Shown here one piece after another: positions 1 to 64,000 of a stretch of 64,000 nucleotides of DNA. The notes under the pieces were generated by a model. That model had not been told where the DNA came from and did not search any database. It worked only from the letters and a program-made list of their open reading frames with translations. The stretch is from contig NZ_CP043042.1 of NCBI RefSeq assembly GCF_008122265.1, positions 4,216,001-4,280,000 on the forward strand, read 5' to 3'. The DNA is from Marinobacter fonticola. Its GTDB lineage: Bacteria; Pseudomonadota; Gammaproteobacteria; Pseudomonadales; Oleiphilaceae. The position numbers were made by a program, and so were the translations under genes. Position 1 is the first letter of the stretch. Each line of letters starts with the position of its first letter.

Positions 1-14
1 CCGTCGTCAGCAGT

Positions 15-35
15 AAAAGACCGCTCTCGTGCGGT
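15..35 (-). terminator. Probable terminator of pbpG
   Basis: Read on the minus strand, a 5-bp GC-rich stem (ACCGC/GCGGT, 20-24 with 31-35) with a 6-nt loop is followed by CTTTTA. It lies 27 bases past the pbpG stop. The stem is short, so confidence is moderate. Confidence 0.45.
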
Positions 36-61
36 TGTTCCGTCATGTCAGGCCTTCCCGG

Positions 62-1003
62 TCACTGCGCCAATTCGGCGGTTGTGGTGGAGCTTCGCGC
101 CGCTTTTTGTTCGGCGTAAAACGCATTACGGCGATTTTCGTACTCGCGCGCAGCCTTGGCAACCGTTCCGCCCTGCCCCGTGGTCAGCCAGCGTTTGATA
201 CGTCCGGCATCGCCTAGCGGCGTACGGGTGCCGAACGAATCCAGCAGCACGGTGATCACCTCCCGCCCATCGATCTTCGTCACCATGACCAGACAGCGGC
301 CGGCTTCGGTGAGATAACCCGTTTTGCTCAGCCCCACACCCCAGCTTTTACGGTGAACCAGGACATTGGTATTGCCGAACGCCAGGGAATAGCGCGGATC
401 GCGAAAATGCGCGGTGAAGTAGCCGGTGGTGGTGTATTCACGCAACTCAGGATGGGCAAACGCCGCTCGCATCAGCTTTACCAAGTCCGTCGCCGAGGCA
501 TAGTTCTTGGGCGAGAGGCCTGTAGGCTCGACGAAGTGACTCTGACGCATACCCAGCGCCTGGGCCTTCTCGTTCATCGCCTTAACGAAGGCGTCGAACC
601 CGCCGGGATAGTGACGCGCCAGCGTGTAGGCCGCCAGGTTTTCCGAGGACATCAGGGCGATACGCAGCAGATCGCCACGGGTTAAGGTGGACCCGATGCG
701 AATGCGGGAATAGCCGTTGTTCGCGGCCTGGCGATGCCGCTCATAGATCTCGAGCCGTTGGTCCAGCGGCTGTCCGGCTTCCATCACGACCAGCGCCGTC
801 ATCATCTTGGTCACCGATGCGATAGGTACCGGACGGTCTGGATGTTTGCTGTATATCGGTTCGCCACCATCGACATACGCCACCGCCGCATTGACCGACG
901 CCAGGCTGAGCCCGGCAGAATCCGGTGCCGCCCAGGCACGCCCTGACGCCATAAACAGACAGATAACGAAAAGAAACAGCGGAACCCGCCCAGCCCATTG
1001 CAT
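62..1003 (-). CDS. pbpG: D-alanyl-D-alanine endopeptidase (PBP7/PbpG type, peptidase S11)
   Basis: A periplasmic penicillin-binding protein of peptidase family S11 that cleaves D-Ala-meso-DAP cross-links in peptidoglycan during wall remodelling. The 313-residue product starts with a signal peptide (hydrophobic 8-20, cleavage near AWA-A at 25). The three active-site motifs are present: SVTK at 63-66, with the nucleophile serine and its lysine, SEN at 120-122, and KTG at 227-229. The length fits PbpG; the long C-terminal domain of PBP5/DacA is missing, which favours endopeptidase over carboxypeptidase. The ATG at 1003 follows GAGGTG. It appears monocistronic, with a hairpin terminator behind it. 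Confidence 0.9.
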   Translation of the reverse strand: MQWAGRVPLFLFVICLFMASGRAWAAPDSAGLSLASVNAAVAYVDGGEPIYSKHPDRPVPIASVTKMMTALVVMEAGQPLDQRLEIYERHRQAANNGYSRIRIGSTLTRGDLLRIALMSSENLAAYTLARHYPGGFDAFVKAMNEKAQALGMRQSHFVEPTGLSPKNYASATDLVKLMRAAFAHPELREYTTTGYFTAHFRDPRYSLAFGNTNVLVHRKSWGVGLSKTGYLTEAGRCLVMVTKIDGREVITVLLDSFGTRTPLGDAGRIKRWLTTGQGGTVAKAAREYENRRNAFYAEQKAARSSTTTAELAQ

Positions 1004-1304
1004 ACTGAAATCACCTCAACAAAATCCTGACTGACGCTCTGCACATGGGGCGTGCAGTAAGTACGTACTTATTGCTCCGCTTTATACACCGATAGGCCAC
1101 AAAATTCAGCTTCAGTACGTTACCGGCAAAGGGCTTCGATCCATGTAATGCGCCATCTCTCTGATATTGCTTAGCCTGTTGCGGGTCGCATGCAGCGAGC
1201 CGAAATTCGATCCGGTGTTCGAATCTGGCGTTCGCGTCAGGCTACCGGACGCTGGCAGAACCACTCTACCAGCGCCTGCGGGACGAAGGCGCGTTATAGC
1301 CGCC
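1004..1304. other. Intergenic region, possible gene remnant
   Basis: About 300 bases between the pbpG start and the 3' end of the CopD-like gene. It must carry the pbpG promoter. On the plus strand, two short reading frames look protein-like but are out of frame with each other: one reads ACSEPKFDPVFESG (about 1191-1232) and the other YRTLAEPLYQRLRDEGAL, ending in a TAG at 1298-1300, five bases before the converging gene ends. This could be a frameshifted small gene, but neither piece is recognised. Confidence 0.25.
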
Positions 1305-1775
1305 TCACAGGTTCATCAGAACCAGATAGCGCCCCCCGGAACCCACCACAACGACAATCAGGCCGAGGATCAGGTTGATGAGGACGAAGGTGCGAATCTG
1401 TCCGATGCGCCGTCCAGCCTCGGGAATATCGTTGTCGGCCACCGCCCGCTTGAGCCGGCGGTAGGGCGCGAACCAAACGTGCATAAACAGCAGCATCATC
1501 AGGATACCCAGCGTCAGCATGGCGTGCACATGCCAGCCGGCCGAACCCAGCCCGTCAAAATACATGCCCAGCATGCCGAAACCGGACACCAGGAGAACGA
1601 TAATCGACGCCCAAACCCAGCGGAAGAAGATCGCCAGCGTATGACACCATAGCGGCGCCCTTTGAGCCGGTTCCAATACCGCTCCGGCCGCCGGACGCAA
1701 CGCCATATAGGCGAAGAACATACCGCCCACCCAGATGACCGCCGCCAGTGTGTGCAATGCCACGAAAAAGCCCAT
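1305..1775 (-). CDS. CopD-like integral membrane protein
   Basis: A 156-residue inner-membrane protein with about four transmembrane helices (roughly 3-25, 45-70, 82-103, 128-150). The N-terminus has the HTLAAVIWVGG pattern seen in the CopD / YeaQ-type family of small membrane proteins, some of which bind copper or haem through membrane histidines; several histidines (residues 8, 45, 82, 84, 94) could serve. Function is not established. The ATG at 1775 has AGAGGAA before it. A 19-bp tandem duplication lies about 40 bases upstream of the start. Trx lies upstream in the same direction but is separated from it by a terminator. Confidence 0.7.
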   Translation of the reverse strand: MGFFVALHTLAAVIWVGGMFFAYMALRPAAGAVLEPAQRAPLWCHTLAIFFRWVWASIIVLLVSGFGMLGMYFDGLGSAGWHVHAMLTLGILMMLLFMHVWFAPYRRLKRAVADNDIPEAGRRIGQIRTFVLINLILGLIVVVVGSGGRYLVLMNL

Positions 1776-1813
1776 CGTTATTCCTCTCTGGTTTCAGAAA
1801 ACAGCGGCACTAT

Positions 1814-1851
1814 AACAGGTAGTGCCAACAGGAACAGGTCGTGCCAACAGG
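1814..1851. repeat. Two 19-bp tandem repeats in the CopD-like gene leader
   Basis: Unit AACAGGTAGTGCCAACAGG occurs at 1814-1832 and again at 1833-1851 with one difference, followed by a partial third copy. The array sits 38 bases upstream of the CopD-like start codon. Confidence 0.85.
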
Positions 1852-1910
1852 TAGCGCCCGATCTCCCGCAATGGGCTTTAGTGTAGCCAGAGAACGACAA
1901 GGCCATGGCG

Positions 1911-1933
1911 AAAAAAAGCCGCCCGGAGGCGGC
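1911..1933 (-). terminator. Rho-independent terminator of trxA
   Basis: On the minus strand GCCGCC, a 4-nt loop and GGCGGC (1918-1933) are followed directly by seven T residues. It lies 23 bases past the trxA stop. Confidence 0.85.
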
Positions 1934-1956
1934 GAAGGGGTTATGGGACGAGCGCC

Positions 1957-2283
1957 TTACACATGGGTTTCGATAAAGCCGTTGAGCTCACGGGCGCCAA
2001 CGGCTCCGATTTGGGTACCGACCGGTTCGCCGCCCTTGAACATCATCAGCGTGGGAATGGAGCGGATACCGAACTTCACGGCTAGCTCGCCGTAGGCATC
2101 CACATCCACTTTCGCCACCTTCAAGGTATCGGCCTGATCATCGGCGACCTCTTCCAGCAGAGGCGCGACGGATTTACAGGGTCCGCACCATTCTGCCCAA
2201 AAGTCGACTAACACCGGCTTCTCGGAGTTGATCACTTCCTGCTCGAACGTGTCGACAGTGACATTTATCGGTTGCTGGCTCAT
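1957..2283 (-). CDS. trxA: Thioredoxin
   Basis: A 108-residue cytoplasmic thioredoxin that reduces protein disulfides using electrons from thioredoxin reductase. The active site WCGPCK covers residues 32-37 (redox cysteines 33 and 36) and the cis-proline is in SIPT at 77. The length matches classical Trx1. The ATG at 2283 follows a strong AGGAGG. A clear terminator follows the gene. About 140 bases upstream lies a palindrome (2423-2434) that also occurs in the promoter of the neighbouring TetR gene, so expression may respond to that regulator. A 15-bp tandem repeat lies in the leader. Confidence 0.95.
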   Translation of the reverse strand: MSQQPINVTVDTFEQEVINSEKPVLVDFWAEWCGPCKSVAPLLEEVADDQADTLKVAKVDVDAYGELAVKFGIRSIPTLMMFKGGEPVGTQIGAVGARELNGFIETHV

Positions 2284-2328
2284 GGAACATCCTCCTCTGT
2301 ATTAACAACGATTTTCTTTGATTTAACA

Positions 2329-2358
2329 ACAATCTAAGTAACTACAATCTAAGCAACA
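2329..2358. repeat. Two 15-bp imperfect tandem repeats in the trxA leader
   Basis: ACAATCTAAGTAACT (2329-2343) is followed by ACAATCTAAGCAACA (2344-2358), 13 of 15 identical, 46 bases upstream of the trxA start codon. Confidence 0.75.
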
Positions 2359-2420
2359 ACAACTGTTCGAAGGCCAAGCACCCTGACTGCTGATTCTCTT
2401 TCAGGGTGAACGCCACACTG

Positions 2421-2451
2421 AATAGACCAGTCTACTATTGATTGGCGCCAA
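2421..2451 (-). promoter_or_regulatory. Candidate TetR operator and promoter upstream of trxA
   Basis: The palindrome TAGACCAGTCTA (2423-2434) shares its first 12 bases, AATAGACCAGTC, with the operator in the tetR promoter at 3151. On the minus strand a weak -35-like TTGGCG (2446-2451) and a -10-like TCTATT (2421-2426) frame it with 19 bases between them. The palindrome and the shared core are directly visible; use as a trxA promoter is inferred. Confidence 0.5.
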
Positions 2452-2507
2452 TTTTTGGCGGTTCGGTTTCCCCAACCGCCAGGAATCATTTAGGGACCAA
2501 CACCTAC

Positions 2508-3140
2508 CTACTGAGGCTTGGCTCGCGGCCGACCAAGGATCTGGTCAAAAAACATACTGGCAAACTGCGCCATTGGCTCCACCGATTTACTGACCTTGGA
2601 CCGGAGCGTCGCCCCCTGCCAACCCATTTGCATTAATTGCGCCAATGACCTCGGATCCGCGGAGGCATCGATCTCGCCTTGTTCGCGTGCCTGCTCCAGA
2701 CACTCGGCAAACCGTGCCTGCCAATCGGAAAAAATACTATCGAGACGCAGGCGGAAACTTTCGTTCTGCCCTGCCAACTCCTGCCCCAGGTTACCGATCA
2801 GGCAACCCCGGCAGTAGTCGCAGGACTGCATATCGGACACACCCATATCCAGATAGCGGCGTATACGTTCCAACGGTGACAAGGCCGGGTTGCCCAACGT
2901 CCGGTCCAACTGCGCATTGTACTCGGCAGCAAACCCGTCGATCACCGCGAGCCCGAAGTCTTCCTTGCTGGCAAAATAGTAATAGAACGAGCCCTTTGGC
3001 ACGCCAGCCTCTTTCAACACCGCATTGATACCCGTGCTGTTAAAACCCCGCTGGGCGATGATATCGCCACCTACGCGGATAAGTTCCGCGCGGGTATCGT
3101 TACTGGGTTTGGCTTGGGATTTTGGTGCTGTCATTGTCAT
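2508..3140 (-). CDS. TetR-family repressor, NemR/AcuR-like
   Basis: A 210-residue TetR-family regulator. The N-terminal helix-turn-helix spans about 17-64 (IIAQRGFNSTGINAVLKEAG then the family's YYYFASKEDF). The ligand domain carries CDYCRGCLIGNLGQE at 107-121, with cysteines 107, 110 and 113. A cysteine-bearing segment of this form is typical of the NemR/AcuR branch, where cysteines sense electrophiles or reactive chlorine. The gene probably represses itself: an operator palindrome lies between its -35 and -10 boxes (3148-3177). A second copy lies before trxA. No enzyme gene of the NemA or GloA type is adjacent, so the inducer is unknown. Confidence 0.82.
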   Translation of the reverse strand: MTMTAPKSQAKPSNDTRAELIRVGGDIIAQRGFNSTGINAVLKEAGVPKGSFYYYFASKEDFGLAVIDGFAAEYNAQLDRTLGNPALSPLERIRRYLDMGVSDMQSCDYCRGCLIGNLGQELAGQNESFRLRLDSIFSDWQARFAECLEQAREQGEIDASADPRSLAQLMQMGWQGATLRSKVSKSVEPMAQFASMFFDQILGRPRAKPQ

Positions 3141-3147
3141 AAGAATT

Positions 3148-3177
3148 ATAATAGACCAGTCGTCTAGTTGTCGTCAA
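3148..3177 (-). promoter_or_regulatory. tetR promoter with embedded operator
   Basis: On the minus strand: TTGACG (-35, 3172-3177), an 18-bp spacer, then TATTAT (-10, 3148-3153). The palindrome TAGAC-N5-GTCTA (3152-3166) fills the space between them, as expected for an autorepressing TetR gene. Seen in the sequence; binding is inferred. Confidence 0.65.
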
Positions 3178-3303
3178 ATTGATCAATCAGCGCGAAGAAC
3201 ACACGTCCATACCCGCACAGGAACCGTGACGGGATGCGCAGCACGAACGCTATTCTAGGCCTGAGCGCGGAGCCAGCCCAATAGCCGGCTCCAACGAGGT
3301 GTT

Positions 3304-4980
3304 TCAGAAATCGTCGGTAACGGCACCGTTCGAAGCAGAACTTACCGTGCGCGCATATTTGGCCAGGACACCACGGGTGTACTTGGGCTTGGGCGGCTGC
3401 CAGCGGGCCCGGCGGCTGTTCAATACATCGTCCGTGACATCCAGGTCGATGGTATTGGCCTCGGCATCGATAGTGATCGTATCGCCGTTTTCCACTAAAG
3501 CGATCGGTCCACCCTCGGCCGCTTCGGGCGTGATATGACCGACCACGAAGCCATGACTGCCACCCGAGAAGCGGCCATCGGTAATCAACGCCACATCCTT
3601 GCCTAGTCCCTTGCCCATAATGGCCGAAGTGGGCGTAAGCATCTCGCGCATACCCGGTCCGCCCTTGGGGCCTTCATAGCGAATGACCAGAACATCGCCG
3701 GCCACCACCGTGCCGTCCATGATGCGTTCCTGGGCCTCTTCTTCGGAATGGAAGACCCGCGCCTTACCCGTGAAATAGGTCCCCTCTTTGCCGGTGATCT
3801 TGGCCACCGCACCGTCTGGCGCCAGGTTGCCACGCAGGATACGCAGGTGGCTGTCTTTCTTGATGGGGTCTTGCAGCGCATGGACGATCTTCTGGCTTTC
3901 CGGGTACGGTGCCACATCCGCCAGGTTCTCGCCCAGCGTCAGACCGGTAACCGTCAGGCAATCGCCGCGCAGCAGGCCCGCTTCCAGCAACATCTTCATC
4001 AGCGGCTGGATGCCCCCAATCGCCACCAGTTCGGACATCATGTAGTGTCCGCTGGGTCGCAGATCCGCCAGCACCGGAACCCGTTTGCCAATCTCGGTAA
4101 AATCATCGATAGACAGCGCCACCCCAACGGTATTGGCCATAGCGATCAGGTGCAGCACCGCATTGGTGGAGCCACCGAGGGCGATCACCACGGTGATGGC
4201 GTTCTCGAAGGCCTCGCGGGTCATGATGTCCCGGGGTTTGATGTCCTTGTCCAGCAGGTTGAGCACCGCCGCGCCCGCCGCCCGGCAATCCGCCAGCTTG
4301 GTATCGGATACCGCATTCTGCGCCGAACTGCCCGGCAAGCTCATACCCATGGCTTCAATCGCCGAAGCCATGGTGTTGGCGGTATACATACCGCCGCATG
4401 ACCCCGGACCCGGCACCGCGGTTTCTTCGATCTGTTTCACTTCGATCAGATCCATGTCGCCCTTGGCGTGGGCTCCCACGGCTTCGAAAACGGAAATCAG
4501 GTCCGTGTGATTGGCGCCGGGTTGGATCGTGCCACCATAAACGAAAACTGACGGTCGGTTCAGCCGCGCCAGCCCCATCAAACAGCCCGGCATATTCTTG
4601 TCACAGCCGCCGATAGCGACCAGACCGTCGAAACCCTCGCAGCCGGCGGTGGTCTCTATGGAGTCAGCGATCACTTCCCGCGAGACGAGGGAATATTTCA
4701 TACCCTCGGTGCCGTTGGCGATACCGTCCGATACGGTGATGGTGTTGAAAGTTAAGCTTTTACCACCGGCCTCTTCGGCACCCCGGCCGGCTTCCTCCGC
4801 CAGACCGTTGATGTGCATGTTGCAGGGGGTGAGGTTGCTCCAGGTGGAGGCAATCCCGATCTGGGGCTTGTTGAAATCTTCATCCGTGAAGCCCACCGCA
4901 CGCAGCATCGCGCGGCTGGCGGATTTCCCGAGGCCATCGACCACAGGGCTCGAATAGCGGCGGCGTTTGTCTTCGCTCAT
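3304..4980 (-). CDS. ilvD: Dihydroxy-acid dehydratase
   Basis: Dehydrates 2,3-dihydroxy-isovalerate and 2,3-dihydroxy-3-methylvalerate to the keto acids that precede valine, leucine and isoleucine. The 558-residue protein has the three family cysteines expected to hold the iron-sulfur cluster: C53 in TPCNMH, C126 in [10 protein letters not shown] and C195 in [12 protein letters not shown] start at the ATG at 4980 because GGGAGAG lies just before it; an upstream in-frame ATG at 5004 lacks such a site. An array of 20-bp degenerate repeats fills the leader. A methyltransferase gene ends about 97 bases upstream in the same direction and may be co-transcribed. Confidence 0.95.
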
Positions 4981-5011
4981 GATCTCTCCCAACTGTCTTG
5001 TCACTTGCTGG

Positions 5012-5090
5012 CTGTACTTGCCGTTTCTTGACTGTACTTATCGTTTCTTAACCGTACCTGTCGTTTCCGCCTGCGCTCATCGTTTCCTGA
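5012..5090. repeat. Four ~20-bp degenerate tandem repeats between the DUF938 gene and ilvD
   Basis: Units at 5012-5031, 5032-5051, 5052-5070 and 5071-5090 share the pattern CTGTACTT(G/A)(C/T)CGTTTCTT(G/A)A. The last unit overlaps the stop codon and last codons of the DUF938 gene, so the array may have spread from that gene's 3' end into the ilvD leader. Confidence 0.75.
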
Positions 5091-5667
5091 AGAACAGCAT
5101 GCGATTGTTGGCGGGCATCGCCTGATCTTGGTCGAATGCCAGATCATAGCTCAGAGCCAACTCGATGACCGCGGTGTCATCCTTAATCCCGCTGGCCGGA
5201 TCCCGGGACTTGAGCCAGGCATCCAGCGCTTCGTTTCCCTGACTGGTGTACTGCCCGTTCTTGTTGAAGGGCCCATACACCGCGAACCAGCCGCCAGCCT
5301 CCAGTACGCTGGACGCGCAGCTCATCAAGCCCTTCACCACCGGCCACCCGACAAAGTGGACCGTATTGGCCGTAAATACGCCATCGTAGTGCTCCGGTGG
5401 CGGGGTCTGACAGGCAACGTCCAACTCCCGAGGCACCGGCAGATTGGGAAGCCCGACATCCGTTTGCCAGGCGCGCAAACCCGGCTGAGCTGCAGCGACG
5501 TCGGACAGCTGCCAGACGACATGCGGGTGACGCTGGGCCAGAAAGACGCCATGCTGGCCGGTCCCGCTGCCCAGCTCAAGCCAACGACCGGGTTGATCGA
5601 GCAGCGGCGCCAGGGCCTCGGCAATGGGTTGCTGATTTCTTAGGCAGGCTTCGGCAACAGGTTTCAA
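5077..5667 (-). CDS. DUF938-family SAM-dependent methyltransferase
   Basis: A 196-residue cytoplasmic protein of the DUF938 family, a class I methyltransferase fold. The SAM-binding motif WLELGSGTGQHG sits at about 28-39; later HYDGVFTANTVHF and GGWFAVYGPFNKNGQYTS match the family. The substrate is not known. The start codon is TTG at 5667, with GAGAAG about 8 bases upstream; no better ATG gives the conserved N-terminus. The last codons overlap the end of a degenerate repeat array leading into ilvD. Confidence 0.8.
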   Translation of the reverse strand: MKPVAEACLRNQQPIAEALAPLLDQPGRWLELGSGTGQHGVFLAQRHPHVVWQLSDVAAAQPGLRAWQTDVGLPNLPVPRELDVACQTPPPEHYDGVFTANTVHFVGWPVVKGLMSCASSVLEAGGWFAVYGPFNKNGQYTSQGNEALDAWLKSRDPASGIKDDTAVIELALSYDLAFDQDQAMPANNRMLFFRKR

Positions 5668-5954
5668 TGCGGCTTCTCGCTAACGATGAACGGTGGCTTG
5701 GATCGCTGTTCAGGTTAGCACTGTGAAGGACCAACGTCCCGAACCGAGGATGCTAGGGGGAGCAACTCTACACACAAAACCCAATGCAGGAAAACTCAAG
5801 ATGTAGTAAAATTTTCGGTAATTCAACATGTTACACAACATTTCCGCATGTAAATAGCGTGTAACCACAAACGCCGGAAACGCGCTCCACATGTGAGCAA
5901 CAGGATAGAACCCCATGCCCGAACGGAATCAGGTATCAACGCAACGAGGCCAGC

Positions 5955-8507
5955 ATGGCTGAGTTTCCGCCTATGTCTTTGCGTCTGCGCTACCGGGTTT
6001 GGCTACCGCTGCTTCTGTTCTTCGCTATCGGCGCCTATTGCCTGAGTCTTAACCTGGCACCGGCCGAGGGCTTCGAACACGCATCACCCCTGATGTCCCA
6101 ACCCCCGCCCAAGTCCCTTCAACCCAACATCCGGTTCCGCACCGAAAGTCTGGAACGGACCCTTCGGCATCGAAGCTGGATGGATGACCAAGGCTGGCTT
6201 CCCATGGAAATCCATGGCGCGGGGCTGGGATATCTGGATACGCCCGTCACCTTCCAAGTAGAGCTGACCAACGCATCGGTCCACTCATTGTCGCTACTGC
6301 TTCGTATACAGGCGCCTTCGCTGGATCAGGTTCGCGCCGTCGCTCTGGGCGATGCGGGTGAAATCGAGCGCCTACCGACTTTGGGCGACACCTTTCCCTT
6401 CGCCGAACGTATGGTGGCCTTACCCGAGCTGATCTGGCCGGTGACGCTTAGCCCCTCCTCTGACAGCACGTTTCTGTTCGAAGTGGTCAACGCTGGCCCC
6501 ACCCTGTTCCCCTTTGCCGCCACGCCCCCCGAACAACTCCTGAGCCAAATCGGCGGCGAGATCGTGTGGAAAGCCGGCCTCTATGGCCTATTGCTGTTCG
6601 CGCTGATATTCGACCTCGCCTTGCTGCTGACCCTACGCAGCATGGCGGCGGCCTGGCTTACCTGCCTGCTTGGCACCGTTCTGGTCGTCCAACTGTGTCT
6701 GGACGGCTTTGGGCTCTGGTTGCTGTGGCCTCAGTGGCCAGCCATGAACAACCTGCTGACACCGATGCTTCCCCTAGGCGCTATCGCCCTGCTCGGTTTC
6801 AGCCGCCATTTCCTTGGGTTGGGTCGCCGCGCCCGCCGAGTATTTTGCCTTGCATCCATGCCGTTGCTCGCCGTGGCCGTTCTGGCGCCACTGCATGTGC
6901 CCGGCGTCGGTCAGGTCACGGCACTGGTAGGCGCCAGCGCCGCGCCGTTGCTGGTGCTCGGCGTCGCCCTGTTTCATACCCGCGAGAATCCGCAAGCACG
7001 TTACCTGGCCCTGGCCCTTGTGTTGCTACTGTCCGGTTCCGCCATCGCCATGTTGAGAACCATCGGCTGGGTGCCGGTCAATGCCGTGACCACGTCGGGC
7101 TATTATCTGGGTACTGCGGCAGCCGCCGTTTTCCTCACCTTGGTCGTAGGCTATCGTCTGCTGGAAGAGCGGCGCCAACGCGTGAGCGCCACCCAGAAAG
7201 TGGCGGAAGAGCGTCAACTGCGCACGCGGCTCGAGCAGGACTACGATCGTCTGATGGCCTCGCACCCAGTGTCCCGCCGTCCCAACCGGCCCATTATGGA
7301 GCAGACGCTGGACCAACTGATTCAATCGGGGCAATCCTTCGTGGTGGGTCTGTTGAGGCTGGAGCGCTACGGGGAAATCGAACGAGCGCTGGGTTATCAG
7401 GAAGCGGAAAACCTGCTCCGCGTCTACCTCACCCGTTTTTGCCGCTACCTGGAAGGTCAATTCCCCGAACAACTGGTGCTTTTCCAGGGCCATGCGCTGG
7501 GGACGGTAGACACCGCCAACCATGTGATTGCGCTGCGCACCGACTACGGTAGCCTGCCCTGGAACGTGATCCGCCAATGGCTGGAACAGCCCTTCAGCGA
7601 GGATCACTACGCCTTTAGCTGGCGCTCGAAGTTGGGGCTGGCCTATGCGCCCGAACATGGCAGCGGCGGTTCCCAACTGATTTCACGTGCGGGCTTTGCT
7701 TCGGTGGCGACGGATACGGCCATCAACGTCTACGATCCGCGCTCCGAGGAAGAACAAAACCTGCAGCACTTCCTCATCCTCGATCTCGACCGGGCCCTGC
7801 GCACCGGTAGCATTTATCTCGCATACCAGCCCAAAGTCTGCCTCAGGGACAGTCGCGTCATCGCCTACGAAGCGCTGATTCGCTGGAACCATCCAGACTA
7901 CGGGCCCATTCGTCCCGATCAGTGGATACCCTTTGCCGAGCACGTCGGCGCTATCCACGGCGTTACCCTCTGGGCGATCGAGCGGGCGGTGCAGGATTTG
8001 TCGGCGCTGGAGCGGCAAGCGGGGCGCCCGGTACCGGTAGCGGTCAACATCTCCGCCCGCGACCTTGCGCGCGCCGACTTCCATACCGAGGCCCTAGGCA
8101 TCCTCGCGCGCCATAACGTAACGCCCAACAACATGATTCTCGAAATCACCGAAACCGCGGTCATGCGCAACACCGATCAGGCCCGGCAAATGCTGGAAAA
8201 GCTCAACCGCGCCGGTTTCCGCATTGCCTTGGATGATTTTGGTACCGGTTACTCGTCCCTGAGCGCTCTCGCCTCCTTCAACCTGGACGAGCTGAAGATC
8301 GATCGCAACTTCCTCACGGATATTCCGTCGAACGACATCCGCCAGCGCATCTTTCATACCGCGGTCGAGCTGGGCGATGCATTGAACCTGAGAATCGTGG
8401 TCGAAGGGGTGGAAACCGAGGCCGTCGCCAACTGGCTGCAGCGCTATCCCGGTCTTTGCGGGCAGGGCTACTACTGGGGCCGGCCGGAACCTCTCTCAAC
8501 CTTGTAG
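5955..8507 (+). CDS. Membrane c-di-GMP phosphodiesterase: 7TMR-DISM, degenerate GGDEF, EAL
   Basis: An 850-residue inner-membrane signalling protein. After an N-terminal helix (about 13-29) comes a periplasmic 7TMR-DISMED2-like sensor domain (30-200), seven helices (205-400), a short coil, a GGDEF domain with no recognisable GGDEF motif (440-590) and an EAL domain (600-845). The EAL domain keeps the catalytic set: EALIRW near 639, NISARDL, EITETAV near 731, DDFGTG near 759, KIDR near 780 and EGVET near 816. It is therefore predicted to hydrolyse c-di-GMP, with the GGDEF remnant regulatory. The start could instead be the ATG at 5973. The 3' end overlaps the converging monooxygenase gene by 37 bases. 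It may lower c-di-GMP available to PelD, encoded 14 kb away. Confidence 0.88.
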   Translation: MAEFPPMSLRLRYRVWLPLLLFFAIGAYCLSLNLAPAEGFEHASPLMSQPPPKSLQPNIRFRTESLERTLRHRSWMDDQGWLPMEIHGAGLGYLDTPVTFQVELTNASVHSLSLLLRIQAPSLDQVRAVALGDAGEIERLPTLGDTFPFAERMVALPELIWPVTLSPSSDSTFLFEVVNAGPTLFPFAATPPEQLLSQIGGEIVWKAGLYGLLLFALIFDLALLLTLRSMAAAWLTCLLGTVLVVQLCLDGFGLWLLWPQWPAMNNLLTPMLPLGAIALLGFSRHFLGLGRRARRVFCLASMPLLAVAVLAPLHVPGVGQVTALVGASAAPLLVLGVALFHTRENPQARYLALALVLLLSGSAIAMLRTIGWVPVNAVTTSGYYLGTAAAAVFLTLVVGYRLLEERRQRVSATQKVAEERQLRTRLEQDYDRLMASHPVSRRPNRPIMEQTLDQLIQSGQSFVVGLLRLERYGEIERALGYQEAENLLRVYLTRFCRYLEGQFPEQLVLFQGHALGTVDTANHVIALRTDYGSLPWNVIRQWLEQPFSEDHYAFSWRSKLGLAYAPEHGSGGSQLISRAGFASVATDTAINVYDPRSEEEQNLQHFLILDLDRALRTGSIYLAYQPKVCLRDSRVIAYEALIRWNHPDYGPIRPDQWIPFAEHVGAIHGVTLWAIERAVQDLSALERQAGRPVPVAVNISARDLARADFHTEALGILARHNVTPNNMILEITETAVMRNTDQARQMLEKLNRAGFRIALDDFGTGYSSLSALASFNLDELKIDRNFLTDIPSNDIRQRIFHTAVELGDALNLRIVVEGVETEAVANWLQRYPGLCGQGYYWGRPEPLSTL

Positions 8508-10012
8508 TCCTTCAGGTTCAGCCCCTTCATCTGACGAGCGTACTGGGTGGCGAAGCCGGGGAACATGGTGGCATTGAAGCCGTCCCCGGTGAGATACCAG
8601 CTCTTACAGCCGGAGTTCCAGTTGGTCTTTGCCAGGCGTTTCTGAATCGAACGATTGTGACGCCGCTGAACCTCCTTGCGGACCTCCAGGCTCTTAAAAT
8701 CGTTCTCCTCCATCAACCGGATCGCCCGGACCAGATACTCGATCTGCGATTCCATATAGACCAGCGCCGAATTATGGCCCGGACCCGAGTTGGGACCGAA
8801 CGTCATGAACAGGTTGGGATAACCGGCGACGTTGATGCTCTTGTAGGCCTGGGCGCCCCGACGCCAGTCCTCTGCCAACTCCTGGCCCTTGCGCCCCACT
8901 ACCCTGAACGGCGTACCGCTGTGGGACACATCGAAGCCAGTGGCGAACACGATACAATCGAACTGGTGTTCAATCCCTTCGGCCGTGCGAATCCCGTTTT
9001 CGCTGATACGGGCAATGGGCCAAGTGATCAGCTCGCAGTTGTCTTTCTGCAGCGCCGGGTAATAGTCGCTGGACATCAGCACCCGCTTGCAGCCGATACG
9101 AAAGTCCGGCTTCAGCTGACGACGCATCCAGGAGTCTTTTACCTGACGGTGAAGATGGGCCTGCGCCATTCGTTCCATCAGTCCGGTCAACGGCGAGTTC
9201 CAGATAATGCCCAGCGCCATGGACTCGTGAGTCAGGTACAGCGCCCGGCGCACGGCAGATTGCGCCCTGGGCGAGCGGCGAAAAAGTAGCTTATTCCACT
9301 CCGGCGTCGCGAAATCCGGTCTCGGCAGCACCCAGCCCGGCGTCCGCTGGAACACCTTGAGTTTGTCCACCTGCTTGGCCAGCTCGGGAACGATCTGTAC
9401 CCCGCTCGCGCCCGTGCCGATCACCGCCACGCGTTTGCCGTGGAAATCATAGCCGTGGTCCCAGCGCGCACTGTGAACCTTGGTGCCCTTGAAGCTGTCG
9501 ATGCCGGGGATAGCGGGGAAACTGCAATTGGACAGCGGCCCTTGAGCCATAATCGCCGACCGGGCCTGGAAGGCTTCGCCTGAACGGGTGGTCGCCGTCC
9601 ACACCCCGGCTTTATCATCGAAGATCAGCTCGCTCACGTCCTGATTAAAGTGGATCTTGCGCCTCAGGTTGTGGTGATCTGCCAGATGGTGGATGTACTG
9701 CAGGATTTCCCAGCTGCCAGCAAAACTACGGGACCAGTCCGGATTCGGCACAAAGGAAAACGAGTAGAGATTGGATGGAATATCGCAGGCTGCCCCCGGG
9801 TAGGTGTTATCCCGCCAGGTGCCGCCGATATCCGCCGCGCGCTCCAGGATCACCACATCGCGGATGCCTTCCTGCTGCAAGCGCAACGCCGCGCCGAGAC
9901 CGGCAAAACCGGCACCTACGATTAACACGGTGTGCGGCCGTGTCCGGCTGTGGCCGGATTTGGAAACCGGTGCCTTGCGGCGGTTTCTGGAGGGTGCTGT
10001 TGCCGTACTCAT
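8471..10012 (-). CDS. Baeyer-Villiger-type flavin monooxygenase
   Basis: A 513-residue FAD/NADPH enzyme. Features in order: first Rossmann motif VGAGFAGLG (32-40), IGGTW typical of the family (62-66), the Baeyer-Villiger fingerprint F-x-G-x3-H-x3-W-D at 174-185 (FKGTKVHSARWD), and second Rossmann motif IGTGASGVQ (198-206). Such enzymes insert oxygen next to a ketone, giving esters or lactones. I use the ATG at 10012; an ATG at 10048 lies inside a 13-bp repeat array. It is the last gene of an SDR / ferritin-like / monooxygenase set. An SDR forming a ketone that this enzyme oxidises is a reasonable pathway inference; the substrate is unknown. The 3' end overlaps the EAL gene tail-to-tail. Confidence 0.88.
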   Translation of the reverse strand: MSTATAPSRNRRKAPVSKSGHSRTRPHTVLIVGAGFAGLGAALRLQQEGIRDVVILERAADIGGTWRDNTYPGAACDIPSNLYSFSFVPNPDWSRSFAGSWEILQYIHHLADHHNLRRKIHFNQDVSELIFDDKAGVWTATTRSGEAFQARSAIMAQGPLSNCSFPAIPGIDSFKGTKVHSARWDHGYDFHGKRVAVIGTGASGVQIVPELAKQVDKLKVFQRTPGWVLPRPDFATPEWNKLLFRRSPRAQSAVRRALYLTHESMALGIIWNSPLTGLMERMAQAHLHRQVKDSWMRRQLKPDFRIGCKRVLMSSDYYPALQKDNCELITWPIARISENGIRTAEGIEHQFDCIVFATGFDVSHSGTPFRVVGRKGQELAEDWRRGAQAYKSINVAGYPNLFMTFGPNSGPGHNSALVYMESQIEYLVRAIRLMEENDFKSLEVRKEVQRRHNRSIQKRLAKTNWNSGCKSWYLTGDGFNATMFPGFATQYARQMKGLNLKDYKVERGSGRPQ

Positions 10013-10024
10013 AATGCGTTCTCG

Positions 10025-10102
10025 ATAGTCGTCATAAATAGTCGTCATAAACAGGCGTCACAAACACGATTCACAAACAGTTGTCACAGACAGTAAACAC
10101 CG
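10025..10102. repeat. 13-bp degenerate tandem array upstream of the monooxygenase gene
   Basis: Two identical units ATAGTCGTCATAA (10025-10037, 10038-10050) are followed by increasingly divergent ones: ACAGGCGTCACAA, ACACGATTCACAA, ACAGTTGTCACAG and ACAGTAAACACCG. Because 13 is not a multiple of 3, each unit shifts frame; on the minus strand the first units supply extra ATG codons. Confidence 0.85.
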
Positions 10103-10169
10103 ATAAACGGGAGCCGAGCCGCTCTTGAAGCGGCGTTGGACCCGCTGAAAAAGTGCACGAAGGGCCAAA

Positions 10170-11093
10170 TCAGGCCGTCGGCCGCCAGGTGAGCTGCTTG
10201 ACCCAGGTGGGTACGGGGCCCAGAGCCTTTCGCGGAATGTAGTCGCTCAATTTGACCAGGGCATCCACCGGCTTGTGATAGATGTGATCCCGGTTGATCA
10301 CCATCTGCCCGTGCTGGCTGATGATCTGGTACCAAGGATTACGCCGGCCCTCTTTTGTGCGGCCACCAATGCGCCGGTACTTGCCCATCGCCTCGTAGAG
10401 CCGCTCCTCCTGTAAACCCATGGCGACGATGTTATCGCGCATGCGGTTGAGCAGCGGCGCGTAGGCCAGCACCCCAAGGATCAGCTTGGGGCTGGCGACC
10501 GTGCCCAAGGTCTTGATCGCCAGCTGATGCAACCGACCGTGACCGAGCATCTCCATGACATGAAAATCCACCCCAAGATGACGCGCCTCGTCGGCGTTGA
10601 TTTTCTCGAACACCTCGTGACATAGCGGATCGTTCACTTCGTCCAGCAGGAACTTGAGCAAGGCGCCGTCCAGGGCGATTTCCAACATCGGGATCACCGA
10701 GCCCAGCACCTCCAACGGCATGTCATCGCTATAGCGATCCAGCCATTCGATCGTGAGGCGCAGGTTGATGTTGGGCTCGGGCAGCTCTTCACCGTCCAAC
10801 ATGCCCCAGCGGCGCATCAGCGCCATTTCCGCGTTGGCATGGCGCTGCTCTTCGGCATGGAAGTAGGTGTAGATTTCCTTGAGCGTGTCGGTGGGCGCCT
10901 TTTTCGCCATCGCAGCGAAACCGCGGGCGCCGACGTGCTCGATCCACATCAGGTCCGACATGAAGGCCTTGAGTTTGGGCCACTGTTCCGGCGCGATTTT
11001 GTCGGCGCCGGGCTTTTCCCAGTCGATATCCGCCAGCGCCCATTGGCTGTCCTTGATCTTGGCCAGCATTTTGTCGAGATCGATTTGAGCCAT
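10170..11093 (-). CDS. Ferritin-like di-iron protein
   Basis: A 307-residue, mostly helical soluble protein. Two copies of a di-iron half-site can be read: E52 with E82/H85 (in FHAEEQRH) and E139 with E169/H172 (in NADEARH). That places it in the ferritin-like superfamily, which includes carboxylate-bridged di-iron oxidases and hydroxylases. The specific reaction is not known. It starts at ATG 11093, 20 bases after the SDR gene, and precedes the Baeyer-Villiger-type gene, so the three are probably one operon. An oxygen-dependent step on the same substrate as its neighbours is an inference. Confidence 0.75.
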   Translation of the reverse strand: MAQIDLDKMLAKIKDSQWALADIDWEKPGADKIAPEQWPKLKAFMSDLMWIEHVGARGFAAMAKKAPTDTLKEIYTYFHAEEQRHANAEMALMRRWGMLDGEELPEPNINLRLTIEWLDRYSDDMPLEVLGSVIPMLEIALDGALLKFLLDEVNDPLCHEVFEKINADEARHLGVDFHVMEMLGHGRLHQLAIKTLGTVASPKLILGVLAYAPLLNRMRDNIVAMGLQEERLYEAMGKYRRIGGRTKEGRRNPWYQIISQHGQMVINRDHIYHKPVDALVKLSDYIPRKALGPVPTWVKQLTWRPTA

Positions 11094-11113
11094 GATCGAC
11101 TCCTCCCATTTAA

Positions 11114-11941
11114 TTAGTGAAGGCGATTAAACAGCCCGGCGCCCATCGCGTAGGTGCGGGGCATCAGGCGTTTGGCGCGCCAAATCAGGCGTGCATCGAA
11201 TTGCGGCATCACGTAAAGATCGCCGCGTTGGTGGGCATCCAGGGTCATTCGCACGACCCGGTCCGGCGCCATGCCGAAGCGGTCCATCAGCCGGTCGAAT
11301 AGCTTCGAGGCGTCGCCCACGATGCGGCCGTTAGCGTTGATGTTGGTCTTCACCAGCGTGGGGCACAGCGCGGTGATTTTCACTCCGGTGCCCGCCAGTT
11401 CCGCAGCCAGAGTCTCACTCAGCGCCAGGACGCCGGCCTTACTGACGTTATAGGGACCCATGAGTGGCGCTGCCGAATAACTGGCTGTGGACGCCACGTT
11501 GACGATGCCGCCATGGCCCTGGTGCCTGAGCAACGGCGCAAAGACGTGACAGCCGTGGATCACCCCCCAGAGATTGATACCCAGGGTCCACTTCCAGTCC
11601 GTCAAGGGCGTCTCACCTACCGGCTTTCCCCCGGCACCGACACCCGCGTTATTGACGACCAAGTTCACGGGTTGCGGCAAAATCTCCCCGGCTTGGCGGG
11701 CCAGTTTCTGCACTTCGGCTATTTTGCTGACGTCGCAAACGACAGCCCATGCCCGACCGCCAGCAGCGACAATCTCGTCAGCCGTGAGCTGAGCTGCCGC
11801 CTCATCGATATCCGAACACAGTACCGCGCCGCGCCGCCGGGCAATTTCCAGGGCAAACGCCCGCCCGATACCGCTGCCGGCACCGGTTACGACTGCAGAA
11901 ACGGAATTCCCGGGGTTCCCGGGCAAACGACTTCCGAACAT
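11114..11941 (-). CDS. Short-chain dehydrogenase/reductase
   Basis: A 275-residue classical SDR using NAD(P)(H). The cofactor motif TGAGSGIG is at 19-26, NNAG at 97-100, and the catalytic set S151, Y164, K168 has the usual S-x12-Y-x3-K spacing. It is the first gene of the operon with the ferritin-like and monooxygenase genes, and is divergent from a TetR regulator 157 bases away. Likely role is alcohol/ketone interconversion in the same pathway; substrate unknown. Confidence 0.88.
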   Translation of the reverse strand: MFGSRLPGNPGNSVSAVVTGAGSGIGRAFALEIARRRGAVLCSDIDEAAAQLTADEIVAAGGRAWAVVCDVSKIAEVQKLARQAGEILPQPVNLVVNNAGVGAGGKPVGETPLTDWKWTLGINLWGVIHGCHVFAPLLRHQGHGGIVNVASTASYSAAPLMGPYNVSKAGVLALSETLAAELAGTGVKITALCPTLVKTNINANGRIVGDASKLFDRLMDRFGMAPDRVVRMTLDAHQRGDLYVMPQFDARLIWRAKRLMPRTYAMGAGLFNRLH

Positions 11942-12097
11942 AGGTCACCTAAACTGATTGATGTTGACGAGCCTCGGACCAGCGCCTGAATCGTCGCTGC
12001 ACGCCGTTGATGGCTTCCAGAGCAAACGCCAGGCGCCGCTTCCAGGGTCCATTTAAAATTAAAGCGAATGCTTGTTCGGATTCAATTCGGAAAAAAT

Positions 12098-12757
12098 ATG
12101 GCGAGAAAACCCAGACAGGAACGGGCCAAGGCCACCGTCAATGCCATCGTCGAGGCCGGTTTCATTGCCATGGCCGAACGCGGCCCTTCGGCAACCACCA
12201 CTCGGCAAATCGCTGATATTGCAGGGGTGGGAGTGGGATCGCTCTACGAGTACTTCGACAACAAGGAGGCCATCTTCAGCGTCATGTCCGAGCGCTTCGT
12301 GGCGGATACCGTGGCGATGATTCAGCCGCTAGTTCCCGATCTTGTTCGGATGCCGATAGCGGACGCGATAAAGGAGTTGTTGAACAGCTTCCGGGATTTC
12401 CTTCAGGAAGACGGTGGTCGCTATCTGAACTGTATCCAGTACGCCATGACTCTGGACTTCGAGATGTACCTGGAACCGCTGCAGAAAACACTTTCCGAAC
12501 TGGTGACTCAGTACCTGATGCATCACCCGGAAACCCTGCAGATCCGGAGCATTCCAACGATGAGCTACATCATGATCAACGGCGGCATTTTTGCGGTGGT
12601 CCGGCATTTGACCGACCCCAATCCGCCCATCGGTTTCGACGAACTGGCAGACGGTTTGGCACGAATGGTGGGCCATTACACGGAACAGGAAATCCAGATC
12701 GCCAAAGCGACTCGGGACCGGCTATCCAAGGAAGGAGAAGGACAAGAAAAAGAGTGA
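12098..12757 (+). CDS. TetR-family transcriptional regulator
   Basis: A 219-residue TetR regulator with an N-terminal helix-turn-helix (about 10-56: TRQIADIAGVGVGSLYEYFDNKEAIF). The C-terminal ligand domain is not assigned to a subfamily. I prefer the ATG at 12098 (GGAAAAAAT before it, usual MARKPRQER start) over 12068, which overlaps a short palindrome CGAA-N6-TTCG. It is transcribed away from the SDR / ferritin-like / monooxygenase operon, so it is the natural candidate to control that operon. Confidence 0.85.
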   Translation: MARKPRQERAKATVNAIVEAGFIAMAERGPSATTTRQIADIAGVGVGSLYEYFDNKEAIFSVMSERFVADTVAMIQPLVPDLVRMPIADAIKELLNSFRDFLQEDGGRYLNCIQYAMTLDFEMYLEPLQKTLSELVTQYLMHHPETLQIRSIPTMSYIMINGGIFAVVRHLTDPNPPIGFDELADGLARMVGHYTEQEIQIAKATRDRLSKEGEGQEKE

Positions 12758-12801
12758 GCCGGGGCAGTGGTAATGGTTCCTCCACTGCCCTCAATGTCAT
12801 C

Positions 12802-13410
12802 TTAGCCAACGAACTGGGGTGAGAACCCGTGGTTCCATATAAGCACCGAACCCACTCGGGTCGTCACCAGAATCACCAGCGCGACCGTAAGCACAGCGCC
12901 CGCATAGACGATCGCCTGTTCCTTGGGAATACCCATGACGATAGGCAACCCGTCATAGATCAGATAACCGGCGTAGGCTGCAGCAGCCAGAAACACCAGT
13001 CCATTGAACCAGGGCACGGGATAGAGTAATGCGAAACCCGCCAGGAACAGCGGCGTCGCCGCGTAGGCTGCCAGGGCAACCCCGTTGGACTTGTCGACCT
13101 CGCTTTTCGCGCCATAGGTGCTGGCCATCCAATCGATCATCCAGCCCAGGGCGAAAACCCCAACCAGGATCGCGACGTAAGTGAGTACACTCAGCTGAAT
13201 AGCGCTGACATTCGATAGCTTGATCAGTCGCTCGCTGCCGACCGTCCAGCCAAAATACGTAGTGGATATATACGCACAAATCGGACCGATAGCCGCCAGG
13301 ATCAACACATAGGCGGCATAGACGTGCCACGCCGCTTCGTGTTCCCGGCGGATTTCCGCCCATTCATCGTCAGGGTGGGTGAACAGACCGAAGGCATGTT
13401 TGAGAAGCAT
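12802..13410 (-). CDS. Yip1-family inner-membrane protein
   Basis: A 202-residue protein with a short cytoplasmic start (LFTHPDDEWAEIRREHE) and five predicted transmembrane helices (about 31-52, 72-95, 112-131, 136-155, 167-187). This is the pattern of bacterial Yip1-domain proteins; the molecular role is unknown. It converges with the TetR gene. Two 30-bp tandem repeats lie 28 bases upstream of the start. Confidence 0.75.
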   Translation of the reverse strand: MLLKHAFGLFTHPDDEWAEIRREHEAAWHVYAAYVLILAAIGPICAYISTTYFGWTVGSERLIKLSNVSAIQLSVLTYVAILVGVFALGWMIDWMASTYGAKSEVDKSNGVALAAYAATPLFLAGFALLYPVPWFNGLVFLAAAAYAGYLIYDGLPIVMGIPKEQAIVYAGAVLTVALVILVTTRVGSVLIWNHGFSPQFVG

Positions 13411-13437
13411 TGCGTTCCCCTTTCTTGTTGTACCTTT

Positions 13438-13497
13438 CTACCTGCACTGCGTGTTATTCGCACCGCGCTACCTGCACTGCGTGCTACTCGCACCGCG
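13438..13497. repeat. Two 30-bp tandem repeats in the Yip1-gene leader
   Basis: The unit starting CTACCTGCACTGCGTG occupies 13438-13467 and 13468-13497 with 28 of 30 bases identical, just upstream of the minus-strand start at 13410. Confidence 0.9.
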
Positions 13498-13691
13498 TGC
13501 CGTGCGAACTTACACAGCTCGCTATGAGCATAGTTCACATTCGCCAAATCAGCCTGCCGGATGCAATGACAAGAACACCTGGCTTGCGCCGGCAACGTCT
13601 CCCATCAGATGATGGGGGCCGCAAGGCCCTGTGAGATTCACGTCCACGGCCAGGCGATGGGAAAGATAAAATCGACTAAGGAGGGTTATCG

Positions 13692-14492
13692 ATGAACTTC
13701 AGAACACTTCGGGCGGGCCTGCCGGTCGCCCTGCTTCTGACGCTGGGTACCGCCCAGGCGGCGCTTAAAACGGAAACCGTGAACTACGACGTCGACGGCG
13801 AACCGTTTACCGGCTATATCGCCTGGGACGACCGTTTCGAAGGTGAGCGTCCGGGCATTCTGGTGGTTCACGAATGGTGGGGCCACAACGATTTTGCCCG
13901 TCAGCAGGCAGAGCGCCTGGCGGAACTGGGCTACACCGCGTTCGCGCTGGATATGTATGGCCAGGGCAAAGTGGCCCAGCATCCCGAAGATGCCAAGAAA
14001 TTCATGCAGGCGGCCATGGGTCAGGAAGGCGCCATCAAATCACGTTTTACCCAGGCGATGGAACTCCTGAAGAACCGCGACACCGTGAATCCTGAACAGA
14101 TTGCCGCTCAGGGATACTGCTTCGGCGGCGGGGTCGTGCTGAACATGGCGCGGATGGGCGTAGACCTGGATGGCGTGGTGAGCTTCCATGGTTCGCTCGG
14201 CAGCGATATCACCGCCGAGCCGGGCAGCGTCACCGCAGCGGTTCAGGTCCATACCGGCGGTGCCGACAGTTTTGTGCCGCCGGATCAGGTCGCGGCGTTC
14301 GTGCGGGAAATGCAGGTTGCCGAAGTCAACCTGGGCTTCTTCAACTACCCCGGAGCGCAACACTCCTTCACCAGTCCGGCTGCTGACGAACTGGCTGAAA
14401 AGTTCGAGATGCCGCTAGCCTATGACGAAAAGGCGGCAGAAGAATCGTGGGAAAGCATGAAGGTATTCTACGAAGACATTTTTGCGGATTAA
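13692..14492 (+). CDS. Exported dienelactone hydrolase family protein
   Basis: A 266-residue alpha/beta hydrolase of the dienelactone hydrolase family with a signal peptide (1-24, cleavage near AQA-A). The triad is C143 in GYCFGG, D192 in GGADSFVP and H224 in AQHS; HEWWGHND at 60-67 is also a family mark. Export is unusual for the catabolic enzyme but seen in several marine gammaproteobacterial homologues. The substrate is unknown. AAGGAGG precedes the ATG. A strong hairpin follows the gene. Confidence 0.85.
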   Translation: MNFRTLRAGLPVALLLTLGTAQAALKTETVNYDVDGEPFTGYIAWDDRFEGERPGILVVHEWWGHNDFARQQAERLAELGYTAFALDMYGQGKVAQHPEDAKKFMQAAMGQEGAIKSRFTQAMELLKNRDTVNPEQIAAQGYCFGGGVVLNMARMGVDLDGVVSFHGSLGSDITAEPGSVTAAVQVHTGGADSFVPPDQVAAFVREMQVAEVNLGFFNYPGAQHSFTSPAADELAEKFEMPLAYDEKAAEESWESMKVFYEDIFAD

Positions 14493-14553
14493 GGCGAAGC
14501 GGAGAGGCCAAAATCCGCGAAGCAAGCAAATAGGCCACTCTAGAGCAACCGGC

Positions 14554-14572
14554 GGGCCAGCAATGCTGGCCC
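14554..14572. terminator. Hairpin after the dienelactone hydrolase gene
   Basis: A perfect 8-bp stem GGGCCAGC/GCTGGCCC with a 3-nt loop lies 62 bases past the stop. No T-run follows on either strand, so termination is uncertain. Confidence 0.4.
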
Positions 14573-14673
14573 AATATCACGCTCACACGTGTTTGTTCGG
14601 GCCCTGAAAATGGCTGTTGTCTGAGCCATTGAGCCAGTTGTCTAAAGGTGCCGAACGCCCCCGAATAACTGCC

Positions 14674-15243
14674 TTATTGCCGTGGGTCGGTATCCGCCAC
14701 CTTCGGCTGGTCTTTATTGCTATCCCGGAACTGCACCAGACTCTCCACACCGTTAAAGTCCACCACCTCCCGGAACTGCATCCAGTCCACTAGGCTGTAA
14801 AGGCACATGGCCGGATAATTCCACTCAGCGAATTCGCCGGCATCCACCATGGCCGCCAGGGTCCGCATGGACATCATGATGCGTTCGCGCTGGAGATCGT
14901 AGAACATCATATCCTGATCCACGTCGATACCGGACTTCTTCGATAGCAACAAAGTGACGCACGAATCGTTGACGGCGTCGATCAGGGTCAACTGGTTTTC
15001 CTGATCCCAGGACAGGGGCTTGTCCTCACGTTTGCTGGCGACGTAACGCGAAATTACACGGGAGTCATAGACGTCTTGACCGCCGTCCTGAATCATGGGG
15101 ATTTTCAGCGCAGGATTATTGCGGCGCAACGCCTCGCGGTCCTTCCCGTAGATGTCCAGATTTTCGAAGTCGTAACTGTCGTCGCCAAGCAGAAGACGGA
15201 TGCGACGAACATAGGGGGACGTGGTCGAGCCAATCAATTTCAT
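14674..15243 (-). CDS. Glutathione S-transferase family protein
   Basis: A 189-residue GST-like protein. The N-terminal thioredoxin-like domain begins TTSPYVRRIRLLL and the PMIQDGGQDVYDSR segment corresponds to the glutathione-binding cis-proline and Ser/Asp region; a helical C-terminal domain follows. The substrate is unknown. I choose the ATG at 15243 over 15270 because the domain starts there and AGAGGA lies upstream. It is divergent from pelA, sharing about 170 bases of control region. Confidence 0.8.
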   Translation of the reverse strand: MKLIGSTTSPYVRRIRLLLGDDSYDFENLDIYGKDREALRRNNPALKIPMIQDGGQDVYDSRVISRYVASKREDKPLSWDQENQLTLIDAVNDSCVTLLLSKKSGIDVDQDMMFYDLQRERIMMSMRTLAAMVDAGEFAEWNYPAMCLYSLVDWMQFREVVDFNGVESLVQFRDSNKDQPKVADTDPRQ

Positions 15244-15410
15244 CGTTGTGTATCCTCTAAAGACATCCAAGTTTTTGAAATTGCATCTAAACTACGTGGT
15301 AAACCGTATGGCTTTGGCCACCGTTGCGCCCTGCAGGAACGTCGGGACAGCCATTTTCAATGCCTAGTCGTTCGCCAGTCTTACAATTCGAAAAGCGTCA
15401 AACAAGCCCG

Positions 15411-18179
15411 ATGGGATATCGACTTTTACCCTGGATATTACTGACATCGCTGATTTTCTCCGCGAACCACTCCGTCGCGGCTCTGGGTAACATCGGCTTC
15501 TATTACGGCAGCGAAGCCCCCGTCAACGCCTTGATGGCCTACGACTGGCTGGTCCTGCAACCGCCTCAGGTGAGCCAGTCACGCTTGACCACCCTGAGCG
15601 AGGCCGGCGTAGAAACCCTAGCCTACGTCAGTCTCGGTGAAATCGCCCGTAGCCACCGGTTGTTCGGGGCCTTCCCCGAAACAGGACTGATGACCGACAA
15701 CCCGGCGTGGAATAGCCGCGTACTGGACCTGCGCAGGGAGGATGTACGCCAGATCTTGCAAAACCAGCTGATCGAGCCCGCGTTCGAAGCCGGGTTTCAG
15801 GGAGTGTTTCTGGATACCCTCGACAGCTACCAATTGACCGAAGCCGGCCAAACCCATCCGAATGCTTTTCTGGAAGCCCAAGCCGAACTGATCCGAACGA
15901 TTCGCGACAAGCACCCGAGCGCTCGCATCGTCATTAATCGTGGGTTCGACTTGCCCGAGGACACCCACTCGCAGGTCGACGCCCTGGCTTTCGAATCCTA
16001 TCGCGAGGGTTTCGATCCAGCACGCAAGCGTTATCGCGCCGTGCCGGAGACTGATCGCGAGTGGCTTGATCGGCAACTGAACCACTGGCGCCAGGCGCAC
16101 CCGGAGAAACCGCTGATCGCCATCGATTACATCCAGGATCCCGACGCGGCCGGCACCCTGGCTCAGCAACTTCGCGCCGATGGTTTTATTCCCTATGTCA
16201 GCAACCCCCAACTGACCCGTCTAGGACCCACGCAGCCGGGCCGGGTGAAGCGCGAAGTCCTGGTAATTCAGGACAGCCCGTCGACGCTGCTGAGCCAGAG
16301 TTCAGCGCATCGTTACGCCGCCGTGCCGTTGGAAGAGCTGGGCTACATACCGGTTTACCGGCACGTTGGCGAACCGTTGCCCGATGAACCCCTCGCGGAC
16401 CGTTACGCCGGTATTCTCATCTGGTGGGAAGTGGGAGCGCGAAGTCAAAAACTATGCCGCTGGCTGAAACAACACCAGGCAACTGGCCTGCCGGTTGTTA
16501 CTTTGGGACTCCTGCCGGCGGACCCCGCCTGCCAGTCACTTACCCGCGCGCCAGAGTGGGCGGTGCCAACGCCGCCTCTCACGTACAGTGAACGCCAATC
16601 CTCGGTGGGCCAGTATGAGAGTCAGCGCTTGCCGGTGGTGTCGGGCGTCGCTCTGCCAGAACCGGAGGCCGGACGCTTCTGGCTGACGGTCACCGACCGA
16701 GAAGGCCAGCGTTTCCACCCCATTTACACCCACGACGGTGGTGGTGTGGCCGTGGCACCCTATCTGTTCGAACCCGGTCCCGAGGATCAGCTTTATTGGC
16801 TATTCGATCCTATCGCTTTCCTGGACGAGGCCTTCGGCCACCCGGACTTTCCGGCGAGCGACGTTACCACAGAGTCCGGCCGACTTATCCTGACGTCCCA
16901 TATCGACGGAGACGGGTTCGTTTCCAGGGCAGAGGTTCCCGGCAATCCACTCGCCGCGCAAGTCATCATGGACGATATCCTGCAAGCCTATAACTTGCCC
17001 CACACGGTATCCGTTATCGAGGCGGAAACCTCCCCGGATGGCATCTACCCGAAGACCAGCGCCGAGGCCGAGCAGCTGGCCCGCCAAATCTTTCGTTTAG
17101 ATAACGTTGAGGTGGCCTCACATTCGTTCAGCCATCCCTTTTTCTGGCAGATCGTCGCTGAGGACGGGAAACGGGAGCTGCCCGTGTTCGCTGAGTATGG
17201 CTATTCGCTGAATGTACCCGAATACACACCTGAGTTAGAGCGCGAGGTAGCCGGCTCCATACGCTACATTAACCGGAAACTGACGCCCCCCGGCAAGTCA
17301 GTGCAGGTCTTCCTGTGGACTGGCGATGCGCTGCCCACCGAGGCCGCCCTGCGAAAAGTCAGAGAGGCCGGCCTGGCCAACGTTAATGGGGGCGATACCC
17401 ATCCACTGCCCTACGATTCAGAGCTGGCCGGCGTCTGGCCCATCGCCCGTCCGGTCGGAGATGAATTGCAAATCTACGCACCGGTGATGAACGAAAACGT
17501 CTACACCAACCTCTGGCAAGGGCCCTATTACGGCTTCCGTGACGTGGTGGACACCTTCAGGCTGCTGGAGGCTAGGGGCCGGCTAAAGCCGCTCAGTCTC
17601 TACTACCACTTCTACTCGGGCTCCAAACCCGCGGCGCTCGGTGCCCTGCACACTGTCTACGACTACGCCATGAGTCAGCCTACAACTCAGCTTTATCTGA
17701 GCCAGTACGCAGATCGCGCCCGCACCGCGTACCGCTCAGCGTTGATGCGAGACGATGGTGGTCAGTATCACTGGCGCGGTGTCGGCCAGCCCCACACCGT
17801 TCGCATCGATCCGCATCATCAGTTTCCGGATCTGACGAACAGCCAGGGCGTGGCAGGATACCGGGACGCCGCAGGTAAACGCTTTGTACACCTTGCAGGC
17901 AACAATCCAAAACTCATGTTATCCGATAGGCCGCCGAGCGGGCCTTATTTGCGTGAGGCAAACGCGGTGATCACGCATTGGTCCCGCTCGGAAAAAAACA
18001 AACGCTGGCATATCACCCTTGGCTTCGCGGGCCACCAGCCGGTGAATTTCATACTCGATAACACCTCGAACTGCCGCGTCTTGGACGGCCCGAAAACGCA
18101 GTTCAACAAAATGAAAAATGCTGTGGCAGTAAGGCTGACGTTAAAGCACGTTGATTCCCTGGCACTGGAGTGTCGCTAG
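15411..18179 (+). CDS. pelA: PelA, Pel polysaccharide hydrolase/deacetylase
   Basis: The periplasmic enzyme that partly deacetylates and can cleave the Pel polysaccharide during export. The 922-residue product from ATG 15411 opens with a signal peptide (about 1-24). A GH114-like hydrolase domain follows, with a probable catalytic glutamate in AFESYREG (E195). A flavodoxin-like middle, a CE4-type deacetylase with HIDGDG (D499/D501) and HSFSH metal ligands (H571/H575), and a beta-rich C-terminus complete it. In-frame ATGs at 15324 and 15360 are also possible; none has a good ribosome site. GGA motifs at 15336 and 15345 could bind CsrA/RsmA. First gene of the pel operon; pelB overlaps its end by 10 bases. 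Confidence 0.93.
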   Translation: MGYRLLPWILLTSLIFSANHSVAALGNIGFYYGSEAPVNALMAYDWLVLQPPQVSQSRLTTLSEAGVETLAYVSLGEIARSHRLFGAFPETGLMTDNPAWNSRVLDLRREDVRQILQNQLIEPAFEAGFQGVFLDTLDSYQLTEAGQTHPNAFLEAQAELIRTIRDKHPSARIVINRGFDLPEDTHSQVDALAFESYREGFDPARKRYRAVPETDREWLDRQLNHWRQAHPEKPLIAIDYIQDPDAAGTLAQQLRADGFIPYVSNPQLTRLGPTQPGRVKREVLVIQDSPSTLLSQSSAHRYAAVPLEELGYIPVYRHVGEPLPDEPLADRYAGILIWWEVGARSQKLCRWLKQHQATGLPVVTLGLLPADPACQSLTRAPEWAVPTPPLTYSERQSSVGQYESQRLPVVSGVALPEPEAGRFWLTVTDREGQRFHPIYTHDGGGVAVAPYLFEPGPEDQLYWLFDPIAFLDEAFGHPDFPASDVTTESGRLILTSHIDGDGFVSRAEVPGNPLAAQVIMDDILQAYNLPHTVSVIEAETSPDGIYPKTSAEAEQLARQIFRLDNVEVASHSFSHPFFWQIVAEDGKRELPVFAEYGYSLNVPEYTPELEREVAGSIRYINRKLTPPGKSVQVFLWTGDALPTEAALRKVREAGLANVNGGDTHPLPYDSELAGVWPIARPVGDELQIYAPVMNENVYTNLWQGPYYGFRDVVDTFRLLEARGRLKPLSLYYHFYSGSKPAALGALHTVYDYAMSQPTTQLYLSQYADRARTAYRSALMRDDGGQYHWRGVGQPHTVRIDPHHQFPDLTNSQGVAGYRDAAGKRFVHLAGNNPKLMLSDRPPSGPYLREANAVITHWSRSEKNKRWHITLGFAGHQPVNFILDNTSNCRVLDGPKTQFNKMKNAVAVRLTLKHVDSLALECR

Positions 18180-21100
18180 TGGTCCGCCAGCGGGAGAAAT
18201 TTTTCAACCTGCCCTCACTGCTGGTGATTGGCGTGCTGATCAGTCTGGCTCTGTTCATTCTATTCCCGCGGCAGGCCGTGTTCGAAGACATTGACTATCT
18301 GGAAAACCCGGACGCTCTCTCCATCGCCTACCTGCGTGTACTGGTGCGCGCCGATCCCGATAATCCCGCCCTTCGCATCAACCTGGCGCGCATGTTGCGC
18401 GAAACCGGCCAGCCATCAGCAGCCATGGCCGTGCTTGAGGCCCTTCTGGCCCAGGACAGCGTGCCGTCGCTGGCTATGGAGGAATACCTGAAGCTACTGA
18501 AGCAACAGCTTTACGCTACAACGTCGGACGTCGCGCGCGACGATGCTCGCCGGGCGCTGTTTGCCCAGGCCATCTCCGTCCCCGAACAAGGCTACAGCTT
18601 CGACCGCAACATGGCTCTGCTCAGTCCGCTGTTGGATGCCCTGCGCCCGACCCAGTCGGGCCTGTTACTACAAATGCTGCAAGAGCAAGCCGATAGCCCA
18701 CGCCAAAAACTCGCGTTGGCCCGTCGTTTGGCCAAACTGCACGAGGCCCAAAACCAACCGGGTGCGGCCGCCGAGGTATTGAAAGCACAACTGACGGAAG
18801 CGACTGACCAGGAATTGGACCCGTTGGTGGACGATATCTTGCGATTGCAACTGGCCAGCGGCAACCCGAGAGGCGCACTGGAAACCTTTCGTGCCTTTAT
18901 TGCCGACGACGATATGGCCCAGCGAGATCTGGAACAGGGCATCCGCGTGGCTCGCATGGCCGGAGCGCCTGACGATGCACGGAGGTGGCTCGGGCGCCTG
19001 GCAGGCACGCAACCAAACAACCTCGATCTTCAGCGCGAGCTACTGATCGCACAACTGGCGGATAATCGGGTCGACCAAGCGCTGACCACTATCCGCAGAT
19101 TGCAGCGACACCCCAAAGAGCTCTCCCAAGACGACCGTCAGCGCGTGGCTCAGGTGCTGGAGTGGAACAACCGTCCGAAGGAGGCGTTGCCCATCTGGCT
19201 ACAGCTCTACCGGGAGACCGGTAGCTCGCTGGCCTACGAACGCGGCCGGGCGCTGTCTGACTCGCTAGCAGATAGAAACGCAATCGCAAGCCTGCTAAAA
19301 CTCGCGGAAGCGCGGGGCCAGCTCGACCCGAAAGGCTATCGGGCACTGGCCGAAACCCGGATTCGCGACGGCCGCATCGACCAAGCGCTGGCCGCGCTGG
19401 AGCGTGGGCTGCAACAGTACCCTGGATCGGCCATGCTGCAGGCCGGCCAGCTGGACCTACTGATCAATACCCGCGATTACCAGGGTGCGATTGATGCACT
19501 TCTAGCCCGTTCCGCAATGAGCGACGAGCAACGTTTGCAATTGGCTAACCTATACTGGCGTACGCGCCGCCCCGAAGACGCTTTCGAATCGCTGGACTTC
19601 GAGGCTGAAGATCCAACCCTTAACGCCGAGGTGCGAGCTTCGCGTTTGCGGTTGGGTACCTATTTGGGCCGCACCCACCAAATCCGTGACGATTACCGCA
19701 GGCTGCTGGATGACATCGACACTGTTTCCCCGGTCCTGCAGGATCAATTGCTGAACCTGGCCGTTGTCTTCGGGGATTACGCCGCCGCGAGCCGCCTGAG
19801 CCAAATGCGCTATTCAGCCACCGGCGACACCCGATACCTAGCGTCCAATGCCGAGTACCAGGCCGTTCTGGCGAATTGGGGGGGCGTGACGGACACTCTG
19901 GATCGATGGCTTACCGTATCGCCGGCAGCGGAGCAATTGCCCCGCTACTGGACATTGCGTGCGCTAGCCTACCAACAGCAGGGACAACTGGCTGCCGCCG
20001 ACCAGGCCTACCGGCGCGCTTATCAGTTGCAACCGGATGACCGGGAAGTGCTCACCGGCTGGGCCTGGCTCCAGTTGAACGATGTCCAGCGGTTCCAAGA
20101 TACCCTGCCACATCTGTTGGCCCGTCTCGCCCGGGAGCCAACCCCGGAAACCAATGCAGTACTCGCTTATGGCTACAGCGCCCTGGGGGATACCTGGCAG
20201 GCGCGGCAGTGGTTCCTGCGCGGCCTTTCCCGACACAGCCGCGAACCCGAATGGCTCTGGTCCACCGCCAATGTTCTCGAGCAGACCGGCAATCATCGCT
20301 CGGCCGACGCACTGTTGGCCCGACTGGAGCCACAAGATTTCGCCAACGCAGAATCTCGTCTGGCCTTCTACCGCAGCCGGGGGCTGGATAGACAGGCGCG
20401 TCGCCTGCTCGCCCGCTCCCTTGAACTCGATGTCGAAAATGTGGCTGAACGGCGGCGGGACCTGGGCAATCAAGCACAGAACGACGACAACGCCCTGCTG
20501 GCGGAAAGCTGGTACGCGCGCGCTGGCCTGCCCCACGCGAGCCTCCTTTACCCGGCGCCGGAAAACCGCGAGCAACAAGCCGCGCGACTCAGCCGCCAGC
20601 TCGAGTCTCTCGAATCGCCAGAGACACCGGCCACAGCACGGGAACGGCTTCGCGATACGATTAACCTTCAGCAGCAATTTCCTCGCAGCCTGCAACTAGG
20701 GAGCGAGTGGCAGGATCTGGGTAGCTTTAGGGTGCACCAGACCCGGCTATCCGGCCGCTACGCCATGAATGACGTCATCGTCGAAGCTGAAGCGCGATCA
20801 CTCAACGCCAGCGGCTCCGGACGTTTGCGCCGGGAGCCTGACCGCTCAAACGAAGGCAGCATTGCCCTGACCCTGCCGGGTAAGCGCTTCGACACCACGC
20901 TGGGAGTGGAGCAGTTGGCCCGCGCCGAGGGCCACGAGACCGCCTGGCAGCTGGAAACCCGCTGGGCACCGGCTGATCGCTGGGCCGTCAGCCTGGGCCT
21001 GGGCCGCAACGAGCGCGCGCCCGACAGCGCCGAATCCTGGTGGCTGGTGGACCGTGACCGAGAGTACGTCGGCGCCAACTACGCCCCCTGGTCCCGGCTA

Positions 21101-21604
21101 AGCTTATACGGTCAATTGGCTGCGCTACATCACCACAGTGAGGACGGCGAGAAGCTGGGCAATGGCTACAGCGCCAGCCTCACCGGCAGCTACACTCTAT
21201 GGCGCGAGGACCCGGTCTTCACGTTGAGCGCTGGCTATCAGCGTCAGTCCCTGAATCTGACCGATCCGTTACCGCCCAGCATCCAGACGCAGTTGGACAC
21301 ACCACTGGAAGCCGGCAGCCTATTGACCGAAGACTACGAGCGTCTCGGCATCGCCGCGCGCTGGAGTCACGGCGAGCCGCACGCAACTTATCGCACCGCC
21401 CCTTCTCCCAGAGCCTTCGTGGAAATCGGGAGCGGTTATGTGCTATCCACAAAGACGCCGGAAATCGGCATAGGCGCGGGCGTGGGCTGGCAACTGTTCG
21501 GCGACGACGAACTGGCCCTGTCCGGCCGCTGGACCTCCGAGGGTCTGGATGGCAGTGGTAGGGCGGATTTGAACCTAACCTATACGATATTCCCCGGCCG
21601 TTAA
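18170..21604 (+). CDS. pelB: PelB, Pel outer-membrane export porin with TPR scaffold
   Basis: An 1144-residue protein: a single inner-membrane anchor (about 15-36), a very long periplasmic tetratricopeptide-repeat solenoid (about 50-830) and a C-terminal beta-barrel (about 860-1144, alternating strands ending TYTIFPGR). In P. aeruginosa the TPR part binds PelA and the barrel exports Pel. The start is GTG at 18170, overlapping the end of pelA; a second GTG at 18179 overlaps the pelA stop and is also possible. The length is close to the P. aeruginosa protein. Confidence 0.93.
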   Translation: MSLVVRQREKFFNLPSLLVIGVLISLALFILFPRQAVFEDIDYLENPDALSIAYLRVLVRADPDNPALRINLARMLRETGQPSAAMAVLEALLAQDSVPSLAMEEYLKLLKQQLYATTSDVARDDARRALFAQAISVPEQGYSFDRNMALLSPLLDALRPTQSGLLLQMLQEQADSPRQKLALARRLAKLHEAQNQPGAAAEVLKAQLTEATDQELDPLVDDILRLQLASGNPRGALETFRAFIADDDMAQRDLEQGIRVARMAGAPDDARRWLGRLAGTQPNNLDLQRELLIAQLADNRVDQALTTIRRLQRHPKELSQDDRQRVAQVLEWNNRPKEALPIWLQLYRETGSSLAYERGRALSDSLADRNAIASLLKLAEARGQLDPKGYRALAETRIRDGRIDQALAALERGLQQYPGSAMLQAGQLDLLINTRDYQGAIDALLARSAMSDEQRLQLANLYWRTRRPEDAFESLDFEAEDPTLNAEVRASRLRLGTYLGRTHQIRDDYRRLLDDIDTVSPVLQDQLLNLAVVFGDYAAASRLSQMRYSATGDTRYLASNAEYQAVLANWGGVTDTLDRWLTVSPAAEQLPRYWTLRALAYQQQGQLAAADQAYRRAYQLQPDDREVLTGWAWLQLNDVQRFQDTLPHLLARLAREPTPETNAVLAYGYSALGDTWQARQWFLRGLSRHSREPEWLWSTANVLEQTGNHRSADALLARLEPQDFANAESRLAFYRSRGLDRQARRLLARSLELDVENVAERRRDLGNQAQNDDNALLAESWYARAGLPHASLLYPAPENREQQAARLSRQLESLESPETPATARERLRDTINLQQQFPRSLQLGSEWQDLGSFRVHQTRLSGRYAMNDVIVEAEARSLNASGSGRLRREPDRSNEGSIALTLPGKRFDTTLGVEQLARAEGHETAWQLETRWAPADRWAVSLGLGRNERAPDSAESWWLVDRDREYVGANYAPWSRLSLYGQLAALHHHSEDGEKLGNGYSASLTGSYTLWREDPVFTLSAGYQRQSLNLTDPLPPSIQTQLDTPLEAGSLLTEDYERLGIAARWSHGEPHATYRTAPSPRAFVEIGSGYVLSTKTPEIGIGAGVGWQLFGDDELALSGRWTSEGLDGSGRADLNLTYTIFPGR

Positions 21605-21614
21605 GGAGATACTC

Positions 21615-22154
21615 ATGAAACGACAACTTCGACACGCCTGGCTCTTCGCTGGCATGGCCCTGGTCCTACTTGGCGGCTGCGCTGTGATCCAGAGCGAGCG
21701 AGGTAGCCCGATTCCGAGGGAGAGCGCTTTTGCAGTGGTCCCGCTCGTCAACCTGTCACAAACGCCCCGGGCCGGAGAGCAGGCGGCCAGCGTTCTGGCA
21801 GCCATCCTACGGGCTAAAGGCAGCGGCGGAGTCACGCTTTACCTGCCGGAAGAACGCGATCCTTTGCTGTCCGACACGCGCGAGCAGCGCCAGGCGGCTA
21901 TTGAACAGGCCCGGTCCGGCGGCAACGATTACGTGGTCAGCGGCACCGTGGAAGAGTGGCGCTATAAGAGCGGCCTGGACGGTGAACCCGCGGTGGGCGT
22001 CACTCTTGAGGTCCGCAGCGCGGACGGCCAGCACGTCATCTGGTCGGGCACCGCAGCCCGCACCGGCTGGGGCCGGGAGAGTCTGAGCGTGGCCGCCCAC
22101 AAGGTGATCGACGAACTGACCGACGCCATGCCGCTGGTCAGCGGCGGGAATTAG
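21615..22154 (+). CDS. pelC: PelC, outer-membrane lipoprotein of Pel export
   Basis: A 179-residue lipoprotein with lipobox LGGC (lipidated C22). In P. aeruginosa PelC forms a ring on the periplasmic face of the outer membrane that guides Pel into the PelB pore. The body after the lipobox has the ISPR-like start, RAGEQAA and GNDYVVSGTVEEW segments expected for this family. AAGGAG precedes the ATG, 10 bases after pelB. Confidence 0.9.
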   Translation: MKRQLRHAWLFAGMALVLLGGCAVIQSERGSPIPRESAFAVVPLVNLSQTPRAGEQAASVLAAILRAKGSGGVTLYLPEERDPLLSDTREQRQAAIEQARSGGNDYVVSGTVEEWRYKSGLDGEPAVGVTLEVRSADGQHVIWSGTAARTGWGRESLSVAAHKVIDELTDAMPLVSGGN

Positions 22155-22164
22155 CCGGACGCCA

Positions 22165-23493
22165 ATGGATAATCTAGAGCACACCGCGGAGCGCGCCCGT
22201 AACGTCAGCCAGCCCCTGCGCTGGTTCGAGACCTTGGCGATCACTGCCATCTGTTTCGCCCTGGGCGCCTGGAACCGCCCGGACGATCCGTTTTACCTGA
22301 GCGGCAGCTTCCCGTGGCCGGTGCTCGGCCCACTCCTCGTGGGGCTCCGCTACGGTTTCTTCATGGCATTGGTAGCGTCGATCCTCATCGTCGCCGGCCT
22401 GGACCTATACCAACGCTACCTGGGCGTTTTGGACGAACCCTACCCATACATCTGGGCGGTCGGCATTCTCGGAGTCAGCCTAGTGGCCGGGGAGTTTCGC
22501 GACTACTGGGAACGCCGCCGCGCCAAGCTGGAAGCGTCAAACGATTACCGCGAAGCCCGCCTGGAGGAATTTACCCGCAACTATTATCTGCTCAAAGTCT
22601 CCCACGACCGCCTGGAACAACAATTGGCCGGCAGTTCCCGCAGTCTACGTGAAGCCCTACGCCGCCTCTACGACGAGCTGGGGCAGGACTCCGCGGCCGG
22701 CCTGACCCGCAGCCGGGCCAACGCCATGCTGCAGTTGTTAGTCCGTTACGGCCAGCTTCAGATTGCCGGTATTTTCCCGGTACAGGATGGTCAAGCCCTA
22801 ACAGAGCCGTTGGCGACCGTCGGCAATGCCAAAATACTCCCCGCAACCGACCCGCTCGTTCAACACGCCTTGGCCGAGGCGAAGCTGATCTCCATTCAGA
22901 CCGAGTACCGCCAGCGCCAACCGGACATGGATACCCGGTTTTTGGCGGTCATTCCCTTTATCGACGCGAATGGCCACATCAATGCGCTCTGTGCCATCGA
23001 GGCAATGCCGTTCTTCAGCTTCGAGCCTCAAGCCCTCCGCTTCCTGGCAATCCTGGCCGGACACATGGCCGACATCATCGTGGAGCAGGACCACACCACG
23101 CCGACCGATCCACCGGCATTGCGCACCCTGCGACATCAGCTTGCTCGCGTGGGCCGGGACGCGGAAGACTTCGACCTCCCCGGAGCGCTGTTGGCCCTAC
23201 ACATGCCAGCGGGACTGAGGGCACAACAAGTGGCCGAACACATCAAACGTGTCCGCCGCGGCCTGGACCTCGTCTACGAGAAACATAGCGATCGCAGGCT
23301 CTCGGTGCTGGTATTGATGCCGCTTACCGACGAGCTGGGCCAAGCGGGCTATATCCAGCGCCTGGAAGACGGCATTCGCGAACAATTGGGGGTTACACTG
23401 ATCGACGTCGAGGGCGAGTTGCAGGTCCTTCAGATTGCGGACCAGAAGAGCGCTGAAACCTGGTTACAGGAGGCCCTCGACCATGGGGAGTAA
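22165..23493 (+). CDS. pelD: PelD, c-di-GMP receptor of the Pel synthase
   Basis: A 442-residue inner-membrane protein with N-terminal transmembrane helices (about 21-110), a short coiled segment, a GAF domain (about 155-305) and a degenerate GGDEF domain (about 315-440). The inhibitory-site type motif RGLD (R365-x-x-D368) is kept, matching the c-di-GMP-binding RxxD of P. aeruginosa PelD; there is no GGDEF catalytic motif. Binding of c-di-GMP here switches on Pel synthesis. The gene lies 10 bases after pelC and its end overlaps pelE. Confidence 0.93.
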   Translation: MDNLEHTAERARNVSQPLRWFETLAITAICFALGAWNRPDDPFYLSGSFPWPVLGPLLVGLRYGFFMALVASILIVAGLDLYQRYLGVLDEPYPYIWAVGILGVSLVAGEFRDYWERRRAKLEASNDYREARLEEFTRNYYLLKVSHDRLEQQLAGSSRSLREALRRLYDELGQDSAAGLTRSRANAMLQLLVRYGQLQIAGIFPVQDGQALTEPLATVGNAKILPATDPLVQHALAEAKLISIQTEYRQRQPDMDTRFLAVIPFIDANGHINALCAIEAMPFFSFEPQALRFLAILAGHMADIIVEQDHTTPTDPPALRTLRHQLARVGRDAEDFDLPGALLALHMPAGLRAQQVAEHIKRVRRGLDLVYEKHSDRRLSVLVLMPLTDELGQAGYIQRLEDGIREQLGVTLIDVEGELQVLQIADQKSAETWLQEALDHGE

Positions 23494-24469
23494 TTGGTTG
23501 ATCGCCCAGGCCGTAGTCCTGGAAATCGCCGGCATCGTCGGGTTGGCTTCCCCCTTGCCCAGCGAGGCGCAACTGCTAGCCTACCTGGCCGGTCACGCTA
23601 TCGCCTGCGCCCTACTCGCTGTGGTTCTGCTACGTCTGCTACCCAAGCGTTACCAGGGTTCGCCCCGACGGGCAGCTCTGTTTCTGTTCAGCCTCCAGTT
23701 CGCCATTCCGTTAATCGGCAGCATAGGCGTGGCGCTCGGTGTCTTGCTGGCGCTGTACCTGCCACGTTCGGAACGGGAAGTTCCCTGGCAGGAAATTGCC
23801 ATCCCTGAACTGCCTTACAAACCTATCGATATGAGTCTACAAATGGTGTACAGCCAGGGTGGACTGCGCCAGATCCTACGTGAAGCCAGCGACCCCGAAA
23901 AACGGCTCAAGGCGCTACTCTCCACCCGTCAAATGCAGGACCGGGACGCGGTGCAGATCCTGCGCGAAGCCTTGCGCGACAAGGTCGACGACGTGCGACT
24001 TCTGGCTTATTCCATGCTTGAGCAGAAGGAAAAGGCCCTGACCCATCGAGCCAACCGGCTGCAGCAGGCACTGACCAGTGCAACCGACGAGCAAACCCCG
24101 CGGCTGCAGCGCCGATTGGCCCAGGCTTGGTGGGAAATGGGCTATCTGGGCCTGGCTCAGGGCGGACTGCGCATTCACTATTTGAAAAGTGCTCAAGCTA
24201 TGTTGCAACGGCTGATCCAGCGCCGGCCCCAGCATAATGACTGGCGTTTGCTCGGGCGGGTCGAACTCGAGCTAGGCAACTTGGAAACCGCAAGAGAAGC
24301 CTTCCATACCGCACTGGACAAAGGTGCGCCGGACGACCTGATACGCCCCTATCTGGCTGAAGTGGCCTTCCATACGCGCGACCTCGACCAGGTGCGAGCA
24401 GAGCTGGCTGCCTGCTCGCCCAACTCTCAGAACTCCGGCATCCGTTCACTGGTACAGGCGTGGTTATGA
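23483..24469 (+). CDS. pelE: PelE, inner-membrane TPR protein of the Pel synthase
   Basis: A 328-residue protein with N-terminal membrane helices (about 1-90) and a cytoplasmic part rich in TPR-like helices. PelE partners PelD and PelG in the synthase complex. The ATG at 23483 has AGGAGG about 9 bases upstream and overlaps the pelD stop by 11 bases; the length is almost that of the P. aeruginosa protein. Its stop overlaps the pelF start as ATGA. Confidence 0.9.
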   Translation: MGSNWLIAQAVVLEIAGIVGLASPLPSEAQLLAYLAGHAIACALLAVVLLRLLPKRYQGSPRRAALFLFSLQFAIPLIGSIGVALGVLLALYLPRSEREVPWQEIAIPELPYKPIDMSLQMVYSQGGLRQILREASDPEKRLKALLSTRQMQDRDAVQILREALRDKVDDVRLLAYSMLEQKEKALTHRANRLQQALTSATDEQTPRLQRRLAQAWWEMGYLGLAQGGLRIHYLKSAQAMLQRLIQRRPQHNDWRLLGRVELELGNLETAREAFHTALDKGAPDDLIRPYLAEVAFHTRDLDQVRAELAACSPNSQNSGIRSLVQAWL

Positions 24470-25989
24470 CTCCAAAAAAACCCCAAGACATTCCGGTAAC
24501 CGCCGATATCGCCCTGCTGCTGGAGGGCACCTACCCGTTCATCCGGGGCGGTGTCTCTTCCTGGGTGCATCAAATCATCACGGGGCTGCCGGAGTTCACC
24601 TTTGCCTTGATTTTCCTGGGTGGCGAACGCAGTCATTACAGCAAACAACAGTACACTCTGCCGGACAACGTCAAACACCTGGAAGTCCATTACCTGATGG
24701 ATAGCGACGCCCGTGGTCAGCCCCGTTCGCGCCGTGGCAACAAGACCGCCTTTGCCGCCCAGCACGCGTTGCACGAAGGCTTCAAATCCGGTGAGCCGGT
24801 AGCCCCCGACATCCTGCACAAAGTGTTCTCGGACCTCGGCCAGGCCGGTGGCATCAGTCGCGAGGACTTCCTGTTCAGCCAGTCCAGTTGGGAAATGATC
24901 GACGACCACTACCGGCGCTACTGCACCGAACCCTCGTTCGTCGATTATTTCTGGTCCGTACGCATCATGCATGCGCCGCTGTTCCAGCTTGCAGCCATCG
25001 CTCGCAACATGCCCCGTGTACGCATGCTCCACTCCATCTCCACGGGTTATGCCGGGTTGCTGGGTGCGATTGCCAGCAACCAGCGCGGCCTGCCCCTCGC
25101 CCTGTCCGAACATGGCATCTACACCAAAGAGCGCAAGATTGACCTATCGCAGGCGCAATGGATTCATGACCCCACCGACCAGGTCAGTGGCACGCTCAAC
25201 GAGGAAGTGGGCTATATCCGGCGTATGTGGATTCGCTTCTTTGAGGCGCTGGGACGGCTGACCTACCAGCAGGCTGATCCGATCGTGGCGCTCTACCAGG
25301 GCAACCAGCAGCGCCAGTGGCAGGACGGCGCGCCCCGGGAGCGCACTACTCTCATTCCCAACGGCATCGACCCGGCCCGATTCAACGCGGTGCGCGCGTC
25401 CCGTCCGGAGCATATCCCCAAGGTGCTGGGGCTGGTGGGCCGGGTGGTGCCGATCAAGGACATCAAGACCTTCATCCGCGCCATGCGCACGGTGTGCGAT
25501 GACATGCCCGATGCCGAGGGCTGGATCGCCGGACCGGAAGACGAGGACGCGGACTACGTCACCGAGTGCAAGGAGCTGGTAATCAGCCTCGACCTTCAGG
25601 ATAAAGTGAAATTTCTCGGCTTTCAGAACATCAACGACATTCTGCCGCAACTGGGTCTGATGGTGTTGACCTCTATCTCGGAAGCATTGCCGCTGGTCAT
25701 TCTCGAAGCCCATGCTGCCGGTCTACCCTGCCTGGCCACCGATGTAGGCGCCTGCCGCGAGTTACTCGAAGGTGCCAGCGAAGAGGACCGGGCGCTCGGT
25801 GCCAGCGGTGCAGTGGTGCCCATTGCCGATCCCGAAGCCACCGCCCGGGAAGCGGTCCGGTTGCTGAGCGACGAGCCCACGTGGTACGCCGCACAGAAAT
25901 CCGGGCTGGCGCGGGTGGAGGCATTTTATACGCTGGAGAGCATGTTCAGCGCCTACCGCGACATCTACCGCAAGGCCCTGGAGGACTGA
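24466..25989 (+). CDS. pelF: PelF, Pel polymerase glycosyltransferase
   Basis: A 507-residue cytoplasmic GT4-family glycosyltransferase that uses UDP-GlcNAc/GalNAc-type donors to build Pel. It begins with a glycogen-synthase-like LLLEGTYPFIRGGVSSW segment and has the C-terminal E-x7-E motif in EALPLVILEA, with VGRVVPIKD as the Rossmann switch. The start ATG at 24466 overlaps the pelE stop (ATGA). The stop shares its last base with the pelG start. Confidence 0.94.
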   Translation: MTPKKPQDIPVTADIALLLEGTYPFIRGGVSSWVHQIITGLPEFTFALIFLGGERSHYSKQQYTLPDNVKHLEVHYLMDSDARGQPRSRRGNKTAFAAQHALHEGFKSGEPVAPDILHKVFSDLGQAGGISREDFLFSQSSWEMIDDHYRRYCTEPSFVDYFWSVRIMHAPLFQLAAIARNMPRVRMLHSISTGYAGLLGAIASNQRGLPLALSEHGIYTKERKIDLSQAQWIHDPTDQVSGTLNEEVGYIRRMWIRFFEALGRLTYQQADPIVALYQGNQQRQWQDGAPRERTTLIPNGIDPARFNAVRASRPEHIPKVLGLVGRVVPIKDIKTFIRAMRTVCDDMPDAEGWIAGPEDEDADYVTECKELVISLDLQDKVKFLGFQNINDILPQLGLMVLTSISEALPLVILEAHAAGLPCLATDVGACRELLEGASEEDRALGASGAVVPIADPEATAREAVRLLSDEPTWYAAQKSGLARVEAFYTLESMFSAYRDIYRKALED

Positions 25990-27365
25990 TGGCCGGCATC
26001 GGTTTCGAAATCCGCCGTATTTTGCGGCGCGAAAGCTTCCTCAACCTGATCGAAGCCTATGGCCTGGCCGGCATCATCAGCTCCGGACCCTGGGTACTCT
26101 CCGTACTGGGCGTGATGATGATCGGTATTTTCAGCGTCACCCTTGCAGTCTCCGACCTGGAGGTGGTTCAGTTTCTCGTATCGGTCACCTACCTGATGGC
26201 CTTCTCGTTGATTTTGTCCGGAATTTTCCAGCATGTGTTTACCCGTTGGGTAGCAGATAAGCTTTATGCCCGGGAGAGCGCATTAATCCTGCCCAATCTG
26301 ATGGGCTTGATTTGGGTTGCCACAGTGTTAGCGGTGTTGGTGGGCAGTCTGGGGATCGCGTTGCTGTTGTGGGATACCTCGGTGCTCTACAGGCTCCTGA
26401 TGCTGGCCAACTTCGTGGTGCTATGTAATCTCTGGCTGGTGACGATTTTCCTATCCAGCATGAAATCCTACCGGCGCATCGTGCTGCTGTTCGCACTGGG
26501 TTACGGCACGGCAGTCATTGCTTCGCTGCGACTGGCGGATTGGGGGCTGGAGGGGCTACTGCTGGGTATTCTGCTGGGCCATAGCCTGCTGTTCTTCAGC
26601 TTTTTCTACACCATCATTCGCCAGTATCCGGGCAACAGCTTTATCCGCTTCGACTTCCTGCAGCGCAAGCAGATCTTTCCCGCACTGATCTTTACGGGAC
26701 TACTGTTCAATGCGGCGGTCTGGGTGGACAAGCTGATCTTCTGGTTCCATCCGGATACCTCTCAGCGCATCATCGACGGTCTGAGAGCGTCGGTGATCTA
26801 TGACCTGCCTATTTTTCTGGCGTACTTGTCGATTATCCCCGGCATGGCGGTGTTTCTGGTGCGGATGGAAGCGGATTTTGCGGAGGCCTACGACCGCTTC
26901 TACACGGCCGTCCGGGAAGGAGACACGCTGGAACGGATCAACCGTTTCCGCGACGAAATGGTGCTCATCGCGCGCAACGGCATCTACGAAATTTTCAAGG
27001 TGCAGGGCCTGACCATCATTGTCTTGTTTGTCTGGGCGGAAGATATTCTTAAAGCCATCGGGATATCGCCTCTGTACCTGCCCCTGTTCCAGATCGATCT
27101 GGTGGCAGTAGGCACCCAGCTTTTGCTGCTGGCCATACAGAACGTGCTCTTCTACCTGGATGCCCGCCGCATCAATGTGAGCCTATGCCTGCTGTTTTTT
27201 ATCAGCAACATTGTTTTTACACTGATTACGATTCGCCTCGGGGCCTCCTTTTTTGGCTACGGGTTTGCTGGCGCTACGCTGGTTTCCGCCCTGGCTGGCC
27301 TGTTTATGCTCTCGCGCAAATTCGAACGCCTGGAGTACGAGACCTTTATGCTACAAGGTCGCTAA
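25989..27365 (+). CDS. pelG: PelG, inner-membrane Pel transporter
   Basis: A 458-residue polytopic protein with about 12 transmembrane helices, of the polysaccharide-transporter branch of the MOP superfamily, thought to move Pel across the inner membrane together with PelD, PelE and PelF. The N-terminus MAGIGFEIRRIL is characteristic of PelG. The start ATG overlaps the pelF stop by one base (TGATG). Last gene of the operon; a GC-rich hairpin at 27374-27391 follows but has no T-run. Confidence 0.94.
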   Translation: MAGIGFEIRRILRRESFLNLIEAYGLAGIISSGPWVLSVLGVMMIGIFSVTLAVSDLEVVQFLVSVTYLMAFSLILSGIFQHVFTRWVADKLYARESALILPNLMGLIWVATVLAVLVGSLGIALLLWDTSVLYRLLMLANFVVLCNLWLVTIFLSSMKSYRRIVLLFALGYGTAVIASLRLADWGLEGLLLGILLGHSLLFFSFFYTIIRQYPGNSFIRFDFLQRKQIFPALIFTGLLFNAAVWVDKLIFWFHPDTSQRIIDGLRASVIYDLPIFLAYLSIIPGMAVFLVRMEADFAEAYDRFYTAVREGDTLERINRFRDEMVLIARNGIYEIFKVQGLTIIVLFVWAEDILKAIGISPLYLPLFQIDLVAVGTQLLLLAIQNVLFYLDARRINVSLCLLFFISNIVFTLITIRLGASFFGYGFAGATLVSALAGLFMLSRKFERLEYETFMLQGR

Positions 27366-27453
27366 CCGGGGAGACGGGCCGTGCGGCCCGTAACTTCGGA
27401 AAAACCTGCCGGCTATTTCCGAGCGCCTCTTGTATTGACTACGCTTAATCATA

Positions 27454-27471
27454 CCGTCACTGCTATGTCAC
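27454..27471 (+). promoter_or_regulatory. Possible Pho box upstream of the phosphodiesterase gene
   Basis: Two 7-mers CCGTCAC and ATGTCAC, 4 bases apart, give the 7+4+7 layout of a PhoB box with 5 of 7 matches each to CTGTCAT. A -10-like TAAAGT lies at 27487-27492, 15 bases on, longer than the usual 10. Seen directly; PhoB control is inferred. Confidence 0.4.
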
Positions 27472-27557
27472 GGACCCTTGGCAGGCTAAAGTCGTTTATG
27501 GCTGTTCATCGAGAAAACGACAGGCCACCAACAAACAAAACGTAAAAGGATTTTACT

Positions 27558-28871
27558 ATGAAAAATGCTTCGATTTGCTTGCTGGTTCTATCTCTAACGC
27601 TGACCGGCCTAAGCAGCACCCCGCTGCAGGCTGACGAGAAAGACCGGGGCCTTAACGACGAACGCGGCTGGAAGGACGATCGTCATGATGACCGTGGCTG
27701 GCATAACCGTAACCCGGCTTCCATCCAAGTGGGCCCGCGTCCGTACTACCTGGTTAACGACATGGACGACGGCCGCCTGAAGCAAAAACTTCAAGCCTGC
27801 GAGAGCAAGCCGCTTAAGCGCACCGACTTTTCCATCGGCCATCGCGGCGCGCCACTTCAGTTTCCGGAGCATACCCGCGAATCCTATGTCGCCGCCGCCC
27901 GCATGGGCGCCGGTATCGTCGAGTGTGATGTCGCCTTCACCCAGGACCGCGAACTGGTTTGCCGTCATGCCCAGAACGACCTGCACACCACCACCGACAT
28001 CGTCACCATTCCCGAGCTGAACGCCAAGTGCACCCAACCGTTCGTGCCGGCCGATGCAGCCAATGGCACGCCGGCCCAGGCCGAATGCCGGACCAGCGAC
28101 ATCACTCTGGACGAGTTCAAGCAGTTGCGCGGCAAGATGGATGCCTTCAACCCCAACGCGACAACGCCGGAAGAGTATGTCCAAGGGACCGCCGACTGGC
28201 GCACGGACCTTTACACCACCGAAACCAGCGGCACGCTGATGACCCACAAAGAAAGCATCGAGCTGTTTCAGGAGCTGGGCGTTAAATTCACACCGGAACT
28301 GAAAACACCCGTGGTCGACATGCCGTATGAGGGAAACTATACCCAGGAAGACTACGCGCGACAGCTCATTGCCGAATACGAGGAAGCCGGGGTCGATCCA
28401 GCGGATGTGTGGCCGCAGTCGTTCCGGCTTGAAGATGTGCTTTACTGGATCAACACTACCCCCGCCTACGGTCGCCAGGCCGTGTTCCTGGACGAGCGCC
28501 CCAACGAGCCGGACGTGAGTTCGCTGGACTACATGCGCTCCCTGAAAGACCAAGGCGTCAACATTATTGCGCCCGCCATCTGGAAGATGCTGACCCTGAA
28601 TGCGCGTGGGGAAATCGCGCCCTCCGACTATGCCAAGAATGCCCGCAGAGCCGGTTTGGACATGATTGCTTGGAGCCTCGAGCGTAGCGGTCCGCTGGCG
28701 TCCGGCGGTGGCTGGTATTACCAGTCGGTCGCCGACGCCATCGACAACGACGGCGATATGTTCACCGTGCTCGACGTGCTAGCCCGGGACGTCGGTGTGA
28801 TCGGGGTGTTCTCCGACTGGCCGGCCACGACCACTTACTACGCCAGCTGCATGATGAAGGGCCGACACTAA
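27558..28871 (+). CDS. Exported glycerophosphodiester phosphodiesterase
   Basis: A 437-residue periplasmic enzyme expected to hydrolyse glycerophosphodiesters to glycerol-3-phosphate and an alcohol. The signal peptide covers about 1-25. A short charged segment with repeated RGW/RGWHN (36-51) precedes the GDPD barrel. Catalytic and metal residues are visible: HRGA (H95, R96), PEHT (E104), ECD (E122, D124) and H137. AAGGA lies before the ATG. A possible Pho box upstream, and pst genes elsewhere in the window, suggest phosphate scavenging. It is a separate unit from pel. Confidence 0.88.
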
Positions 28872-28899
28872 GGCATAGGAATAGCCCAAACGCCTGAAG

Positions 28900-30171
28900 C
28901 TATTCCGCAAACCGCCCCGGCCTGAACGCGTCTAGCGACAGCGCCGGGGCTTCGCCATCGATCACCTGGGCCATCAGCTCGGCACTGCCAGCGGACAGGG
29001 TCCAGCCAAACGTACCGTGGCCGGTATTCAGGAACAGATTCTCCCGTGTACCCCGGCCGATAATCGGCGGGCCGTCCGGCGTCATGGGCCGGAAGCCGGT
29101 CCACGTGGTGGCGGCCGACAAATCGGCGGCGCCCGGAAAACGGGCGTTCACTGACTTGCGAATGGTCTGTAGACGCGTCTCCGGAATCTGGCGGTCAAAG
29201 CCGTTCAGCTCGACGAAACCAGTGGCCCGTAAGCGGTCGCCGAACCGGGTCGACACCACTTTGAAGTTGTCGTCGTGTACGGTTGAGCGGGGTGCTCGCT
29301 CAGCATCCACCAGCGGCGCGGTGATGGAATAGCCCTTGACCGGATAGATTGGCAGGTACAACCCGAGATCCCGGGCTAATTCCGGCGAAGCACACCCGGC
29401 AGAAAGCACCACGGCATCCGCCTCCAGTTGCTCCGGTGCGCCCGGAGCCCCTTCCAACTCAACACCAAGGATGCGCCGGTGATCGGCAATCAGACGGCTG
29501 ACGCGAGTGCTGTAACGAAAGTGAACGCCGGCGTTTTCACAGGCTTGCGCCAAGCCCCGAGAGAACAGGTGGCAGTCACCGGTGCCATCGGTGACATAGC
29601 GCAGGCCGCCATAAAGCGGGCCATCGCCACGCATTCCGGGCTCGTATTCCCGCACGGCCTCCGGCCCCAGCAACTGATGCTCGATACCCAACTCACGGAG
29701 GACCTCCGCCGAGTCTACGTAGTCAGTCATGGCGTTTGGCGAACTGGCCAGCTGCAGCAAACCAGCATGGCCGCCATCGAACGCCAGGTCCAGCTCATCT
29801 TCCAGCGCCAGGAACCGCTCCCGACTGTGGATGCCCAGGCGCAACATGGCACGTTTGTTAAGCCCAAATACGCCCGGTGCGTACGCAAAGCGCAATGTGG
29901 AGACAAGGAAACGCAGGGTATCGATAGACGGTGGCAGGCGCATTTTAAGTGGCCCATCGCGGTCCATCAGGTAAGACAGCGCTTTGCGCACCATCGCGGC
30001 AGAGGCCCAGGGATAGACGACGCCATAGGACCGCTGGCCGGCGTTACCCTTACTGGTTTCCTGCCCGGCGCCCTCCAGGCGCTCAATGACCGTGACCTGA
30101 TGTCCCCGCTTGCGCAGCGCCCAAGCTGTCGTGACACCGACCACGCCGGCACCGATAACCACAATGTGCAT
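28900..30171 (-). CDS. dadA: D-amino acid dehydrogenase
   Basis: A 423-residue FAD-dependent dehydrogenase of the DAO family that oxidises D-amino acids, typically D-alanine from wall turnover or the alanine racemase route, passing electrons to the respiratory chain. The FAD motif VIGAGVVGVTTAW is at 5-17 and the C-terminal FRPMTPDGPPIIG is typical of DadA. The ATG at 30171 has AGGAGGAG upstream. No dadX racemase is adjacent. It converges with the phosphodiesterase gene. Confidence 0.9.
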   Translation of the reverse strand: MHIVVIGAGVVGVTTAWALRKRGHQVTVIERLEGAGQETSKGNAGQRSYGVVYPWASAAMVRKALSYLMDRDGPLKMRLPPSIDTLRFLVSTLRFAYAPGVFGLNKRAMLRLGIHSRERFLALEDELDLAFDGGHAGLLQLASSPNAMTDYVDSAEVLRELGIEHQLLGPEAVREYEPGMRGDGPLYGGLRYVTDGTGDCHLFSRGLAQACENAGVHFRYSTRVSRLIADHRRILGVELEGAPGAPEQLEADAVVLSAGCASPELARDLGLYLPIYPVKGYSITAPLVDAERAPRSTVHDDNFKVVSTRFGDRLRATGFVELNGFDRQIPETRLQTIRKSVNARFPGAADLSAATTWTGFRPMTPDGPPIIGRGTRENLFLNTGHGTFGWTLSAGSAELMAQVIDGEAPALSLDAFRPGRFAE

Positions 30172-30302
30172 AACGCTCTCCTCCTTTTGAATCCCTATCA
30201 CAGAGGTTGGACGACTCTACGTCAAGAAAGTCATATGGGTGATTACCGAAGAAACCTGCGGCTGTGGCATGAGAGAGGACGTGATCGCAATTTATAGGCA
30301 AT

Positions 30303-30327
30303 AAAAAAGGCAGCCGAGGCTGCCTTT
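30303..30327 (-). terminator. Rho-independent terminator of the cold-shock gene
   Basis: On the minus strand AAAGGCAGCC, a 2-nt tip and GGCTGCCTTT (30306-30327) run into TTTTTTAT. It lies 50 bases after the csp stop. Confidence 0.9.
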
Positions 30328-30378
30328 CTTTGAATAGTCTGCGGTCTGGAAGACCGCGACTCATTCGATTCTACTGGC

Positions 30379-30585
30379 TTAGAGCGGGTTAACGTTCTCA
30401 GCCTGCGGACCCTTCTGGCCCTGAGTTACAGTGAACTCGACCTGCTGGCCTTCAGCCAGGGTCTTGAAGCCTGAGCCTTGAATGGCGCTGTAGTGAACGA
30501 AAACGTCCGGGCCGCTTTCACGAGTAATGAAGCCAAAGCCTTTAGTTTCGTTGAAAAACTTAACGGTACCAGTCTCTGTAGACAT
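30379..30585 (-). CDS. CspA-family cold-shock protein
   Basis: A 68-residue single cold-shock domain that binds single-stranded RNA/DNA. RNP1 is KGFGFI (about 15-20) and RNP2 is DVFVHY (about 27-32). AGGAA precedes the ATG, and a strong terminator follows. The leader upstream is long, as is usual for cold-regulated members, but temperature control cannot be read from sequence alone. Confidence 0.95.
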
Positions 30586-30958
30586 ATCTGTGTCTTCCTG
30601 TAATCAATCAATCAAATGCCCGAGGGCGGTATTCGGAAACGCAATTCGCTTTATCAAAAACAGGACGAGCACTACCTGACTACAGAGGAATCCGTCTTAT
30701 TTATGAAACGCTTTGCTGAACCTTTCCTACGCCACCCACTGTAACCCCGATGTTGCGCTTTGCCAACAAAATTTTACGAGGTAGGTACATATACGTGGGT
30801 TCAGCACCTGTGAATGCCTCCCAGGCGCCTTCCGTGGGGCCCGGCGCATACTGTCGCGTTCACAAGCGCCTTCCGTTTCCGTACGTACGCGACAGGCCCG
30901 CTTGCGCTCCTGCAAGCAGCGGCACTCCCAACAACAGCCACTGGCCACTGAGAGTCAC
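30586..30958. other. Long intergenic leader between csp and crcB
   Basis: 373 bases with no convincing gene. It should contain the csp promoter and 5' leader (minus strand). A hairpin GCTTGC-N6-GCAAGC lies near 30899-30916. I see no fluoride-riboswitch pattern here, and crcB is transcribed into this stretch. Confidence 0.5.
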
Positions 30959-31345
30959 TTAGCCGCGTAACGTATGGAAACAATAAATCCCCAGGGCGGT
31001 CATTGACAAGGACCCAATGACATGAAGTGCCACACCGCCAAAAGCAGCCAGCCATTTCCCGGCCTGGAGGGCTCCATACATTTCCACGGAAAAGGTGGAG
31101 AAGGTGGTGAGCGCACCGCATAAGCCGGTCACCGCAAACAGCCGCCACTCCGGCCCCAGATGCGGCGCTTGGCTGAAATAGCTGATCAGCCAGCCAACCA
31201 TCCAGCCACCGCAGAGGTTAGCGACCAAAGTACCCAACGGTATGGCCTGGCCACTGGCATTGAGCCAGATACTCAATAGCCAGCGCAGGTTGGCGCCAAT
31301 CACAGCCCCCAGACTGACCGCAAGCATGGAATACGCGATAGGCAC
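30959..31345 (-). CDS. crcB: Fluoride channel CrcB (Fluc)
   Basis: A 128-residue four-helix membrane protein that exports fluoride as a dimer. Family marks are GANLRW at 18-23 and GALTTFSTFSVE near 77-88. The start is GTG at 31345, with AAGGAGAA upstream. Only about 40 bases separate it from the fadE terminator, which leaves no space for a riboswitch. Confidence 0.93.
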   Translation of the reverse strand: MPIAYSMLAVSLGAVIGANLRWLLSIWLNASGQAIPLGTLVANLCGGWMVGWLISYFSQAPHLGPEWRLFAVTGLCGALTTFSTFSVEMYGALQAGKWLAAFGGVALHVIGSLSMTALGIYCFHTLRG

Positions 31346-31383
31346 CCTGTTCTCCTTCTAACTGGACACAGACGCTTGGTCAC

Positions 31384-31416
31384 AAAAAAACCCGCTATGC
31401 TGGCGCATAACGGGTT
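31384..31416 (-). terminator. Rho-independent terminator of fadE
   Basis: On the minus strand AACCCGTTATG pairs with CATAGCGGGTT (one bulge) and is followed by seven T residues (complement of 31384-31390). Confidence 0.88.
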
Positions 31417-31459
31417 CGAGTCTACCAGACCCGGGCATAAATGCCCGGCCCGGCTACGC

Positions 31460-33910
31460 TCAGGCGGCGTTGTGCTGGATGACGGTCTCCTTCTTCTGTG
31501 CCAGAGCATCGAACGGGAAATCGTCGACGGTAAGCATCTCCAGCACCTTGGCCTCATAATCACGCATGAACTCGATATCCTCCTCGGTGAAGATCTCGGC
31601 CTTGTAGGCTGCCTCGAAGCGGTCTTCCGGATGCAGCACTTCCATGGGCAGGTCGCCCTTGGCGTAGGCCTTGCCGGCGGCACGGTAGAGCTTCTCGGCA
31701 CGGTCGTAATCCGCCAGTAGATCATTGTACTGCGCGACGGGATTGGCGACCCCGTCTTCCACATGCGTCGACCAGACCGGACGCAAGAGCTTCTCGCGAA
31801 GCGGCGTCGCGGTACTGATCGCCTTGGCGATACCGCGGGTCACGTCGTCGTGCGGCATCTCCCACTTGCGACCCAGCGGCAGGGTGAGCGCGCGCAGCGC
31901 CCAGGCAACCGGACGGTTCGGCAGGTTATGCAACAGTTCGTCCAGGGCATGCTCGGTGCGGTACAGCAGATACTGCAGGCTGTATTGCACCAGCACCTTC
32001 TCGCCTTCCACCGGCTGGGTCTCGTTCCAGTTCTTCAGCACCATGGACGCCATGTAGAGATTGGACAGCATATCGCCCAGGCGAGCGGAGATCAGCTCGC
32101 GCATCTTCAGCTCGGAGCCGAGCGTGGTCATAGCCGCGTCAGCGCACAGACCGAAGGCTGCGCTGAAGCGCGCCACAGCCTGGGCGTAACGGCGGGTGAC
32201 CGCATCGAAGGGGACGTCCGCATGACCGACCCCCAGCGCCTGGGTAAAGGCCCGAGCGGCGTTGCCGAAGATCAGGCCGGCATGATTGAAGAACGCGGTG
32301 TCGAACGCATCGATGTCATCGTTGTCCTTGGCCGCCAGCTCTTCCAGCACATAGGGATGGCAGCGAATGGCCCCCTGACCGAAGATCATCAGGCTGCGGG
32401 TCATAATGTTCGCGCCTTCCACGGTAATCGATACCGCGGAGCCACTGTACCCGATGCCCAGGTAGTTGCGCGGCCCCAACGTAACGGTCTTGCCGCCATG
32501 AACGTCCATGGCGTCAGTGAGGGTGGCGCGCTGCATCTCGGTGAGCTGGTATTTCAGAATCGCGGACGGTACCGACGGCTTCTCGCCGTTGTCCACCATG
32601 TTGGCGGTCTGGTACACCGAGGACTGGGTGATGTAGGTCATGGCGGCAATGCGGGCCAGTGGCCCCTGCACGCCTTCCATCTCGGCCACCGGTGTATTGA
32701 ACTGGCGACGGACCCGGGTGAAGCCGCCGGCGGTGCCCAGGGCAGACGCCGCAGCGCCGGCAGCTCCGGACGGCAGGGTGATGCAGCGGCCCACGGACAG
32801 GCACTCAACCAGCATCCGCCAGCCCTCGCCAGCCATTTCCGGGCCGCCAATGAGGTAATCCAGAGGAATAAATACATCCTTGCCCTTGATCGGACCGTTC
32901 ATGAACGGCGAGCCGATGGGACAATGACGACGGCCTATTTCCATGCCCTTGGTATCCCGCGGGATCAGGGCGCAGGTGATGCCCAGGTCTTTTTCCTCGC
33001 CCAGCAGGTTATCCGGGTCGAACATGCGGAAAGCCAGGCCTACGACCGTGGCGATCGGCGCCAGCGTGATCCAGCGCTTCTCGAAGTTCAGGCGTAGCCC
33101 GAGCACTTCCTTACCGTCAAACTCGCCCTTGCAGACGATGCCGGTATCCGGCAGGGATGTGGCGTCCGAACCCGCCCGCGGGCCGGTCAGGCCGAAGCAG
33201 GGAATATCGCGTCCATCGGCCAGACGCGGCAGATAATGGTCTTTCTGCTCATCGGTACCGTACTTGAGCAGCAGCTCGCCCGGCCCCAGGGAGTTGGGGA
33301 CGCCGACGGAAACCATCAGCGTCTCATTGGAGGCCAAGCGCTGGAGCACGGCGGATTGCGCCTTGGCGGAAAAGCCGAGACCACCGTACTCCTTGGGGAT
33401 GATCATGCCGAAGAATTTTTCCTTCTTAAGAAACTCCCAGACTTCCGGCGGCAGGTCGGCACGCTCGACCGCCACGTCCCAGGAGTTGCAGCGGCTGATG
33501 GCCCAGGTGCACTGGTTGTCGATAAACGCCTGCTCTTCTTCGGTAAGCCCGTTGTTGCGATTGACCAGCAGTTGGTGCCAGTTCGGACGGCCGGTGAATA
33601 TTTCGCCGTCCCAGCCCACGGTGCCGGCATCCAGGGCAACTTTCTCGGTGTCGGACACCTTGGGCGCGACTTTCTTGAACATGTCGAATACCCGCGGCGT
33701 CAACCAGGACCGGCGCAGTCCCGGCAGACCGCAAGCGGCTGTCAGTGCGGCACCGATAAACAGGACCAAGGCCAGCCAGCCGGAACCAAAGAACATGGAT
33801 ACAACACCAAACCCGGCCATTACCGCGATCGCGGGCTTGGCCCCGGCTTCCTGGCGCAAGACCATCAGCAGGCCGGCAATTGCGAGTAAAAGAATGATCA
33901 AAGTCGTCAT
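31460..33910 (-). CDS. fadE: Acyl-CoA dehydrogenase FadE
   Basis: An 816-residue membrane-associated FAD enzyme for the first oxidation of fatty-acid beta-oxidation. Hydrophobic N-terminal helices (about 3-50) precede the acyl-CoA dehydrogenase domains (about 90-500; RAGSDATSLPDTGIV, GGKTVTLGPRNYLG) and the extra C-terminal region specific to FadE. Length matches E. coli FadE (about 814). The ATG at 33910 is chosen because the membrane helix starts there; an ATG at 33976 would add 22 unlikely residues. Clear terminator behind. Confidence 0.93.
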   Translation of the reverse strand: MTTLIILLLAIAGLLMVLRQEAGAKPAIAVMAGFGVVSMFFGSGWLALVLFIGAALTAACGLPGLRRSWLTPRVFDMFKKVAPKVSDTEKVALDAGTVGWDGEIFTGRPNWHQLLVNRNNGLTEEEQAFIDNQCTWAISRCNSWDVAVERADLPPEVWEFLKKEKFFGMIIPKEYGGLGFSAKAQSAVLQRLASNETLMVSVGVPNSLGPGELLLKYGTDEQKDHYLPRLADGRDIPCFGLTGPRAGSDATSLPDTGIVCKGEFDGKEVLGLRLNFEKRWITLAPIATVVGLAFRMFDPDNLLGEEKDLGITCALIPRDTKGMEIGRRHCPIGSPFMNGPIKGKDVFIPLDYLIGGPEMAGEGWRMLVECLSVGRCITLPSGAAGAAASALGTAGGFTRVRRQFNTPVAEMEGVQGPLARIAAMTYITQSSVYQTANMVDNGEKPSVPSAILKYQLTEMQRATLTDAMDVHGGKTVTLGPRNYLGIGYSGSAVSITVEGANIMTRSLMIFGQGAIRCHPYVLEELAAKDNDDIDAFDTAFFNHAGLIFGNAARAFTQALGVGHADVPFDAVTRRYAQAVARFSAAFGLCADAAMTTLGSELKMRELISARLGDMLSNLYMASMVLKNWNETQPVEGEKVLVQYSLQYLLYRTEHALDELLHNLPNRPVAWALRALTLPLGRKWEMPHDDVTRGIAKAISTATPLREKLLRPVWSTHVEDGVANPVAQYNDLLADYDRAEKLYRAAGKAYAKGDLPMEVLHPEDRFEAAYKAEIFTEEDIEFMRDYEAKVLEMLTVDDFPFDALAQKKETVIQHNAA

Positions 33911-34203
33911 AGGCGTTCTCTGTCTTCCATGTAGTGAAATGAGCGGCGGTATAGCGTTCTGAATGGCTATTTCCAACCCGCAGATTTTGTAACTAAACGT
34001 TACGCTAAAGCTACCTGATTGGATGGCTGCAAGCCAGTGACTAAGTCGCGATCTGTCAATGAGGCTTTCGGCTAACCCGATTTAGCCCCACCCAATACGG
34101 TTGGCGGAAGACGCAAACCATTCTGGTCACCCGTCAGCCGACGGACGGACGCCAAAAACGCTGACGCCCGCAAACCACAACCAATACGGATCCAGACAGT
34201 GCA

Positions 34204-37065
34204 CTAGGAAGAGACAATTACCCGCAAACCGCTGAGAGCCATCCGCGCTTTACCGACAACCTCCTCACCGGCCGCGATCTGATTTTCAAAGAAGTGGATC
34301 TCGTCCTCGCGAATGGCGGGATTGACCTTACGCAAAGCCTTGAGACGATCAGCCTCCGGCTGAATCAGCTGGCGCAGCCGCTCGGCGGCCTGCTGTTGCA
34401 CCTCGCCCAACCGTTCGGCGGCGAACCCCTCGGCGTGGTCGATCATGGTTTCCACCTCGGCACGGATTTGCGGCACGACGGCCTGCGCCGTGCGGCGGCG
34501 AATGTTGGAACAGAGCTCGTTAAGCCGGTCATGAGGCAAGGCCGCCGAAAGGTCTTTACCGTTGACATCCACCAGCAGACGCAGCGGCGCCAGTGGCAGA
34601 CAACGCGCCAGCTGCAGACTGCCCGGCGCCGGGCAATGCAGCGTGAACAGGGTTTCCAGCAGCAACGTGCCCGGCGGCAGACCTTTTACCGACAGGCTCG
34701 CCAGAGCGGCGTTGCCCAGTTCGGATTCAGTCATCAGCTCCATCACCCCGGTGACCATCGGGTGCTCCCAGCTCAGGAAGGCCAGGTCTTCCCGCTCCAG
34801 TGCCTGCTGACGATCGAAGGTCACTGTCAGCCCCTCCTCGGTTAATTCCGGAAAGTGGCCTGTTAGCATGTGATCCGAGGGTTTGAGCACGTCGGAGGTT
34901 TCGGTGTGCGCCTCGGTATCGACGCCGAAAATATCGAACGCCTCGGTCATGTAATTGACCAGGCCGGAAGACTGCTCTTCCGCTTCGATGCTTTCGATCA
35001 GCGCCTGCGCCTCGGCCGGGCGGCAGGAATTCATCTCGATCAGTGCGTCCCGCCCCTCTTGCAGGCGCAGCCTGAGCTGTTGGGCCTGGTCGCGAGTGGT
35101 TTCAATCAGGGTATCGGCCGTTGTTTCGGGATTCGCCAAAGCGGATTCGAATTCCGGCTGCACAGCCGCTTTGACGGCAACGCCGACGGCGCAGCTGCGG
35201 GCAAAGGCATCCAGGCCTTCGTGATACCAGCGGAAGAGGATCGACTGAGCGGTATTCTCCAGGTAGGGCACATGGATATCGATAACGTCGCCCTGCCCAA
35301 TCCGGTCCAGGCGGCCGATACGCTGCTCCAGAAGGTCCGGGTTCGCGGGTAGATCGAACAGCACCAGATGATGTGCGAACTGGAAGTTGCGGCCTTCACT
35401 GCCGATTTCTGAGCAGATCAGCGCCTGGGCACCCTGCTCGGTTTCGGTGAAATAGGCCGCGGCCCGGTCACGCTCAAGCAAGCTCAAACCTTCATGGAAG
35501 GCCGTACTGCGAATGCCGGCGCGTAGCTGCAGATAGTGCTCGAGTGCCGTAGCGGTCTCAGCCCTGGCGCAGATCACCACGACCTTGGCCGGCTTCAGCG
35601 CCGCCAGTTTCTTTTCCAGCCAGGCGACCCGTGGATCGTCAGCCAGCCAGGCCTCCTCGTCCATGCCGGCTTCCGGTGTCAGGCCGGCAATACCGGCGGT
35701 CAGACTCGCCTCTGCGTACAACTCGGGGCACGGCAGCGGCTCGGGCTGGACGTGGCGTTCAGGGAATCCCCGCACTGCAGCGCGGGTATTACGAAGGAGT
35801 ACCCGGCCCGTGCCATGACGATCCAGCAGCGTGTCGATCAGCGCCTGGCCAGCGTCATCTTTTGCCACCAAATCGGAGACTTCGTCACCGAGCCAGCCCT
35901 CCAGCCGCTTCTGCTGCGCACTGTCGGGCCGACCGCCCTGTTGCTGCAGATCCTGCACCAAGGCATTGATTTCGGCGTAACGGCTTTCTTCCTGCTCGAA
36001 CGCTGCCAGGTCGTGGTAACGGGCCGGGTCCAGCAGACGCAGGCGGGCAAAGTGGCCGGCCAGGCCCATCTGCTCGGGCGTAGCCGTCAGCAGAAGCAGG
36101 CCGCGAGTCTGGTTCGCGAGGCGCTCGACGGCCTGGTACTCTGCACTGGCCGCCTCGGGCGCCCATTCCAGGTGATGCGCCTCGTCGACCACCACCAAAT
36201 CCCAGCCGGCGCGGACCGCATCGTTAGCGGCCTTTTCACTGGCTGTCAGAAAATCCAGACTGCAAATAACCAGCTGCGCTTGCTCAAAGGGATTATCGTC
36301 GCTCGGTTCTTCTGCGGACTCTTCCCCCAGCAGCGCCAGGATCTGGTCAGCGGCGTCGTCGACCTCGTAATGGCTGTTGTCGACGATGGAGAATCGCAGA
36401 TTGAACCGGCGCAGCATCTCCACCAGCCATTGATGCACCAGCGAATCCGGCACCACTACCAGTACCCGCTGAGCCAATCCCGTCTGCAATTGCGCGTGAA
36501 GGATGAGTCCGGCCTCTATGGTCTTGCCCAGCCCCACTTCGTCCGCCAGCAACACACGGGGGGCGTAGCGGCGGGCCACTTCCCCGGCAATGTAGATTTG
36601 ATGTGGCAGGTGGCTGGTGCGGGCGCCGATCAGCCCGCGCGCCGGTGACTGACGCAGGCGCTCCTGATGTTCGACGGTCGCCATCCGCAGGCGGAAGGCG
36701 CCATTGCGGTCGAACCGTCCGGCGAACAGGCGTTGGCGCGGGTCGGTAAAACGCACATGACTGCCTAGCTTGACCTCGGACACCTGTTGCAGGTCGCCGT
36801 TCTCGTCTTCGGCGTGGTACATCAGTACCCCATCGACATCTTCCACGGCCCTTACCGTCAGCGATTCGCCATCGAATGTCTCGATCCGGTCACCTAACTG
36901 ATATTGCACCCGGGCCAGCGGGGCGTTGTCGGTGGCGTAGGTACGCTCCTCGTCGATTGCGGGAAAACCCAGCGTAACCCGCCGACCGGAGACGTCCGTG
37001 ACGATACCCAATCCCAGGGTGGCATCGCTGTGGCTGACCCATCGCTGACCAATGACAAATTCCAT
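34204..37065 (-). CDS. rapA: RNA polymerase-associated ATPase RapA
   Basis: A 953-residue SWI2/SNF2-type ATPase that binds RNA polymerase and helps recycle it. Tudor-like N-terminal domains (about 1-110) precede the helicase lobes: Walker A GLGKT at 178-182, DEAH at 293-296, and C-terminal RIGRLDRIGQ near 555. The ATG at 37065 (MEFVIGQRW) matches the family start and has AAGG upstream; 37077 is also in frame. Confidence 0.93.
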   Translation of the reverse strand: MEFVIGQRWVSHSDATLGLGIVTDVSGRRVTLGFPAIDEERTYATDNAPLARVQYQLGDRIETFDGESLTVRAVEDVDGVLMYHAEDENGDLQQVSEVKLGSHVRFTDPRQRLFAGRFDRNGAFRLRMATVEHQERLRQSPARGLIGARTSHLPHQIYIAGEVARRYAPRVLLADEVGLGKTIEAGLILHAQLQTGLAQRVLVVVPDSLVHQWLVEMLRRFNLRFSIVDNSHYEVDDAADQILALLGEESAEEPSDDNPFEQAQLVICSLDFLTASEKAANDAVRAGWDLVVVDEAHHLEWAPEAASAEYQAVERLANQTRGLLLLTATPEQMGLAGHFARLRLLDPARYHDLAAFEQEESRYAEINALVQDLQQQGGRPDSAQQKRLEGWLGDEVSDLVAKDDAGQALIDTLLDRHGTGRVLLRNTRAAVRGFPERHVQPEPLPCPELYAEASLTAGIAGLTPEAGMDEEAWLADDPRVAWLEKKLAALKPAKVVVICARAETATALEHYLQLRAGIRSTAFHEGLSLLERDRAAAYFTETEQGAQALICSEIGSEGRNFQFAHHLVLFDLPANPDLLEQRIGRLDRIGQGDVIDIHVPYLENTAQSILFRWYHEGLDAFARSCAVGVAVKAAVQPEFESALANPETTADTLIETTRDQAQQLRLRLQEGRDALIEMNSCRPAEAQALIESIEAEEQSSGLVNYMTEAFDIFGVDTEAHTETSDVLKPSDHMLTGHFPELTEEGLTVTFDRQQALEREDLAFLSWEHPMVTGVMELMTESELGNAALASLSVKGLPPGTLLLETLFTLHCPAPGSLQLARCLPLAPLRLLVDVNGKDLSAALPHDRLNELCSNIRRRTAQAVVPQIRAEVETMIDHAEGFAAERLGEVQQQAAERLRQLIQPEADRLKALRKVNPAIREDEIHFFENQIAAGEEVVGKARMALSGLRVIVSS

Positions 37066-37118
37066 GCTTCGAATCACCTTAAACGCTAAGACTTGAAAGG
37101 GTTACCGGCTGTATTTCG

Positions 37119-37868
37119 TTATTCAGCTTCAGGCCGACGCTCGCGCACCCAATAGGCTGTGGCGCCGCATACTGCCGCAGGCACCACGAAAAGATTGAGC
37201 ACCGGCACCATGGCCCCCAGCGCCACCGGCAGGCCGAAACCGAAAGCGGACAGCCGCTGGCTGCCCAGGGTTCGGCGCAGATCGCCAAAACTGACGCGAT
37301 GGTTATCCGCCGGGTAGTCCACGTACTGCAGCGCCATCATCCAGCTGTTGAACAGAAACCAGAGCACCGCCGCCACCAGGTTCACCACGGGAATCAGCCC
37401 GATAATGAGCAGCAATACGGCACGCGGCAGGTAGTAGAGAATCTTCTGAACCTCCCGCAACAATGCCCGGGGGACATCCTTGAGAATTTGGACCCATCCG
37501 CCCCCGGCATCCAGATCCTGACCGGTCAGGTGCTTTTCCGTCAGCTCGGAGAGATAGCCATAAAAAGGAGAGCCGATCAGGTTGGCGACGATAACGAAAC
37601 CGTAAGCCAGCATCAGCAAAATCACCACGCCGTACAGAATCCAGAATACCCAGTCCATGGCTTGCAGCCAGGCCCAATCCGGCAGCCAGCCCATGGCGGT
37701 CGCAATCATGAGTCCGAAGGCTTCGGCCAGGAAGTAGAACAGGAGGCCGAACAGGAGGATATTGATAATCAGCGGGATAATGACGAACAGACGCAGCCCC
37801 GGCTGGCGGATCAGCCGGAATCCTTCGCCAAGGTAGCTCAGGCCATGAAAGAAATTGCCTTTAAGCAT
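37119..37868 (-). CDS. cysZ: CysZ/EI24-family sulfate permease
   Basis: A 249-residue inner-membrane protein of the CysZ/EI24 family, which imports sulfate for cysteine synthesis. Conserved stretches include FHGLSYLGEGFRLI at the start, GSPFYGYLSE near 105-114 and WMMALQYVDYPADNH near 176-190. Helices lie near 23-48, 70-100, 145-175 and 207-235. It precedes rapA on the same strand with a gap of about 53 bases. Confidence 0.88.
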   Translation of the reverse strand: MLKGNFFHGLSYLGEGFRLIRQPGLRLFVIIPLIINILLFGLLFYFLAEAFGLMIATAMGWLPDWAWLQAMDWVFWILYGVVILLMLAYGFVIVANLIGSPFYGYLSELTEKHLTGQDLDAGGGWVQILKDVPRALLREVQKILYYLPRAVLLLIIGLIPVVNLVAAVLWFLFNSWMMALQYVDYPADNHRVSFGDLRRTLGSQRLSAFGFGLPVALGAMVPVLNLFVVPAAVCGATAYWVRERRPEAE

Positions 37869-38023
37869 GTCCGCATCCTCCGGTTTTCGAGGGCCTGTTG
37901 ACGTATCGCCTACATGCCTGCTGAGCCGCGCGAAGACGCCTGACTGGCATCGAGAAGGGCCGCTGGCAGAATTCGGGCGCAGAGCATACCATGACCGGCC
38001 ACCGGACCAATACCTTGGGAACC

Positions 38024-38407
38024 ATGACTGAACTTCTACGCCGACTCACACAGTGGACGCCCGCCTGGCGCCTCGCACTTGTCGCTTCCATGGCACTGAT
38101 CCTCTGGCTATCGACCGCCGAGCTCACCCACCCGGTCGCCACCTCCACCTGGGACAAGGCCAATCATACCCTTGCTTTTATAGAATTGATGCTGCTCGCA
38201 CGCCTGGGCTGGCCCCGTCTTCCGGTCCTGCACAGTGGCCTGCTGATTTTGGCTTTCGGCGCATTGATCGAGCTGATCCAGGCGCCCATTCCCTACCGGT
38301 CGGCGTCGCTGCTGGATCTTGTCGCGGATGCCATCGGCATCGGCCTGGGTTTAATGCTCTGGTGGTTCATACTAAGGCCGCTTCAGGCTATTCGTCAGTC
38401 CGATTGA
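38024..38407 (+). CDS. VanZ-like membrane protein
   Basis: A 127-residue protein with four short transmembrane helices (about 14-32, 45-60, 68-86, 104-122) and the VanZ-like pattern DKANHTLAFIELMLLAR and LIELIQAPIPYRSASLLDLVADAIG. Function unknown; homologues are called teicoplanin-resistance-like only by fold. ATG 38024 has GGGA just upstream; an in-frame ATG at 37991 is possible. Confidence 0.78.
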   Translation: MTELLRRLTQWTPAWRLALVASMALILWLSTAELTHPVATSTWDKANHTLAFIELMLLARLGWPRLPVLHSGLLILAFGALIELIQAPIPYRSASLLDLVADAIGIGLGLMLWWFILRPLQAIRQSD

Positions 38408-38491
38408 CGCGAGAAGCCCCCGGCAACGGGAACTTTTTGAACGATCGACGAATAGCCCGCCTCTCTCGCTTGAGATATCGCCCGTTAACCT

Positions 38492-38509
38492 TGTGAGATA
38501 TTTCCTACA
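38492..38509 (+). promoter_or_regulatory. Candidate GacA/UvrY binding box
   Basis: TGTGAGATATTTCCTACA is an 18-bp imperfect palindrome matching the GacA upstream activating sequence pattern TGTAAG-N6-CTTACA found before rsmY, rsmZ and csrB genes. Its centre is about 178 bases upstream of the predicted start of the regulatory RNA, a spacing close to that known for rsm genes. Confidence 0.75.
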
Positions 38510-38665
38510 AAGGCGTGAGAAATAGCGAATTCGTACTGTGCGAAGCGCCAGCATCAACATTCAACTAATTCGCATATTGCTGATATTTAAGATTATTTAT
38601 TTCCGATCACTTCCTGATCACGTCAAGACGGGTATGCTGTCACACGAAAGTCATCTTCAAGTCGG

Positions 38666-38671
38666 TATAGT
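38666..38671 (+). promoter_or_regulatory. -10 box of the CsrB/RsmZ-type RNA
   Basis: TATAGT lies 7-8 bases before the first GGA hairpin. No good -35 is seen 17-18 bases upstream, as expected for a promoter needing an activator. Confidence 0.6.
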
Positions 38672-38677
38672 GGATCT

Positions 38678-38902
38678 GGTCAGGATGACAGGGACAGGAC
38701 GACACAGGGAGTCGTTCCTCACAGGATGTGAGGGGAAGCAGGGACCAAAAGGATTTAATGCTTAAGGGATACTTATTTTGGATCGCCGGCTCGGAAGCTG
38801 GCGCCACGGAGCTGGCCAGGGATCAGATAGCGACAGGATGTCGAAGAGCACAAGGACGAGATACCTGTTCCGACAAAGGGCAACATCTGTTGCCCTTCTT
38901 TT
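38678..38902 (+). ncRNA. CsrB/RsmZ-family regulatory RNA
   Basis: About 225 nt with no credible protein, packed with some 15 GGA motifs. At least six sit in hairpin loops: GTCA-GGA-TGAC (38679-38689), ACGAC-acaggga-GTCGT (38699-38715), CCTCACA-GGA-TGTGAGG (38717-38733), CCGGCT-CGGA-AGCTGG, GCCA-cggagc-TGGC and CGACA-GGA-TGTCG (38831-38843). It ends in a strong terminator. This is the architecture of Csr/Rsm RNAs, which sequester the translational repressor CsrA/RsmA. A GacA box lies about 180 bases upstream. The ends are predicted. A likely consequence, by analogy with pseudomonads, is de-repression of biofilm genes such as pel. The small open frames across it have no family features. Confidence 0.9.
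38876..38902 (+). terminator. Rho-independent terminator of the CsrB/RsmZ-type RNA
   Basis: Perfect 9-bp stem AAGGGCAAC/GTTGCCCTT with a 4-nt loop (38876-38897), then CTTTT. Confidence 0.9.
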
Positions 38903-38924
38903 CGTTCCCGGAAAACTCGCCTCG

Positions 38925-39599
38925 TTAAGCGCTCGCCAGGTAGATACGCACCCGATTGAATTCCTCGAACTCGTGCAGATCCGGCCATGTTCTTCCTTCG
39001 CGCACCGCTTGCAGCCGGTACCGCGTATCGCCCAGATCCTTCACTCGCGAATCCGCCAGCAAAACTTCAGGCGCCCCCTCAAGGAAATACCCCAGTAACG
39101 GACGATTCTCCGGATCGTAGAGTACATCGGCCGCTGTGATGACATCGAATTTACCCTCTCGGGCGGTCCAATCGCCGCAAACGGTGACGGCCACTCCGTT
39201 GACTTGAGCGTTCGCCGCGATGGCGATCAAGGCGTCCGGGTCGATATCGCAGGCCACCACCTCACGGGCGCCGGCCTTAGCCGCAGCAATAGCAACTACC
39301 CCGGAACCGGAGCCGAAATCGATGACCCGTTTGCCGGCTACCCGTTCCGGATGATCGAGAATAAATTGCGCCAAAACCTGGCCGCTGGCCCAGCAGAACG
39401 CCCAATACGCCGGTTCAGCCACGACCGCTTGTGCTTCGTCATGGGTTAGCGGACCTTCGAGCACCGCTGGATCGAACAGATAGAGCGCTAGCGACGGACA
39501 GCCGGCTGGACGGGATAACGCGACTCGTCCGCGACGGAGGGTCCGGCTCATGCATGCGTTGAGCGTGCTATTGGTAGGGGCATCATCGGCTTGAAGCAT
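38925..39599 (-). CDS. Class I SAM-dependent methyltransferase (Methyltransf_16-like)
   Basis: A 224-residue methyltransferase. Motif I is [19 protein letters not shown] and motif [30 protein letters not shown] upstream is characteristic of the nicotinamide-N-methyltransferase/ETFB-lysine methyltransferase-like group. The target is unknown. The start is uncertain: ATGs at 39647, 39599 and 39551 are in frame. The first follows directly on a TATAAC -10-like box, so I use 39599. Divergent from selU. The regulatory RNA terminator lies just past its stop. Confidence 0.8.
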
Positions 39600-39689
39600 G
39601 CCGCATTCTACCCGGCTGCCAGTGCGGACTGAAGCGGGAGCAGTCATCCGTTATACTGCGACCATTCATTCAGCCCAAACCAGGCCGTT

Positions 39690-40808
39690 ATGACCCGACC
39701 CGACACGACCGATTACCTTCATCTCTTTCTCGACGACACGCCTTTGCTGGACGTGCGTGCGCCGGTGGAATTCGATAAAGGCTCATTTCCCAACGCTCTT
39801 AACGCCCCGCTGATGAACGACGAGGAGCGCCACAGCGTTGGCATCTGTTACAAGGAAAGGGGCCAACAGGCCGCGATCGAGTTAGGCCACCAACTGGTCC
39901 GGGACGATATCAAGCGCGAACGTGTCGAGAACTGGGTCCGCTTCGCCAACCGGAACCCGCGGGGTTATCTGTTCTGCTTCCGGGGCGGCTTACGCTCTCA
40001 GCTTACCCAGCGATGGATGCACGAGGCCGGTGTGGACTATCCGCTGGTTAAAGGCGGCTATAAGGCTCTGCGCCGCTTCCTGATCGACAGTCAGGAGGCG
40101 CTACTGAAGGAATTGCCCCTATTTATCATCAGCGGCCGCACCGGCAGTGGAAAAACACGCTTGTTATTGGAAACACCCAATCCGGTTGATCTGGAAGGCA
40201 TGGCCCACCACCGGGGTTCGAGTTTCGGCCGCACCCTGACGCCCCAACCCAGCCAGATCGATTTTGAAAACCGTATCGCGGTGGCCTTGTTAAAAGCACG
40301 TCATACCAAGGCTGGACCCGCTTTCCTCGAAGATGAAAGCCGCTTGGTGGGCCGCTGCGCCCTGCCCCACAACCTGCGTGAGCGTATGACCGAGGCGCCG
40401 CTGCTGATTCTGGAAAACACCCTGGAAGAGCGCACCGACATCATCCGCCAGGACTATGTGACCGGTATGCTCGATGCCTTTATTGCCCGGGATGGGGAAG
40501 AAGCCGGCTGGATCAACTTCCGCGACTATCTACTCAGCGCCCTGGCGCGCATCCGTAAACGTCTGGGTGGCGAACGATACCAGACCTTGCGCGACAGCAT
40601 GGTTGCCGCCCTCGACGAACAGCAGCGCTCCGGCAATGCCGATGGTCACGCGGACTGGATCCAGGTATTGCTGCAAGACTACTACGACCCCATGTACGAC
40701 TATCAGCTCAACCAAAAGGCTGGCCGCATCGTGGCGCAGGGCGATTTCGCGGCGTTGCGCGAATGGGCTGCCGAGCAATCGCCGGCTTGCACAATCCCGA
40801 AGCCGTAG
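39690..40808 (+). CDS. selU: tRNA 2-selenouridine synthase
   Basis: SelU/MnmH replaces sulfur by selenium (through a geranylated intermediate) at the wobble uridine of certain tRNAs. The 372-residue protein has an N-terminal rhodanese domain with catalytic C96 in CFRGG and a P-loop GRTGSGKT at 149-156 in the C-terminal domain. Length fits the family. No selD is in the window. The upstream region is shared with the divergent methyltransferase gene. Confidence 0.94.
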   Translation: MTRPDTTDYLHLFLDDTPLLDVRAPVEFDKGSFPNALNAPLMNDEERHSVGICYKERGQQAAIELGHQLVRDDIKRERVENWVRFANRNPRGYLFCFRGGLRSQLTQRWMHEAGVDYPLVKGGYKALRRFLIDSQEALLKELPLFIISGRTGSGKTRLLLETPNPVDLEGMAHHRGSSFGRTLTPQPSQIDFENRIAVALLKARHTKAGPAFLEDESRLVGRCALPHNLRERMTEAPLLILENTLEERTDIIRQDYVTGMLDAFIARDGEEAGWINFRDYLLSALARIRKRLGGERYQTLRDSMVAALDEQQRSGNADGHADWIQVLLQDYYDPMYDYQLNQKAGRIVAQGDFAALREWAAEQSPACTIPKP

Positions 40809-41102
40809 CATGCATCCAAACTGCCGCTGTCACGTATAACGTGGCGGAACCGTCTATTCGAGACGATTTGACATGACAAAAATGGGCCTGGCACTAAAGG
40901 TGACTTGATCTACCTGCATATATCTTTAATGCTTGTCTGCTATAACAAGGTCTGGACACAGACCCAAGCTGGACGCTGACTGGAGTTCCGCGCAACGTCA
41001 TCGGGGTGTCTACTGTTCGACACCGGCCATAGACGGTTTATCGAACGCGTCGTGATTGGAAACACGAAATCAATGGAACCACGGAATTAACAAGGAGCTT
41101 TC

Positions 41103-41945
41103 ATGGAAAACCTCTTTCAGAGCGACGGACAGGTCGCTGAAATGGTGCAAATGGTCTATGGCATGATCATCGCCTACGCGCCCAAAGTGCTGCTGGCCAT
41201 CGTTACGCTGGTGGTCGGTCTATGGCTCATCAATCGGGTGATCGGCGTCCTCGATAAGAAGCTGGGCGAGAAAGATCCGACCCTGAACAAGTTCCTGTGC
41301 GGCCTGATCAGTGCGATCCTGAAGATCATGCTGGTGATTTCCGTCGCATCGATGATCGGTATCGCCACCACATCGTTTATCGCGGTCATCGGTGCTGCCG
41401 GCCTGGCCATTGGCTTGGCCCTTCAGGGCAGTTTGTCGAACTTTGCCGGCGGCGTACTGATTCTGATCTTCAAACCCTACAGAGTCGGCGACGTCATCGA
41501 GACCCAGGGTTTCTTCGGCAGTGTTGTGGAAATCCAGATTCTCTACACCATTATCAACACGTTCGACAATCGCCGCATCATCATCCCCAACGGGGATCTG
41601 GCGAACTCCAGCCTGGTCAACGTCAACGCCTACGAGAACCGTCGCGCCGACATGGTCTTCAACATTGGCTATGGCGACGACATCGACACGGCCAAGGCCA
41701 TTCTCAAACGCCTGGTAGAAGAGGATGAACGGGCGTTTTCCGACCCGGCCCCGAATATTTTCGTGGGCTCCCTGGGCGAAAGCTCCGTGGATATAAGCTG
41801 CCGCGTCTGGACCAAGACACCGGACGTGTGGCCTTTCATCTGGGATATGCAGGAGAAGGTCAAGAAGGCGTTCGACGCCGAAGGCGTGACCATTCCGTTC
41901 CCTCAGCGGGACGTACACGTTTACGAGTCCAAGAAGGCGGATTAA
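41103..41945 (+). CDS. Small-conductance mechanosensitive channel (MscS family)
   Basis: A 280-residue channel of E. coli MscS size that opens on hypo-osmotic shock. Three helices lie near 17-42, 57-80 and 88-115; the pore helix has GLAIGLALQGSLSNFAGG followed by FKPYRVGD, the family signature. The cytoplasmic vestibule follows. AAGGAG precedes the ATG. A strong hairpin follows the stop. Confidence 0.93.
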   Translation: MENLFQSDGQVAEMVQMVYGMIIAYAPKVLLAIVTLVVGLWLINRVIGVLDKKLGEKDPTLNKFLCGLISAILKIMLVISVASMIGIATTSFIAVIGAAGLAIGLALQGSLSNFAGGVLILIFKPYRVGDVIETQGFFGSVVEIQILYTIINTFDNRRIIIPNGDLANSSLVNVNAYENRRADMVFNIGYGDDIDTAKAILKRLVEEDERAFSDPAPNIFVGSLGESSVDISCRVWTKTPDVWPFIWDMQEKVKKAFDAEGVTIPFPQRDVHVYESKKAD

Positions 41946-41953
41946 TCTACCCG

Positions 41954-41985
41954 CGATTGTACCGAACCACGATTGCACCGAAGCC
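41954..41985. repeat. Two 16-bp tandem repeats after mscS
   Basis: CGATTGTACCGAACCA (41954-41969) is followed by CGATTGCACCGAAGCC (41970-41985), 13 of 16 identical; the second unit runs into the stem of the following hairpin. Confidence 0.6.
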
Positions 41986-42005
41986 CGGCGAATGCCGGGC
42001 TTCGG
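41978..42005 (+). terminator. Strong hairpin after mscS
   Basis: A perfect 12-bp stem CCGAAGCCCGGC/GCCGGGCTTCGG with a GAAT loop lies 33 bases past the stop. Only CCTCT follows, so it is a terminator candidate without a full T-run. Confidence 0.6.
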
Positions 42006-42180
42006 CCTCTACGGCGTCCACACTTTACAGCCATCGCCAATCGACACGCCCCTCTCAATCGATTTCTCCAACTTTCGCGTTCTGCCCCGCCTCGACTATG
42101 CTTGCCAATGAAACAGGTGACTCTTGCCCGGAACCGGAGCTGGAGTGCGTACTGTCATTGCTGGTTGGAGGTTGTCCAAG

Positions 42181-42687
42181 ATGCCGGTTCAGCAATTAAA
42201 GGAATTTTTCGAAACGAAGGCCGTGGCGTACCACTGCCTCACCCATCCACCTGCCTTCACGGCTCAAGAGCTTGCCCACCACACGCAGGTTCGTGGCGAC
42301 GAAGTCGTCAAGACCGTCATTGTCGAACTGGACGGCAAAATGGCGATGCTGGTCATGCCGGCCACCTGGCGAATACGCTGGGACCGCCTCTCCCATGTTC
42401 TCGATACAGACTTTGTTCAACTCGCTGACGAGGAAGAATTCAAGGACCGCTTCCCTAGTTGCGAGGTCGGCGCCATGCCACCGTTCGGTAATCTATACGG
42501 CATGTCGGTCTATTGTTGCGAAGCGCTGACCAACCAGCAGCAACTGGTCTTCGCTTCGGGCAGCCACACCGAATCGATCCGGATGGCCACCGATGACTTC
42601 CTGCGCCTGGCCAGCCCTATGGTTATCAGCCAGGGCTTTCGCCGGCCGGATTCACCCCGTCCCGCCTGGATGCGCAAGGTTTCCTGA
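42181..42687 (+). CDS. YbaK/EbsC-family aminoacyl-tRNA deacylase
   Basis: A 168-residue single-domain protein of the YbaK/ProRS-associated family that removes wrongly attached amino acids from tRNA. The conserved GDEVVKTVIVELDGKMAMLVMPA carries the usual lysine, and GAMPPFGNLYG and ASGSHTESIRM match the C-terminal marks. Which mischarged tRNA it edits is not clear. ATG 42181 with GGAGG upstream is preferred over 42124. Confidence 0.85.
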   Translation: MPVQQLKEFFETKAVAYHCLTHPPAFTAQELAHHTQVRGDEVVKTVIVELDGKMAMLVMPATWRIRWDRLSHVLDTDFVQLADEEEFKDRFPSCEVGAMPPFGNLYGMSVYCCEALTNQQQLVFASGSHTESIRMATDDFLRLASPMVISQGFRRPDSPRPAWMRKVS

Positions 42688-42863
42688 AGCAGCACAACCC
42701 GTATTCGCTCGGAAGGTGTTAGCGGTGGGAGATGGTTACGGTGAGACGACGTTAGCGGGGAATAGCGGGTACGAAGAAGAGTGAGCAGGAAGATCATGGA
42801 TAGAAGGTTTGCGGCGCCTCTCGCCGGCCACTAATATGGGGCCATTCGAATCGGGAAGCGGAT

Positions 42864-44150
42864 ATGACGCAAACTTTCGACGTAATCATCGTCGGCGCCG
42901 GCATGGTCGGCGCGGCGCTGGCTAACGGACTCGGACGTTCCGGAATGACTGTCGCCCTGCTGGATCGAGAGACACCGGCAGAATTCGATCCGGATGCCGA
43001 GCCCGATTTACGGGTTTCGGCCCTTAGCGCGGGTAGCGAAAGCTATCTCGAACGACTGGGCGCCTGGTCACACATCCGCGCCATGCGACTGACCCCTTAT
43101 CGCCGCCTGTCGGTGTGGGATGCGGCCCCTCATCCATTCAGCCGGTTCGTGCCACCCAACCTGGCCCGCACGACCTTCGAAGCCCACGCACTGGGATGCG
43201 AGCACCTCGGCCATATCGTTGAAAACCGCGTAATTCAGCGGGCGCTATGGGATCACGCCGGCGAATGCGAAGGCATCACCCGCTTCACCGGTATCGATAT
43301 CCGCGATGTCGTCTCCGACGCCCAGGGCGTCACAATCGAGCTAGCGGACGGCCGGCACCTGACGGGCGAGCTGCTGATCGGCGCCGATGGCGCGCAATCC
43401 CGCATTCGCCAACTGGCTGGCATCGGCGTCACCCGCGACCAATACGCACAGCAGGCGATGGTCGCTAGCGTGCGTTACCGTGGGTCGCCGCAGGACATCA
43501 CCTGGCAGGCCTTCCATCCCAGCGGGCCGCGCGCCTTCCTGCCGCTGCACCGGGACGGCGAATTCAGTTGGGCCTCGCTGGTATGGTATGACGCTCCGGA
43601 CCGGTTAGCCGAGCTAAAGGGGTTGGACGAGCCCGATTTCATTGCCGCGCTGGTCAAAGATTTTCCCGCCGAACTGCCCCTGATCGACAGCGTCGCCGGC
43701 CGCGCCAGTTTCCCGCTGGCACGCCAGCACGCCAAAACCTATTCCAGTGGGCGCGCAGTCTTGGTAGGCGATGCGGCCCATACCATCAATCCGCTGGCCG
43801 GCCAGGGCGTCAACCTGGGCTTCCAGGATGCTCAGGTCCTACAAGAGGAGTTGGTGAAAGCCCGCCGCTCAGGCCAGCCGTTGGCCACGCCGGGCCTGCT
43901 GCAACGGTACGAAAACCGGCGCCGGCCCGCCAACCGTCGCATGATGCTGGCCATGGACCTGTTCTATCACGCCTTTAGCAACCGTATTCCGCCCCTACAT
44001 CTGTCCCGCAACATGGGTCTGGCGCTGGCCAACCATGTGCCGTTCGCCAAGAATCAAGTTGCCCGTTATGCCATGGGTATCGATGACCAATTGCCATCCC
44101 TACTGAGACGGCTGGTGGACCAGGCGCCGCGTCCGGCGTTCCTGAAATAG
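42864..44150 (+). CDS. UbiH/UbiF/COQ6-family ubiquinone hydroxylase
   Basis: A 428-residue FAD monooxygenase that hydroxylates the ring of ubiquinone precursors. Family marks are the FAD motif VIIVGAGMVGAALA (8-21), LRVSALSAGSESYL, HIVENRVIQRALW and the C-terminal GDAAHTINPLAGQGVNLG. The overall pattern is closest to UbiF/UbiI-type enzymes, but the exact ring position cannot be assigned from sequence alone. hinT follows 45 bases downstream, possibly in the same transcript. Confidence 0.88.
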   Translation: MTQTFDVIIVGAGMVGAALANGLGRSGMTVALLDRETPAEFDPDAEPDLRVSALSAGSESYLERLGAWSHIRAMRLTPYRRLSVWDAAPHPFSRFVPPNLARTTFEAHALGCEHLGHIVENRVIQRALWDHAGECEGITRFTGIDIRDVVSDAQGVTIELADGRHLTGELLIGADGAQSRIRQLAGIGVTRDQYAQQAMVASVRYRGSPQDITWQAFHPSGPRAFLPLHRDGEFSWASLVWYDAPDRLAELKGLDEPDFIAALVKDFPAELPLIDSVAGRASFPLARQHAKTYSSGRAVLVGDAAHTINPLAGQGVNLGFQDAQVLQEELVKARRSGQPLATPGLLQRYENRRRPANRRMMLAMDLFYHAFSNRIPPLHLSRNMGLALANHVPFAKNQVARYAMGIDDQLPSLLRRLVDQAPRPAFLK

Positions 44151-44195
44151 CTGCATCAACGCGCCACACGGCGCATGGATAATAAGGAGCCAAGT

Positions 44196-44561
44196 ATGGC
44201 CGAAACCATTTTCGATAAGATCATCAACCGGGAGATTCCCGCCGATGTCGTTTACGAGGACGACATCAGCCTCGCCTTCAAAGACATCAACCCCCAAGCA
44301 CCCGTACATTTGCTGATCATCCCCAAGCAGCAGATTGCCACCATCAACGACATTCAGGACGACCAGAAGGAACTGGTTGGCCATCTATTCACCGTGGCGC
44401 GGGACTTGGCGAAGGAAATGGGTTTCGATGAAGGCGGCTACCGCGTGGTCATGAACTGCGGGGAACAGGCGGGACAATCCGTATTCCATATCCACCTGCA
44501 CCTGCTGGCCGGCAAACCACTCGGCTGGCCGCCTTACACGGAAAAAATGAAGCAGGCCTGA
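44196..44561 (+). CDS. hinT: HinT-like HIT-family nucleotide hydrolase
   Basis: A 121-residue histidine-triad protein. The HIT motif is in SVFHIHLHLLAGKPLGWPP near the C-terminus, closest to HinT purine-nucleoside phosphoramidases. AAGGAG lies 7 bases before the ATG at 44196; an upstream ATG at 44175 would place that site inside the gene. Confidence 0.92.
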   Translation: MAETIFDKIINREIPADVVYEDDISLAFKDINPQAPVHLLIIPKQQIATINDIQDDQKELVGHLFTVARDLAKEMGFDEGGYRVVMNCGEQAGQSVFHIHLHLLAGKPLGWPPYTEKMKQA

Positions 44562-44568
44562 TCATGTG

Positions 44569-44610
44569 GTGTCCCGTGCGCTCAATTCGCTGAACATCGT
44601 CCGGGACACC
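44569..44610. terminator. Two-way hairpin between hinT and the GFA gene
   Basis: A perfect 9-bp stem GGTGTCCCG (44569-44577) / CGGGACACC (44602-44610) with a 24-nt loop lies between converging genes. No T-run, so termination is tentative. Confidence 0.4.
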
Positions 44611-44629
44611 GTCTCCACGGCGACCACCA

Positions 44630-45049
44630 CTACTGCCGAGCGAACAGGGCGAAAACGTCCTCTTCGGTCATGACCGGCGTTTCGTTGGCAAACGCGTAGT
44701 AGCTGGGCTTTCTGTCGATAAATATCTGGCTATCCATAACGAAGTCCATCCCCTTCTGGAATAGGCCTGCGGGGAAGATATAGTCGCCCGAGTTCTTCAG
44801 TTTGTAGAACAAATGGGTACCGCAGGTATCGCAGAAACCACGTTCCGCCCACTCCGACGAACGATAAACCGTTACGTGGTCCAGACCGGTTAGCCGCGAA
44901 TTCTTATTGCAGTGCACCGTCATCATCGGACCGCCGCCCCACTGCCGGCACATGCTGCAATGACATACATCGATCTCGTCCCGGCGGTCCGCCTGCACCT
45001 CAACGGCGCCGCACAGGCATTGGCCTTCCATTCTCTCCGGCGATCCCAT
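44630..45049 (-). CDS. GFA-family zinc protein
   Basis: A 139-residue protein of the GFA/CENP-V family, named for a glutathione-dependent formaldehyde-activating enzyme. Zinc-binding cysteines are visible in QCLCGAV (near 11-17), CHCSMC (near 32-37) and CDTCG (near 74-78). No other formaldehyde gene is nearby, so the activity is open. GGAGGG precedes the ATG. Confidence 0.85.
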   Translation of the reverse strand: MGSPERMEGQCLCGAVEVQADRRDEIDVCHCSMCRQWGGGPMMTVHCNKNSRLTGLDHVTVYRSSEWAERGFCDTCGTHLFYKLKNSGDYIFPAGLFQKGMDFVMDSQIFIDRKPSYYAFANETPVMTEEDVFALFARQ

Positions 45050-46884
<1,835 letters not shown>

Positions 46885-46945
46885 CGGAAAAGTCAGTGAT
46901 GGCGACTGTTAGCCGCGGGACCATCATTGGCTAGAAGAGCAGTAC

Positions 46946-46988
46946 GGCGCAGGCTGAAACGATCGGAGCCAGCCTGCGCCGATTTTAT
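46946..46988 (+). terminator. Rho-independent terminator of lamB
   Basis: 10-bp stem GGCGCAGGCT/AGCCTGCGCC (46946-46955, 46971-46980), then GATTTTAT. Confidence 0.85.
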
Positions 46989-47108
46989 CCACTCAGACAC
47001 TCCCCTCCCCATTCAACTTTCTTGTCGAATGGTAATTTTATTGCGGTTTTCTCTGCCGTGCGCTGACCTATCATTAAAAGGAAGCGTGTTCGTTCCAGGG
47101 AGGTAAAT

Positions 47109-47702
47109 ATGACCCACGACAACCTCAAGGAGTACCGCAAGAAGCGCGACGTCAAGCAGTCCGGCGAGCCCAAGGGCAACTCTTCCGGAAAAGCCGGCAA
47201 AACCACATTCGTCATCCAGAAGCACGACGCCAGCCAGCTGCACTACGATTTCCGTCTGGAAATGGACGGTGCCCTCAAGTCCTGGGCCATTCCCAAGGGT
47301 CCATCAACCGATCCGTCCGAGAAGCGCCTCGCGGTTGAAGTGGAAGATCACCCGCTAGACTATGCCAATTTCGAAGGCGTGATTCCCAAGGAGGAATACG
47401 GCGGTGGCACCGTCATGGTCTGGGATCGCGGCACCTACCGTAACCTGCGCGAAGAAGGCAACAAGTCCACCAGCATGCAACAGGCTTATGAAAAGGGACT
47501 GATCGAAGTCTGGCTCGACGGCGAGAAACTCCACGGCGGCTACGCCCTCAAGCGCTTCCGTGAAGGCAAGAAGCCGCAGTGGCTGCTGATCAAGATGGAC
47601 GACGAAGGCGCCGATGCCCGGCGCGATCCCACATCGACGGAGAACGAATCCGTCAAGACCGGGCGGGACATGAAGACCATCGCCGAGGAAGAGTCGTCCT
47701 AA
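47109..47702 (+). CDS. Stand-alone LigD-type 3'-phosphoesterase
   Basis: A 197-residue protein that contains only the phosphoesterase domain found at the N-terminus of bacterial NHEJ ligase LigD. Family residues are visible in FVIQKHDASQLHYDFRLEMDG (about 35-55), LDYANFEGVIPKEEYGGGTVMVWD and LHGGYALKRF. Such domains trim 3'-phosphates and ribonucleotides from DNA ends. No ligase, polymerase or Ku gene is present in the window. GGGAGG precedes the ATG. Confidence 0.9.
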   Translation: MTHDNLKEYRKKRDVKQSGEPKGNSSGKAGKTTFVIQKHDASQLHYDFRLEMDGALKSWAIPKGPSTDPSEKRLAVEVEDHPLDYANFEGVIPKEEYGGGTVMVWDRGTYRNLREEGNKSTSMQQAYEKGLIEVWLDGEKLHGGYALKRFREGKKPQWLLIKMDDEGADARRDPTSTENESVKTGRDMKTIAEEESS

Positions 47703-48013
47703 CCGTTGTCGACCTCGTCAGTCGGTTAGCGAGCACACAACGACACGCGGCCCTAGCCGGGGCCTTCGAGTTCGTAGGCGTGTCGACCCATTGACGTTTC
47801 TATTACCGGGCTCGAGCATAAGACCCATACCTTGGCTTGCTCCTTGGTAGGATCAGAAGCGCCTAGGATCTATCGCTCATCGCCAGCCGCACCCCTACGC
47901 AACAATCAACATGCCAGCCGCGAACCATTGGGCGAGCCTTCGGTCGAGATCAAGCATCCGATGAACGGCGTGGGGATCGCCACCGAGTTCGGGCATGGCG
48001 ATCCCCGGCTCGA
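47703..48013. other. Intergenic region after the LigD-type gene
   Basis: About 310 bases. A 7-bp stem CTAACCG/CGGTTAG (47699-47705 with 47723-47729) overlaps the LigD-type stop and may end transcription weakly. A 61-codon plus-strand frame (47832-48017) has no recognisable features. Nothing else is supported. Confidence 0.4.
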
Positions 48014-48688
48014 CTAACGAATCCAGTGCCCTGAAAGCTCGGAACCCGGCAGGTAGGCGACTACCACATCATGATCGCTGTAGAGAGAGTCTGTTTCGAT
48101 AAAACCGTTGGTCAGGGCGCTACCGCAGTCAGAGCCGGTCAGCCTGGCAATAATGACCTTGCCTTCGAGCGCGGAGGCGAGCAGACCCGTGGTTTCACAA
48201 CGTTTGTTGTTGACGGAGAACTGACCGTCGCTCTCCAGTACCAGCGATTGCAGTTCGCCATCGATCCGGATCCGGTAGGTGCCTGCCATGTCAGCCACAT
48301 CGTAAGCCAGGCTGTCGACTTCGGCACTCGCCAGGGCGACGGTTTTGCCGTCGAGCGAACAACTCAGTCCCGCGGAAACAGCCTGGCAGCTTGTTGCACC
48401 GCCAAAGCTGACCCCTTTCGATGTGGCATCGTAGCGGCCGGTGTACTCTGTGCGCCGGTCCTGTTCGTCGAGGATAACCAGGGTCAGGTTGCTGGTGTCG
48501 ACCAGGGTGGCCATGGTCAAGTTCGGTTGGCCATCACTATCCAGGTAAGCGCCGCTGTATCGGCCCTTCAGTTCGCCCAGGGTGATGGCTTGATCGCCAT
48601 CGTCGTCACTGTCAGAGCCGCCGCAGGCGCTCAGGACCAGCAAACTGCCGAACACCAGAGCAGACCGGTAATGGAAAAATCGTTTCAT
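48014..48688 (-). CDS. Lipoprotein of unknown function
   Basis: A 224-residue lipoprotein: signal with lipobox LSAC (lipidated C22) and an acidic linker GGSDSDDDGD. The body is beta-rich with paired cysteines (GATSCQAVSAGLSCS, NKRCETTG, GSDC). No known domain is recognised. It starts 10 bases after the SurE-like gene ends and probably shares its transcript. Confidence 0.75.
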   Translation of the reverse strand: MKRFFHYRSALVFGSLLVLSACGGSDSDDDGDQAITLGELKGRYSGAYLDSDGQPNLTMATLVDTSNLTLVILDEQDRRTEYTGRYDATSKGVSFGGATSCQAVSAGLSCSLDGKTVALASAEVDSLAYDVADMAGTYRIRIDGELQSLVLESDGQFSVNNKRCETTGLLASALEGKVIIARLTGSDCGSALTNGFIETDSLYSDHDVVVAYLPGSELSGHWIR

Positions 48689-48698
48689 ATGCCCCCCG

Positions 48699-49697
48699 TT
48701 ACTCCGTCAGCCCGTTGAGTTTCTGTGCCGTCAGGGCCACTTTGGCACGACTGGCCTGAACGTGGGCGTCGATAGTGCTGATGGTGACATAGCCTTCATT
48801 CACCAGTTTGCCTTCGGCGTTGTCGCTGTCGTCGTCTACCAGGCCGCTGGAGAAGGAAACTCCGGCAGCCCCGGCATAGGCTGCTTTCGCCATTGCAAGC
48901 GCCTGTTCTTCAGTCAACGAACTATCGGATGCCATGATGTTGCGAGCGACGTAGCTCATCATCGTTTCGTTTCCGGACATATCCTCAACGAACATGGCGT
49001 CGTGACCGCCGGCATTCCAGGCGACGTCGGTGAAGCGGTAACCCAGGTGGTTGGCCACATCGCTCGGTGTGTTGACGTTGAGGCCGGTGAACGCTGGTAA
49101 CAGGGCCTCGCCAGCGGCGCGACTGGCTTCGAGCTGGTCGACAACGTCAACGACAATCTTGGCCACTGTTACAGCCTTGGTGGCATCACCGTCTGCCGCG
49201 CTTACGGCGATCGCCGGAATGCCCCGGGCGATGCTGATCATGGCGGCACCCAGAGTGCCGGAGTTGTTGTTCATGTAACCCAGGTTGTTGCCTTCGTTGG
49301 GTCCGGAAATCACCAGGTCCGGTACCGCGCCCCAGACCTTTGGCGCCACCACGTCGAGGCCATGCAGCACGGCCATCACCGGGGTGCCCTCGGTGAAGTC
49401 CTCGAAAGCCACGGTCTCGTCGGTGTCGCCGACGCAGTATTGCTGCTGGCCTGCTTTACTGACGTCCACCGACACTGGCTCGAGGAAGCCCAAGGCGCCG
49501 CCCTTTCCGCTTTGGCCGGTGCAGGGGGCGGACATGATCACGCTATGGCCAGCCGCCTGCAGGGCGCCGAAAAGGAGCTGGATATTGTCCGTCTCCCAGC
49601 TGTCGTCGTTAGTGAGCAGGATGTTGAGTGCAGTGGCTTGGCCGCTGATCAGCATGCCACCCATAAGCGCCCAGGGGGTGATTGTCTTCAGTTTCAT
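48699..49697 (-). CDS. Exported SurE-like nucleotidase
   Basis: A 332-residue protein with a signal peptide (about 1-24, cleavage near ATA-L) followed by a SurE fold: metal-binding NDD in ILLTNDDSWE, and SGPNEGNNLGYMNNNSGTLGAA, matching the SurE SGxNxG and SGTVGAA segments. SurE proteins are metal-dependent 5'/3'-nucleotidases, usually cytoplasmic; this one is predicted periplasmic. ATG 49697 has CAGGAG upstream; the longer frame to 49907 adds no sensible sequence. Could salvage extracellular nucleotides. Confidence 0.82.
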   Translation of the reverse strand: MKLKTITPWALMGGMLISGQATALNILLTNDDSWETDNIQLLFGALQAAGHSVIMSAPCTGQSGKGGALGFLEPVSVDVSKAGQQQYCVGDTDETVAFEDFTEGTPVMAVLHGLDVVAPKVWGAVPDLVISGPNEGNNLGYMNNNSGTLGAAMISIARGIPAIAVSAADGDATKAVTVAKIVVDVVDQLEASRAAGEALLPAFTGLNVNTPSDVANHLGYRFTDVAWNAGGHDAMFVEDMSGNETMMSYVARNIMASDSSLTEEQALAMAKAAYAGAAGVSFSSGLVDDDSDNAEGKLVNEGYVTISTIDAHVQASRAKVALTAQKLNGLTE

Positions 49698-49794
49698 GCG
49701 TTGCTCCTGATTGGTGATGAAAACCAGGCACAGCGTGGGCTTTGCAGATGTCGGAACGGTGAAAAAGATATCCCGAAACGCGGTTTGGATATCC

Positions 49795-51000
49795 CTACAT
49801 CGCCTCGGCCGGGTCGCCTTTCGCTCCGGCCGGTGCCCCCAGGACGATCTGTTGCGGCGACAGAGAAAGTCGATAACGTGACTGAACATGAGCCTGCGAA
49901 CGTTCACTGACGAATAGATACGGTTCGGCCAGTTGCTCGCCTAAAACAGCGACCAACTCCTCCTTGATACGGTTGCGGTTCTGATCGAGGGACTTGGAGC
50001 GCAAACCGTTTTGCCTGAGGTCGTTGATCGCCTTGGTGTGACCCTGGTGCGCTGCCATTAACATCCCCAGCTTACGGCCTTCGGTCATATCCGGACGGTT
50101 CGAGGGCGGATTGGCAAACCAGCCATCGCCCTCCACGCGTCGGCGGGCATACCAGAAGTAGTAAAGCAGCGGCGTTGGCGGCAGGCTGACCGCCACCCCC
50201 CGTACCCGGACCTCGCCCGCCGACAGGTCGAAAGCCAGAATGTCTTGTGCAGTTGCTATGGCCCAAGCCCTTGAGATATCGAAATCGAAAAGCTGCAAAC
50301 TTCGGATAAACCAGGCCCGCTGCCTGTCATCCATCGATGCTGCACGTTCATCCAGCGCCAAGTCGCGCAGTTCGGCAAAGGGTCGATCGAAATGTTCGAT
50401 TAGATGTTCCAGCAAGGTAAGCTGCGCCGGCAATACGGTTTCCCCAAGTGGGGCTGTAAGCTGTTTCGCCTCGCGATGCCGTATGCCGTTGGACTTGATA
50501 CGCTCGTACCAGTCCCGCTGACGCCGGGATGCGGGTGCTGGCAATGCCCACAGAAGCACAAAAACCACTGCGCCCGGCACGAAACCCTGGAGCAGGACGG
50601 CGCCCCAGCGGGGCTCGCAATCCAGCGCCAGACCGGCGTGAAGCCATCGGCCTTCATGCTGCCAGCGAATGTCGATTGCCGGCGCAGGGGCCTCTGATTC
50701 TGCCAGCGCGCCGATCGTCTCAACCTGTGCCCGGCAGTGCCCCAAGGCATGCCCAAACAGGCCACCTGTCATGGTGAGATGGGCCAATGGGCCCGCCAGC
50801 CGCTGACGCAAATGCGCCATGAGCGACGGTCGATCGTCTCCGTTAACCAGCGCTTCGTTAATACGTACCGGGACGCTTTTCGACAGGGACTCGTCGAGAC
50901 TGGCCTCGAGAGTGTTTCGTGCAGTGAAGTAGGCAACACCGGAAAGCAGCAGGCTGAATAAGACAAAGCCCAGTATGAAAAGGCCCTGCAATCGCATCAA
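49795..51000 (-). CDS. Two-helix membrane protein with winged-helix-like cytoplasmic tail
   Basis: A 401-residue protein I do not recognise as a named family. Two transmembrane helices (about 5-27 and 133-154) flank a periplasmic domain (28-132). The cytoplasmic part is mostly helical, ending in a region (about 262-386) with the feel of a winged-helix DNA-binding domain: a strand pair VRVRGVAVSLPP, a helix LLYYFWYARR, a recognition-like helix LDQNRNRIKEELVAVLG and a final hairpin YRLSLSPQQI. The ATG overlaps the stop of the upstream solute-binding-like gene by 4 bases, so the two are translated together. A membrane-bound sensor-regulator reading the binding protein is an inference; the domain call needs a profile search. 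Confidence 0.6.
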   Translation of the reverse strand: MMRLQGLFILGFVLFSLLLSGVAYFTARNTLEASLDESLSKSVPVRINEALVNGDDRPSLMAHLRQRLAGPLAHLTMTGGLFGHALGHCRAQVETIGALAESEAPAPAIDIRWQHEGRWLHAGLALDCEPRWGAVLLQGFVPGAVVFVLLWALPAPASRRQRDWYERIKSNGIRHREAKQLTAPLGETVLPAQLTLLEHLIEHFDRPFAELRDLALDERAASMDDRQRAWFIRSLQLFDFDISRAWAIATAQDILAFDLSAGEVRVRGVAVSLPPTPLLYYFWYARRRVEGDGWFANPPSNRPDMTEGRKLGMLMAAHQGHTKAINDLRQNGLRSKSLDQNRNRIKEELVAVLGEQLAEPYLFVSERSQAHVQSRYRLSLSPQQIVLGAPAGAKGDPAEAM

Positions 51001-51845
51001 AGCCCCTCACACTCGGGAAAACGCGTTTCAAATGCGGGATCGATATGGGCATAGAGTGGCTTGAGGACGGTCATCGACTCGGCCAGCTCGCAGCGCAGAC
51101 CCGCATCCAGCACCTGGCGGCTGACAAACCAGGCGCCCGTAGGCCGATTCTCAGCGATCACGAGGCGCTGTTCCGGCGGCACTTCTCGCTCTCCGACCCA
51201 TTTCAGTCCGCTTATCACGTCAATCTCGCCCTGGGAAAACGCTCGATACAGGGCCACGCGATCGGTAAAGAAATGGAGCTGCCGGTCCTGCAAACGAATA
51301 TCGGCGGCTTTCAGCTGCCCCATGGGCAACTGGAACGAAGACTGGCTCTGGCTATCCTGCAGCAGGCCAATGCGCTTGCCTTCGAAATAGGCTTGGGAGA
51401 GTTCCGGCTTATCGCGATTGCTCAGCCAATAGACCGAATAATCCGGCGTCTGCTGCAACGTCGCGTAATAGGCTTCATAGTTCGCCAGTAGCCCCTTGAG
51501 CACACGCTCCCGGTTCCACAACAAGTCGAAATGCTGATCCGTCAGTTCCCGGGTTGTCAGTTGCCCCCTGGGCTGCCAGGAAATTTCCACCGCCTCGAAC
51601 CGGACGGCAAGCCCGGGCGATCGGCACAGTTGATCGGCCAGCGCCTGGGCGTAGTAGTTGGTTGTCGTGAGCACCCTGAACGTATCGCCACCGGCTTGCT
51701 CTGTCAGCGTGTTGCAGCGATAGGTGAAGAGCGGCCCCAGCGGCAGCGTCTCAATACGCGTCCAGGAGAGGGCAACGACGGTGACGAGGGCGGCCAACAG
51801 AACCAAGACCACAAGCACCGTATGGATCGACTTCGATAGGAGCAT
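50997..51845 (-). CDS. Membrane-anchored periplasmic solute-binding-like protein
   Basis: A 282-residue protein with one N-terminal helix (about 9-29) and a periplasmic domain resembling type 2 solute-binding proteins of the PhnD/ABC phosphonate-binding style: FRVLTTTNYYAQALADQLC, then FDLLWNRERVLKGLLANYEAYYATLQ, GKRIGLLQDSQSQSSF and ALYRAFSQGEIDVISGLKWVG. No transporter genes adjoin it; instead its stop overlaps the membrane winged-helix-like gene (ATGA), so it probably serves sensing rather than uptake. The ligand is unknown. Confidence 0.7.
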   Translation of the reverse strand: MLLSKSIHTVLVVLVLLAALVTVVALSWTRIETLPLGPLFTYRCNTLTEQAGGDTFRVLTTTNYYAQALADQLCRSPGLAVRFEAVEISWQPRGQLTTRELTDQHFDLLWNRERVLKGLLANYEAYYATLQQTPDYSVYWLSNRDKPELSQAYFEGKRIGLLQDSQSQSSFQLPMGQLKAADIRLQDRQLHFFTDRVALYRAFSQGEIDVISGLKWVGEREVPPEQRLVIAENRPTGAWFVSRQVLDAGLRCELAESMTVLKPLYAHIDPAFETRFPECEGL

Positions 51846-51985
51846 GGACCTTGCCAGATTGGGTAAAAACGGAATGCCTGGCAGGTTATGGAAGTTTTGT
51901 GACGGTTTGGTGACAGGATCGATTATGCCCGGAACCGAATCAGCAGATTCCTCGCGATCAATTAGTTTCAGGTCGGCGCGCCGGG

Positions 51986-52240
51986 CTACTTGCTGAATTC
52001 GGTCGGCCGCTCCAGGGCCAGGACTTCGTCGTCCAGATCATGCATTTTTCGAGTGAAAACCGCCTGGGCGTCGTAGAGCCCGCGGTTATAAAAATAAGCC
52101 CCGATTTCGTCAGCAAAAAAATCAATCAGGAACTCGGCGTCGAAACCGCCAATGTCCTGGTCCATCTCTTGCTGAAAGTAGCGTTTGACCTTTTGTACGA
52201 CCTGGCTTTTTTCTTCGTCTGAAAAACGAAACGTCTCCAT
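51986..52240 (-). CDS. DUF2164 family protein
   Basis: An 84-residue small protein matching DUF2164: FSDEEKSQVVQKVKRYFQQEMDQDIGGFDAEFLIDFFADEIGAYFYNRGLYDAQ is the family core (5-58, here named by its start and end FSDEEK and GLYDAQ). Function unknown. AAGGAA precedes the ATG. Confidence 0.85.
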   Translation of the reverse strand: METFRFSDEEKSQVVQKVKRYFQQEMDQDIGGFDAEFLIDFFADEIGAYFYNRGLYDAQAVFTRKMHDLDDEVLALERPTEFSK

Positions 52241-52364
52241 GACAACGCGTTCCTTTCCTAAGTGGACAGTGCCTCTCTGAACAATATATTTACCAGAATA
52301 TTAATAGGTTACCCAGGACATCCAGTGGCTGATCGCAGCGGTGTGCGAGAGGGGCAATAGCCCC

Positions 52365-52871
52365 TTATTGGCGATAGATAGAAAACTCCCGCTCGCAGCG
52401 CTTATGATCGCGATCCGTCACGGATTCGACAGCCTCGATGCGGGCAATGTAGCCGGCAGGCAGCCCATTCTCCCGCGCTCCGGTCAGCACGTGGTTCTTG
52501 TACCAATGGTAGGGTTTCCAGGACGGGTCGATATGGCGCGCGACGTAGAGACGTACATTAAACCGTTCGCCATTCTCAGCGACGACCTCCGCCTCTTTCT
52601 CCCGATAGCCAAAGCCCAGCCCCTCAATGCGATCCAGACGCCGCTTGTCTGTCGCCGAAATTTCGAACACGACGCCGATAACCCGATCCTCGGAATCACC
52701 GGTATGGGCGGCATCGCATTTACCGGAGCGGTCCTTGAGGCCCATCTTGTGGAACCGTAGAGCGTGTTCGGGTAAAGCCGCCACCGCCACGAACCGAGCC
52801 GACGCGACCCGCGCGGTCAGGCGGCGAAAGGACATATTCGAGCCGTAGGAAAAGCAGCGTATTACACTCAA
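52365..52871 (-). CDS. Gamma-glutamylcyclotransferase-like protein
   Basis: A 168-residue protein of the gamma-glutamylcyclotransferase-like fold. CFSYGSNMSF near the start is the family's substrate-loop motif, and VIGVVFEISATDKRRLDRIEG contains the expected catalytic glutamate region. Because the family needs YGSN within the first ten residues, I start at TTG 52871, whose TTGA overlaps the stop of the EF-hand gene; the longer ATG frame at 52940 would overlap that gene by 73 bases. The two are probably translationally coupled. Confidence 0.75.
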   Translation of the reverse strand: MSVIRCFSYGSNMSFRRLTARVASARFVAVAALPEHALRFHKMGLKDRSGKCDAAHTGDSEDRVIGVVFEISATDKRRLDRIEGLGFGYREKEAEVVAENGERFNVRLYVARHIDPSWKPYHWYKNHVLTGARENGLPAGYIARIEAVESVTDRDHKRCEREFSIYRQ

Positions 52872-53230
52872 GAGTCGTCCATCTGATCCCGAACTTTTTC
52901 GCGCTTCTCGACGCCAGTCGGGCAATCCGTGCATTGCCACTGGCGCTGCCCCTCCCGGGGATCGTCGAATTCGTCCGGCGTCACCTCGCCATCGCCATTA
53001 TTGTCATACATGTTCATGACTCGCTGTCCCCGGTCGCTTTCTTCATTACCGGTCTGAGAGCCCGCCGATGGCGCGCCAAAGGCGCTCAGCTCTTCCTCAT
53101 TGAGTGCGCCGTCGCCGTCCTTGTCGAGCGTCTGAAAATGGTCACGCGGGGACGAATCCCCACTCTGCGCCCAGGCACCCGGTACACAAAAGGCTGAAAC
53201 CACTACCGCCGTTACGATAACTTTGAGCAT
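52868..53230 (-). CDS. Exported EF-hand protein
   Basis: A 120-residue periplasmic protein: signal peptide 1-21 (ending AWA-Q) and two EF-hand calcium loops, DKDGDGALNEEEL (about 36-48) and DNNGDGEVTPDEF (about 76-88). A C-terminal CTDC pair follows. Calcium binding is well supported; the partner is unknown. GGGAGAG precedes the ATG. It heads a two-gene unit with the cyclotransferase-like gene. Confidence 0.85.
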   Translation of the reverse strand: MLKVIVTAVVVSAFCVPGAWAQSGDSSPRDHFQTLDKDGDGALNEEELSAFGAPSAGSQTGNEESDRGQRVMNMYDNNGDGEVTPDEFDDPREGQRQWQCTDCPTGVEKREKVRDQMDDS

Positions 53231-53461
53231 GATCGACTCTCCCTCGTCATGGATCTGCGGTGGAGCGGGCCGCCGCCCCGTTTACTCCTTTATTAGCATA
53301 GCGCGGCAACCGCACCCTGCTGTACGAGAATGCCAATAAAATATCATTCTAAAGAGAAGCTGAGGAAGAGGACCGGGGCTGTCGTTTTTGCACGACAGCC
53401 CCGGCAAAAATTTACGGTCGGCTTGCAAAGTGCGTCTGGAAAAATGGTTATCCGGGTAAGT

Positions 53462-53815
53462 TCAGAGATCCAGCATCTTCTCAAAACCACCAAAAATCAT
53501 CCGTTGACCATCGAATGGCATCTGGCTCATGTCCATATTCATGCGGCTGTCTTCCATGGATTTCTTCATGCCCTCGTCGCGGGCGGCGCGGTCTGGCCAG
53601 AGAATCCAGGAGAAAACCACCTTTTCCCCATCCTTACGCTGGACCGCCATAGGAAATGAGGTCACCTTGCCTTCGGGCACGTCGTCCTCCCAGCACTCGA
53701 CCACCTGTAGCGCACCGTGGTCTTTAAAGATTCCGGCGGCTTCCTTGGCAACCCGGATATAGTCCTCTTTGTTTTCGGCGGCAACGGCAACGACAAAACC
53801 ATCAACATAAGACAT
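53462..53815 (-). CDS. DUF1428 family protein
   Basis: A 117-residue cytoplasmic protein of DUF1428, a dimeric ferredoxin-like fold of unknown function. Typical stretches are MSYVDGFVVAVA at the start, ALQVVECWEDDVPEGKVTSFPMAV and VFSWILWPDRAARDEGM. ATG 53815 has GAGGAG upstream; an ATG at 53830 lies before that site. Confidence 0.85.
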   Translation of the reverse strand: MSYVDGFVVAVAAENKEDYIRVAKEAAGIFKDHGALQVVECWEDDVPEGKVTSFPMAVQRKDGEKVVFSWILWPDRAARDEGMKKSMEDSRMNMDMSQMPFDGQRMIFGGFEKMLDL

Positions 53816-54008
53816 TGTTCTTCTCCTCATTCAATAGTTCAGCGCTGATTTGGTAGTCAATACTCATCGTGCAGGTGCCACTCGCTGGAGGCTACAGCGC
53901 TCGGGTGTGACTTCGTTCAGTTCCTGTCGGAAGGTTCAATAAGTCGTCGAACGAGTCCACCGGAAATCGACACCAGGGCGAAATTATTTAAGGCACCTCA
54001 AGAAACCG

Positions 54009-54923
54009 TCAATAACCTGCGGCGGATTGCATCGCCCATAAGTGAGCTGCCACCAGCGCGCGCCAGGGCGAAAAACCCTCCAGCCAGAGGCGGGTTTCCT
54101 TTTCGGTGAGTTTCTCGGGCCGGCCCATCACTGTCTGAAGATTACGACGCACCGCCACGTCGCCATGAAGGGAGCCGTCCAGCCAGCCAAAACCCCGCAA
54201 GAGCGTATAGCTGATGGTCCAGGGGCCAATGCCGCGTATCTGACGCAGCTGTTCCTCGATGGTTTCGGCGGAGGTATCGTCGAGCCAGCTATCCAGCGGT
54301 AGTGTCTTCTGCTCAATCTGTTCGCTGATGGCCTGAATGGTCTGGGCCTTGGTGCGCGACAAGCCTGTACCGCGCATCTCGTCCAGCGTCAGGGCCGTGA
54401 CCGCGCGGGCATCGGGGAAGCACCACAGACCGCTGGAATGCTGGCGTCCGGCTGCTTTGATAAAGCGACGGCGAATGGATACGGCAGCGCCAACGCTGAT
54501 CTGCTGGCCGATAATCGCCCAAGTGAGGGCCTCGAATGGCGTGGCTGTCTGGGGCACCCGCAGCCCTGGATTACGAGCGATGACGGGCCCCAGCTGCGGA
54601 TGATCGCGATGGGTCTGTTCGAAGAGATCCACCGGCTGCAACAGACCCAGCATTCGGCGCACCATGCGCTCAAGGTCCGATAACGCGGGCACTTGCGGCT
54701 CGCCGTCCACCGCAAGCATGCCCGTGGCGCTATCGTTGGAGAATTCGATCGTCAGGCGCGCAGGCTGTCCGGCCCAGAGTATTCCTTTTTGGAGCTGGTT
54801 GTCGGTTACCTGCTCAGAAAGCTGCTCTGCATCGCGCTGATGGAAGGCCAGCACATCCGTGGAACGGAAGTTCGCCGGCAATGGGACACGACAGCGACAT
54901 AGGGCTTGAAGTGATTCCGTCAA
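54009..54923 (-). CDS. alkA: DNA-3-methyladenine glycosylase II (AlkA-like)
   Basis: A 304-residue base-excision enzyme removing alkylated purines. The HhH-GPD domain carries LRQIRGIGPWTISY (226-239) and the catalytic aspartate in GDVAV (D255); the N-terminal domain is AlkA-type. The start is TTG at 54923, with AAGGAGG 6 bases upstream; the longer ATG frame would run 200 bases into ada. It follows ada by 46 bases, so the two repair genes form an operon, probably induced together by methylated Ada. Confidence 0.87.
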   Translation of the reverse strand: MTESLQALCRCRVPLPANFRSTDVLAFHQRDAEQLSEQVTDNQLQKGILWAGQPARLTIEFSNDSATGMLAVDGEPQVPALSDLERMVRRMLGLLQPVDLFEQTHRDHPQLGPVIARNPGLRVPQTATPFEALTWAIIGQQISVGAAVSIRRRFIKAAGRQHSSGLWCFPDARAVTALTLDEMRGTGLSRTKAQTIQAISEQIEQKTLPLDSWLDDTSAETIEEQLRQIRGIGPWTISYTLLRGFGWLDGSLHGDVAVRRNLQTVMGRPEKLTEKETRLWLEGFSPWRALVAAHLWAMQSAAGY

Positions 54924-54969
54924 CGCTCGCCTCCTTCGTATCGTTCGCTTGATTCTTCTTATCGGTCGC

Positions 54970-56055
54970 CTAAAGAGCCAGGACCGGTCGATCGTCCGAT
55001 TCTCGCTCCAGCAAAATCCGCTTGCGCTCGACACCCCAGCGGTAGCCAGACAGGCCGCCATCGTTGCGCACCACCCGGTGGCAGGGAATCGCTCCGGCCA
55101 GCCGGTTGGCGGCGCAGGCTCGGGCGACGGCGCGCACGGCTTTGGGGGAGCCGATGCGATGGGCCACTTCACTGTAGCTCAAGGTCTGGCCCGGCGGGAT
55201 TTTCTGCAAGGCTTCCCAGACCCGCCGCTGGAAGGCGGTGCCGCGAATATCCAATGGCAGCTCCAGCCCGGTTCGCGGAGCCTCGATAAACCCTACGACA
55301 CGAGCAACGATGTCCTCAAAAAGCCGGTCGCCGGCAATCAGGTTGGCGGTGTTGAACTGATCCTGAAGCTCCTGCACAAGGCTGTGGGGGTCGTCCCCCA
55401 TCAAGATTGCGCAGACGCCTTTTTCGCTCTGCGCGACCAGAATAGCGCCAAGAGAACACTCCCCAACGGCAAAGCGGATATCGGCCTCGCTGCCACCGGC
55501 CCGGTATTGGGTCGGGGTCATGCCCAGCATCTGATTGGATTGGGCATAGAAGCGGCCATTGGAGTTGTAACCAGCCTCGTACAATGTATCGGTGACCGAC
55601 GCGCCGTTGGCCAGCCCCTGGCGTACGCGCCGGGCACGATGGGCCTCTGCGTAGGCTCTGGGCGAGACGCCAGTCACGGCCTTGAAGGTCCGCTGCAGGT
55701 GGTAAGGGCTCCAGCCAGCTCGCGCGGCTAACTCGGCCAAGCTGGGCGTCGTTTGCGCCGCTTCGATAAAACGACAAAGGTCCGTGACGGTGCGCGTGCG
55801 TGGAGAGGCGCCGGATTCTTCGTCCGGCCGGCAGCGTTTGCACGGGCGATATCCGGCGCGTTCCGCGGCACCGGCCGTATCGTGGAACTCAATGTTTTCG
55901 GGCTTGGCCAGACGGGAGGGGCAAGCTGGCCGGCAATAAACGCCGGTGGTGCGCACGGCGTAGACAAAGCGACCGTCCGCCTGTGGATCGCGGTTCTGCA
56001 ACGCGGCCCAGCGTGGATCTCGCAGGGCTCGGATCTTTTCATCATGGGCAGTCAT
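54970..56055 (-). CDS. ada: Ada: methylated-DNA-[protein]-cysteine methyltransferase and regulator
   Basis: A 361-residue two-function protein. The N-terminal phosphotriester-repair domain has its four zinc cysteines (C41, C45, C72, C75, with C41 the acceptor). An AraC-type helix-turn-helix follows (about 90-180), then the O6-methylguanine methyltransferase domain with PCHRVV (C325). Methylation of the N-terminal cysteine turns it into an activator of ada-alkA. Length is close to E. coli Ada (354). Confidence 0.94.
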   Translation of the reverse strand: MTAHDEKIRALRDPRWAALQNRDPQADGRFVYAVRTTGVYCRPACPSRLAKPENIEFHDTAGAAERAGYRPCKRCRPDEESGASPRTRTVTDLCRFIEAAQTTPSLAELAARAGWSPYHLQRTFKAVTGVSPRAYAEAHRARRVRQGLANGASVTDTLYEAGYNSNGRFYAQSNQMLGMTPTQYRAGGSEADIRFAVGECSLGAILVAQSEKGVCAILMGDDPHSLVQELQDQFNTANLIAGDRLFEDIVARVVGFIEAPRTGLELPLDIRGTAFQRRVWEALQKIPPGQTLSYSEVAHRIGSPKAVRAVARACAANRLAGAIPCHRVVRNDGGLSGYRWGVERKRILLERESDDRPVLAL

Positions 56056-56287
56056 GGCGCAACGCTCCTCTCACAGGCTTATGCTACGCCAAATTTACCG
56101 TTTGAGTGACCCACAGACACTCCGGGTCTTGCGCTCAAATTCGGCAAATCGCTGTTTCGGGCACGAGAAGTGCCCCGTCCGGGCCGGCCTGCGGCAAAGG
56201 GAGCGGTATGGGAAAGAGAACATCCGGAGCCCACACCGCGTTCGCATTGGCACAGGCTCAGGATGAGAGTTTGCGGTAAGGCGCTTG

Positions 56288-57142
56288 TTACTGGGTACGC
56301 GCGCCCGGATTCAGCAAGCGCACAAGCTGCGCCCCGATGGTGTCCACCGGTTCCATGATCGACTGCTGAATACTGTTGGTGACGACGCGGGTGTATGTGG
56401 CGCCGGCATCGGTTTCCAGAAAATCGATGTACTGTTTTATCTCGGCGAGGTCGAAATCTTCGTAGGTGTAGAGGTAGGCCGCATAGACCTGCTGTTCAAC
56501 CGCGCCGCGCAACATCATGCGTTGGCTTTCGATCTGTGCCTTCATTTCTTCGAAGGTGGGCCCTTGGCTGCTGAACGCAGACATGGCCGAGGCCAGACCC
56601 AACTGAACGGCGACCGCCGTATCCACGGTGCTCTCGGTAGCACGCGATGCCCGGTCGAAATGGGTAAACAGGTCGGCTCTTTCGGTGCCTTTGTACTTTT
56701 CTGCCAAATCAGTGGCGCTGGACTCCACCTTCTGCCAGGCAGACGGGCTCGAAGCGGCGATTTCGGCGCCGGTGATCCTCTCGCCAAGGGGTGTTTCGTA
56801 CCATGCCAGTACCGACTGAAGCTGGTTCTCGTCCAGACCCTGTTCCAGATCATTGATCACTTGCCGGCGTATATCGGCGCTGCTGAAAGCGCGGCTCACG
56901 ATGCCACCGATGGTATCGGCGATGAGCGGATCGACCTGCCCGGTCTGCTTCAGGCCCTGGCGGATACCCTGGCTCATCATGACCGGGTACTGCGAAATGA
57001 TCTCTCCCAGGGGCGATTTGCGGACGACGGATTCTGACAGTACGCTCGCCTGAGCGACAGCGCCCATCAGGAACAACAGCACAAAGCCCAGCGCGTGCAG
57101 CGAGGCCAAGCGGATCACGTTCGGTTTGGGGAATACTCGCAT
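56288..57142 (-). CDS. DUF2059-containing exported protein
   Basis: A 284-residue protein with an N-terminal signal helix (about 13-32, cleavage near AQA-S) and a helical DUF2059 region toward the C-terminus (AAYLYTYEDFDLAEIKQYIDFLETDAG). Function unknown. It lies between the Ada and phoU genes and is not obviously linked with either. Confidence 0.75.
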   Translation of the reverse strand: MRVFPKPNVIRLASLHALGFVLLFLMGAVAQASVLSESVVRKSPLGEIISQYPVMMSQGIRQGLKQTGQVDPLIADTIGGIVSRAFSSADIRRQVINDLEQGLDENQLQSVLAWYETPLGERITGAEIAASSPSAWQKVESSATDLAEKYKGTERADLFTHFDRASRATESTVDTAVAVQLGLASAMSAFSSQGPTFEEMKAQIESQRMMLRGAVEQQVYAAYLYTYEDFDLAEIKQYIDFLETDAGATYTRVVTNSIQQSIMEPVDTIGAQLVRLLNPGARTQ

Positions 57143-57363
57143 TGCGGTTTTTCACTTCTCCAGAGGGTTGGGTCCGTTATGCCATGCCGAACCTGTCGCC
57201 GCAAGCGGGAAACCGCGGGAGAAGATGACCATTTATTGAGAATAGAGGGCGTTGAGAATGGGGACCTGTCTCCGTCTGCAACGCATTCGGGCTTAGCCAG
57301 GCCAAACATCGCCTGCCGCGCTCGCGACAGACGATGTTCGCCATCCGGCATCAGCCGGAAAGT

Positions 57364-58083
57364 TTAGCTACCGACGACTTTCTCGGCCTCTTCCATGGGT
57401 GTGTGGCGTACGTCCTCGCCCTTAGCCATGAAGATGACGTGTTCGGCCAGGTTGCAGGAATGATCGCCGATGCGCTCCAGCGCCCTCAGCACCCACATGA
57501 CCGACATGCAGCGGGAGATGTTGCGCGGATCTTCCATCATGAAGGTCACCAGCGTGCGTGTGGCCGCCTGGTACTCCTCGTCGACGCGCTTGTCTTCCTT
57601 CATGATCCGCAGGGCCTGCTCGGAATCCAGGCGGGCGAAGGCGTCGAGGGCATCGCGCAGCATCTGGCCCACGTGGTTGCCAATGTGGCGCACCTCCACG
57701 TAACCGCGCGGCGCCTTGCCCTCCTCGGACAGGCTGAGTGCGAACTTGGCGATCTTCTTGGCCTCGTCGCCAATCCGCTCCAGATCGGACACCATCTTGA
57801 TGACGGAAATCACCAGCCGCAGATCCCGGGCTGCCGGTTGACGGCGTGCGATGATGCGAGTCGCTTCCTCGTCGATTTCCAGCTCCAGACGATCCACCTG
57901 CTTGTCGCGGCCGCGGATTTCGTCGGCGCGGTGGCCGTCACCGTCGATCAGCGCGTCGACGGCGTCGATCACCTGCTGCTCGACCATCCCGCCCATGCGC
58001 AGAAAATCCTCCTTGAGGCCCGCCAGATCCGCGTTGAACTGGTGGGAAATGTGATCGCCGTAGACATCTTCCTTTTTCTTCAT
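57364..58083 (-). CDS. phoU: PhoU, phosphate-signalling regulator
   Basis: A 239-residue helical protein of two PhoU domains that links the Pst transporter to the PhoR/PhoB two-component system and prevents Pho activation in high phosphate. VQQ-like HISHQFNADLAGLKEDFLRMGGMVE begins the first domain and RRQPAARDLRLVISVIKMVSDLERIGDEAKKIA is its metal-binding core. ATG 58083 has CGGAGA upstream. Last gene of pstSCAB-phoU; phoBR are not in the window. Confidence 0.95.
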   Translation of the reverse strand: MKKKEDVYGDHISHQFNADLAGLKEDFLRMGGMVEQQVIDAVDALIDGDGHRADEIRGRDKQVDRLELEIDEEATRIIARRQPAARDLRLVISVIKMVSDLERIGDEAKKIAKFALSLSEEGKAPRGYVEVRHIGNHVGQMLRDALDAFARLDSEQALRIMKEDKRVDEEYQAATRTLVTFMMEDPRNISRCMSVMWVLRALERIGDHSCNLAEHVIFMAKGEDVRHTPMEEAEKVVGS

Positions 58084-58108
58084 GCTCAATCTCCGCTTCC
58101 GGTTCGGA

Positions 58109-58993
58109 TTAACCGAAACGACCGGTAATATAGGATTCTGTGAGTTCGTGTTCAGGCGAGGTAAAGACCTTATTGGTTTCACTCACCTCCACCAGATGCC
58201 CCAGGTGGAAATAGGCCGTCCGGTGAGAGACACGTGCTGCCTGCTGCATCGAGTGCGTTACGATAATAATGGTATAGCTCTCGGACAGCTCCGAGATCAA
58301 CTCCTCGACCCTCGCCGTGGCAATCGGGTCCAGCGCTGAACAGGGCTCGTCCATCAGCACAACCTCCGGACTAACGGCAATCGCGCGGGCAATACATAGA
58401 CGCTGCTGCTGGCCACCGGAGAGGCCGGTACCGGTGGTGTCGAGCCGATCCTTGACCTCACTCCACAATCCGGCAGCGCGCAGACTCCGCTCGACAATAT
58501 CGTCCAGGTCCGATTTCCGGTTGGCCAAGCCATGAATCCGCGGGCCGTAGGCCACGTTATCGTAGATGGACTTGGGAAACGGGTTGGGCTTCTGGAAGAC
58601 CATTCCGACCCGCGCGCGCAATTCGACGACGTCCCGCTTGGGGTCGTAGATGTTGTTGCCATCCAGTTGCAGCTCGCCTTTGACGCGACAGATATCGATA
58701 CTGTCGTTCATTCGGTTGAGGCAGCGCAGGAACGTGGACTTGCCGCAACCGGACGGGCCGATGAACGAAATGACCTCGTTCTTGGCGATGTCCAGGCTGA
58801 TATTCTTGATCGCCCGGTTGGCGCCGTAGAAAACCTCGACGTTGCGCAAACTGAATTTCGGATCGGATACGAACGGCGTCCCGACCGTCTTGCCCTCGAG
58901 CTTGGTATCGTCAAACGGGGCTTCGGCCTGCGGGATCCGTTCTTCCTCGGGCGTCTCCATGCTGTCTGTGAGACCTGGGTTCATGGTGTTCAT
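58109..58993 (-). CDS. pstB: PstB, phosphate ABC transporter ATPase
   Basis: A 294-residue ATPase: Walker [10 protein letters not shown], signature LSGGQQQRL, Walker B VVLMDEP, and the Pst-specific RNVEVFYG start. About 38 extra residues precede the ABC domain compared with E. coli PstB. ATG 58993 has CAGGAGA upstream. It lies 13 bases after pstA. Confidence 0.95.
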
Positions 58994-59006
58994 GGAAAAT
59001 CTCCTG

Positions 59007-60281
59007 TTACCACCGGCGCTCAAGGCGGCGGCGCATCCAGATGGCTAAGGCGTTCATACCGATCAGGAACGTCAGCAGGACCATAATGGCAGCGGACGCC
59101 CGTTCAATAAATGCGAGTTCCGGGCTCCCTGCCCAAAGGAAAATCTGTACCGGCAAAACCGTGGCCGGGTCCGTCAGACCGTCCGGCACGTCGACGATGA
59201 AGGCCACCATGCCAATCAGCAGCAGCGGCGCGGTTTCACCCAGCGCCTGGGCCATACCGATGATGGAGCCGGTGAGCATGCCGGGCATCGCCAGTGGCAG
59301 CACATGGTGCAGCACCACCTGCATCTTGGAGGCGCCGATGCCCTCGGCCGCCTCGCGAATCGACGGTGGCACACTCTTGATCGCCGCCCGGCTGGAAATA
59401 ATGATCGTCGGCAGCGTCATCAGCGTCAGCACCAGACCACCTACCAGCGGCACCGAGCGCGGCAGGCCGAACAGGTTGATGAACACTGCCAGACCCAGCA
59501 GACCAAAAATAATCGACGGCACCGCGGCCAGGTTGTTGATGTTAACTTCGATAAAATCGGTCAGCTTGTTCTGTGGCGCGAACTCCTCCAGGTAGATGGC
59601 CGCGGCCACACCGATGGGGAACGCGAGCAGCAGCGTCACGACCATGGTCAGTAGGGAGCCGACCATGGCACCCAATACACCGGCACTGGTCGGTTCACGG
59701 CTGTCTCCGTTGAGGAAGAACTCGTCGTTAAAGGCCCCTTGAATCGCACCGGACTGCACCAATTCGTCCACCCAGCGTTGCTGGTCTTCGGAGAGCTTGA
59801 TGGAGTAGCTGGTATCATCCGCGTGTTTGACGTAGACGCTGGTGTCGTCGCTGGTCAGGAAGGTCATCTTCTGGGGTGAACCCAGGATTTCCGGCCTGTC
59901 GATGACGGCATCACGCAACGTGCCTGAGGCGTAGGGGTTGATCAAACGCCCCAACGCTTTCTCGTCGCCGTCACCGGCGCTGGGCACAGCCCGCTTCAAC
60001 GCCTCGACAATGGGCGCGCCGTAGTTGGCTCGCCGCAGCGATTCCGGGTCCGAGGGATCTTCAATCTCCATCATCTCGGGATCCAGTCGAACCTCAAGGG
60101 TCACCGTGGTCTTGATGAAGCCCGAATACCCCTTGCCGATGATGTCGGTAAACAGAATTACCAGCGCCGAAAGCGCCAGGGCAATAGCCAGGATGCCGTA
60201 GAGCCGGAAGCGCCGTTCCTTACGATACCGGCGCTTGAGCGATTTGCGGACAAGTTCCGCCTGTTCGTGTGAATTACTCAT
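59007..60281 (-). CDS. pstA: PstA, phosphate ABC transporter permease
   Basis: A 424-residue permease. The C-terminal six-helix core has the ABC loop [27 protein letters not shown]. The protein is about 130 residues longer than E. coli PstA because of an N-terminal helix (about 30-52) and a large periplasmic insert before the core. ATG 60281 overlaps the end of pstC by 8 bases. Confidence 0.93.
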
Positions 60282-61662
60282 ACTGTTCCCGATATTTGCG
60301 GACCACATGAAGGGCGACGATGTTCAGCACCAGGGTGACGACGAACAGCATCATGCCCAGGGCGAAGGCGGACAGGGTCTTGGCGCTGTCGAATTCCTGG
60401 TCACCGGTGAGCAGGGTGACGATCTGAACCGTCACGGTGGTGACCGCTTCCAGCGGATTGGCCGTCAGGTTGGCGGCGAGACCGGCGGCCATGACCACGA
60501 TCATGGTTTCGCCGATGGCACGGGAGACAGCCAATAGGATGCCCCCCATGATGCCCGGCAGGGCCGCCGGGAAGATCACCTTGGTCATGGTTTCAGCCTG
60601 GGTAGCGCCCAGGGCCAGCGAGCCGTCCCGCATTGTTTGCGGCACGGCGTTGATCACATCGTCGGACAGCGACGACACGAACGGGATGATCATCACCCCC
60701 ATCACCAAACCCGCGGCCAGCGCGCTCTCGGTGGATGCACTCAACCCGATGGCCTGGGCGGCGTCGGCAATGAACGGCGCGACCGTCAGGGCCGCGAAGA
60801 AACCGTAAACCACCGTCGGAATACCGGCCAGCATTTCCAGCAGCGGCTTGATGATGCCGCGCATGCGCTTGGAGGCATACTCGGACAGGTAGATCGCCGA
60901 CATCAGTCCCACCGGCACGGCCACTATCATGGCAATGGCGGAAATCAGCAGCGTACCGACGAACAGCGGAATCATGCCGAAGGAACCTTCCGCACCGACC
61001 TGATCCGCACGGATAGCGGTCTGCGGGCTCCAACTGGTGCCCAAGAAAAACTCGAAGAAAGAGACCTTATTAAAAAAGCGAACAGTCTCGAAAATCACGG
61101 AAAACACAATGCCAAGGGTGGTGAGGATCGCCAGCGCCGCACACATGAAAAAGATTTTGCGCAGCGTGGATTCCACTTTTTCACGGGCGTTGATGTGCGG
61201 AGCAATCCGCAGCCAGGCGACAAACGCGCCGAGAATGGCGACGCAGATCACCAGTAAGGACATCATGAACTTGCTTTCGTCCCGCAGTGTCGTCAGCAGC
61301 TTCGATGCTTCAACGATACCCTCTGGCGCGTATTTCGGGTTCAAAGCACCCGAGGCGACGTTACTGATCTGGGACAGGATGAGGCTCGCCCGGCCTGCTG
61401 AATCTGGCCGCAGATCCTCCGGCAACGACGCAACAACCATCGTTTGGATGATTTTGTCTTCGAAACTGAGCCAAAAGCCGAAAATGATCAGGGCGGGCAG
61501 GCCACACCAAAAAGCCGCTCGGGTCGCATAATAAAAAGGCAGGGATTTGAGATGGCGTATCCCACCCAGCGGCGATGCGACGGCACGGGAACGGGCGTAG
61601 CCCAGTGCGAACGCAATGCCCACCAGGACCACAATCAGCGGAAAAAGATTGGCCGGTTGCAT
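60274..61662 (-). CDS. pstC: PstC, phosphate ABC transporter permease
   Basis: A 462-residue permease with the same long form as PstA: extra N-terminal helices (1-20, 48-68) and a periplasmic segment before the usual core, whose ABC loop is SLALGATQAETMTKVIFPAALPGIMGG. AGAGAG precedes the ATG. A weak or no separate promoter is seen; a terminator lies between it and pstS, so the operon is probably read through in part. Confidence 0.93.
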   Translation of the reverse strand: MQPANLFPLIVVLVGIAFALGYARSRAVASPLGGIRHLKSLPFYYATRAAFWCGLPALIIFGFWLSFEDKIIQTMVVASLPEDLRPDSAGRASLILSQISNVASGALNPKYAPEGIVEASKLLTTLRDESKFMMSLLVICVAILGAFVAWLRIAPHINAREKVESTLRKIFFMCAALAILTTLGIVFSVIFETVRFFNKVSFFEFFLGTSWSPQTAIRADQVGAEGSFGMIPLFVGTLLISAIAMIVAVPVGLMSAIYLSEYASKRMRGIIKPLLEMLAGIPTVVYGFFAALTVAPFIADAAQAIGLSASTESALAAGLVMGVMIIPFVSSLSDDVINAVPQTMRDGSLALGATQAETMTKVIFPAALPGIMGGILLAVSRAIGETMIVVMAAGLAANLTANPLEAVTTVTVQIVTLLTGDQEFDSAKTLSAFALGMMLFVVTLVLNIVALHVVRKYREQYE

Positions 61663-61846
61663 GTTTTCTCTCTTTGGGTCTCGTTTCTGGCGTTGAGCCG
61701 CGATTTTGGCGCTACAGTCTAACCCTTCACTGCCAGCGGGTCACAACGGCCCAGAACTCGCTTTAGATTCCGGCGCACAGTCAAAACCAGCACATACGTT
61801 CGGAACCAGACATCACTTGCAAAAATAAGCGCCTCTGGAGACGCGA

Positions 61847-61877
61847 AAAGTGCGGAGCCCTGAGGACCCCGCACTTT
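61847..61877 (-). terminator. Terminator/attenuator between pstS and pstC
   Basis: A perfect 9-bp stem AAAGTGCGG/CCGCACTTT (61847-61855, 61869-61877) with TTTT on the minus-strand side. Placement after pstS would let the binding protein be made in excess over the permeases. Confidence 0.75.
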
Positions 61878-61902
61878 CAATCACCGACGTGGTCGAGCCA
61901 GC

Positions 61903-62955
61903 TTACTTGAGCTCGTCACCGGTCATCGACTTCAGGTTCTGAGCCTGCTCGGCCCACTGCTTACGGGCGGATTCGTCGAGCGGGATCAGGCCAACGTCAG
62001 CCAGGTAGCCGTTCGGGCCCCAGGTCTGTTCGCTGGTGAACTCGGTCACGTACTCGGGGAGGCCCGGTACCACGCCAACGTGAGCTTTCTTCACGTAGAA
62101 CCACAGTGAACGGGCCACCGGGTAAGCGTCGCTGGAGATATTCTCCATGGTCGGCTCTTTGCCGTTGATGGTGGCCGCCTGCAGGGTGCCGGCATTCTCT
62201 TCCAGGAAGCTGTAGCCGAAGATGCCGTATGCCGCGGTATCGCCCGTCAACTTCTGCACGATCAGGTTGTCGTTCTCGCCGGCTTCGATGAAGGCGCCGT
62301 CTTCACGCATGCTCATGCACGCCTGATCCTTCTTGTCGCCTTCCATCTTTTCGATCATCGGGATTTCTTCACAGCCGGCTTCCATGACCAGCTCGTTGAA
62401 GGCATCACGGGTGCCGGAAGTCGGCGGGGGGCCCATCACACGGATCGGCTTATTCGGCAGGCTGGAATCCACTTCGTTCCACTTTTTGTACGGGTTGTTG
62501 ACCAGCTTGTCGCCGCCGTCGGGACTCGGAACCTGCTTGGCCAGGGCCAGATACAGTTGTTTCAGAGTGACTTCTAGGTTCTCAGCTTCATTGGAGCTGG
62601 CGATAACGATACCGTCGCTGCCGATCTTCACTTCGGTAATTTCTTTAACGCCATTGCTCTGGCAACGCTCGAACTCGCTCGGCTTCATACGGCGAGAGGC
62701 GTTGGTAATGTCCGGGTGCTGAGTGCCAACACCGTCACAGAACAGCTTCAGACCGCCGCCGGAACCGGTGGATTCCAGCTTCGGAGTGGGGAAATCGGAG
62801 TTACGACCAAAGCGCTCAGCCACAACAGTCGCGAACGGATAAACAGTGGAAGAACCGACGATGTTGATGGTGTCACGCGCCAGGGTCGGCGTCGATACGG
62901 CGGCCAGGGCGCCGGCTACCGCTACGCTTGCGACAGCTGCTTTCAGGTTTTTCAC
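61903..62955 (-). CDS. pstS: PstS, periplasmic phosphate-binding protein
   Basis: A 350-residue solute-binding protein of the high-affinity phosphate transporter. Signal peptide 1-26 (TPTLA-R), then INIVGSSTVYPFA and ESTGSGGGLKLFCDGVG, which form the phosphate site, and PPPTSGTRDAFNEL. The start is GTG at 62955, with GGAGG 7 bases upstream. A strong Pho box lies 120 bases upstream. Confidence 0.95.
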   Translation of the reverse strand: MKNLKAAVASVAVAGALAAVSTPTLARDTINIVGSSTVYPFATVVAERFGRNSDFPTPKLESTGSGGGLKLFCDGVGTQHPDITNASRRMKPSEFERCQSNGVKEITEVKIGSDGIVIASSNEAENLEVTLKQLYLALAKQVPSPDGGDKLVNNPYKKWNEVDSSLPNKPIRVMGPPPTSGTRDAFNELVMEAGCEEIPMIEKMEGDKKDQACMSMREDGAFIEAGENDNLIVQKLTGDTAAYGIFGYSFLEENAGTLQAATINGKEPTMENISSDAYPVARSLWFYVKKAHVGVVPGLPEYVTEFTSEQTWGPNGYLADVGLIPLDESARKQWAEQAQNLKSMTGDELK

Positions 62956-63061
62956 GTTGAGCCTCCATAATGCGATTTATCTGACGGGCAATCCCTGACC
63001 GCATGGTTTTTTTGGCAGTCAGGCCCGTTGGCGAAACCGGCAGTGGTGAGCCGATGTGTGA

Positions 63062-63095
63062 AGCCTAAGCGCTCTTTGTGACAGTTATATGACAC
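63062..63095 (-). promoter_or_regulatory. Pho box and promoter of pstS
   Basis: On the minus strand GTGTCATATAACTGTCAC (63078-63095) matches the PhoB box in 13 of 14 conserved positions. Ten bases later TAGGCT (63062-63067) fits a -10, the usual spacing for Pho promoters. Leader about 100 bases. Confidence 0.88.
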
Positions 63096-63126
63096 CCCTT
63101 CGATTTTACAAATTGCAACACCCGTT

Positions 63127-63246
63127 TTAACGGTAGGTCGCTTCGATCTTCATGTAGCTCTTGAAGTCATGATCATGATCACCTACGAAGACCCGATGTA
63201 AAATTAAGTCGATTAAACGGCTTATCTGGCGAAAATACTTAGCCAT
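63127..63246 (-). CDS. Possible 39-residue small protein or gene remnant
   Basis: A complete ATG-to-TAA frame of 39 codons between the pstS Pho box and the divergent TRAP gene. It begins MAKYFRQISRLIDLILHRV and ends HDFKSYMKIEATYR. The second half has strongly coding-like codon use (GAC TTC AAG AGC TAC), the first half is more AT-rich. The ending resembles the last strand of an outer-membrane protein, so it could be the tail of a lost gene. No ribosome site of note. I do not recognise it. Confidence 0.35.
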   Translation of the reverse strand: MAKYFRQISRLIDLILHRVFVGDHDHDFKSYMKIEATYR

Positions 63247-63331
63247 TCGTCGGCATTCGCATCATTTTGCTTGCAGACCCCGCCGCGACCACTAACATGT
63301 TCCTTTATTGCCCACTAACAAATATAAAATC

Positions 63332-63889
63332 ATGTATCAGCGCTCCCCCCTGCTTCGTATCACCGGATTTCTGGATAGTTTTACCGAGGTCACAGGTCGC
63401 ACCCTGGCCTGGCTCAATATCGCGATGGTGCTGTTGACGTTCGCCGTAGTGGTTCTGCGGTATGCGTTCGACGAGGCCTCCATCTTCATGCAGGAAAGTG
63501 TCATGTACACCCATGCCATTGTGTTCCTGCTCGCCAGCGCCTATACCCTCAAGCACAACGAGCATGTGCGGGTGGACATCCTCTACCAGCGCCTGTCCGG
63601 CAAGGGCAAGGCGGTCGTAGACCTGCTCGGTACGCTGCTCCTGCTACTGCCCGTGGTGATCTTCATCCTCGTCACCAGTTGGGACTACGTGGTGCGCTCT
63701 TGGCGAATCTTTGAAACCTCGCCCGAGACCAGCGGCATTCCTGCCGTGTTTCTGCTGAAGACGCTCATACCCGTCATGTGCGTATTGATGGTGATTCAAG
63801 CCGTTGCCGAAGTATGTCGCAACCTCGCCGTGTTGGTCGGCGCCGTTCCCAAAGAAGCCGCCCCGAACACGGAGGATAATAAGCTTTGA
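63332..63889 (+). CDS. TRAP transporter small permease (DctQ type)
   Basis: A 185-residue four-helix membrane protein, the small subunit of a tripartite ATP-independent transporter for organic acids or similar. Helices near 24-45, 55-75, 93-115 and 138-158; LKHNEHVRVDILYQRL is typical. ATG 63332 is used; a TTG at 63308 is in frame but less likely. The solute-binding gene is not in the window. The stop overlaps the large-permease start. Confidence 0.88.
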   Translation: MYQRSPLLRITGFLDSFTEVTGRTLAWLNIAMVLLTFAVVVLRYAFDEASIFMQESVMYTHAIVFLLASAYTLKHNEHVRVDILYQRLSGKGKAVVDLLGTLLLLLPVVIFILVTSWDYVVRSWRIFETSPETSGIPAVFLLKTLIPVMCVLMVIQAVAEVCRNLAVLVGAVPKEAAPNTEDNKL

Positions 63890-64000
63890 GCGCTGTTATC
63901 GAGTTTCTCCCCCTGATCATGTTTGCCGTGGTCTGCCTGGTATTGATGGCCGGTTATCCGGTCGCCTTTTCCCTGGCCGGCACCTCTCTGGCCTTTGCTC
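63886..64000 (+). CDS. TRAP transporter large permease (DctM type), 5' part
   Basis: The first 38 codons of the large permease, cut by the window end. The TTG start overlaps the DctQ stop as TTGA, with GGAGG about 10 bases upstream. The N-terminus has EFLPLIMFAVVCLVLMAGYP followed by VAFSLAGTSL, the usual DctM beginning. Confidence 0.85.
   Translation, partial: MSAVIEFLPLIMFAVVCLVLMAGYPVAFSLAGTSLAFA

Follow-up and report, generated by a model that had tools for sequence, protein, structure and literature searches.

The window analysed here, a 64-kb (64,000-nucleotide) stretch of a Marinobacter genome that consists of one contig of 4.54 Mb, holds an interval crowded with GGA triplets, flanked by a VanZ-like gene and by a methyltransferase gene that converges on it. 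This raises the question as to what the interval encodes: a regulatory RNA that would titrate CsrA, an RNA with some other partner, one or more small proteins, or nothing that is transcribed. Positions 38678-38902 very probably encode a trans-acting RNA of the CsrB/RsmZ type, predicted to sequester CsrA under UvrY/GacA control, a reading on which conserved GGAs and hairpins, promoter, upstream box, terminator and the presence of CsrA, GacA and BarA genes agree. The features that the argument draws on are the following.

37991-38407, plus strand: gene for a VanZ-like protein, upstream neighbour (Pfam VanZ, 39.7 bits)
38492-38509, no strand assigned: UvrY/GacA-type inverted repeat TGTGAGATATTTCCTACA, matching TGTAAGN6CTTACA at 10 of 12 positions
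38514-38522, no strand assigned: additional half-site CGTGAGAAA, following the inverted repeat at a distance of 4 nt
38666-38671, plus strand: -10 box TATAGT, the same hexamer standing in 11 of 14 rows of the upstream alignment
38678-38902, plus strand: predicted CsrB/RsmZ-type small RNA of about 225 nt, its start taken from the -10 box and its end from the terminator
38679-38689, plus strand: first GGA hairpin, GUC-AGGAU-GAC
38717-38733, plus strand: GGA hairpin CCUCAC-AGGAU-GUGAGG, with compensatory changes (both sides changed in four of five counted pairs)
38784-38803, plus strand: GGA hairpin with an 8-bp stem and a CGGA loop (both sides changed in one of six pairs)
38831-38843, plus strand: GGA hairpin CGAC-AGGAU-GUCG
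38876-38902, plus strand: intrinsic terminator (38876-38897) and its T tail
38925-39647, minus strand: methyltransferase gene, convergent downstream neighbour (Pfam PrmA/MTS)

Anatomy of the interval and of its upstream region

CsrB/RsmZ-type RNAs carry multiple GGA motifs, many of them in hairpin loops or single strands. The sequence-only reading had claimed for this interval about 15 GGAs, at least six of them in hairpin loops, three bare A-GGA-T tips and a strong terminator, and the counts bear it out: there are exactly 15 GGAs, seven lie in local hairpin loops on stems of at least 3 bp, the bare tips stand at 38683, 38724 and 38836, and the RNA ends in the intrinsic terminator listed above. 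The interval lies in the GGA-densest stretch of the window, both strands considered; 225-nt windows taken throughout, again on both strands, hold 3.5 GGAs on average (sd 1.9, maximum 16), and no other site on either strand reaches 13 GGAs or more per 225 nt. Dinucleotide shuffles of the interval gave a mean of 9.6 GGAs and reached 15 in 13 of 2000 cases. As for the looped motifs, the seven on stems of at least 3 bp compare with a shuffle mean of 2.5 (seven reached in 18 of 2000), the five on stems of at least 4 bp with a mean of 0.9 (five reached in 6 of 2000), and the two on stems of at least 5 bp were reached in 66 of 2000. As a whole the RNA folds just slightly better than shuffled sequences do (z = -2.3), which would not be surprising for an RNA built of many small hairpins.

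The predicted start was placed at 38678 because it fits the TATAGT -10 box; a sigma-70 scan of the locus found no full promoter. The inverted repeat TGTGAGATATTTCCTACA is centred about 177 nt upstream of this start; its distance to the RNA core downstream is 187 nt. In the window as a whole, box-like matches with up to three mismatches are at chance level (11 against 9.9 expected), so the assignment of this UvrY/GacA-type box rests on position and conservation. A repeat of this kind far upstream of the promoter is a mark of the class and, by a sequence criterion only, is found in 74 of the 76 distinct orthologous regions with enough upstream sequence, where the best match to TGTAAGN6CTTACA reaches at least 9 of 12 positions; with one letter shuffle per region as control, 6 of 76 did so. 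Its distance before the core is nearly fixed, at 186-188 nt between the 10th and 90th percentiles and 179-209 nt over the full range, and in the half-site CGTGAGAAA the GT and the following G do not vary among the 14 aligned rows. When a relaxed pattern of the box was run over the whole genome, four places were found (two with the reversed control), and the RNA locus has 13 GGAs per 150 nt downstream of it, against at most 8 at the other three.

This layout is shared with Escherichia coli csrB, which likewise has a UvrY-type repeat about 180 nt upstream and a half-site just downstream; the repeat TGTGAGAGATCTCTTACA is centred at -183/-182 and the half-site TGTAGGAGA lies 5 bp downstream of it (PMC4682653). 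Treated as a positive control, E. coli csrB scored 380 bits with the Rfam CsrB model, held 22 GGAs, showed nine GGA hairpins against 1.1 in shuffled sequence, and had a box that begins 191 nt upstream. E. coli csrB also has an IHF site between its box and its promoter; no such site is claimed for the window RNA, where the best candidate matches 7 of 9 positions only. Among the orthologous regions, perfect IHF-like sites about 105 nt before the core occur in 15 of 76 (0 of 76 when shuffled), several of them near the same place.

Conservation in relatives and the competing readings

The locus was found by DNA search in 22 of 58 genomes. Examination of patterns located the core in 89 of 102 loci, and a covariance model (R1) that covers 109 nt at the 5' end and was built from 29 locus sequences recovered 7 of the other 13; among 80 named loci the RNA is present in 74 and absent from L063, L107 and L110-L113. 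R1 matches the window RNA, a member of its training set, at 100.7 bits, and matches 150 of the 163 whole genomes of the family, covering 14 of 16 genera; training sequences match by construction, and most of the 150 genomes lie outside the 29-sequence set. The remaining 13 family genomes gave no R1 match at E <= 0.001 even in a laxer search (best 0.011). In an order-wide draw of 293 genomes under strict filters, R1 was found in 13, all of the window's family, and in none outside it. A DNA search against E. coli genomes gave no match, nor did R1 match E. coli csrB.

In an alignment of 24 RNAs, with the window sequence as reference, its GGA triplets hold their positions in 77% of the 23 relatives on average, against 39% for other triplets, and none of 20,000 random draws was as high (0.77 against 0.39). 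The sequence-only reading had offered non-conservation of the GGA hairpins in close relatives as grounds for abandoning it, and the comparison came out in favour of the RNA; the poorly kept motifs are those at 38708 (43%) and, in the CGAC-AGGAU-GUCG hairpin, at 38836 (the exact GGA position in only 39%). A GGA at 38672, which precedes the predicted start, is kept in none of the 23. Throughout 77 distinct orthologues, GGAs exceed the first-order expectation and GGA hairpins exceed the shuffle mean (77 of 77 in both cases). This bears on the strongest competitor, namely that the stretch is a conserved non-coding RNA or leader with another partner, whose GGAs are incidental, for example purine-rich or Shine-Dalgarno-like. 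Dinucleotide content alone accounts for 9.6 of the 15 GGAs, and binding of CsrA is a prediction from sequence, which leaves this reading some room; however, no triplet that occurs at least four times is better conserved than GGA, the GGAs sit in loops, and the promoter carries a csrB-like UvrY/GacA-type box, so that we regard it as very improbable. Nor is the stretch a leader, since it is closed by a terminator and the gene beyond runs towards it.

The class is also non-coding, and a small protein, or several, encoded across the stretch is to be given very little credence: four overlapping ORFs of 66 to 106 aa do cross it, but within the RNA between 8 and 15 of the 23 orthologues in the alignment have in-frame stops, depending on the ORF, and frame-changing lengths occur in 14 of 23, as the original statement that no protein is encoded would have it. 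A scripted search turned up a terminator-like hairpin in each of the 89 orthologous loci that were scored.

Structural conservation points the same way as the CsrB/RsmZ-type reading. The 26 pairs of six helices (the predicted structure minus one four-pair helix) are 96% paired in the alignment, six pairs in all show changes on both sides, and the covariation score lies beyond 500 of 500 shuffles and all slid versions. Some shuffles matched the number of pairs changed on both sides (33 of 500) or the number of pair types (277 of 500), and the covariation thus rests mainly on one helix, that of the 38724 hairpin. Since transcription is likewise predicted, an untranscribed GGA-rich stretch kept between two genes for no RNA function might be imagined, but the spread of R1 over the family's genera, the compensatory pair changes and the conserved promoter and terminator make it scarcely credible.

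The Csr/Gac circuit and the known RNA families

The proteins that a CsrB/RsmZ-type RNA would need are all encoded in the genome: one CsrA gene, a UvrY/GacA (55% identity) and a BarA/GacS-type kinase (BarA, 39% identity over residues 3-905 of 918). The UvrY/GacA gene is followed by what we take, from reading their sequences, to be uvrC-like and pgsA-like genes, and a uvrY/uvrC/pgsA-type trio adjoins in E. coli likewise. In the proposed circuit, the sensor kinase BarA/GacS would phosphorylate UvrY/GacA; the phosphorylated regulator would bind the inverted repeat near -177 and turn the RNA on from the TATAGT promoter; the transcript would then offer its GGA motifs, several in hairpin loops, to several CsrA dimers, and CsrA's target mRNAs would be freed.

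The setting of the gene is conserved. Among 22 neighbour loci of about 3 kb each, taken from whole genomes and found by their intergenic DNA, the methyltransferase adjoins the RNA in 19 and VanZ in 14. Farther out lie CysZ and RapA on the VanZ side and SelU and MscS on the methyltransferase side; CysZ, VanZ and the methyltransferase are backed by Pfam, which reports Rhodanese for SelU, and the other names are our own assignments by reading. Comparison at the VanZ-methyltransferase junction, which the sequence-only reading had proposed, favours the RNA, and its remark that no neighbouring proteins would flag the gene has to be given up: both the VanZ/CysZ and the methyltransferase/SelU sides are conserved, and synteny helps in finding it. 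Its assignment to the CsrB/RsmZ type is supported, most of the checks that can be computed being favourable; the Rfam covariance check that it had suggested went the other way, with no CsrB, RsmZ or CsrC model at gathering score.

No Rfam family reached its gathering score in the window or in the 20 orthologous loci searched. The best match of the window RNA is to the Pseudomonas PrrB/RsmZ family (RF00166), over the whole model, yet at 22.1 bits (E 0.0054) it stays below the gathering score of 44, which none of the 20 loci reaches. For CsrB (RF00018, gathering score 71 bits) no match at that level was obtained in the window or the 20 loci, the search reporting the best family of a clan only, so that a weaker CsrB match, if any, would be hidden; one of the long relatives described below (L020) scores 23.9 bits with this model, again below gathering. 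CsrC (RF00084, 61 bits) is not matched at gathering score in the window. With E. coli CsrB, which is under BarA-UvrY control, the window RNA shares its many GGAs, AGGAU hairpin tips and a terminator; it is shorter (about 225 against 369 nt), has fewer GGAs (15 against 22) and lies among different neighbours. As far as sequence can define it, the window RNA is a new family within the known functional class of CsrB/RsmZ, outside those Rfam families as modelled, and by the criteria tested it should work like them. It probably fills a gap in the Csr/Gac circuit of Marinobacter and related bacteria, being a component that the Rfam models overlooked in the window and 20 loci, and the alignment of orthologues provides a basis for building a family model.

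The literature, as covered by titles and abstract openings among the matches listed and with subscription papers thinly represented, held no report of this RNA in Marinobacter; a 2006 prediction paper on CsrA-regulating RNAs may list it. The four Rsm RNAs of Pseudomonas brassicacearum have 6-10 GGAs each (PMC7911923), fewer than the 15 of the window RNA. CsrA-sequestering RNAs backed by RNA-seq have been proposed in other marine gammaproteobacteria, namely Aln1a-c of Alteromonas and CsrB/CsrC of Marinomonas, which differ in lineage and locus (PMC5864184, PMC8523701). The counting interval given there for Marinomonas CsrC, 655 nt, suggests that long members of the class are not unheard of.

Size of the RNA at the orthologous locus and further GGA-rich stretches

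Counted from about 6 nt before the core, 74 of 77 distinct orthologues measure 205-271 nt and hold 12-18 GGAs. At the small end, L173 has 12 GGAs in 199 nt. Larger forms have 20 GGAs in 362 nt (L021), 24-25 in 448-530 nt (L167, L169 and L170), 31 in 521 nt (L109), 36 in 631 nt (L023) and 38 in 626 nt (L020, also L132). L023 contains four R1 matches in tandem, at 65.3 to 79.1 bits, which are copies of the 5' module (L134, 6732-7215). Its source, G011, is a 70%-complete assembly; the four copies are 60-78% identical to each other, and such divergence speaks against an error of assembly. A methyltransferase tree of 28 rows, drawn without L007 and L170 for want of a usable protein, requires three changes for the long form, and two of these are forced by well-supported branches; a single gain with two losses may account for all three. 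Sponge size showed no link with the number of CsrA genes: of the six whole genomes in which a long RNA was measured, G011, G012, G015, G016 and G034 have one CsrA and G029 has two. We see even chances that the capacity of a single CsrA-sponge locus has come to differ about threefold within one family, from 12 GGAs (about 200 nt) to 38 (about 626 nt), with CsrA genes staying at one or two, the RNA having grown on the 3' side of a fixed promoter and 5' module; such growth would probably have happened more than once, in one genome through four tandem 5' modules. If true, this would offer a natural series of doses in which to see how the size of the sponge tunes the Csr switch, and the number of CsrA sites could be set against regulation in a direct test.

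A second, smaller relative is present in the window's genome (L115, G000:C1:3464875-3464980; R1 34.7 bits, E 4.3e-5). This copy, at about L115:1499-1646, is some 148 nt long, with 8 GGAs and a terminator-like end, and scores 25.2 bits with Rfam CsrC, below threshold; no UvrY/GacA box of at least 9 of 12 positions lies within 400 nt of it (best 8 of 12). The same type occurs as two tandem copies in G004 (L174) and has a relative in G016.

Five family genomes with no R1 match carry another GGA-rich stretch (L184, L185, L189, L190 and L191), with 11-12 GGAs per 225 nt and none of the usual neighbours. These stretches follow a TGTAAG-N6-CTTACA box, scored at 12 of 12 in three and recognised by eye in the other two, one of which has a change of the last base; they are probably a different Csr RNA. 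L181 and L194 (G442) are likewise GGA-rich, with 11 and 12 GGAs per 225 nt and GacA-box-like repeats in or near them, and are probably further Csr RNAs.

The other box-like sites of the window's genome were considered as further RNA genes and dropped. The best of them, L203 (G000:C1:4149886-4149903), with 8 GGAs per 150 nt, was rejected because a short repeat and the first part of a helix-turn-helix-like reading frame account for its GGAs. Its box-like repeat, TGTGCGTTATGACGCACA, has a second similar repeat just before it and, lying upstream of that frame, is perhaps the regulator's own operator.
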